Assembly (NCBI GenBank): GCA_007118855.1
Contig: SKQU01000218.1
Location: 1-33,027 of the forward strand
Reading direction: 5' to 3'
DNA: 33,027 bases
Source of the DNA: Spirochaetaceae bacterium
Lineage (GTDB): Bacteria; Spirochaetota; Spirochaetia; DSM-27196; SLST01
This document shows, in pieces, positions 1 to 33,027 of this stretch. The position numbers were made by a program, and so were the translations under genes. The notes beneath the pieces were generated by a model that was given only the letters and a program-made list of their open reading frames with translations, had not been told where the DNA came from and did no database searches. Positions within the stretch are counted from its first letter, which is position 1, and every line of letters starts with the position of its first letter.

Positions 1-705
1 CGCCTCGTCGGGCGCCCCTCCGTCTTCGACGCGCGGGTCGCCGGCGAGTCGCATGACCTGCCGCACGACGCCGTCAACCGAATCCACGACCGCCACCCGG
101 GGTCCGGCGAGCTCCTCGATGAGTCGGCGCACGTGGATGAAATGGGTGCAGCCGAGCACGATCGTGCGAACCCCGGCGGTGCAGAGCCGCACGATCGACG
201 GGCGAAGCGCTTCGCGCAACGGGTCTTCGTCGGGCTCGCCGAGACGGTGTTCGATCATCTGCACGAGCGAGTCGGCCGCGACGAGCTCGACCTGGTCGCG
301 CGCGGTGAACCTGTGGATCAGCGAAGCGAGATAGGGTCCTTCCACGGTCCGGCTCGTGGCGAGCACGCCTATTCGCCCCGAGCTCGCTCGCTCGGCGGCG
401 GGCTTGATCGCGGGCACCACCCCCACGAACGGCACGTTGAAACGCCGGCGCAGGTCGTCGAGCCCAACGACACTCGCGGTGTTGCAGGCGATCACGATGA
501 GCCTCGGGCCGGAGAGCTCGATCAGTCTGGCCACGGCCTCACGCACGATCCGGCGCACATCTGCCTCCGCGCGGTCACCGTAGGGGAAGTTCCGCGTGTC
601 CGCGTAGTAGACCAGGCCTTCGCGCGGCAGGAGGGCTCGAGTAGCGAGCAGGTACGGAACCCCGCCGAGCCCCGAGTCCAGGAAGGCGATCGGTCGATCA
701 CTCAT
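1..705 (-). CDS. murI: Glutamate racemase (C-terminal end cut by window edge)
   Basis: Glutamate racemase interconverts L- and D-glutamate without a cofactor and supplies D-Glu for peptidoglycan in the cytoplasm. Reading the minus strand from the ATG at 705 gives an N-terminus MSDRPIAFLDSGLGG, matching the conserved Asp-Ser-Gly-Gly start of the family. The two catalytic cysteines are visible in IVIACNTAS and IVLGCTHF. The frame is open to base 1; 235 residues are present against about 260-280 usual, so only a short tail is missing. The ATG overlaps the stop of the upstream zinc-ribbon gene by 8 bp (ATGAGTGA), so the two are co-transcribed and probably translationally coupled. Family identity is very secure. 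Confidence 0.95.
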   Translation of the reverse strand, partial: MSDRPIAFLDSGLGGVPYLLATRALLPREGLVYYADTRNFPYGDRAEADVRRIVREAVARLIELSGPRLIVIACNTASVVGLDDLRRRFNVPFVGVVPAIKPAAERASSGRIGVLATSRTVEGPYLASLIHRFTARDQVELVAADSLVQMIEHRLGEPDEDPLREALRPSIVRLCTAGVRTIVLGCTHFIHVRRLIEELAGPRVAVVDSVDGVVRQVMRLAGDPRVEDGGAPDEA

Positions 706-1000
706 CGCCGAAGAGTCTGGAGAAGGCGTCCTTCGCGACGTCCTTCGTCTCGTCCTTCGCGACGCCTTTGCCCGCCGGTCCCGCACCGGAGGCAGCCGCG
801 AGGCGGAAGAAGTCGCAGAAGTTGGCGCGGTTCTTCTCGCGCACCGGTTCGGAAATCGTCTCCCTGCACTGCCACTGGGCGCCCTCATCGTAGAAGTCGC
901 AGTTCAGGCAGACCTTCGCATCGGAGCCGCAGGATTCGCACAAGGTATTCCGGTAGACGCGCGACGGTAACGGCGCGCCGCATTCGAAACAGGTAGCCAT
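698..1000 (-). CDS. Small zinc-ribbon protein of unknown function
   Basis: A 100-residue protein with eight cysteines. C4-x2-C7, C21-x2-C24 and C31-x2-C34 form pairs, with C45 and C62 further on, so one or two structural zinc sites are likely. The C-terminal third is a low-complexity Gly/Ala/Lys/Asp tail (residues about 68-95) ending in FSRLFGDE. I do not recognise a function. It is the first gene of an operon with murI and overlaps the murI start by 8 bp. The ATG at 1000 is preceded by a promoter whose -10 box ends only 5 nt upstream, leaving no room for a Shine-Dalgarno site, so the mRNA is probably leaderless. Zinc binding is inferred from cysteine spacing only. Confidence 0.8.
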   Translation of the reverse strand: MATCFECGAPLPSRVYRNTLCESCGSDAKVCLNCDFYDEGAQWQCRETISEPVREKNRANFCDFFRLAAASGAGPAGKGVAKDETKDVAKDAFSRLFGDE

Positions 1001-1005
1001 ACCAC

Positions 1006-1034
1006 ATGATACCGTCCCCCCGCCCCGCCATCAA
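1006..1034 (-). promoter_or_regulatory. Promoter of zinc-ribbon/murI operon, leaderless type
   Basis: On the minus strand: TTGATG (1034-1029), 17-bp spacer (1028-1012), TATCAT (1011-1006), then 5 nt to the ATG at 1000. The expected +1 falls at the start codon, so the transcript should have no 5' leader. It is divergent from the promoter at 1063-1091. Confidence 0.65.
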
Positions 1035-1062
1035 TCGGGTGAGGGAGTGCCGCGCATATCGC

Positions 1063-1091
1063 TTGAGTTCATCCGTCGGCGTCGGTACCAT
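1063..1091 (+). promoter_or_regulatory. Promoter of pentapeptide-repeat gene, leaderless type
   Basis: TTGAGT (1063-1068), 17-bp spacer, TACCAT (1086-1091), then six bases (CAACCT) to the ATG at 1098. The expected +1 coincides with the start codon. The box positions also argue against the upstream in-frame GTG at 1047, which would lie before the promoter. Confidence 0.6.
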
Positions 1092-1097
1092 CAACCT

Positions 1098-1634
1098 ATG
1101 TTCAACCCCAGGGAGTCGCCGGCACGGCCGATAGGCGGCGAGGAGCTCTCCCGACTGCTCGACCACCACCGGTTCGTGTCGGATCTCAACATGCCGCGTC
1201 TCGATCTCGTGGGACTCGAGATCACGGGAAACTCGTTCTACGGCTGTAACTTCGCCTCGGTGAAACTCGTGAACGCAACGGTCGCCGAGAGTTCGTTCGA
1301 GCTGTGCTTCTTTCCGTTTGCGAGCTTCAGCGACGTCGCCTTCTCCAACGTCACCATCAGGAACTGCGTCTTCGGCGCGAGTCGCGCCTCCCGCGCCAGT
1401 TTCGCCGGGTGCAACGTCATCCAGTGCAACTTCAACGGTCTGGAGGCGACCGACGTGAGCTTCGAGGACTGCGATCTGCTGCACTCCAGGTTCAACGCCG
1501 CGATGCTGCGGACCGTCCGGTTCGAGAACTGCAATCTCAAGGAGACCCGTTTTCTTCGAACCCCCATAACCGGGACGGTGTTCCGCTACTCGAATCAGGA
1601 AGACGCCGTCTTCGCGGCGGAGGACGGCTGGTGA
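1098..1634 (+). CDS. Pentapeptide-repeat protein
   Basis: A 178-residue protein. After an N-terminal segment of about 40 residues the chain consists of pentapeptide repeats (pattern A/C/S/T-[D/N/x]-[L/F]-x-x), for example SFYGCNF, ARFNAA-type and FENCNLKETRF units, up to about residue 165. Such repeats fold into a right-handed quadrilateral beta-helix, which in some families mimics DNA or serves as a binding scaffold; the function here is unknown. The repeats are unusually rich in cysteine at the outward positions. I chose the ATG at 1098 over the in-frame GTG at 1047 because the promoter boxes lie between them. The stop TGA (1632-1634) shares its A with the ATG of the next gene, so the two are translationally coupled. 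Confidence 0.85.
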   Translation: MFNPRESPARPIGGEELSRLLDHHRFVSDLNMPRLDLVGLEITGNSFYGCNFASVKLVNATVAESSFELCFFPFASFSDVAFSNVTIRNCVFGASRASRASFAGCNVIQCNFNGLEATDVSFEDCDLLHSRFNAAMLRTVRFENCNLKETRFLRTPITGTVFRYSNQEDAVFAAEDGW

Positions 1635-2218
1635 TGAACCTTTACAGCCACTACTCATTCGACACGCTGTCCAACTCCTACCTCCTGGGGCCCCGGGCCG
1701 GCGGCGATGCGATCCTGTTCGATCCGGCGACCTTCGACGTTCCGCTGCTCGACCTCGTCGAGAAACAGCACTACTACGTTCGCCACGTCGTCCTCACCCA
1801 TTGCGACGACGCCAGGCTCGACGGCCTGCGCACCCTGCGACGTATCTACGACTGCACCGTATACGCCGCGCACGCCACGGTGCTCGGCTCTCCGGCGATC
1901 GCGGTGTCGCACGGCGAGGTTCTCGATCTGTGCTGCAGCCCAATCGAGGTCATTGCGATGCCCGGTATGGGCAGCGACAGCGTCGCCTACCATATGGCCG
2001 GATTCGTGTTCACGGGGACGGCGATGAGCGCGGCCGAATACGGGAGCGTGCCGAATCCGTACGCCAAGGCGCTGCTTCTCGCGGGCATTCGCGACCGGAT
2101 CCTCACCCTGCCGGAGGAAACCGTCATCCTGCCGTGCCACGGACCACCGTCGACGGTCGCCGTGGAGCGCAGGACCTTTCCTATGGAAGCGTCGACACAC
2201 GACGCAGGGTTGCCCTGA
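1634..2218 (+). CDS. Metallo-beta-lactamase-fold protein with degenerate metal site
   Basis: A 194-residue protein with the glyoxalase-II-like layout: an N-terminal NSYLLG strand, then VVLTHCDDARLDGL where the family has THxHxDH-xxGL, AMPGMGSDSVAY where the family has TPGHTPGSV, VFTGTAMSA where the family has LFTGD-LF, and finally LPCHGPPST in place of PGHGPxT. Thus the second His and final His of the HxHxDH box, the GHT His and the bridging Asp are all missing; only the first and last His remain. I infer a pseudoenzyme or binding protein rather than a hydrolase. The ATG at 1634 overlaps the pentapeptide stop (TGATG) with GGAGG upstream. The 3' end overlaps the convergent rluD-like gene by 38 bp. 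Confidence 0.75.
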   Translation: MNLYSHYSFDTLSNSYLLGPRAGGDAILFDPATFDVPLLDLVEKQHYYVRHVVLTHCDDARLDGLRTLRRIYDCTVYAAHATVLGSPAIAVSHGEVLDLCCSPIEVIAMPGMGSDSVAYHMAGFVFTGTAMSAAEYGSVPNPYAKALLLAGIRDRILTLPEETVILPCHGPPSTVAVERRTFPMEASTHDAGLP

Positions 2219-3101
2219 AGTCGGCAGGAATCCGGGCCGTGAAGGTGCGGGGCTCCGATTCGTCGGGCAGCCGGATTCTCAGGCGTACCGCGTGGAGCGC
2301 AAGTCGGGCTCCGCAGAGCCGGGGATCCGATCGCGAGTAGACCGGGTCGCCGGCGATCGGGCATCCGAGCGCAGCCATATGGACGCGAAGCTGGTGCGTG
2401 CGTCCAGTCTGCGGCTCGAGCGACACGAGGGAATACGAGCTCCACCGACGCAGTATCCGGTACCGGGTCAGTGCCTCGCGCCCCCCTTCGACCACGGCGT
2501 AGCGCTTGCGGTGCTTCGGGTCGCGCCCGATCGGAAGCTCGACCGTCCCGGACTCGGGCCGCGGAGCCCCCTTCACGATCGCCAGATACCGCTTGGCCGT
2601 CGCGCGGCGTTTGAACTGTGCCGCGAGCTCGGCGAGCGCGGCCGGGTGTTTCGCCGCGATGATGACCCCGGAGGTCTCCTTGTCGAGTCTGTGCACGATC
2701 CCGGGGCGGGCGTCGGAGTCGAACCTGTCGGCGAGCGAGCTCACATGGTGCATCAGTCCCTGGACGAGCGTCCCGGTCCAGTTGCCGGCCGCCGGGTGAA
2801 CGACCATCCCGGCCTGTTTGTTGATCACGACCACGTCGTCATTCTCGAAGAGGATGTCAAGCTCCATCGGCTCGGGCTCGATCCTCGAGCCGGCCGGCTC
2901 GGACCAGCTCACCTCGACGAGTTCGCCCGCTCGCACTCTGCGGGAGAGCTTCGCCGCGGTGCCGTCTACCCGCACGTCCACCTCGCGCGAGCGGATCTGA
3001 CTGCGCGGAAAGAGCTCGAGTTCCTCGGCGAGAAAGCGATCAAGCCGCAACCCGTTCGCCTCAGTGCCGACGCGAGCGTTCTCGTGCGAGCGCTCACTCA
3101 T
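2181..3101 (-). CDS. RluD-like 23S rRNA/large-subunit pseudouridine synthase with S4 domain
   Basis: Pseudouridine synthase of the RluA/RluC/RluD family, which isomerises uridines in 23S rRNA. An N-terminal S4 RNA-binding domain covers residues about 17-70 (LRLDRFLAEEL...), followed by the catalytic domain with VVINKQAGMVVHPAAG and the signature HRLDKETSG, whose Asp140 is the expected nucleophile; later motifs QTGRTHQLRVHMAALGCPIAGD are intact. About 306 residues, normal for the family. The ATG at 3101 makes an ATGAGTGA overlap with the upstream gene stop, as seen for murI; a GTG at 3113 is an alternative. Third gene of the yggS operon. Which uridines are modified cannot be told from sequence; RluD is the best guess because of the S4 domain. 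Confidence 0.9.
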   Translation of the reverse strand: MSERSHENARVGTEANGLRLDRFLAEELELFPRSQIRSREVDVRVDGTAAKLSRRVRAGELVEVSWSEPAGSRIEPEPMELDILFENDDVVVINKQAGMVVHPAAGNWTGTLVQGLMHHVSSLADRFDSDARPGIVHRLDKETSGVIIAAKHPAALAELAAQFKRRATAKRYLAIVKGAPRPESGTVELPIGRDPKHRKRYAVVEGGREALTRYRILRRWSSYSLVSLEPQTGRTHQLRVHMAALGCPIAGDPVYSRSDPRLCGARLALHAVRLRIRLPDESEPRTFTARIPADFRATLRRVSTLP

Positions 3102-3507
3102 CCGGCGTTTCACGGCGACCGAGCGCGAAGTCGACCACTGCTATGACCGCGGACAGCGACACCGCGCCGGTGAGGATCCTCGCATTGTCCTGCCGGTCGA
3201 GGGGAACGGCGCCGGGAGGAGCGAAGAGCGGCGGAAGATAGGCAGGATCGATGGCCCCCGCCGCAATACTCGCGGCGAAGAAACGACCGAAGCCGTACAC
3301 CAGCCGGGTGGCAAGCAGCGCGAGGGGGAAGCTCCCGAGCGCCACGATTTCGGCCCGTCTGAGGTCACGGGCCCAGACGGGAAACTCATCCTTCTCATAC
3401 GGTTCGGCGCCGGGGACGACCGGCCGGTCCGTGCTCTGTCCGGAAAGCGCCACGGCAACGAGCAGAAGCAGGACCGACGCGAGTACCCGGCGCGCTGAGG
3501 ACCTCAT
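3094..3507 (-). CDS. Small predicted membrane protein, function unknown
   Basis: A 137-residue protein that starts with a signal-peptide-like segment (MRSSARRVLASVLLLLVAVALSGQ), followed by a polar stretch with PEYEK-like acidic residues. Two further hydrophobic segments follow at about residues 52-72 (EIVALGSFPLALLATRLVYG) and 110-129. It is therefore probably anchored in the inner membrane. I do not recognise the family. Its ATG overlaps the yggS stop by 4 bp (ATGA), and its own stop overlaps the rluD-like ATG by 8 bp, so it is locked in the middle of a three-gene operon. Confidence 0.75.
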   Translation of the reverse strand: MRSSARRVLASVLLLLVAVALSGQSTDRPVVPGAEPYEKDEFPVWARDLRRAEIVALGSFPLALLATRLVYGFGRFFAASIAAGAIDPAYLPPLFAPPGAVPLDRQDNARILTGAVSLSAVIAVVDFALGRRETPDE

Positions 3508-4187
3508 GCCCGGGCTCCAAAGAGGGCGCTCCCGACCCGGATCTCCGTGCTGCCCTCGGCAATGGCGATCTCGAAGTCGTCGGTCATACCCATCGAAAGC
3601 GTGTCAATCCGCGCCTCGCCGAGCTGCTTCTGCAGCCGCTCATAGAGCGCGCGGGTTCGCGCGAATGCCGACGCGATCTTCGCGGCGTCGCTCACGAAGG
3701 GCCCGATCGTCATGACTCCGCGCACCCGGAGCGCGGCAAGACCGGCGATCCGTTCGGCCTCTTCGAGCAGGATCGACTCCTCTTGATAGCCTGACTTGCT
3801 CGCTTCGCCGGTGCTGTTGTACTGCAGGAGCACCGCGCACCCGCATCCACCCGCCTCGCATCGCCTCGAAAGCGCCTGCGCCGTGGCGAGCGAATCGATG
3901 CTGTCGACCCAGGAGAACAGCCCGGGTACCATCCTGGCCTTGTTCCGCTGCAGGTGGCCAATGAGGTGAAGCTCCACCGATCCGGCAATATCACCGTACT
4001 TCGCGGCCGCTTCCTGGACCCGGTTCTCACCGAAGATGGTGATGCCTGCACGTCGAGCCTCATCCACGACCGACCGCGGTTGAGTCTTCGTCACGGCGAG
4101 CAGTCGGATCCCGTCCGGATCACGTCCGGCACGGGAAGCGGAGGCAGTGATTCGCTCTCTGATCGCCCGCAGCTGTTCCTCGATCAC
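3504..4187 (-). CDS. yggS: PLP homeostasis protein (YggS/PROSC family)
   Basis: A 227-residue PLP-binding protein of the YggS/PLPHP family: an alanine-racemase-like TIM barrel without enzyme activity that buffers pyridoxal 5'-phosphate in the cytosol. The Schiff-base lysine is K34 in LAVTKTQP; other family motifs are GENRVQE, HLIGHLQRNK, MTIGPF, LSMGMTDDFEIAI and STEIRVGSALFG. Translation starts at a GTG at 4187 with a promoter -10 box only 6 nt upstream and no Shine-Dalgarno site. It heads the operon yggS - membrane protein - rluD-like. It lies divergent, about 100 bp away, from pdxS-pdxT, which make PLP, so the locus couples PLP synthesis and PLP handling. Confidence 0.95.
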   Translation of the reverse strand: MIEEQLRAIRERITASASRAGRDPDGIRLLAVTKTQPRSVVDEARRAGITIFGENRVQEAAAKYGDIAGSVELHLIGHLQRNKARMVPGLFSWVDSIDSLATAQALSRRCEAGGCGCAVLLQYNSTGEASKSGYQEESILLEEAERIAGLAALRVRGVMTIGPFVSDAAKIASAFARTRALYERLQKQLGEARIDTLSMGMTDDFEIAIAEGSTEIRVGSALFGARA

Positions 4188-4193
4188 CGGCCT

Positions 4194-4222
4194 ATTGTAG
4201 CAGAACCGCCATGCCGCTTCAA
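4194..4222 (-). promoter_or_regulatory. Promoter of yggS operon, leaderless type
   Basis: Minus strand: TTGAAG (4222-4217), 17-bp spacer, TACAAT (4199-4194, five of six consensus), then AGGCCG (6 nt) and the GTG start at 4187. The expected +1 is the G of GTG. Confidence 0.7.
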
Positions 4223-4242
4223 TTTGCCGCCTCAGCGGGATG

Positions 4243-4272
4243 TTGACTTCGGTCTCTGTGGTGAACTACCTT
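4243..4272 (+). promoter_or_regulatory. Possible pdxS promoter
   Basis: TTGACT (4243-4248) with a weak -10, TACCTT (4267-4272), at 18 bp. A short leader with AAAGAGG (4281-4287) precedes the pdxS ATG at 4292. The -35 is good, the -10 poor. Confidence 0.4.
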
Positions 4273-4291
4273 CACTTCGGAAAGAGGTCAT

Positions 4292-5197
4292 ATGAGCGAT
4301 GCACTGTGGAGCGAGCGCCAGAAGTCAACGTGGCGCACAAAGGTCGGACTCGCGGAGATGCTGAAGGGCGGCGTGATCATGGACGTCACGAGTCCGGAGC
4401 AGGCGAAGATCGCGGCTGACGCCGGGGCCCAGGCGGTCATGGCGCTCGAGCGGGTTCCCGCCGACATCCGCACGCAGGGCGGCGTCGCGCGCATGTCGGA
4501 CCCGCAGATGATCCGCGGGATCCAGGATGTCGTCACCATCCCGGTGATGGCGAAATGCCGGATCGGACACTTCGTGGAGGCGCAGATTCTCGAGGCCCTG
4601 GGGGTCGACTTCGTCGACGAGAGCGAAGTGCTCACCCCCGCCGACGAGCGATACCACGTCAACAAGCACGAGTTCAAGGTGCCGTTCGTGTGCGGGTGCC
4701 GTGATCTTGGTGAGGCCCTCCGCCGGATCGGCGAGGGGGCGGCGATGATCCGCACCAAGGGTGAGGCCGGTACCGGCGATATCGTGGAAGCCGTGCGGCA
4801 CTTGCGTACCGTTACCGACGAGATCCGCCGACTCGGCGCGCTTCCGCCGGAGGAGCTGATGACCGTGGCGAAGGAGCTCGGAGCTCCCTATGATCTGGTT
4901 GTGGAGGTCGCGCGTACCGGGAAGCTCCCGGTGCCGAACTTCTCCGCCGGAGGGGTCGCCACCCCTGCCGACGCGGCGCTGATGATGCAGCTCGGAGCCG
5001 AGGCGGTCTTCGTCGGCTCAGGGGTGTTCAAGTCCGCCGACCCGGCACGACGCGCTCGGGCGATCGTGGATGCCGTGGCAAACTTCGACAACCCGCACAA
5101 GCTCGCCGAGATCTCCCGGGGGCTCGGAGAGCCCATGTCCGGGATGAGCACTTCCACGATGGAAGACGGCCAGCGCATCGCAGGCCGCGGCTGGTAG
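4292..5197 (+). CDS. pdxS: PLP synthase subunit PdxS (lyase subunit)
   Basis: PdxS (Pdx1) condenses ribose 5-phosphate, glyceraldehyde 3-phosphate and ammonia to pyridoxal 5'-phosphate in the deoxyxylulose-independent pathway. The 301-residue length is typical. Conserved features: [10 protein letters not shown] with Asp31, [13 protein letters not shown] with the first catalytic Lys88, [13 protein letters not shown] with Lys156, [17 protein letters not shown] and a [10 protein letters not shown] phosphate-binding segment. A GAGG site lies 4 nt before the ATG. The stop TAG overlaps the GTG of pdxT by 1 nt, fitting the obligate PdxS-PdxT complex. It is divergent from yggS. Confidence 0.98.
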
Positions 5198-5772
5198 TGA
5201 GCCTGACAGGAGTCCTCTCCTACCAGGGAGGGTTTGAGCGCCACCTCGAACGGTTGGCCGGCCTCGGTGTGCGTACGCTGCCGGTACGCAGCGTGGAAGC
5301 ACTCGAGCGCGTCGACGCCCTGATCATCCCCGGAGGCGAGAGTACGACGATTGGCATGCTCATGGAGCGTTTCGGGATCATGCAGGCGCTTCTCGCGCGG
5401 ATCGCGACGGGCCTCCCGGTATTCGGCACGTGCGCCGGTGCGATTCTGCTCGCAGCCGACATTGAGGGGAGCGAACAGCCGCGACTGGGCGCGCTCGACA
5501 TCACCGTTCGGCGCAACGCGTACGGCCGCCAGATAGAGAGCTTCGAGGCCGACGTGTCGGACGCGGCCTGGAACGGCGCCGCCTTCCACGGGGTGTTCAT
5601 CAGGGCTCCGCAAATCGTGCGGGTGGGGGCCGGTGTCCGGACGATCCTTCGCTTCGAGAGCCTTCCGGTCCTCGTACGCGAGAAGAACATGCTCGCGGCG
5701 ACCTTTCACCCGGAGCTCACCGGCGACGATCGCATCCACCGTTACTTTCTCGAAGAGGTCGCCGGCATCTGA
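5197..5772 (+). CDS. pdxT: PLP synthase glutaminase subunit PdxT
   Basis: Class I glutaminase that hydrolyses glutamine and channels ammonia to PdxS. The 191-residue protein shows IIPGGESTTIG (oxyanion/substrate loop), the nucleophile Cys79 in FGTCAGAILLA, and the His-Glu part of the triad, His171 and Glu173, in FHPELTGD. The N-terminus GVLSYQGGFERHL matches the family (usually GVLALQGxxxEH). It starts at a GTG whose first base is the last base of the pdxS stop, so translation is coupled. No further gene follows in this operon; the next gene is convergent 30 bp downstream. Confidence 0.97.
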   Translation: MSLTGVLSYQGGFERHLERLAGLGVRTLPVRSVEALERVDALIIPGGESTTIGMLMERFGIMQALLARIATGLPVFGTCAGAILLAADIEGSEQPRLGALDITVRRNAYGRQIESFEADVSDAAWNGAAFHGVFIRAPQIVRVGAGVRTILRFESLPVLVREKNMLAATFHPELTGDDRIHRYFLEEVAGI

Positions 5773-5802
5773 CCGGTACCGACGGGTGCACCTCGCGAGC
5801 TG

Positions 5803-6861
5803 CTACACCACGCGAGTTGCGTTGAACGCGTCGATCGCGTCGAACAACCGGCGTGCGCCGTCACCGAGCTCGACCGAGGCAATCTCGCGCGCGGCTTGCG
5901 AGCGCAGCTGCGATATCCGGCGATCGAGGAGCGCGCGCGCGCCCGTCGCCTCGAGCGCCCGAGCGACGCGCCGAACCTCTTCCGGCGAGAGGTCGTCCCG
6001 CCCGAAGAAGGTGCAGACGTCCTCCCACTCGGTTCCCGCCGTCACTTTGCACAGCACGAGCCGATGCAGCGTCTGCTTGTCCGCCGCGATGTCGGATCCG
6101 GCCGGCTTGCCGATCTCGTCGGACTCTCCGACGATACCGAGCTGGTCGTCGCGGATCTGGAAGACGACTCCCTGAAGCTCGCCCCATCTGCAGAGCGCGT
6201 CCACAGTGGAGGAGGAGGCGCCCGCGAGTATCGCACCGAGCATCAACGGCAGGGAGAACGTGTAACGCCCGGTCTTGAACCGGTAGACCGCGAGGATCTC
6301 CTCCTCGGTGGCGGGCGTCGGACTGTGCCCGTTCGCGACATCGGCCATCTGCGCAACGCCTACCTTGGCGATCTCGCGGGCGAGCAGCGACATGAGCCTG
6401 ACCCGTACCGACTCCTCGACGTCGATCGACCCGATTGCGGCGAACACCACGAGAATCGCCACGTCTGCGGCGCAGATCGCCATGCTCTCCCCGAACCGCC
6501 GCTCGTCACGAAATCCGTGCTCGACTGCGTGCCGACGGTACTGCTCGAAGAGCGCGGGCGCCCCGCGGCGAAGCGCGTCCTCATCCATGATGTCGTCGTG
6601 GATGAGCAGGAACGACTGCACGAGCTCGATCGCCGCGGCAACGGTATAGACGGCACGGTCCGCGGGTCGGCCGAAGGCCGCCGCCGAGGCAGCGACCAGC
6701 GCCCCGCGGATGAGCTTGCCGCGCCCGGCAAACTCGAGCATTCGGGCGCGCAGGTCATCGCCCCACCGGTTCACCTCCGCAAGCTGCGGACCGAGATCAA
6801 GGTCGATCTCGCGAAGCGCCCGGACGATTGGATCCCGGTGAGAGGAAAGCTCGGCAATCAT
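5803..6861 (-). CDS. Polyprenyl diphosphate synthase (geranylgeranyl diphosphate synthase type)
   Basis: A 352-residue trans-prenyltransferase that elongates isoprenoid diphosphates. The first Asp-rich motif is HDDIMDED (Asp89-Asp93). The second is QIRDDQLGIVGE (Asp238-Asp239), where the fifth position is Gly rather than Asp; this form, together with GKPAGSDIAADKQT, resembles geranylgeranyl/polyprenyl synthases common in Actinobacteria more than the FPP synthase IspA. GKLIRGAL near residue 48 is the KxxRP-like site with Gly for Pro. The ATG overlaps the phytoene synthase stop by 4 bp (ATGA), so it most likely supplies C20 precursor to CrtB, as CrtE does. Product chain length is inferred from context. 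Confidence 0.88.
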   Translation of the reverse strand: MIAELSSHRDPIVRALREIDLDLGPQLAEVNRWGDDLRARMLEFAGRGKLIRGALVAASAAAFGRPADRAVYTVAAAIELVQSFLLIHDDIMDEDALRRGAPALFEQYRRHAVEHGFRDERRFGESMAICAADVAILVVFAAIGSIDVEESVRVRLMSLLAREIAKVGVAQMADVANGHSPTPATEEEILAVYRFKTGRYTFSLPLMLGAILAGASSSTVDALCRWGELQGVVFQIRDDQLGIVGESDEIGKPAGSDIAADKQTLHRLVLCKVTAGTEWEDVCTFFGRDDLSPEEVRRVARALEATGARALLDRRISQLRSQAAREIASVELGDGARRLFDAIDAFNATRVV

Positions 6862-7718
6862 GAGCTTGTCTCCCCGGTGCCCGGAATCGCGGCGGCGCGG
6901 CGAGGCGCGACGAAGTTCGCCGCCGCCTGGGCGAGGATGCGCGCACGAGTCGGTTTGACCTTCCTGCGGTACACCACGAACGGGTCTTCAGCGATTCGCT
7001 TCGCGCTCCAGTTGTACATGTCGCCGGCGGTTCGGATGGGCACCAGATAACTCCTGGGGATGAAGCTGTACCCGCGCTCCGCCTCCGCCTGCCATGCGCG
7101 GTACCGGGCAAGCTGAGCGCGAACGAAGCTGCGGAACTCGTCGGGATGAGTTCTCGCCTGCGCCTCGGTCAGGTCGGCAAGCGACGTTTCGGAGATCGGC
7201 AGATAGGTCCGCCCGAGCGCGTTGTCCTCGTTGATGTCGCGGATGAAATTGATGAACTGCATGGAGCGTCCGAGCATTCTCGCTGCATCGTCGGCCTCCC
7301 GGCTGAGCCCGAGGATCCGGGCCATGTAGAGGCCGACCACTTCGGCCGAGCCGTACACGTACTCGAGCGTCTCCGCAAGCGTGGCGTGGACCTGCTTGGT
7401 CAGATCGAGCTTCATCGAGTGGAGAAAGGCGTCGGTCCAGGCCGGATCGAAACCGACGCGGTGGGTGAGCTCAACGAAGGAGTCAACGATTACGTCACCC
7501 GTGCGATCACCCGAGAGCGAGCGGCGGTACCGGTCGACGAACCGTCGGAACTCCGTCTCCTGCTGGGGCACCGAATCGACGTAGTCGTCGGCCACGCGCA
7601 CGAACCCGTAGAGCAGGAACACGTCGTCGCGGACTTCCGGCGGAAAGAAGAGGCTGCTGTTGAAGTAGGTCTTGCTCCCCGCTCGGAAGACGTCGCGGTG
7701 CAGCTCCGTGGAACGCAT
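6858..7718 (-). CDS. crtB: Phytoene/squalene synthase family protein (CrtB-like)
   Basis: A 286-residue head-to-head prenyl synthase that would join two geranylgeranyl diphosphates into phytoene, the first carotenoid. Both Asp-rich motifs are present: VADDYVDS (Asp44-Asp48) and RDINEDNALGRTYLP (Asp161-Asp165), as are the FxxPE-like N-terminus (LFFPPEVRDDVFLLYGFVR) and GRSMQFINFIRD. The ATG at 7718 has AAGGAG 7 nt upstream and a promoter behind it, so the longer in-frame extension to 7790 is unlikely. It is first in an operon with the prenyl synthase. Squalene rather than phytoene synthesis cannot be excluded, but pairing with a GGPP-type synthase favours phytoene. No desaturase or cyclase gene lies nearby. 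Confidence 0.9.
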   Translation of the reverse strand: MRSTELHRDVFRAGSKTYFNSSLFFPPEVRDDVFLLYGFVRVADDYVDSVPQQETEFRRFVDRYRRSLSGDRTGDVIVDSFVELTHRVGFDPAWTDAFLHSMKLDLTKQVHATLAETLEYVYGSAEVVGLYMARILGLSREADDAARMLGRSMQFINFIRDINEDNALGRTYLPISETSLADLTEAQARTHPDEFRSFVRAQLARYRAWQAEAERGYSFIPRSYLVPIRTAGDMYNWSAKRIAEDPFVVYRRKVKPTRARILAQAAANFVAPRRAAAIPGTGETSS

Positions 7719-7736
7719 GGGTGACTCCTTGCGCGA

Positions 7737-7765
7737 AGAATAGCGTCCCGAATCCGCGCCGGCAA
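7737..7765 (-). promoter_or_regulatory. Promoter of crtB operon
   Basis: Minus strand: TTGCCG (7765-7760), 17-bp spacer, TATTCT (7742-7737). A leader of about 10 nt containing AAGGAG precedes the ATG at 7718. Unlike several other promoters here, this one leaves room for a ribosome binding site. Confidence 0.6.
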
Positions 7766-7913
7766 GGCAGAACAGTCGCTCACTGGTCATCCTGCCTCAG
7801 AAATCTGGACGTTGACACTGAGCATAAATTCGCTTGAGAAAGTCAAATTTGCCATGACCCCGGAATCATCGAGAAAAATCATACGAAAAACCGGCAAACT
7901 TCTGCGTTCTTGC

Positions 7914-7942
7914 TTGACGAGGTTCAGTGAATGACATACATT
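7914..7942 (+). promoter_or_regulatory. Promoter of the ilv-leu operon
   Basis: TTGACG (7914-7919), 17-bp spacer, TACATT (7937-7942), predicting a start near 7949-7950 and a leader of about 56 nt before ilvB. The rest of the 287-bp gap between crtB and ilvB (7766-7913) is AT-richer than its surroundings. It carries a TTTGCC/GGCAAA inverted pair about 60 bp apart, but no gene or further promoter that I can defend. Confidence 0.6.
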
Positions 7943-8001
7943 TCAGGCCACTTTGGCTCTCATTTGCGGAGAGGGCCTGAATGTTGAACGTATTCAGGAG
8001 G
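7942..8001 (+). promoter_or_regulatory. Palindrome and alternative hairpins in the ilvB leader
   Basis: Three inverted repeats are nested here. TTCAGGCC (7942-7949) pairs with GGCCTGAA (7974-7981); its left arm lies at the -10/+1 edge, so as DNA it could be an operator. CTCTC (7957-7961) pairs with GAGAG (7969-7973). CTGAAT (7977-7982) pairs with ATTCAG (7992-7997), and the last two bases of this arm are the first two of the ilvB Shine-Dalgarno AGGAGG (7996-8001). The first and third pairings share bases 7977-7981 and are mutually exclusive. Any regulatory role is inference. Confidence 0.4.
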
Positions 8002-8005
8002 AACG

Positions 8006-9721
8006 ATGAGCGAAACCAGACGAACGGGGGCCCAGGTGATCGTCGACGTAATCGAGCGCGAGGGCGTCGATTACATCTTCGGACTGCCCGGGGGTGCGGC
8101 CATCCCCATCTTCGACGCGCTGGTCGACTCCTCGGTCAAGCTTATCCTGACTCGCCACGAGCAGGGTGCGACTCACATGGCCGACGGGTACGCGCGAGCG
8201 ACGGGGAAGCCAGCCGTCGTGCTCGTGACCTCGGGTCCGGGCGCCACCAACACGATCACGGGGATTCTCACGGCGCAGATGGACTCCATCCCTATGGTCA
8301 TCGTCTGCGGCCAACAGACCCGCAACAACCTCGGGCTCGACGCCTTCCAGGAAGCCGATGTCTCAGGTATCTCCTATCCGGTCGTGAAGCACAGCTACCT
8401 CGTTCGCGATCCTCAGGACGTCCCGCGCATCATGCGTGAGGCGTTCTACCTGTGCAGAACCGGTCGGCCCGGACCGGTACTCGTGGATGTACCGAAGGAC
8501 GTCTCGAGTGCGCTGATCGAGCCTGACTATGACGAGGAGTTCCACCTCCCCGGCTACTCCGTCCCGGGGCCCGGGCGGACGGAGGACATCGAGGAGGCGG
8601 CGCGCCTGCTGCGGCGTGCCCGCAAGCCGGTGCTGCTCGTAGGCCACGGGGCGGTGATCGCCGGCGCGGAGGCCGCGGTTGCCCGTCTCGCCGAGCAGCT
8701 GAAAATCCCCGTGACGAATACGCTGCTCGGGAAAGGTTGCTTCCCGGAAACGCACGAGCTGAGCCTCGGGATGCTCGGCATGCACGGAACCGCGTACGCG
8801 AACAAGGCAATGGTCGAATGCGACCTTGTCCTGTCGATCGGAAGCCGATGGGACGATCGCATCGTCGGTAACTACCCGAGCTTCTGCCCGGAGGCCGTCA
8901 AGATCCACATCGACGTCGACACCGCCGAGTTCGAGAAGACGCTGGAGATGGATTGCACGATCCACGGAGATGCGCGGCTGGTCGTCGAGGCGCTTGCCGA
9001 GATCGCCGAACCGGGAGAGACAGGCGAGTGGATGAAGCAGGTCCAGCGCTGGAAGCGTGACTATCCGCTCAAGTTCAAGAAGTCGGGCAAGCTGCGGGCC
9101 GAGCACGCGATCGACGAGATATACCGCCAGACCGAAGGACGGGCGGTCGTTACGACCGACGTGGGGCAGCACCAGATGTGGGCGGCGCAGTACTACCTGT
9201 CGAGCGAACGGTTCCAGTGGATCAGCTCCGGCGGCGCCGGGACGATGGGATTCGGCTTCCCCGCGGCGATTGGCGCGCAGTTCGGACGGCCGGACCGCAC
9301 GGTCGTCGCGATCGTGGGCGACGGCGGATTCCAGATGACGCTGAGTGAGCTGTCGACCGCAGCGATCCACAAGCTTCCGATCAAGGTGATGCTCATCAAC
9401 AACCGCTACCTGGGAATGGTGAGGCAGTGGCAGAATCTCTTCTACGACAACCGCCTCAGCGGAGTGGACATGGAGGGCAATCCGGATTTCGTGAAGCTCG
9501 CGCAGAGCTACGGGGTCAAGGGCTTTCGAATCCGACGCAGCGCGGATGTACGCCGGATCATCTCGAACGCGATCGCCTATAACGATGGCCCGTGCCTGAT
9601 CGACGTCGAGGTCGAAAAGGAAGACAACGTTTTCCCGATGATCCCGGCAGGCGCGAGCCTGTCAGAGATGATACTCGAGCCACCGAAGGTCAAAATGGCC
9701 AAGCCGCAAGGGAGCACCTGA
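8006..9721 (+). CDS. ilvB: Acetolactate synthase, catalytic subunit
   Basis: Acetohydroxyacid synthase large subunit, a ThDP- and FAD-dependent enzyme that condenses two pyruvates (valine, leucine) or pyruvate and 2-oxobutyrate (isoleucine). The 571 residues show the catalytic Glu52 in [17 protein letters not shown], the PGATN loop, and the ThDP motif [12 protein letters not shown]...INN near residues 440-470. The ATG at 8006 follows AGGAGG at 7996-8001. Its stop overlaps the ATG of ilvN (TGATG), fitting the two-subunit holoenzyme. First gene of the operon ilvB-ilvN-leuC-leuD-ilvD. Confidence 0.97.
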
Positions 9722-10245
9722 TGTCAACGACGAACGAAGCGCCGCAGGAGGCGTTCGAGAAGCACACGATCAGCCTGTACGTTGCCAACAAGCCGGGCGT
9801 TCTGATCCGCATCGCGCTGGTCTTCGCTCGACGCGGCTACAATATCGACAGTCTCGTGGTCTCCCCCGCTCCGGATCCGGATTTCTCCACGATGAACATC
9901 GTGGCTTCCGGTCAGCGCAAGACGCTCGACCAAATCCTCAAGCAGCTGAACAAGCTCGTTGATGTCGTGCACGCGACCGACCGGACGACCGACGACGTCA
10001 TCCACCGGGAGCTCGCGCTGATCAAGGTGCACTGCGAACCGGAGCTCCGTGGTGAAGTGCTGCAGCTCTCGAAGGCCCTCGACTGCGAGACCGTGGATCT
10101 CGGCGAGCGCAGCGTGACGTTGCAGGCGACCGGCAACAGCGATAAACTCGACGCGGTCAGCCGGGTCTTCGAGCGCTACGGCCTGCTCGAGATGATCCGC
10201 ACCGGCAAAGTGCTGATTGCCCGCGGCGAGACGCTGACGCCGTAG
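9721..10245 (+). CDS. ilvN: Acetolactate synthase, regulatory subunit
   Basis: Small subunit of acetohydroxyacid synthase, which stimulates the large subunit and confers feedback inhibition by valine. The 174 residues carry an N-terminal ACT domain (HTISLYVANKPGVLIRIALVFARRGYNIDSL, residues about 15-45) and the C-terminal ALS_ss_C domain (ELALIKVHCEPELRGEVLQL...). The length is that of the long IlvH/IlvN type rather than the short E. coli IlvN type. The ATG shares its first base with the ilvB stop; GGGAG lies upstream inside ilvB. Confidence 0.96.
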   Translation: MSTTNEAPQEAFEKHTISLYVANKPGVLIRIALVFARRGYNIDSLVVSPAPDPDFSTMNIVASGQRKTLDQILKQLNKLVDVVHATDRTTDDVIHRELALIKVHCEPELRGEVLQLSKALDCETVDLGERSVTLQATGNSDKLDAVSRVFERYGLLEMIRTGKVLIARGETLTP

Positions 10246-10266
10246 GCCCGGACCAGAGGAGATCGC

Positions 10267-11682
10267 ATGTCAGAAAACCTGTTCAATCGGGTCTGGGACC
10301 TCCACACCGTCACGACCCTGCCCACCGGCCAGGACCAGCTGTTCATCGGGCTGCACCTGATCCACGAGGTGACCTCGCCTCAAGCCTTCCAGATGATCGA
10401 AGAGCGAGGGCTCGAGGTCCTTTATCCGCAGCGCACCATCGCCACGGTCGACCACATCGTTCCTACGGATAACCAGGAGCGTCCCTTCGCCGACCCGTTG
10501 GCCGAGCATATGATGCAGGCGCTCGAGCAGAACACGAAGAGGCACGGCATCGAGTTCTTCGATCTGACCACCGAGCACCAGGGAATCGTGCACGTTGTGG
10601 GTCCCGAGCTCGGAGCGACGCAGCCCGGGATGACGATCGCCTGCGGCGACTCTCATACCTCGACCCACGGAGCCTTCGGCGCGATCGCTTTTGGAATCGG
10701 GACGAGCCAGATCCGCGACGTACTGGCCACGCAATGCCTTGCGATGGCAAGGCCCCGGGTGCGGCGGATCCAGGTCAACGGGACGCTCGCGCCGGGTGTC
10801 TCGGCGAAGGACATCATCCTGCGCATCATCGCCGACCTTGGCGTCAAGGGCGGGATCGGCTACGCCTACGAGTACGGCGGCGGGGCGATCGACGCGCTGT
10901 CAATGGAAGGACGGATGACCGTCTGCAATATGAGCATCGAAGGCGGAGCGCGTGTGGGCTACGTCAATCCGGACGACACTACCTTCGAGTACCTTCGCGG
11001 TCGCCGCTACGCCCCCCGTGGTGAGGCCTTCGACCGCGCCGTTGGATGGTGGCGCAGCCTCGCAAGTGGACCCGACGCCGAATACGACGATGTCTACGAG
11101 CTCGACGCCTCGAGCCTCGAGCCCATGGTCACCTGGGGGATAAACCCGGGGCAGGCAATCTCCGTTTCAGAGAGGATGCCAAGGGTAGAATCGCTGCCGC
11201 CGGACGCTCGTGAAGTGGCGGCATCCGCCTACCGGCACATGGGGTTCGACGACGGCTCGCCCATCGCCGGGACCAAGATAAGCGTCGCCTTCATCGGCTC
11301 GTGCACGAATGCGAGGATATCCGATCTGCGGGAGGCCGCCCGCATCGCCGAGGGGAAGAGTGTGTCACCCGGAGTCCGGGCCTTCGTTGTCCCCGGCAGC
11401 AAACAGGTGGCCTTGCAGGCACAGCAGGAGGGCCTCCCCGATGTCTTCGAGCGCGCCGGTTTCCAGTGGCGCGCGGCCGGATGCTCCATGTGTCTCGCGA
11501 TGAACGCGGACAAACTCGAGGGCCGCGAGATCTGCGCGAGCAGCTCGAACCGGAACTTCATCGGGCGGCAGGGGTCGCCCACCGGACGCACGCTGCTGAT
11601 GAGCCCGGCCATGGTCGCCGCTGCAGCGATCGCCGGTGAAGTCACGGATGTCCGCCGCCTCGCCGCTACCACGGTCTCATAG
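10267..11682 (+). CDS. leuC: 3-isopropylmalate dehydratase, large subunit
   Basis: LeuC and LeuD isomerise 2- to 3-isopropylmalate in leucine synthesis. The 471 residues show the aconitase-type [4Fe-4S] ligands Cys346 ([12 protein letters not shown]), Cys406 and Cys409 ([11 protein letters not shown]), plus [23 protein letters not shown]. The ending [32 protein letters not shown] is the bacterial LeuC form rather than the archaeal/homoaconitase type. GAGGAG precedes the ATG; a gap of 21 bp separates it from ilvN. LeuD follows 9 bp downstream. Confidence 0.97.
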
Positions 11683-11691
11683 GAGGAGCGC

Positions 11692-12309
11692 ATGAGCACG
11701 AGATCACCCGCGGTCAACCGCATCGTCGGTACCGGCATTGCCGTTCGCGGCAACGACATAGATACCGACCGCATCATCCCGGCCCGCTACATGAAGGTCG
11801 TGACCTTCGACGGGCTCGGTGAATACGCCTTCCGCGACGTGCGCTACGACGAGTCCGGAGTGATGACCGTCCATCCATTCAACGAGCCGGCCTACCGCGA
11901 TGCGGCGATCCTCATCGTCAACAAGAACTTCGGCTGCGGAAGCAGTCGCGAACACGCGCCCCAGGCGCTCATGCGATGGGGGATCAGGGCGATCGTGGGA
12001 GAGAGCTTCGCGGAGATCTTCGCGGGAAACTGCAACGCGCTCGGCATACCGGCGGTGAGCGCGGATGAGGAGGCGGTCGAGTCGCTGATGCGAGGCGTTG
12101 AGCTGGATCCGTCCGCCCGGATCGAGGTTGACCTCGTGGCGCGGCAGGTGCGCTGCGGTGAGGCATCCTACCCTCTGGATTTCGCCGAAACGTACAGGCA
12201 GTCTCTGCTCACCGGGAACTGGGACTCGACCGCGGTTCTGCTCGCCAACCGGGAGGCGATCGAAGCGACCGCCTCCCTGCTTCCCTACGTGCGCGGATTC
12301 TCCGCCTGA
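11692..12309 (+). CDS. leuD: 3-isopropylmalate dehydratase, small subunit
   Basis: The swivelling small subunit of isopropylmalate isomerase. The 205 residues carry GNDIDTDRIIPARYMK (substrate-binding segment), KNFGCGSSREHAPQAL and IVGESFAEIFAGNCNALGIP, and match the about 200-residue bacterial LeuD. AGGAGG sits at the leuC stop, 9 bp before the ATG, so leuC and leuD are tightly coupled. Confidence 0.97.
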   Translation: MSTRSPAVNRIVGTGIAVRGNDIDTDRIIPARYMKVVTFDGLGEYAFRDVRYDESGVMTVHPFNEPAYRDAAILIVNKNFGCGSSREHAPQALMRWGIRAIVGESFAEIFAGNCNALGIPAVSADEEAVESLMRGVELDPSARIEVDLVARQVRCGEASYPLDFAETYRQSLLTGNWDSTAVLLANREAIEATASLLPYVRGFSA

Positions 12310-12336
12310 AGCCTCGCCGCAAGCACGGAGGGAATC

Positions 12337-14013
12337 GTGTCTGAACCGCTGAATCGTCGCAGCCGCGCCATGACCGAAGGTGTCTCGCGCACGGCGAACC
12401 GGGCCATGCTGCGTGCCGTGGGGTTCACCGACGATGACTTCACCAAGGCGATCGTCGGCATCGCAAGCGCCGACAGCGATGTGAGCCCGTGCAACGTGCA
12501 CCTGGGACACCTTGCGAAACAGGCATCCGACCACCTGCGCTCGCTCGAGATGATGCCCATGACCTTTCACACTTTCGTCGTCACCGACGGCGAGGCGATG
12601 GGTCACGAGGGCATGAAGGCTTCACTCGTAAGCCGTGAGACGATCGCCGACGTGATCGAGCTCGCTGCTCGCGGCCACGCGATGGACGGTCTGCTCGGCC
12701 TCGGCGGGTGCGACAAGACGATCCCCGGCACGGTCATGGGCATGGCCCGCATGGACGTGCCTTCCGTCTTCGTCTACGGGGGGACGATACGCGCCGGCAA
12801 CTACCGCGGAAACCCCGTTGACATCGTGAGCGCCTTCGAGGCCGTGGGCGCGTTCAGCGCAGGGAGGATCAGCGAACAGGAGCGCCACGGCATCGAGTGC
12901 GCTGCATGCCCGGGAGCCGGTGCGTGCGGGGGGATGTATACCGCGAACACCATGGCCGCGGCGATGGAGGCGATCGGCATGAGCGTCACTGGGAGCGCCT
13001 CGGTGCCGGCCGTCTCCCGCGAACGTCCGGCTGTCATCCGGCGGAGTGCCGAGGCGCTCGCGCTGATGGTGCGCCGGAACGTCATCCCGCGTCAGATCAT
13101 GACCAGAGCGGCGTTCGAGAACGCGATCCGGGTCGTGATGGCGGTCGGCGGATCGACGAACGCCGTGCTCCACCTCCTCGCGCTCGCGCATGAGGTGGAC
13201 GTCGATCTGTCAATCGACGACTTCAACCGTTTCAGCGACACCACGCCCATTCTCTGCGACATGAAACCGGCAGGGCGCTACGTGATGGAGAATCTCCACG
13301 AGGTTGGCGGGATCCCCCTCGTGATGCGCATACTGCTCGACGAGGGCCTGCTTCACGGTGATTGCCTGACGGTGACCGGCCGTACCATCGCGGAGAATCT
13401 GGATGGCGTGACGGTCGATCTGAGCGACCAGGATGTCGTTCATCCCATGGACCGAACCGAAAAACCCACCGGACCCATCGTGGTCCTCAAGGGGAACCTC
13501 GCCGGTGAAGGCGCCGTCCTCAAGACCTGCGGCCTGCAGGAAGTGGCGCACCGCGGCCCCGCACGCGTCTTCGACGCCGAAGAAGCGGCGATGGCGGCTA
13601 TCCTCGAAGGGACCGTCAGCGCCGGCGACGTCGTGGTCATACGCTACGAGGGTCCGAAAGGCGGACCCGGCATGCGCGAGATGCTCGGCCCCACCTCCGC
13701 GATCGCCGGGGCCGGCCTCCTGAACGAAGTCGCCCTGATCACCGACGGTCGTTTCTCCGGCGGAAGCCACGGCATGGTCGTGGGACACGTTGCCCCCGAG
13801 GCACAGGTGGGAGGCCCGATCGCGCTCCTTCGAGACGGAGACGTGATCCGGATCGACAGCCGTGAGAAGTCTCTGCACGTCGAGGTGTCCGACGATGAGC
13901 TCTCCATGCGCCGCGAGCAGTGGCAGCCGCCACAACCGGTCCACACTCGCGGGGCGCTTGCGAAGTTTGCACGGCTCGCCTCGTCAGCGAGTACCGGAGC
14001 CGTGACGAGCTGA
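12337..14013 (+). CDS. ilvD: Dihydroxyacid dehydratase
   Basis: Dehydrates 2,3-dihydroxyacids to the 2-keto acids that precede valine and isoleucine. The 558 residues include three cysteines that can bind an Fe-S cluster: Cys52 (SDVSPCN), Cys125 (GLGGCDKTIPG) and Cys197 (ACPGAGACGGMYTANTM); this three-cysteine arrangement is that of [2Fe-2S]-type enzymes. GRFSGGSHG near the C-terminus is also conserved. It starts at a GTG with GGAGG upstream. Last gene of the operon; its 3' end overlaps the convergent GH13 gene by 30 bp. ilvC, needed between IlvBN and IlvD, is not in this window. Confidence 0.97.
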   Translation: MSEPLNRRSRAMTEGVSRTANRAMLRAVGFTDDDFTKAIVGIASADSDVSPCNVHLGHLAKQASDHLRSLEMMPMTFHTFVVTDGEAMGHEGMKASLVSRETIADVIELAARGHAMDGLLGLGGCDKTIPGTVMGMARMDVPSVFVYGGTIRAGNYRGNPVDIVSAFEAVGAFSAGRISEQERHGIECAACPGAGACGGMYTANTMAAAMEAIGMSVTGSASVPAVSRERPAVIRRSAEALALMVRRNVIPRQIMTRAAFENAIRVVMAVGGSTNAVLHLLALAHEVDVDLSIDDFNRFSDTTPILCDMKPAGRYVMENLHEVGGIPLVMRILLDEGLLHGDCLTVTGRTIAENLDGVTVDLSDQDVVHPMDRTEKPTGPIVVLKGNLAGEGAVLKTCGLQEVAHRGPARVFDAEEAAMAAILEGTVSAGDVVVIRYEGPKGGPGMREMLGPTSAIAGAGLLNEVALITDGRFSGGSHGMVVGHVAPEAQVGGPIALLRDGDVIRIDSREKSLHVEVSDDELSMRREQWQPPQPVHTRGALAKFARLASSASTGAVTS

Positions 14014-15696
14014 CGCTTCGGCGTTCGCGGGCCCCTCTGCCGAGACCAGGCGCGCCTCGTACGGACGAAGCGGCGCCTCAGGTCGGGCCTCGGGAGCATC
14101 GCCGTGCGTCGACAGAAGGATCCGTGCGGAGGCGGCCGGGATTCCCGCCGGCGGAGCCGGACGCTCACGCCCTGAGAAGTTGAGCATCACGATGACCTGC
14201 CGCTCTTCGTGCGCGCGCGTGTAGACGAGTAGTTTCCGGTGAGTACCGACAAAGGAAATCGAGCCGTGCGTCAGTTCGCAGCGCTTCCTTCGCACCTCGA
14301 TGAGACGCCGGTACCAGTTCAGGAGCGAATCAGGGTCGGCCTCCCCTGCCTCAACGTTCACACCACCGGCCTTGCCGGACCCCGCGTAGTCCGTGTTGAG
14401 CGGCAGCCAGGGATCGACGTCCGGAGGACAGAAACCGGCATTGGGGCCCGAGTTCCACTGCATGGGCGTGCGCGAGCGGTCGCGGCCGGTGAAGAACGGC
14501 CAGTACTTGCGGCCCGTCGGATCGCGAAGCGAATCCCGCCGCAGCTTCCCGTCGCGCATGCCGATCTCTTCTCCGTAGTAGAGAAAGGGGGTCCCACGCT
14601 GGGTGAGCAGCAGCGCAGCGAGTACCCGCGCCTTCGCGAGCGAACCGCGGCACCGTCGCGTCATCGCCCGCGGCTTGTCGTGGTTGCTGAGCACGTGAGT
14701 CGGCCAGCCGTCGGGAGGGATCGCGGAGTACCAGCGCTCGAGGGTCCTGCGGTAGGCTCGTCCGGTGAACCGGGTCTCCATCAGCGAAAAGTCGAAGGCG
14801 AGATGGAGCTCGTCGCTGCCGTTGCCGAGATAACTCGCGCTCGCTTCCGGCTCCATGCGCCCCTCGTTCGGGTAGACCTCCCCCACGAGCATGGTCTCAG
14901 AATACCTGTCCATGAGGGCGCGAAACCGTCTCAGAATCTCGTGCGCCTCCGGTTGGTTGCGATCGTAGCGGTGGAGCTGCTGATCATGGCGGCGAGGAAA
15001 GGTCCATCGCAGGTGGTACGGGTTGTTCCGAAGCTGCCGGTCCTTGACGATGTAGTTGATCACGTCGAGTCGGAATCCGTCGACCCCACGGTCGAGCCAG
15101 AAGCGTGCCTGTTCGAACATAGCTCGTTCGGTGTCGCGATTGCGCCAGTTGAGATCGGGTTGCGACTCGAGGAAGAGGTGCAGGTAGTACTCGTCTGAGG
15201 ACTCATCGAGTGTCCATGCGCTTCCGCCGAAGGCGGCGCGCCAGTTGTTGGGCGGCCGACGGCAGATCCGCCACGGGAGCCCCGCCAACCTGCGACCCCC
15301 ATGCCACAGGTACCAGTCTCGCCTCGGCGAGTCCTTCGAGGCTCGTGACTCGATGAACCAGGGGTGTTCATCACTCGTATGGTTGAAGACCAGGTCAAGG
15401 ATGATCCGGATGCCAAGGCGGTGCGACCGGTCGACCAGCTCGTCGAAATCGTCGAGAGAGCCGAACAGCGGGTGAATCGCGCAGTAATCGCGTACGTCGT
15501 AGCCGAAGTCGCGCATGGGCGAATCGAAGATCGGCGAGAGCCACAACCCGTCGATACCGAGGTCGGCAAGGTACGGCAGGCGCGAGAAGAGGCCGCGCAG
15601 ATCCCCGGTACCATCGCCCGAGGAGTCTGCGAAGCTGCGGGGGTAGATCTGGTAGAGCACGCCGTGTTTCCACCAGTGGTAGTGTCGAGCCGTCAC
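13984..15696 (-). CDS. GH13 alpha-glucosidase (oligo-1,6-glucosidase/maltase type)
   Basis: A 570-residue glycoside hydrolase of family 13 acting on alpha-glucosides such as isomaltose, maltose or sucrose-like substrates. The (beta/alpha)8 barrel motifs are in order: YQIYPRSFADSSGDGTGDLRG, LDLVFNHTSDEH, nucleophile Asp211 in GFRLDVIN, acid/base Glu273 in LVGEVYP, and Asp340 in LSNHDKPR; TPMQWN follows. No signal peptide is seen, so it is probably cytoplasmic. It starts at a GTG overlapping the transporter stop (GTGA), suggesting uptake and hydrolysis of the same sugar. Substrate bond type cannot be fixed from sequence alone. Confidence 0.93.
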   Translation of the reverse strand: MTARHYHWWKHGVLYQIYPRSFADSSGDGTGDLRGLFSRLPYLADLGIDGLWLSPIFDSPMRDFGYDVRDYCAIHPLFGSLDDFDELVDRSHRLGIRIILDLVFNHTSDEHPWFIESRASKDSPRRDWYLWHGGRRLAGLPWRICRRPPNNWRAAFGGSAWTLDESSDEYYLHLFLESQPDLNWRNRDTERAMFEQARFWLDRGVDGFRLDVINYIVKDRQLRNNPYHLRWTFPRRHDQQLHRYDRNQPEAHEILRRFRALMDRYSETMLVGEVYPNEGRMEPEASASYLGNGSDELHLAFDFSLMETRFTGRAYRRTLERWYSAIPPDGWPTHVLSNHDKPRAMTRRCRGSLAKARVLAALLLTQRGTPFLYYGEEIGMRDGKLRRDSLRDPTGRKYWPFFTGRDRSRTPMQWNSGPNAGFCPPDVDPWLPLNTDYAGSGKAGGVNVEAGEADPDSLLNWYRRLIEVRRKRCELTHGSISFVGTHRKLLVYTRAHEERQVIVMLNFSGRERPAPPAGIPAASARILLSTHGDAPEARPEAPLRPYEARLVSAEGPANAEASARHGSGTR

Positions 15697-17072
15697 GCGC
15701 GCGGCCCGTCCGACCCGCGGATATCGGCGAGCTCCTTCTGGATGTCCGCCTGCGGGTACCTCAGGAAGATCAGAAAGCCTATCAGGACGAAGGCTGCGCC
15801 CACCGGACCGACGAGCTCCACACCGAGCGGCTGCGCCGCGTCACGCCCGAAGAACCCCAGCAGCCCGGCGGTGATCGCGAGCGCAAGACCGTAGTTCACC
15901 TTCATGAACAGCCCCTGCGTACCAAAGAACATGGCCTCGCGATTCTGTCCGCTGCGGTGCCCGTCGATTTCGCTCAGATCAGAGACCGCGGCATTGGGAA
16001 CCACAAGCAGGATCGCGATGGGAAAGCCCATGAGCCCCATCTGGATCAGAGCCCCCGTGGATGCGTAGGCGCCAAGGCGCCTGATGACGATCGTCAGACT
16101 CATCAGCACTGCGAAACTGAGCATGCCGGTCAGCATGAGCTGCTTGTGAGAGTATCGTCTTGCGAGCGTGGGTACGAGCAGGAAGACGAGCACGGCCACA
16201 CCAAAGAGCGTTGCCATGAGCATGCTCTGGAACTCCGGCGACTCGCCGAGCAGCACGATCGGATAGTAGGCGATCACGGCCCGCACCATGTTGAAGCCGA
16301 ACCAGTAGAGGATCGTGCCGCCCATGTAGCGAATGAACCAGGGATTTCGCACCGTCTTGCGCAGCGACTCGATCAGACCGACCTGAGAGCTTCTGCTTCC
16401 GGAAAACCGACGCTCGTCCACCACCAGTCCTGACAGCAGCATCGACACGGCAGCAAGCAGGCACAGCACGAGCACCGCCCCGCGAAAGCCGGAGGCAGGT
16501 TCAAGTCCGGCGGCGCGAAACGCCTCCCAGGCGATGGGAAATCCGAGCAGAACCACGCCCGCCCCGCCGATGCTGAACGCCGCCTGGGTGACGGTGATCT
16601 TTATACGCTCCGCGACGGTCCGACTGAGCTCCGGGATCAGAGCAAGATTCGGCGCCATGTAGTAGGTATAGAGGAAGAAGAAGATGCCGAGGACGATCGC
16701 CGTGTACCAGGCGTTCAGGCTCGTCGTATACGGGTCGGGCTGGAAGAACAGCAGCGCCCCGGCGATCGCGAACGGGACCGCGCCGGTGACGAGGAAGAAC
16801 TTCCGCCGCCCCAGGCGAAACCGCGCGTTATCGCTCCACCACGCCACGAGCGGATCGGCAAGCGAATCGACGACTCGCCCGAAGATATTGATCAGGCCTA
16901 TGACCGTGATACCGAGCAGGAGCGGCCGGTTGTCGACCAGATCGGGCATCCCGATCTCCTCCGGAGGGATGAGGAAGAACAGCAGGTACGCCCCATAGAT
17001 GTTGTCGAGGATGGAAAACCCGAAGTGCCCGTTCGCGTAGAGAACGCGTCTGGAGGTGGGAAACCGTTCCAT
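15693..17072 (-). CDS. GPH/MFS-type sugar:cation symporter
   Basis: A 459-residue inner-membrane transporter with about 12 hydrophobic segments. It carries the GPH (MelB-like) signature early in the chain: RVVDSLADPLVAWWSDNARFRLGRRKFFL, in which Asp residues of helix II bind the coupling cation in MelB. A second hallmark, SDLSEIDGHRSGQNREAMFFGTQGLFMK, is typical of GPH symporters. It is co-transcribed with the GH13 alpha-glucosidase, so an alpha-glucoside is the likely cargo. The ATG at 17072 is chosen because a well-formed promoter ends 6 nt upstream and would lie inside the longer in-frame extension to 17168. Confidence 0.88.
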   Translation of the reverse strand: MERFPTSRRVLYANGHFGFSILDNIYGAYLLFFLIPPEEIGMPDLVDNRPLLLGITVIGLINIFGRVVDSLADPLVAWWSDNARFRLGRRKFFLVTGAVPFAIAGALLFFQPDPYTTSLNAWYTAIVLGIFFFLYTYYMAPNLALIPELSRTVAERIKITVTQAAFSIGGAGVVLLGFPIAWEAFRAAGLEPASGFRGAVLVLCLLAAVSMLLSGLVVDERRFSGSRSSQVGLIESLRKTVRNPWFIRYMGGTILYWFGFNMVRAVIAYYPIVLLGESPEFQSMLMATLFGVAVLVFLLVPTLARRYSHKQLMLTGMLSFAVLMSLTIVIRRLGAYASTGALIQMGLMGFPIAILLVVPNAAVSDLSEIDGHRSGQNREAMFFGTQGLFMKVNYGLALAITAGLLGFFGRDAAQPLGVELVGPVGAAFVLIGFLIFLRYPQADIQKELADIRGSDGPRA

Positions 17073-17078
17073 CTGCGC

Positions 17079-17107
17079 AGTGTACGCCCGACGATCGGGA
17101 ACCGCAA
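17079..17107 (-). promoter_or_regulatory. Promoter of transporter/GH13 operon, leaderless type
   Basis: Minus strand: TTGCGG (17107-17102), 17-bp spacer, TACACT (17084-17079), GCGCAG, then ATG at 17072. The expected +1 is at the start codon and no Shine-Dalgarno site is present. Confidence 0.65.
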
Positions 17108-17161
17108 GCGCACGATCTGGAAGAAAAGCTGCTTTTCTCGCGGCAAGGCCCATTTCGCCGC

Positions 17162-17197
17162 TTGTCAACCGCTTGCGAAAGAGCGCACAATGCGCTC
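17162..17197 (+). promoter_or_regulatory. Promoter with palindromic operator for the lipoprotein gene
   Basis: TTGTCA (17162-17167), 18-bp spacer, CACAAT (17186-17191). A perfect 6-bp inverted repeat, GAGCGC (17181-17186) and GCGCTC (17192-17197), brackets the -10 box, so a dimeric repressor bound there would block the promoter. The leader to 17278 is about 80 nt long and has a second palindrome, CTCCGC-GCGGAG, at 17210-17221. Confidence 0.5.
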
Positions 17198-17277
17198 AGA
17201 CGGTCCGGGCTCCGCGCGGAGGCGGGTCGGCGCCGGGGTCACCGGCTATCAGAACAAGGGTTGCGGGAGGCATGCGC

Positions 17278-17901
17278 GTGCGAACAAGGGCATTCTGGAT
17301 TGGAATCGGTATCGTTGGCTTCATCATCGCCGGATGCGCGACGGGATCGGCCGTCGTGTCGCCCCGGTTCTACGAAACGAACCCGGACGCGATTGGCGTC
17401 GTGGCGATCCGTGGCGATATCTCCAGGGGAGCCCCTGAGAACCAGGTGGACGACTTCTTCTCCATGGAGCTGATGGCAAAAGGGTATCGCGTGATCGAGC
17501 GGCGTCGGGTGCAGAGCATCCTCGCAGAACAGAACTTCCAGCATTCCGACCGCACGAGCGCCGAAGGCGCCGCCGAGATGGGTCGCATCCTCAATGTACC
17601 CGCGGTCGCGATGCTCGACGTACACGTGGACGGTGAGAAGGTGAGCATGACCTGCAGGATCGTGGACACCCAAACGGCCGAGGTGATCTTTATTGGAGGC
17701 GGCCGTGGTGGAAGCGGCCAGCGTCTCGCGACGGTTGCGGGGGCGATCGGCGGTGCGGCGGCTGGCATGCAGATGAGCGACAGGGCGGCGATCGCGGGAG
17801 GCGTCCTTGGCGGCACCGCCGGGCACACGCTGTCTCCACAGGCCGCGCGGGTCGTGCAGCGCGCCATCCAGGAAGCGATCAAGGACCTGCCGCGCCGGTA
17901 G
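17278..17901 (+). CDS. CsgG-like lipoprotein with C-terminal glycine zipper
   Basis: A 207-residue lipoprotein. The N-terminus RAFWIGIGIVGFIIAGC is a signal peptide with lipobox IAG-Cys20. The middle part (IGVVAIRGDIS...MELMAKGYRVIERRRVQSILAEQNFQ...VPAVAMLDVHVDGEKVSMTCRIVDTQTAEVIF) resembles the CsgG/FlgO-type nucleotide-binding-like fold of secretion and envelope lipoproteins. The C-terminus has a glycine-zipper segment (AGAIGGAAAGMQMS, AAIAGGVLGGTAG), which often inserts into membranes. The GTG at 17278 sits 7 nt after GGGAGG; an ATG at 17272 is only 1 nt from it and so less likely. It has its own operator-like promoter and a downstream hairpin, so it is monocistronic. Function unknown. Confidence 0.8.
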   Translation: MRTRAFWIGIGIVGFIIAGCATGSAVVSPRFYETNPDAIGVVAIRGDISRGAPENQVDDFFSMELMAKGYRVIERRRVQSILAEQNFQHSDRTSAEGAAEMGRILNVPAVAMLDVHVDGEKVSMTCRIVDTQTAEVIFIGGGRGGSGQRLATVAGAIGGAAAGMQMSDRAAIAGGVLGGTAGHTLSPQAARVVQRAIQEAIKDLPRR

Positions 17902-17915
17902 TCGCGGCTGGTGAC

Positions 17916-17939
17916 CGGTGCGCCCTGCCGGGCGCACCG
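17916..17939 (+). terminator. Terminator hairpin after lipoprotein gene (no T run)
   Basis: A 10-bp perfect stem, CGGTGCGCCC (17916-17925) and GGGCGCACCG (17930-17939), with a 4-nt loop, 15 bp after the lipoprotein stop. No T tract follows on the plus strand, so termination strength is uncertain. Confidence 0.5.
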
Positions 17940-17940
17940 C

Positions 17941-17969
17941 GAAAAAGCCCGACGGCGAGCCGTCGGGCT
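17941..17969 (-). terminator. Intrinsic terminator after tRNA-Val / che operon
   Basis: A 10-bp perfect stem (17960-17969 with 17946-17955), 4-nt loop, followed on the minus strand by a TTTTT run (17945-17941). It lies 5 bp past the tRNA 3' end and would end both the tRNA transcript and any read-through from the che operon. Confidence 0.85.
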
Positions 17970-17974
17970 GATGA

Positions 17975-18048
17975 TGGGCGGTATTGGATTCGAACCAACG
18001 ACCCCTTGCGTGTCGAGCAAGTGCTCTAACCAACTGAGCTAACCGCCC
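17975..18048 (-). tRNA. tRNA-Val(GAC) with C33
   Basis: A full cloverleaf on the minus strand: acceptor GGGCGGT/ACCGCCC (7 bp), D stem GCTC/GAGC, anticodon stem CTTGC/GCAAG, variable loop GGGTC, T arm GTTGG-TTCGAAT-CCAAT (one G-U pair), discriminator A. The anticodon loop is TCGACAC, so the anticodon is GAC (18014-18012) for valine. Position 33, almost always U, is C (from the g at 18015). The CCA end is not encoded. Reading the anticodon as CGA would need a stem that does not pair. Its own promoter lies inside the end of cheY. Confidence 0.92.
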
Positions 18049-18058
18049 GTGCGGACCA

Positions 18059-18087
18059 AATGTACCCGATTACTTGAGCGACATCAA
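18059..18087 (-). promoter_or_regulatory. tRNA-Val promoter inside cheY
   Basis: Minus strand: TTGATG (18087-18082), 17-bp spacer, TACATT (18064-18059). The expected start, near 18052, is about 4 nt before the mature tRNA 5' end. The -35 box lies within the last codons of cheY. Confidence 0.6.
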
Positions 18088-18504
18088 GATCCGCTCCAGC
18101 ACTTTCTTGCGGTCCAGCGGCTTCACGATGTAGTTCTTCGCGCCCATGAGCAGCGATCTCTTGACGAGATCCTGTTTGCCGAGCGCGCTGACCATGATCA
18201 CCCGTGCGTTGCGGTCGAACTCGATGATCTGCTCGAGCGCAGACACCCCGTCGAGCTTCGGCATCGTGATGTCCATGGTCACAAGGTCGACGTTCGGGTA
18301 GAGCTCCTTGTACTTCTGGACCCCCTCCTCGCCGTCACCGGCGGTCCCGGCTACCTCGAACCCCTCCGAGGTGAGGATCTGACTCAGTTGCTTCGCGACG
18401 AACATGCTGTCGTCCACGATCAGCACACGGTAGGGCGTGCCATCTTCCTTGAGTCCGTCGGCCGGTCGCTCGTTTATACTCGGAAAATCCTGCTTCGCCT
18501 TCAT
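18070..18504 (-). CDS. cheY: Chemotaxis response regulator CheY
   Basis: A single receiver domain, 144 residues, which carries the signal from CheA to the flagellar switch. The acidic pocket is Asp31-Asp32 (LIVDDSMF), the phospho-acceptor is Asp78 (LVTMDITMP), and Ser106 (MVSALG) and Lys128 (YIVKPL) complete the site. An extra N-terminal segment of about 24 residues (MKAKQDFPSINERPADGLKE) precedes the domain, as in spirochaete CheY proteins encoded next to CheX. The ATG overlaps the cheX stop (TGATG). Last gene of the che operon. Confidence 0.95.
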   Translation of the reverse strand: MKAKQDFPSINERPADGLKEDGTPYRVLIVDDSMFVAKQLSQILTSEGFEVAGTAGDGEEGVQKYKELYPNVDLVTMDITMPKLDGVSALEQIIEFDRNARVIMVSALGKQDLVKRSLLMGAKNYIVKPLDRKKVLERILMSLK

Positions 18505-18980
18505 CAGCCTCGCTCCCGTATCGCTACGTTGATCTCTATCTTGCCCTGAGGCAGCTCCATCGGTACGATGAGCGCCTCCACGTTGGCATTGGATATCTCC
18601 ATGTTATCACCGGTGACGAGCGCCGGCGGGGTCAGATCGAAGGCAAAACCCAGGTTGTGCAACTTTGTGACCGCCCGGCCCGTTATCATGTTTGCCAGCT
18701 CGGTGATCGTCGCTCGCCCCATCTCGTTGAGTTCCGAGATGGGCTCCATGTCCATACCCGCGAGCATTGCTGAGGCGACCTGTATCGCGGTCGTCCGGCT
18801 CATGTCGAGCAGAACCCGTCCTTCAACGTCGCCGGCGAGCCCGATGATCGCCGCAACCCCGAGCACGGGCGTCGCTGAGGACTTCAGATAGAGCTCACCG
18901 CGCTTCACGTCGGTCTGAAGCACTTCCTTCAGAACGTCATGAGCCGCTTCGACAAACGGATTGATGTATTCAACGCGCAC
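18504..18980 (-). CDS. cheX: CheY-P phosphatase CheX
   Basis: A 158-residue CheC/CheX-family protein that dephosphorylates CheY-P; spirochaetes use CheX in place of CheZ. The phosphatase motif ExxN is visible in ATITELANMITGRAVTKL (Glu and Asn three apart). The start RVEYINPFVEAAHDVLKEVL is characteristic of CheX. It follows the CheW/CheR-like fusion by 12 bp and overlaps cheY by 1 nt. Confidence 0.94.
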   Translation of the reverse strand: MRVEYINPFVEAAHDVLKEVLQTDVKRGELYLKSSATPVLGVAAIIGLAGDVEGRVLLDMSRTTAIQVASAMLAGMDMEPISELNEMGRATITELANMITGRAVTKLHNLGFAFDLTPPALVTGDNMEISNANVEALIVPMELPQGKIEINVAIRERG

Positions 18981-18992
18981 GCGTACCCTCCG

Positions 18993-20330
18993 TCATGCCT
19001 GTCTGAACGCCCGTACCACGCCCCGAGACACCTCGACGCAGCCGGACAGTTGATCGAGGTCTTCGTGTGACCCGGTCACGATGAGCGTGGCGGGTCCGGT
19101 CTGCTCTTCGATCATGGAAACCACCCGCCGCTGATCCTCCTCCGGAAGAAACGAAAGGACATCCCGGATGACAATGAGATCGCACGGCGGAAGCTTCTGC
19201 ACGTGTCTCAGGTCGCTGAACTCGAACAGCACGATCTCCCGGACATCCGCCCGGAAGGCGTGCATGTCGTCGGTCTCGACGGTGAACGGCTCATAGAACC
19301 GGGGAACCCGCGCCGGATCGAGGGTCAGGCCGGGAGCCATGGAGACGCCGAGCAGATCGGTGTCGGCCGCCCATACCTTGACCCTCGCGTCGGGATAGCT
19401 CGCCCGAAGCAGGCAGGCAATCGAGTAACTCTCATGCCCGTTCGCGCATCCGGGGTTCCACGCGTGGACGTTCCCGCCCGCCTCGGGCGGAAGCAGCGTC
19501 CTGACGGTGTCCAGGTAGTCGGCATCCCACAACCTGCCGGTATACGGTGAGTAGAACGGCCGAAGAAACTCCTCCACCTCGGCATCGGTCGTGATCTCCA
19601 CTGTCCCGCCATGGGCATCGCTCCAGGAGCGAAGCCGCTGAGTGACCCATGCGCGGTTCAGGTCCGTCATCACGAATCCGCTCAGTGACCGAAGCGTCGC
19701 GGCGACGAGTTCCGCGGTCTCACCCGGCCCCGCAGCCGCGTCGGCCTCGACACGGGGCCCGGAGAGAGGCCCCGGCGGTGTATCCGGCGGCTCTTCCGGC
19801 GGAGGCACCGGCGCCTCTCCGAGAATACGTTCCATGTCGAGGATGATGTAGAGCCGTGACTGGTGCTCCACTACCCCGCTGATCGACCGGAGGTTGACAT
19901 CGGCGAAGATCGGATGCGGCGGCTGGATGAGCCGGGACGGGATGCCGACGACCTCGTCGATCCGGTCGACGATGACGCCGATCAGGCCACCATCGAGACG
20001 CAGTATCAACCCCTCCTCGGGCTCGCCGGACGTTTGCTGCGGCACCGGAAGGTTGAACAGTACTCGCATGTCGATCAGCGAGATGATGTCGCCGCGCAGA
20101 TTGTAGACCCCGGAGACGAAGGCGGGCGTGTTCGGGACGCAGGTGTAGCGGTCGTATCTGGCGATCTCAGCGACCTTCATGATGTCCACGCCGTAGTCCT
20201 TCCCGCCGAGCGAGAAGGTGACCATCCTGTAGTCGATCTCCTCCCGCTCTTCAGTCTCGTCCGGCCCGGCAGCGGCGAACAGCCCGCTGTACCGGTCGAA
20301 GGCCCGACGCGGCTCCTCGTGCTTCGTCAT
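18993..20330 (-). CDS. cheW: CheW fused to a CheR-like domain
   Basis: A 445-residue fusion. Residues about 33-175 form a CheW domain (VTFSLGGKDYGVDIMKVAEI, VPNTPAFVSGVYNLRGDIISLIDMR, GVIVDRIDEVVGI), which couples receptors to CheA. A Pro-rich linker (about 173-193) leads to a CheR-like methyltransferase domain (about 205-445). There the SAM loop reads NPGCANGHESYS instead of the usual GCxTGEEPYS, and DLIVIRDVLSF replaces DLIFCRNVLIYF, so His and Asp stand at usually conserved Glu and Asn positions; methyltransferase activity is doubtful. Such hybrids are known in spirochaetes, where the CheR-like part has been linked to array structure. The ATG overlaps the cheA stop (ATGA). Confidence 0.92.
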   Translation of the reverse strand: MTKHEEPRRAFDRYSGLFAAAGPDETEEREEIDYRMVTFSLGGKDYGVDIMKVAEIARYDRYTCVPNTPAFVSGVYNLRGDIISLIDMRVLFNLPVPQQTSGEPEEGLILRLDGGLIGVIVDRIDEVVGIPSRLIQPPHPIFADVNLRSISGVVEHQSRLYIILDMERILGEAPVPPPEEPPDTPPGPLSGPRVEADAAAGPGETAELVAATLRSLSGFVMTDLNRAWVTQRLRSWSDAHGGTVEITTDAEVEEFLRPFYSPYTGRLWDADYLDTVRTLLPPEAGGNVHAWNPGCANGHESYSIACLLRASYPDARVKVWAADTDLLGVSMAPGLTLDPARVPRFYEPFTVETDDMHAFRADVREIVLFEFSDLRHVQKLPPCDLIVIRDVLSFLPEEDQRRVVSMIEEQTGPATLIVTGSHEDLDQLSGCVEVSRGVVRAFRQA

Positions 20331-22597
20331 GACCCGATCACCGCTTCACGTTGTCTGCGAACGTCGCGCTCGTGCTTCAGCCCCAGAGCGAGCAGCTGCG
20401 CAACATCGATGATCAGCGAGACCCGCCCGTCGCCGGTGATATTGGCCCCGGCGATCCCGGGAGCGCTCGTGTACCGGTCCCGCAACGGCTTGATGACGAC
20501 ATCCTCCTCCCCGATCAGTGAGTCCACAATCAGACCGACCTTCTTGTCCTCGCTGCCTACGATCACCACGAACAGGTTCTCTCTGGCCTCATCCGTGTCG
20601 ACGCGGAAGATACGGCTGAGGCGCAGGAGACTGACGACATCGTCGCGAACGTTGAGCACCTCCGAATTGTCGAGTCGACGAATCTCGCTCGATCTGATCC
20701 GCTGGCTCTCGAGCACGGACGTGATGGGTATCGCGTACATCTCCTGCCCGACGTTCACCATCAGCCCCTGGATGATCGCGAGCGTCAGCGGAATCCGGAT
20801 CGTGAAGGTCGTGCCGCGATGCAGCCCGGAGCCGACGGTGACGGTACCGCTGAGCTTCTCGATCTGCCGGCGCACGACGTCGAGCCCGACGCCCCGACCG
20901 GATATCGCAGAGACCTCGCGTGCGGTGGAGAAACCTGGATCGAAGATGAGCTTGTAGGCTTCGACATCGCTGAGCGACTTGTCCGGATGGATGACCCCCC
21001 GGTCGACGGCCTTCCGGCGCACCGCGTCGACGTCGATTCCTCGCCCATCGTCGGATACCTCGATGACGATCATACTTCCTTCGCGGCTCGCTCTGAGCAA
21101 GAGATCACCGGTCTCGGGCTTGCCGTGCCGCACGCGTTCGTCGGGAGGCTCGATGCCGTGGTCTATAGAGTTGCGTACGCAGTGTATGAGCGGGTCGAGC
21201 AGATCTTCGATCACGGACTTGTCGAGCTCCGTCTCTTCTCCCTCAACCCGCAGGGCCACATCCTTGTTGAGCGAACGCGTGAGGTCACGCACCAGTCGTG
21301 GAAAACGCGAGAAGATCTGCGAGATCGCAACCATCCGAATCCGCATGACGCCTTCCTGCAGCTCCCCGGTGATCCTTCCAAGGCCCTGCGCGATACCGCG
21401 AAACCTGGCGACGCTCTGGCGATAGGCAGCCCCGGGCTGTTCGAAGTGCCGGTAGAGGTGTCCGAACCGCTCGGTTATCTCGCGTTTGACCTCCCTCGCG
21501 CTCGCTCCGTGCTGCATGCGTTCGAGGTACCGCGGCATCGCATCGAAGAGCTCGCGCAGACTCGAGCGATAGCCCTCCTCGGCTGCCGCGAAGCGGCCGA
21601 GCGCATCGGCGAACTCGCCCTCGAGCTGGTTGAGAGCAGCCTTGTTGATCACCGCCTCACTGACGAGGTTCAGCAAGCTGTCCACGCGCCGGCTGTCTAC
21701 CCGAAGCACCGAACTGCTCGGCGTCGAGGCCCGTCGGGTGCTCGGTGCCGCCGGGCCGGCCTCCGGCCCGGCGGCGATCTCCTCGCGATCGATCTCCTCG
21801 CGATCGATCCCCTCCGGACCCGGGATCTCATCGGCCACAGCCGATACGGTCACCCCGGTCGTCACATCCGGGAGGGTAATCGTCTCTTCGATGGTCTGCG
21901 CCTCCGCCTCAGTGGCGACATAGTAGGTGACCACCGGGTGGAAGTCGTCACTGTAGAGCGCATCGAAGTCGGGGTCGGTCTCGAGAACCGTTCCTATCTC
22001 CTTGAGTGCGGCGAACACCTGGATGCCGCCCACCGAGTTCATGGGATTCGACTCGTCGAAGGACACGCGAACCGCCCTGACGACGCCGGCGTCCGGCCCG
22101 GCGGCCTCGAGAAGCTCGCCGCGAGGCACGCGGTGAGGCACACCATCCTCCTCGTCGCCGGACGCCGGCGTCGCGACCTCAGTCGGAGGCCGCGAAGCAC
22201 CTGCGACACAGTCGCGCAGCCTGCCGGCTACGGAGGCAATGCCGTCGTTCTCGTAGACCTCGCGGTTGGACCGGGCCTCGAGCATTGCCTTGATGACGTC
22301 AACCGCTGCGAGCAGCACGTCAACGAGCTCGCGAGTCACGCTGGAACTCGCCGCTCGTACGTCGTCGAGCACGTCCTCCAGGAGGTGGGTGAACTGGTTG
22401 ATCTCATTCATCTGGACCGTAGCGGAGGCGCCCTTCAACGTATGCGCGGCACGGAAGATCTCATCCAGCGCATCCCTGTTCGAAGAATCGTCCTCGAGCA
22501 CGAGTATACTGCTCTCGAGCAACTCGACCTGGGCCTCGGCCTCGACGTAGAAATCCTGCAGCAGCTCCTCGTTGTTCGGATCGAGGTAGTCGCTCAT
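20327..22597 (-). CDS. cheA: Chemotaxis histidine kinase CheA
   Basis: A 756-residue kinase. Domains in order: P1 HPt with phospho-acceptor His52 (FRAAHTLKGAS); P2-like region about 180-260; an acidic linker with a 15-bp tandem repeat (IDREE twice); P3 dimerisation enlarged by an insertion (about 300-430); P4 kinase with the N box (HCVRNSIDHGIE), G1 (DDGRGID) and G2 (SGRGVGLDVV); P5 CheW-like (about 600-745). The start is set at the ATG at 22597 (SDYLDPNNEELLQ); the in-frame ATG at 22621 lies within the spacer of the promoter. It heads the operon cheA-cheW/R-cheX-cheY and is divergent from an outer-membrane-type gene. Confidence 0.96.
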   Translation of the reverse strand: MSDYLDPNNEELLQDFYVEAEAQVELLESSILVLEDDSSNRDALDEIFRAAHTLKGASATVQMNEINQFTHLLEDVLDDVRAASSSVTRELVDVLLAAVDVIKAMLEARSNREVYENDGIASVAGRLRDCVAGASRPPTEVATPASGDEEDGVPHRVPRGELLEAAGPDAGVVRAVRVSFDESNPMNSVGGIQVFAALKEIGTVLETDPDFDALYSDDFHPVVTYYVATEAEAQTIEETITLPDVTTGVTVSAVADEIPGPEGIDREEIDREEIAAGPEAGPAAPSTRRASTPSSSVLRVDSRRVDSLLNLVSEAVINKAALNQLEGEFADALGRFAAAEEGYRSSLRELFDAMPRYLERMQHGASAREVKREITERFGHLYRHFEQPGAAYRQSVARFRGIAQGLGRITGELQEGVMRIRMVAISQIFSRFPRLVRDLTRSLNKDVALRVEGEETELDKSVIEDLLDPLIHCVRNSIDHGIEPPDERVRHGKPETGDLLLRASREGSMIVIEVSDDGRGIDVDAVRRKAVDRGVIHPDKSLSDVEAYKLIFDPGFSTAREVSAISGRGVGLDVVRRQIEKLSGTVTVGSGLHRGTTFTIRIPLTLAIIQGLMVNVGQEMYAIPITSVLESQRIRSSEIRRLDNSEVLNVRDDVVSLLRLSRIFRVDTDEARENLFVVIVGSEDKKVGLIVDSLIGEEDVVIKPLRDRYTSAPGIAGANITGDGRVSLIIDVAQLLALGLKHERDVRRQREAVIGS
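21776..21805 (-). repeat. 15-bp tandem duplication within cheA
   Basis: Two perfect copies of GATCTCCTCGCGATC (plus-strand reading, 21776-21790 and 21791-21805), each ending in GATC, with a partial third start. They encode a doubled Ile-Asp-Arg-Glu-Glu in the acidic linker between P2 and P3. The length is a multiple of three, so the frame is kept. Confidence 0.85.
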
Positions 22598-22606
22598 CAG
22601 CCCCCA

Positions 22607-22634
22607 ATAGTATTGGCTCATGGCCGGGTGTCAA
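22607..22634 (-). promoter_or_regulatory. cheA operon promoter, nearly leaderless
   Basis: Minus strand: TTGACA (22634-22629, perfect consensus), 16-bp spacer, TACTAT (22612-22607), then 9 nt to the ATG at 22597. The predicted leader is 2-3 nt. This promoter class is sigma-70-like, not the flagellar sigma-28 type. Confidence 0.65.
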
Positions 22635-22663
22635 GTACTTACACTTTTTCCAATACCATCACC

Positions 22664-22692
22664 TTTACTGAGTCGCAATAGCTTTCGATAAT
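22664..22692 (+). promoter_or_regulatory. Promoter of outer-membrane protein pair
   Basis: TTTACT (22664-22669), 17-bp spacer, GATAAT (22687-22692). A leader of about 45 nt ends with CGGAGG before the ATG at 22743. Back-to-back with the cheA promoter, 29 bp apart. Confidence 0.6.
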
Positions 22693-22742
22693 GGGAGAGA
22701 GGTCGGTGTTCGAACAGGTTTTCCACCAGACCCGGAGGCTCT

Positions 22743-23882
22743 ATGCGTAGAACAGTATTCCTGATGCTGCTGGTACTGTGGAGCGGCATCGCCGCATTCG
22801 CTGCGAACGTCACCATTCCGACCTTCCAGCTCCTGACGCGGGGGGTTCTCGACGACGGTCTTTTCGTCCTCCAGACCCGCGCGGATATCGACATCAGGCT
22901 CGGGGGGGGCTACAAGTACGGGGGAGAGCTCGGCCTTTCGATCCGAAGTGTCAACCTCGAAGAACCGAGCACACCGGGCGCTATCTACGATCAGGACGTG
23001 ATCCAGGCGGCGTTTCGCGAGCGGCTGCGGCTGAGCTCGGCGAGCGTCATCGTACGCGACCTCTTCGGACTACCCGTCGATGCTCGCTACTTCATAGGAG
23101 AGTACACCCGCATACTCAACGGGGAGCTCTTCCCTGAGCAGTTCGGCACGCGGATCATCGCGAGCAACCTCCGAGGGCTTCTCGCCTTCCCCACCGGCAT
23201 TGTCTATGACGGCGTGCACGCGATCGACGGAACGGGACTTGCACTCACCACGACGTCGATCGCTCCCTGGCTCTACCTCGAGGGAGCCTTCTATCAGGAT
23301 GCATACCTCGGCCCCGGCCATTACTCAACCGACATCCGGGCGGCGTTCAACACACCGGGTATCAAGGCGGAGACCTTTCTTGGCGCGAGCCACCCCGGCG
23401 CGCAGTACGGAATCTACCGTGCGGGCCTTCTGCTCTACTATGCCGCAGGACCCCGAACCGAATTGTTCACCCAGATTGGTGTTCCCCGCTGGGCGCCGGT
23501 CGACGACGGCCCGCTCAATATCGACGCCTTCTACTTTCTGTTCGAACCCAGGGTGCACGTAGGAGTGGTCTCGATCGTTCTCTCGCTCTTCTGGCATCCG
23601 CAATACTATGTCCAGGCGCCGACGAACGAGCAGGGCGCGACCGACATCATCGTGCGCCTCGTAGCCGGCGATCGTAGCGAAGGCATGGTATCCGGGGGCA
23701 TCGAGAACAGCATCCGGCTGCGCCCCACGAGCGCGGACGATCAGCTTCGCGTCGGGGTTGCTCCGTTCGTGACGATCACCTCGTCAGGGGTCGTATGGGA
23801 CCTCAAGACGAACTTCAACCTCTTCCCCTTTGAGGCGGCCTCGCTCTTCGAGGCCTATGCCGGGGTGCGCACCCGGTTCTAG
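22743..23882 (+). CDS. Predicted outer-membrane beta-barrel protein
   Basis: A 379-residue exported protein that I cannot assign to a named family. The N-terminus RRTVFLMLLVLWSGIAAFA-A is a signal peptide (cleavage near residue 21). The mature chain alternates polar and hydrophobic residues in many strands with aromatic ends (GGGYKYGGELGLSIRS, APWLYLEGAFYQDAYLG, YGIYRAGLLLYYA, TELFTQIGVPRW), and it ends in a strand with terminal Phe (AYAGVRTRF), the usual barrel-insertion signal for outer-membrane proteins. CGGAGG precedes the ATG. A second barrel-like gene follows 8 bp later, so the two are co-transcribed and may act together. Localisation is inferred. Confidence 0.7.
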   Translation: MRRTVFLMLLVLWSGIAAFAANVTIPTFQLLTRGVLDDGLFVLQTRADIDIRLGGGYKYGGELGLSIRSVNLEEPSTPGAIYDQDVIQAAFRERLRLSSASVIVRDLFGLPVDARYFIGEYTRILNGELFPEQFGTRIIASNLRGLLAFPTGIVYDGVHAIDGTGLALTTTSIAPWLYLEGAFYQDAYLGPGHYSTDIRAAFNTPGIKAETFLGASHPGAQYGIYRAGLLLYYAAGPRTELFTQIGVPRWAPVDDGPLNIDAFYFLFEPRVHVGVVSIVLSLFWHPQYYVQAPTNEQGATDIIVRLVAGDRSEGMVSGGIENSIRLRPTSADDQLRVGVAPFVTITSSGVVWDLKTNFNLFPFEAASLFEAYAGVRTRF

Positions 23883-23890
23883 GAGCACGC

Positions 23891-24757
23891 ATGAGACGGT
23901 TCATCCTGACAGTCACCATCGGTGTACTCGTGGTCACCGCCACGAACCTCTCGGCACTCGAGATCGGCGCGCATGCGACCTTCGGCAATCTCGACTTCGC
24001 CCGTGACCGCGACAGCAGTGCCTTGACGCTACCCGGTGACACCTGCCTGTGGGGTCTCGGGCTGTTCGGTTCGCAATGGATCTCCGATGAACTGAGAATC
24101 GACGTCGGTTTCGACAGCGACCCCATTCTGCGGAACATCGGCTCGGCGCTTCTCACCTACCGCAACCGGTTCTTCAGCATACGCTTCGGTCCCTTCTTCG
24201 GCCTGATCAACGCTCCGCGAACGCTTGTCCAATCGGGTCTGTCCACGACTGTCGAACTCTTCGTTCCCGGCGTCGTGGTGCTCGGCCTGCGCTCGGATAC
24301 CAGCCTCGGCAGCCGGCTGCTGGTACCCGGCGACTACATCCAGGAACGGAGTGAGCTCTCGTTCGGCTTCTACGTGCCCAACGCGATTCCTGTGCTGTAC
24401 GCCCGGACGAAACGATACACGTGGAAGACCGCCGCGGGCGAAGCGATCGACTCGCAGACCGCCTACGGGCTACGGGCCGACATCTTCGAGAAGAACATCC
24501 CGTACCGCGTAGTGCTCGACTTCGCCTACCAGGATACCTCGCGGATCTTCCAGGAAGCCGACGCTTCAACACATCGCTACGGCTCGCTCGTTTTCGGCAC
24601 GAAGGCCTCGATCGATCTGCTCGAGACGCTCACGCTCCTCCTCGATCTGGAGAGCAGCATCTACACCTTCGGGCTCGATGCGTTGCTCGGCTCAACCAGC
24701 GCGGACCGGTATCTCTTCCGCCTCCGGGCCGGGGCTTCCTACCGGTTTGGTCGGTAG
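23891..24757 (+). CDS. Predicted outer-membrane or surface beta-strand protein
   Basis: A 288-residue exported protein of unknown family. Signal peptide RRFILTVTIGVLVVTATNLSA, cleaved near residue 22. The mature chain shows strand-rich, aromatic-tipped segments (LEIGAHATFGNLDFARD, DELRIDVGFDSDPIL, NRFFSIRFGPFFGLIN, ELSFGFYVPNAIPVLYARTKRYTW, DRYLFRLRAGASYRFGR), consistent with a beta-barrel; it ends FGR rather than in Phe, so the terminal signal is one or two residues off the classical position. AGGAG sits at the stop of the preceding gene, 8 bp upstream. Confidence 0.68.
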   Translation: MRRFILTVTIGVLVVTATNLSALEIGAHATFGNLDFARDRDSSALTLPGDTCLWGLGLFGSQWISDELRIDVGFDSDPILRNIGSALLTYRNRFFSIRFGPFFGLINAPRTLVQSGLSTTVELFVPGVVVLGLRSDTSLGSRLLVPGDYIQERSELSFGFYVPNAIPVLYARTKRYTWKTAAGEAIDSQTAYGLRADIFEKNIPYRVVLDFAYQDTSRIFQEADASTHRYGSLVFGTKASIDLLETLTLLLDLESSIYTFGLDALLGSTSADRYLFRLRAGASYRFGR

Positions 24758-24764
24758 CGCCGAC

Positions 24765-24793
24765 TTGACGGTGCCGGTGTGCCGTGGGACGAT
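24765..24793 (+). promoter_or_regulatory. Possible otsAB promoter
   Basis: TTGACG (24765-24770), 17-bp spacer, weak -10 GACGAT (24788-24793), then 5 nt to the ATG at 24799, with no Shine-Dalgarno site. The spacing fits the leaderless class, but the -10 matches only three of six bases. An imperfect hairpin GTCGG/CCGAC overlaps the stop of the preceding gene. Confidence 0.35.
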
Positions 24794-24798
24794 ACCCC

Positions 24799-26976
24799 AT
24801 GGCCAAGACGATCATCGTGTCCAACAGAATGTCCACCTCCGTCTCACGGGGTGAGAACGGCTTCGAGTTCACACCGAGCGTTGGAGGGCTGGCGACCGGG
24901 CTCTCCTCGCTGCACAAGCAGGAGGAGAGTCTCTGGATAGGCTGGAGCGGACTGCCGTCGGACACCTTGGGTCAGGACGAGCGCACCTCCATCGCAACGA
25001 CGCTCCGCAAGGAGCACAAGAGCATACCGGTGGACCTCTCTACGACTGACCTCGAGTTGTTCTACTACGGCTTCTGCAACAACATCGTATGGCCGCTCTT
25101 CCATTACTTCCCGACCTACGTGACCTACAACGACGAGTACTGGGAGTCCTACCGTGCGGTGAATGAGCGATTCTTCGAGCGGGTGAAACAGTTCCTGGAG
25201 CCGGAGGATATCGTCTGGGTGCACGACTATCAGCTGATGCTGCTGCCGGCGATGGTCAAGGCATACGAACCGCTCGCGCGCGTCGGGTACTTCCTGCACA
25301 TCCCGTTTCCCTCCTACGAGGTGTTCCGGCTCCTGCCCTGGCGTGAGGATATTCTGCGCGGCCTGCTGGGAGCCGACCTCGTCGGTTTTCACACGTACGA
25401 CTACGCGCGTCACTTTCTCTCGAGTGTCCGGAGGCTGCTCGGGTACGATCATGATCTGGCGAACGTGCGATACGAGAACCGGATGGTCCGGGTCGACGTA
25501 TTCCCTATGGGGATCGACTACGAGCGGTATGCAAGCTCGGTGAACCTGCCGGTCGTTCGCGAGAAGATTGCTGAGGTCGACGCCGACCGGCCGGCCGAGC
25601 GCATCATCCTCTCGGTCGACCGGCTCGACTACACGAAGGGGATTCCGCAGCGACTGCGGGCCTACGAGCGTTTTCTGGAACTGAAGCCCCATTACTGCGG
25701 CAAGGTCAGCATGATCATGATCGTCGCTCCGTCGCGAACGGCGGTTCCACAGTACCAGGAGCTCAAGCGCGAGGTGGACGAGCTCGTCAGTGTGATCAAC
25801 GGACGTTTCTCAACGATCGCCTGGACCCCCATCCATTACTTCTACCGTACCTTCCCCTTCGAAGAACTCTGTGCCCTCTACTCGGAGGCCGACGTGCTCC
25901 TGGTGACCGCGCTGCGCGACGGCATGAATCTGATTGCGAAGGAGTTCATCGCTGCCAAAGGAGACACCCCCGGGGTTATCGTCGTCAGCGAGACCGCCGG
26001 CGTCGCCCGCGAGCTCAGCGAGGCGATCATCGTGAACGCGAGCAGCGTTGAGGATATTGCCGTCGGGCTCGCCAGAGCGCTCGAAATGCCGGCGGAAGAG
26101 CAGATGAGACGAAACGAGCGTATGCAGGAACGCCTGCAGAGATATGACATCCACTACTGGTCACACGACTTCGTGACGAAGCTCGAGTCGGCCGTCGAAC
26201 ATCAGCAGACCTACCTCAGCAAGAGGCTCGCCGCCTCTATACGCCGCACCGTCACGAAGGCCTACGCGGCCGCGAAGCGACGGTTGATCCTGCTCGACTA
26301 CGACGGCACGCTTCTGCCGTACATGGACCGGCCGGATCGGGCGGTGCCTGATGACGATCTCAGACGGCTTGTCAGCAGGCTCGCCCTGGACAAGGCAAAC
26401 GACGTCGTGCTGATCAGCAGCCGCGGCAGAGACTTCATGACCGAACACCTCGGCGAGCTCGGGGCGGGGATGATTGCCAGCCACGGCGTGTGGATCAGGC
26501 GCACCGGCGAGTGGGAACAGCTCGTGCCCATCGAGCCGGACTGGAAGGCGGAGCTCGCGCCGATCATGCAGCTGCACGCCGACCGCACCCCGGGAAGCCG
26601 GTTCGAAGAGAAGGAGTACGGTCTCGCGTGGCACTACCAGGGCAGCGAACCCGATCTCGCGTTCATCAGAGTCGCAGAGCTCCGCGACGCACTGCTGAGC
26701 ATGTCTGCGAATCACAATGTCACAGTCTTCGAGGGCAATCGTGTTCTCGAGGTGAAGAGCGCCCTTGCGAGCAAGTCGCAGGCGGCCGCGATCTGGCACG
26801 AGCACGCCGATTACGACTTCATCCTTGCCGCCGGCGACGACCAGACCGACGAGGAGCTGTTTGCGAGCCTCCCCGGGGGGGCGCACTCGATCCGGATCGG
26901 GCTCGGCATGACGAACGCCGCCTACTTCCTGGAGAACCCCGGTGAGCTGCGCGTCTTTCTCAAGGAGATCTCCTGA
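24799..26976 (+). CDS. Bifunctional trehalose-6-phosphate synthase/phosphatase
   Basis: A 725-residue fusion of OtsA and OtsB that would make trehalose from UDP-glucose (or another NDP-glucose) and glucose 6-phosphate in two steps. The GT20 synthase domain (about 1-470) shows IVSNRMS, SVGGLATGL, WVHDYQLMLLP, GYFLHIPFPS, GADLVGFHTYDYARHF, VDRLDYTKGIPQRLRAYERF and ALRDGMNLIAKEF. The HAD phosphatase domain (about 485-725) has LLDYDGTLLPY with nucleophile Asp500 and acid/base Asp502, and GDDQTDEE with Asp680-Asp681. The ATG at 24799 has no Shine-Dalgarno site. It is probably monocistronic. Trehalose would act as an osmolyte or stress protectant. Confidence 0.95.
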   Translation: MAKTIIVSNRMSTSVSRGENGFEFTPSVGGLATGLSSLHKQEESLWIGWSGLPSDTLGQDERTSIATTLRKEHKSIPVDLSTTDLELFYYGFCNNIVWPLFHYFPTYVTYNDEYWESYRAVNERFFERVKQFLEPEDIVWVHDYQLMLLPAMVKAYEPLARVGYFLHIPFPSYEVFRLLPWREDILRGLLGADLVGFHTYDYARHFLSSVRRLLGYDHDLANVRYENRMVRVDVFPMGIDYERYASSVNLPVVREKIAEVDADRPAERIILSVDRLDYTKGIPQRLRAYERFLELKPHYCGKVSMIMIVAPSRTAVPQYQELKREVDELVSVINGRFSTIAWTPIHYFYRTFPFEELCALYSEADVLLVTALRDGMNLIAKEFIAAKGDTPGVIVVSETAGVARELSEAIIVNASSVEDIAVGLARALEMPAEEQMRRNERMQERLQRYDIHYWSHDFVTKLESAVEHQQTYLSKRLAASIRRTVTKAYAAAKRRLILLDYDGTLLPYMDRPDRAVPDDDLRRLVSRLALDKANDVVLISSRGRDFMTEHLGELGAGMIASHGVWIRRTGEWEQLVPIEPDWKAELAPIMQLHADRTPGSRFEEKEYGLAWHYQGSEPDLAFIRVAELRDALLSMSANHNVTVFEGNRVLEVKSALASKSQAAAIWHEHADYDFILAAGDDQTDEELFASLPGGAHSIRIGLGMTNAAYFLENPGELRVFLKEIS

Positions 26977-27001
26977 TCAGCAGCGACCGGGGCCTTGGCG
27001 A

Positions 27002-27730
27002 TCAGTCGCCTGCAGGCACGACGACGGGATTACGCAGTGTGCCTATTCCCTCGATCTCCACTTCCACGACGTCGCCGTCGTGCAGGCGCCCGACGCCTGC
27101 CGGTGTCCCGGTAAGGATGATGTCGCCCGGGTAGAGCGTGAAGTTCCGGCTGACGAAGCTGACGATCGCGGGTAGCGGGAAGATCATGTGCGACGTGTTG
27201 GACGATTGCACCGTGCGGCCGTTCAGACGGCACTCGATGGAAAGACACTGTGGGTCCGACAACCGTTCGGCGGGAACGACGGTCGGGCCAATCGGACCGA
27301 AGGTGTCGAAGCTCTTGCCGCGGAACCATCCGGATCTGTCGCCGTTCTGGATGTTCCGCTGGCTGACGTCGTTCATGCAGGTGTAGCCGTAGACACAGTC
27401 AAGAGCGTCCTCTTCGTCGACCCACGAGCATTCGGCGCCAATAAACAGCGCGAGCTCCGCCTCGTAGTCGGTTCTCGGATCGTCGAACCGGTACTGCTCG
27501 ATGATACGAGGCAGAACGATCGGCTCCTCCGGGCCTGTCAGGCAGCTCGGGAGCTTCGGGAAAAGAACCGGCTCGCTCGGCTCATCCGGCGAGAAGCCCC
27601 GAACGCGCACCGATTCGCTCTCAGCGATATGATCACGGTAGTTCAGGCCGAGCGCGATGATCTTGGAAGGCGCGACCTCGTAGTGCGCCCCGGTCCCGGC
27701 GACCGGCAGGCAGATGCGGGGACGACTCAC
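27002..27730 (-). CDS. Fumarylacetoacetate hydrolase (FAH) family protein
   Basis: A 242-residue enzyme of the FAH family, which cleaves or isomerises 2-oxo acids such as acylpyruvates, oxaloacetate or catechol-pathway intermediates. Family motifs are in order: KIIALGLNYRDHIAES, FPKLPSCLTGP, DYEAELALFIG with metal-binding Glu90 and Glu92, GYTCMNDVSQRNIQ with Asp121, GKSFDTFGPIGP, and PGDIILTGTPAGVG near the C-terminus. All expected metal ligands appear intact. It starts at a GTG that overlaps the upstream stop (GTGA), so it is coupled to the small unknown gene. The substrate cannot be named. Confidence 0.9.
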   Translation of the reverse strand: MSRPRICLPVAGTGAHYEVAPSKIIALGLNYRDHIAESESVRVRGFSPDEPSEPVLFPKLPSCLTGPEEPIVLPRIIEQYRFDDPRTDYEAELALFIGAECSWVDEEDALDCVYGYTCMNDVSQRNIQNGDRSGWFRGKSFDTFGPIGPTVVPAERLSDPQCLSIECRLNGRTVQSSNTSHMIFPLPAIVSFVSRNFTLYPGDIILTGTPAGVGRLHDGDVVEVEIEGIGTLRNPVVVPAGD

Positions 27731-28113
27731 CCCTGGGCGCCCTCGGTATCGCCGATGCCCGCATACGAGAAGAGCTCGCACTGGATCCATATGAAGTTCT
27801 CGTTCTCCGACGGAACGAGAAATCGCGCGCTTTCCGTCTCATCGCCGTCCTTCGTGAAGACGGTCACCTTCTCCACCGCGAGAACAGGGTACAATTTCTC
27901 CCGCTTGAACAGCTTGGCCATGCTGATGTACGCACTCGACATATGCGGGAAGAAATCCTGAAAAGCCTTTTTCAGGTCATCCTTGACTCGTACATAGAAG
28001 ACTCCGGTCTGCATATTCTCTCCTCGCTCTCGATCGTCCGGCTCTCCACCGTTGATATCGTTCTCGTACTGCACTTGAACCGCCTTTTTCAGTACGTTGC
28101 TTGGGTAGCCCAT
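27727..28113 (-). CDS. Small protein of unknown function coupled to the FAH gene
   Basis: A 128-residue, probably cytoplasmic protein without signal peptide or membrane segment. The core (from about residue 34) reads as an alpha/beta domain: TGVFYVRVKDDLKKAFQDF, MAKLFKREKLYPVLAVEKV, ARFLVPSENENFIWIQCELF. I do not recognise it. Two starts are possible: the ATG at 28113, 4-6 nt after a -10-like TACTAT/GATACT with no Shine-Dalgarno, or the ATG at 28014 (95 residues), which has a good AGGAG 6 nt upstream. The downstream start is quite plausible, since the extra 33 residues are hydrophilic. It overlaps the FAH start by 4 bp and is divergent from the decarboxylase gene. Confidence 0.7.
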   Translation of the reverse strand: MGYPSNVLKKAVQVQYENDINGGEPDDRERGENMQTGVFYVRVKDDLKKAFQDFFPHMSSAYISMAKLFKREKLYPVLAVEKVTVFTKDGDETESARFLVPSENENFIWIQCELFSYAGIGDTEGAQG

Positions 28114-28167
28114 GCTGATAGTATCACAGCTCGGGCGCCGGGAGAATAGGGTTGAGAGGAGACCAGC

Positions 28168-29388
28168 ATGGAAGCCTATCAGTTCCCGCTCGAGCGATTC
28201 GGCGGGCTCCGCCGCCTCGAACGCCTGAAGGCAACCGCCGACAGGGGACCGACTCCCTGCCTCTACATAGACCTCGACATCGTTGAAGCACAGTACCGCC
28301 GCCTCCGCAGGGCAATGCCGTACGCGGAGATCTACTATGCGGTGAAAGCGAATCCGGCTCGAGAAATCGTCGAGTTGCTCGCCCGGCTCGGGTCGAGCTT
28401 CGATATCGCGTCCCGGTACGAGCTCGACCTGGCGCTCTCCTTCGGCGTCGATCCGGCTCGCCTCAGCTACGGAAACACCATCAAGAAACGCGCCGACATC
28501 GCCTATGCCTACGAGCGAGGGGTGCGGCTCTTCGCCTGTGATGCCGAGGCCGACGTGCACAATATCGCCGAGCTCGCCCCCGGCTCACGCGTGTTCTTCC
28601 GCGTGTTCACGCAGGGTACCGGCTCGGACTGGCCGCTGTCGCGCAAGTTCGGCGCCCATCCGGAGCTGATACTCGACATGGCGCGATTTGCGGCACGCAG
28701 CGGGCTTGAACCCTACGGGATATCCTTTCACGTTGGCAGCCAGCAGCGCGACATCGGGGAATGGGACGATGCCATCGCCCGTACCAAGCTGCTCTTCGAG
28801 GAACTCGAAGAGCAGGGGATCGCGCTCGGCATGATCAACATCGGAGGCGGCTTTCCGGCAGCGTATCTCGATCCGACCCACCCGGTGGAGATCTACACGA
28901 GCGAAATCGGCCGGTTTCTCACCGAACGGTTCGGCGACGCGTTGCCGAGGATCATCACCGAACCGGGCCGCTATCTGGTCGCGGACGCGGGAGTGCTCGT
29001 GAGCGAGGTGATCCTGATCACCGGTAAGGCGCGACAGAGCCTGTACCGTTGGGTCTACATCGACGCCGGCCTGTTCGGCGGGCTGATCGAGGCGATGGGC
29101 GAGGCGATCAAGTTCCCCATCTTCTTCGATGCTGAGGGCGCGGCAGAGGAGATCATCCTTGCGGGTCCCACATGCGACAGCATGGACGTGCTCTACGAGA
29201 CGTACAAGTACTCCATGCCGAACCAGGCGAGCACGGGTGACCGACTCTACATCTACACGACCGGTGCCTATACGCACACCTACAGCTCCGTCTCCTTCAA
29301 CGGCTTTCCGCCGCTGGAGATGCGATTTCTGCCGCGGCGAGCCGTTCCGGCACAGACTACCTCAGCACCAGGGCCAGGATCATCATAA
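28168..29388 (+). CDS. Ornithine/lysine-type PLP decarboxylase (group IV, alanine racemase fold)
   Basis: A 406-residue PLP enzyme of the Orn/DAP/Arg decarboxylase family. The PLP lysine is Lys60 in YYAVKAN; FHVGSQQRD, the phosphate-binding INIGGGFPAAY, EPGRYLVADAG and the second-subunit motif GPTCDSMDVL (Cys336, Asp337) are present. The Cys-Asp pair and short length point to ornithine or lysine decarboxylase making putrescine or cadaverine, rather than the longer biosynthetic arginine decarboxylase or DAP decarboxylase. GAGGAG precedes the ATG. It depends on PLP, which pdxST in this window would provide. The 3' end overlaps the convergent ZIP gene by 32 bp. Confidence 0.9.
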   Translation: MEAYQFPLERFGGLRRLERLKATADRGPTPCLYIDLDIVEAQYRRLRRAMPYAEIYYAVKANPAREIVELLARLGSSFDIASRYELDLALSFGVDPARLSYGNTIKKRADIAYAYERGVRLFACDAEADVHNIAELAPGSRVFFRVFTQGTGSDWPLSRKFGAHPELILDMARFAARSGLEPYGISFHVGSQQRDIGEWDDAIARTKLLFEELEEQGIALGMINIGGGFPAAYLDPTHPVEIYTSEIGRFLTERFGDALPRIITEPGRYLVADAGVLVSEVILITGKARQSLYRWVYIDAGLFGGLIEAMGEAIKFPIFFDAEGAAEEIILAGPTCDSMDVLYETYKYSMPNQASTGDRLYIYTTGAYTHTYSSVSFNGFPPLEMRFLPRRAVPAQTTSAPGPGSS

Positions 29389-30166
29389 CGCTGAACCCGA
29401 TCAGCGCAGTTGTCGCCGTCAGATCGGTGTGTCGGTCAAGCCGCGCGTCCGGCAGGACCTCTTCAATGACGACGAAGACCATTGCGCCGGCCGCGAACGG
29501 CAGCGCATACGCGAGCAGTGACGGGACCACCAGAACGAACAGAGCCACGATCACCGCGACGGCCGGCTCGACCGCGCCCGACATCTGCCCGTACCAGAAT
29601 GCGCGGCGGGAGCGCATGCCCCCGCGGCGAAGAGGCACGGAAACGCAGGTCCCCTCCGGAATGTTCTGCAGACCGATGCCGACGGTGAGCGCAACCGCCC
29701 CGCCGAGCGAGACGCCGGGCATACCGCCGGCCGCCGCGCCGAAGACCGCACCCAGGGCGATCCCCTCCGGGACATTGTGCACCGCAGTCGAAAGAACCCG
29801 CAGGACGCTCTTTTTCCACGTCGTCTGAAAGCCCTCTGCGCTCTCCGGAGGAAGCCCGACGTGCAGGTGCGGGAGCGTCTTGTCCACGACCAGCAGAAAC
29901 GCTCCCCCGGCAAGAAACCCGATCACGGCCTGCACCCACGTGATCCCTCCGGATCTCCCGGACATGACGATCGCGGGAGCAAGCAGCGACCAGAAAGCCG
30001 CACCGATCATGACGCCCGCTGCGAAGCCCCGCATCGATGCACAGGCTCTGCCGGTCAGCTCTCTGACGAAGAATGTCATCGCCGCACCGAGAGCGGTGAG
30101 TCCCCAGGTGAAGATCGTCGCGAGGAACGTCTGCGCCACTGCATTCAGCCCGCTGAACCATTGCAT
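29357..30166 (-). CDS. ZIP family metal transporter (GufA/ZupT-like)
   Basis: A 269-residue inner-membrane importer of Zn2+ or other divalent metals. About eight hydrophobic segments are seen. The binuclear metal centre is formed by HNVPEG (residues 130-135, TM4) and QNIPEG (167-172, TM5), the hallmark of prokaryotic ZIPs, and a His-containing loop (LPHLHVG, 98-104) lies between TM3 and TM4. I chose the ATG at 30166 because GGGAGG (30180-30175) sits 8 nt away; the GTG at 30175 would be too close to it. It has its own promoter with a hairpin at the transcript start. GufA-like members have broad metal range. Confidence 0.9.
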   Translation of the reverse strand: MQWFSGLNAVAQTFLATIFTWGLTALGAAMTFFVRELTGRACASMRGFAAGVMIGAAFWSLLAPAIVMSGRSGGITWVQAVIGFLAGGAFLLVVDKTLPHLHVGLPPESAEGFQTTWKKSVLRVLSTAVHNVPEGIALGAVFGAAAGGMPGVSLGGAVALTVGIGLQNIPEGTCVSVPLRRGGMRSRRAFWYGQMSGAVEPAVAVIVALFVLVVPSLLAYALPFAAGAMVFVVIEEVLPDARLDRHTDLTATTALIGFSVMMILALVLR

Positions 30167-30182
30167 ACATCGCACCTCCCAA

Positions 30183-30231
30183 AGGACGATCCCCGTCCTA
30201 CGAGTCTACACGAGGTCGCTTGTACACTCAA
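30183..30231 (-). promoter_or_regulatory. ZIP transporter promoter with hairpin at +1
   Basis: Minus strand: TTGAGT (30231-30226), 17-bp spacer, TAGACT (30208-30203). Starting 3 nt beyond the -10 box lies a perfect inverted repeat AGGACG (30199-30194), 5-nt loop, CGTCCT (30188-30183), immediately before the GGGAGG site. It could be a DNA operator for a metal regulator or a 5' RNA hairpin; the sequence alone cannot decide. Confidence 0.5.
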
Positions 30232-30249
30232 ACCGTGGTAGGCTGAACG

Positions 30250-30948
30250 ATGGCCGGTTCCCCCGTTGACCTCATCCATGCCGACGAGTCGCTCGTCGTC
30301 GTCCGCAAGGCGTCCGGTGTGCCGTCTGCGCCGGACCCGACCGGCGCTCCCTCGGCACTCTCGCTGGCACAGGCCCTCCTCGGCTCGCCGTTGCTGCCGG
30401 TTCACCGGATCGACCGCCCCGCGAGCGGCATCGTCCTGTTCGCCCGCACGAGCGCGGCAGCCGCCGCCCTCTCGGCGCAGCTTGCCGCCGGCCGGATCGA
30501 CCGTCGCTACTGGGCGCTGGTCGCCGGCACGCAGACACCGGATTCCGGAGTGCTCTCGAGTCGGCTCGTCCACGACCGGCGGTTGAACAGGAGCTTCGTG
30601 CGGGACGACGGCAAGGACTCCACCCTGAGCTACGGCGTGCGAGCCCGCGGGGACCGGTACACGCTCCTCGAGATCGTGCTGCACACCGGACGCCACCACC
30701 AGATCCGCGCCCAGCTCTCCCATGCAGGCTGGCCGGTGCGCGGCGACGTGAAGTACGGCGCGAAACGCACCTTGGCGGGAGGCGGTATCTGTCTGCACGC
30801 GGTTCGCGTGAGCCTGGTGCATCCGGTGACCGGTGACGGACTGACGTTCACGGCTCGGCCGCCTTCGGACCCGCTGTGGGACGCGCTCACGAAGGGAGTG
30901 GAGCCCGGCGGTGATCACGCCGCCGACCGAGCTCCTGCGAATCGCTGA
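30250..30948 (+). CDS. RluA-family pseudouridine synthase without S4 domain
   Basis: A 232-residue RNA pseudouridine synthase of the RluA/TruC group. The catalytic Asp55 lies in HRIDRPASG (family HRLDxxTSG, with Ala for the usual Thr). RRYWALVAG and HTGRHHQIRAQLSHAGWPVRGDVKYG are conserved later motifs. No S4 domain is present, unlike the rluD-like gene at 2181-3101. Its target, rRNA or tRNA, is unknown. No good Shine-Dalgarno site precedes the ATG; a weak TAGGCT lies 5 nt upstream but has no proper -35. In the 76 bp between this gene and the next I see only two short GC hairpins. Confidence 0.88.
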   Translation: MAGSPVDLIHADESLVVVRKASGVPSAPDPTGAPSALSLAQALLGSPLLPVHRIDRPASGIVLFARTSAAAAALSAQLAAGRIDRRYWALVAGTQTPDSGVLSSRLVHDRRLNRSFVRDDGKDSTLSYGVRARGDRYTLLEIVLHTGRHHQIRAQLSHAGWPVRGDVKYGAKRTLAGGGICLHAVRVSLVHPVTGDGLTFTARPPSDPLWDALTKGVEPGGDHAADRAPANR

Positions 30949-31024
30949 AGGGAGGTCCGAGGAGCGCAAGGCGCTTGAGATTCGGATCGGGTCGTGCCCG
31001 GACTCGGGCTGCCGTCGTCGGCCC

Positions 31025-31888
31025 TTACTCGACGAACAGCGGCTCGAGTTCCGCCTCGCGAGCAAGCGCCTGCATCTGCCCGTCGGGGGGGCGGCGATCG
31101 TCGAACCGTTCGGCCGCGTCGATGATCCGCGGGAGCAGGTCGATGTCACCGGCGGTGTTGAGGAAGAGGTGCGGGTGGCTGAGCAGCCAGAATACGGCAA
31201 GGTCTATGTCGCTCTGCGCTTCGAGCGGCTCGTACCAGGTGTCGCGCGCCTTCTCCTTCTCGCCCCACGGACCGCGGGCGATGCCCTTGATCGTCTGAAT
31301 CGCGATCCCGTCCGAGGTGCACCGGTCGTGAAGCTTCTGGAAATCGCGCGCGTACTCGGGGTTCTGCGACATGGGGTAGTTCCACGGGAGCAGGACGGTG
31401 TCGAAGGTGTACCGGTCGAGGCTGCGCATGTGCATCCGCGCCACCGACAATCCGTGTCCGGTCACGCCGACGAAGCGCACGAGTCCCGCCTCGCGCGCCT
31501 CAACAAGATACTCGAGCGCTCCCTGCGGTGCGAAGGCGGTCTGCCATTCGTTCTCATCCACGAGAATGTGCATCTGGATGAGGTCGATCTGGTCGGTCTG
31601 GAGCCGGTCGAGCGACCGCGCGAGGCTCTCACGCGCTCCCTGGTAGGTCCGGTCGGCCGTTTTCGTCGCGAGAAAGAAACGATCGCGATACCGCTTGATC
31701 CACGGCCCGAGCCGCTCCTCGCTCGCCCCGTAGCCGGCGGCCGTGTCAATGTGGTTGACGCCCTTCTCCATGAGAAACTCCATCGTCCGGTCCGCGTCGT
31801 CCCGGGATCGTGACCCCAGTGCGGCCGCGCCGAAGATCGTTCGCGTGCTCATGTGTCCAGTGGCGCCGAATGGCATGGTAGGAAGCAT
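31025..31888 (-). CDS. Aldo/keto reductase
   Basis: A 287-residue NAD(P)H-dependent oxidoreductase of the AKR superfamily, a TIM barrel that reduces aldehydes and ketones. The catalytic tetrad can be placed at Asp48 and Tyr53 (NHIDTAAGYG), Lys76 (LATKT) and His107 (DLIQMHILVD). GVTGHGLSVARM and FNTVLLPWNYPMS-like segments match the family. The ATG at 31888 follows AGGAGG by 4 nt. It lies 25 bp after the J-domain gene and has a promoter inside the end of that gene, so it may be transcribed both ways. The substrate is unknown. Confidence 0.9.
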   Translation of the reverse strand: MLPTMPFGATGHMSTRTIFGAAALGSRSRDDADRTMEFLMEKGVNHIDTAAGYGASEERLGPWIKRYRDRFFLATKTADRTYQGARESLARSLDRLQTDQIDLIQMHILVDENEWQTAFAPQGALEYLVEAREAGLVRFVGVTGHGLSVARMHMRSLDRYTFDTVLLPWNYPMSQNPEYARDFQKLHDRCTSDGIAIQTIKGIARGPWGEKEKARDTWYEPLEAQSDIDLAVFWLLSHPHLFLNTAGDIDLLPRIIDAAERFDDRRPPDGQMQALAREAELEPLFVE

Positions 31889-31907
31889 ACCCCCTCCTCT
31901 TCTGTGC

Positions 31908-31936
31908 AGAATACTACGATTGGTCCGGGCCGTCAG
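31908..31936 (-). promoter_or_regulatory. Possible aldo/keto reductase promoter
   Basis: Minus strand: CTGACG (31936-31931), 17-bp spacer, TATTCT (31913-31908), with the -35 box inside the end of the J-domain gene. A leader of about 10-15 nt contains AGGAGG. Confidence 0.45.
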
Positions 31937-32375
31937 CTCGGCCCGATGAACGGCGGGGCGACCCGAAGGAGGACCTGCGGTACCGATCGATCAGCTCACG
32001 CATAAGCGTCTCCTCGCCTCCGAGATCGGGATGGAGCTCGAGCGCGAGACGACGGAAGGCGGCGCGCACCGCCTCGTCGGAGGTGTCGGGCGGGAGGCCG
32101 AGCTCATCGAGCAGGAGTCGATCGTGGCCGAATCTCCCCGGCTCGCCCTCAGCCCCGCGGATCCAGAGGGTCGCCAGATACTCACGGAAGGCCCGGTCGC
32201 GCGATGACCGGTCGAACACGAGGAGCATGCGAAACGGGTAACGCACCGGAACGCCCTCCCGGAGCGAGAAGAACTCATCCCACAGCGGAGACCGAGCGCC
32301 CGTCTCCTCTCCGACGAGCCGCCGCTCGAGGCGGCGAAGATCGCGGAGCTTGCGGACGAGCTCGTCACGCCTCAT
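31914..32375 (-). CDS. Protein with C-terminal J domain
   Basis: A 153-residue protein. Residues about 90-133 form a J domain (LGLPPDTSDEAVRAAFRRLALELHPDLGG), with the HPD tripeptide at 115-117 that stimulates DnaK-type chaperones. The N-terminal 85 residues are charged, begin with a probable coiled helix (RRDELVRKLRDLRRLERRL), and contain a segment VRYPFRMLLVFDRSSRDRAFREYLATLW of unknown role. In classical DnaJ the J domain is N-terminal, so this is a type III J protein and its client is unknown. The ATG overlaps the aminopeptidase stop by 11 bp. Confidence 0.82.
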   Translation of the reverse strand: MRRDELVRKLRDLRRLERRLVGEETGARSPLWDEFFSLREGVPVRYPFRMLLVFDRSSRDRAFREYLATLWIRGAEGEPGRFGHDRLLLDELGLPPDTSDEAVRAAFRRLALELHPDLGGEETLMRELIDRYRRSSFGSPRRSSGRADGPDQS

Positions 32376-33027
32376 CGGCTCGTTCGCAGAACCGCGCGAG
32401 GGCGCGGATCATCGACTCGGCATCCGCGCTACCGCCGGTTTCGCGGATGCTGTGCATCGCGAAGATGGGGATTCCCACGTCCACCGTGGCGATCCCGGTT
32501 CTCGCCCAGGTGACCGGACCGACGGTCGAGCCGCTCGGCAGGTCCGACCGGTTCGACATGCGCTGCATCGGGACGCCGGCACGCGCACAGGCGCGGGAAA
32601 AGCCCGCCGCTCCAGCGGCGGTCGTGGCGTAGCGGTACATGCCGTTCAGCTTGAGAACCGGCCCTCCGCCCAGGAGCGGCGCGTAGTCGGGATCGTGCTT
32701 GTCCTTGAAGCTCGGATGAATCGCGTGCGCCGCGTCATTGCTCAGGACCGTCGAGCGCGCCAGCACGATCTCGAGATCCTGCTCATCGCCTCCCGCGGCG
32801 GTCACGAGGCGCCGGAGGATCATGGACAAGAGCCCCGACTGTGCTCCTTCGCCGCTCTGACTGCCGACCTCCTCGTGGTTGTACAGCATGAGCAGCCGTG
32901 GCGACCCGGACTCGGCCCGCAGGAAGGCTTCGAGACTGGTGAAACAGCCGGCGAGGTTGTCTATGCGGCTCGAGGCGTAGAGCGACCGATCGTGCCCCAG
33001 AAAGGCGCCGGGCGCAGCGTCGAACAG
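32365..33027 (-). CDS. M18 family aminopeptidase (5' end beyond window)
   Basis: C-terminal 220 residues of an M18 (aspartyl aminopeptidase-like) metallopeptidase, a cytosolic dodecameric zinc enzyme removing N-terminal residues. Visible motifs are SRIDNLAGCF (metal-binding Asp), MLYNHEEVGSQSGEGAQS (catalytic and metal Glu), SNDAAHAIHPSF, LKLNGMYRYAT, NRSDLPSGSTVGP and the C-terminal MHSIRETGG (metal His). The frame is open through base 33027; about half of a usual 430-residue protein is present. First known gene upstream of the J-domain gene, with an 11-bp overlap. Confidence 0.92.
   Translation of the reverse strand: MFDAAPGAFLGHDRSLYASSRIDNLAGCFTSLEAFLRAESGSPRLLMLYNHEEVGSQSGEGAQSGLLSMILRRLVTAAGGDEQDLEIVLARSTVLSNDAAHAIHPSFKDKHDPDYAPLLGGGPVLKLNGMYRYATTAAGAAGFSRACARAGVPMQRMSNRSDLPSGSTVGPVTWARTGIATVDVGIPIFAMHSIRETGGSADAESMIRALARFCERADEA

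Follow-up and report, generated by a model that had tools for sequence, protein, structure and literature searches.

A tRNA-Val(GAC) gene with C33 beside a spirochaete chemotaxis cluster, and the recurrence of C33, chiefly in Val(GAC), across bacterial phyla

The window, the whole stretch of 33,027 nucleotides analyzed here, derives from a Spirochaetota MAG and contains a single tRNA detectable with ARAGORN and Rfam RF00005, a complete tRNA-Val(GAC) cloverleaf with the sequence GGGCGGUUAGCUCAGUUGGUUAGAGCACUUGCUCGACACGCAAGGGGUCGUUGGUUCGAAUCCAAUACCGCCCA (Table 1). The RF00005 score of 68.1 bits (E 5.3e-13), against a family cut-off of 29, places the gene within the tRNA family; no 3' CCA is encoded. 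The anticodon stem, CUUGC/GCAAG, is paired at 5/5 positions, and the loop carries C at position 33. U33 is taught as almost invariant and makes the U-turn, so that by this canonical elongator feature the window tRNA falls outside the norm. The identity bases of bacterial tRNA-Val, A35, C36, A73 and G3-C70 (PMC9976931), are all present, and U4-A69 of the same set is missing, the window tRNA having C4-G69, a mismatch that alone is no bar to membership, as the identity set that includes U4-A69 was derived from few model organisms. ARAGORN, RF00005 and the sequence thus confirm the initial annotation in its claim of C33 in a tRNA-Val(GAC) with a five-pair anticodon stem and the loop TCGACAC, and its view that the gene looks functional is upheld by the intact cloverleaf, the score, the terminator and the retention of the gene in the family. 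A tRNA pseudogene was considered and ruled out by the high score, the pairing of all stems, the finding of a sole copy and the conservation in the family.

The tRNA gene lies 21 bases downstream of a cheY-like gene, which closes a run of chemotaxis genes that begins with cheA. The strong terminator that had been proposed for the tRNA is borne out by the stem-loop and the U's after it; a promoter of its own, also proposed, was not found by a sigma-70 scan. Because no such promoter was found and the tRNA lies so close behind the cheY-like gene, read-through from cheA-cheWR-cheX-cheY is likelier, and tRNA-Val(GAC) is probably the final part of the chemotaxis cluster transcript, which the terminator ends. 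The neighborhood of cheA, cheW-cheR, cheX and cheY with a 3'-terminal tRNA-Val(GAC) is common to most class relatives. Sugar-metabolism genes flank the cluster and encode an alpha-amylase-family enzyme, an MFS sugar transporter and a trehalose-phosphate synthase/phosphatase fusion.

Table 1. Features of the tRNA-Val(GAC) locus, in window coordinates
Feature	Position	Strand	Evidence or remark
Sugar-metabolism genes flanking the cluster	13984-17168, 24784-26976		
Intrinsic terminator, 10-bp GC-rich hairpin then U's, directly 3' of the tRNA	about 17969..17946	minus	fold -20.4 kcal/mol, z -3.67
Complete tRNA-Val(GAC) cloverleaf	18048..17975	minus	ARAGORN and Rfam RF00005
Anticodon loop U32 C33 G34 A35 C36 A37 C38 (UCGACAC)	18010..18016	minus	sequence and ARAGORN anticodon position
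C33 replacing U33	18015	minus	g on the plus strand, hence C in the tRNA
cheY-like response regulator gene	18070..18504	minus	PF00072, E 1.7e-25; conserved neighbor across the class
cheX phosphatase gene, upstream of cheY	18504..18980	minus	PF13690, E 4.6e-20
CheW-CheR fusion protein gene	18993..20330	minus	PF01584, PF01739
cheA, first gene of the cluster	20327..22621	minus	Hpt, P2, H-kinase_dim, HATPase_c and CheW domains
Chemotaxis cluster with 3'-terminal tRNA-Val(GAC)	17975-22621	minus	neighborhood common to most class relatives

The possibility that the C33 tRNA is the only Val(GAC), raised by the initial annotation, agrees with the source MAG (3.9 Mb, 439 contigs, 95% complete, so that a gene could be missing), in which no second Val(GAC) was found. 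Its 36 distinct tRNA sequences include one Val(GAC), and the other 35 all have U33, among them the remaining valine tRNAs, Val(UAC) and Val(CAC). Since the MAG could miss a gene, we also read two genomes from this class that are each a single contig: one of 3.78 Mb, from the same order, has one Val(GAC) with the loop UCGACAC and 41 other distinct tRNAs, all U33, and the other, of 4.65 Mb, has one Val(GAC) with this same loop and 47 other distinct tRNAs, again all U33. GTC is the commonest valine codon in eight window genes (159 of 342 valine codons, 46%, or 36.7 per 1000 codons), and with such heavy use a crippled reader of this codon would be costly.

A pattern that allowed C or U at positions 32 and 33 gave matches in 26 of 61 relatives. 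Within the family, C33 is present in every Val(GAC) gene recovered, that of the window genome included (7/7), and in other families of the order and class Val(GAC) has C33 or U33. The findings that had been named as fatal to the C33 call, an error or T33 in all relatives, did not emerge, the family being uniformly C33 and several other families of the order T33. Val(GAC) adjoins cheX-cheY in most relatives, in C33 and U33 forms alike, and this shared neighborhood identifies the two forms as orthologs. The U33 Val(GAC) of related spirochaetes, with the loop UUGACAU, occupies the same locus and shares the anticodon and often the stem; it differs in having U33 with U38, where the window tRNA has C33 with C38. 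On a tree of the CheX and CheY proteins (20 rows), the state at position 33 changes five times by parsimony, and at least three changes are forced by well-supported branches. Position 38 moves with position 33 in 3/3 independent pairs on the class tree (C33 with C38, U33 with U38), too few for significance (sign test p 0.25); over distinct stem-loops the coupling has p 0.0014, ignoring kinship.

Several other forms of valine tRNA were seen in the phylum. AUGACAC loops (A32, C38) are common among the Val(GAC) of part of the class (f24 and related genomes), and other Val(GAC) in the phylum carry G37 (UUGACGU). In two same-phylum genomes it is Val(CAC) that carries C33, with the loop CCCACAC (G085:C1:1753313-1753353 and G073:C32:19641-19681), and the Val(GAC) beside it has U33 with A32 (ATGACAC) in both. 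Many Spirochaetota genomes gave no Val(GAC) match with a loose pattern, a result of either gene loss, with the box then read by Val(UAC), or failure of the pattern to detect the gene.

A scan across phyla, with one genome per species, found at least 117 C33 Val(GAC) loci, isolates among them, in Planctomycetota, Cyanobacteria (Prochlorococcus), Bacteroidota, Campylobacterota, Actinomycetota, Aquificota, Patescibacteria, Bacillota, Chloroflexota, Spirochaetota and others. Among the matches listed, a 5-bp anticodon stem is present in 117/117 of these loci, and the 55 other tRNAs inside them all have U33. In 45 of 46 named genomes the pattern, which limits this figure, found Val(GAC) of the C33 type only; among the matches listed, C33 accounts for 36/150 Val(GAC) in Spirochaetota and 38/58 in Planctomycetota. 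In the Val(GAC) of these two phyla, most C33 loops have C or A at position 38, and most U33 loops have U. The window tRNA has the features of this class, namely the loop YCGACAN, the 5-bp stem, the status of sole Val(GAC) and the occurrence across phyla. At the level of the gene, C33 in Val(GAC) is recurrent and mainly valine-specific in many bacterial phyla, and not the oddity of one genome, a point that the earlier reading had missed.

Two simpler accounts of this distribution were rejected. A strict link of C33 to a G30-C40 pair holds in the Spirochaetota and Planctomycetota samples and is broken elsewhere, where C33 loops sit on C30-G40 stems such as CUACC (Prochlorococcus, Nocardiopsis and Sulfuricurvum), so that kinship accounts for part of it. 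GC drift as the sole cause fails because Prochlorococcus, which is AT-rich, has C33. Two records stand apart: a Nitrospiraceae MAG of 5.3 Mb (G223, locus L092) has three Val(GAC), two with U33 and one with C33, and is possibly a contaminated bin; the Val(GAC) of a record named Bifidobacterium breve MAG (L098) is nearly identical to that of a Microthrixaceae MAG (L108), and its organism label may be wrong.

We searched 880 genomes from six phyla with an anticodon-blind pattern that covers tRNAs with GAGC at 22-25 and a common T-loop; the Cyanobacteria run used looser flanks and gave mostly chance matches (10/14 without a paired stem). The 127 well-paired C33 tRNAs comprise 94 Val(GAC), 4 other Val (98/127 for valine in total), 9 Thr(GGU), 6 Ala(GGC), 6 Met(CAU) and 8 others. 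Position 35 is a purine in 122/127 of them versus 19/39 distinct U33 tRNAs retrieved by this pattern, and with valine left out the contrast is 14:5 for C33 against 11:20 for U33 (p = 0.019, ignoring kinship). The surplus of valine over other purine-35 tRNAs is left unexplained by a purine-35 rule. Absolute specificity of C33 for Val(GAC) was rejected, as the Actinomycetota scan gave Thr(GGU), Ala(GGC), Val(UAC), Met(CAU) and single others. Within that phylum, C33 Thr(GGU), with the loop UCGGUAA, was seen in nine genomes, C33 Ala(GGC) in six genes and C33 Val(UAC) in two. In these genes bacteria depart from U33 repeatedly and with a bias toward certain isoacceptors, which goes beyond the lone oddity first described.

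No description of a bacterial valine C33 class was found in the literature searched, which excludes most subscription papers, and earlier notice is possible. The exceptions to U33 found in that literature are the eukaryotic initiator tRNA, Sulfolobales tRNA-Cys, Candida tRNA-Ser with G33 and bacterial tRNA-ProX with A33. Eukaryotic initiator tRNA-Met (PMC9023262) resembles the window tRNA in combining C33 with A35 in a functional tRNA, but it enters the P site, whereas the window tRNA is a bacterial elongator that must enter the A site. Sulfolobales tRNA-Cys(GCA) (PMC7668247) is likewise a prokaryotic elongator with C33, but it is archaeal, specific for Cys, has a pyrimidine (C) at position 35 and has its C33, not isolated by the authors of that study, paired with a G27-U43. 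The A33 tRNA-ProX (PMC11415595) and the G33 tRNA-Ser(CAG) of Candida (PMC1991585) are also natural non-U33 elongators; unlike the window tRNA, which is standard, sole and cognate, they mistranslate or recode and have further unusual features.

We consider it likely that the window encodes a working tRNA-Val(GAC) with a genuine C33, which reads GUC and GUU, belongs to the recurrent bacterial class and keeps its U-turn partly by means of the purine-35 contact. This reading draws on what was observed of the gene (its integrity, its status as the single copy in the assembly and its conservation), on heavy GTC use, on recurrence, on the coupling with position 38 and on the purine-35 restriction. 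GUU would be read through G34:U wobble. In the U-turn, N3-H of U33 bonds phosphate 36, and this bond would be lost with C33. The 2'-OH of residue 33 also bonds N7 of purine 35 (PMC5372741, PMC9023292), a contact that would remain, as the anticodon has A35, and the turn may be preserved to a degree that allows A-site decoding. Such a mechanism agrees with the purine-35 restriction, since C33 would keep the contact only when position 35 is a purine. A U33-A37 cross-loop pair, prevented in other tRNAs by modified residues at position 37 (PMC5372741), would be abolished by C33, and its loss may help hold the loop open in a tRNA decoding a G-starting codon. Counting against tolerance, yeast tRNA-Gln(CUG) with U33C produces a phenotype linked to decoding (PMC3664417); the anticodon of that tRNA, however, has a pyrimidine at position 35. 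We infer that C33 stays unedited, and the contacts above would provide a structural rationale for its tolerance.

Another hypothesis is that C33 is edited post-transcriptionally to U or pseudouridine by a TrcP-like editor, so that the mature U-turn would be normal. TrcP is a bacterial tRNA C-to-pseudouridine editor that acts one base away, at C32 of Vibrio cholerae tRNA-Tyr, and TrcP-like proteins have a patchy distribution among distant bacteria, including Bacteroides and Synechococcus (PMC9553926). The V. cholerae tRNA shares with the window tRNA a gene-encoded C on the 5' side of the anticodon loop; the sites differ, TrcP acting at position 32 of a tRNA-Tyr, whereas the window tRNA is a Val with its C at 33. 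The loop that editing would create, UUGACAC, exists in gene-encoded form in Planctomycetota. We nevertheless regard editing as unlikely: C33 tracks position 38, which is unexpected if the mature loop equaled that of U33 tRNAs, the spread of the class over many phyla would need an equally scattered editor, and the purine-35 restriction is explained by tolerance instead.

C33 could alternatively mark a slow or partly relaxed tRNA, with Val(UAC) covering much of the GUN box, and be either drifting or kept to tune valine decoding. The genome does also have Val(UAC) and Val(CAC), and the lack of Val(GAC) matches in many Spirochaetota genomes may mean loss; decoding by the Candida tRNA is lowered by G33 (PMC1991585), and GUC reading by tRNA-Ala is altered by 32-38 changes (PMC11415595). 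This explanation appears improbable in view of the rank of GTC as the commonest valine codon in the eight window genes, the intactness of the rest of the tRNA and the stability of C33 within the family, and the repeated, 38-linked switching and purine-35 restriction point to constraint, not decay. Although the MAG that holds the window is fragmented (439 contigs), a sequencing or assembly error is scarcely credible, as the same base is found in six other family genomes, in single-contig genomes and in named isolates.

On balance, we lean toward a broader view in which U33 is not invariant in bacterial elongators, and in which a widespread, Val(GAC)-led class would carry an unedited C33, with position 35 almost always a purine, position 38 changing alongside and U33 and C33 interchanging repeatedly at orthologous loci. 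An almost invariant tRNA base would then be replaceable in working genes. The paired natural C33 and U33 orthologs, from culturable and uncultured bacteria, make it possible to test directly which U-turn contacts are needed for decoding, and the same set lets the existence of an undescribed tRNA editor be tested. They also carry a warning that C33 tRNAs should not be thrown out as pseudogenes.
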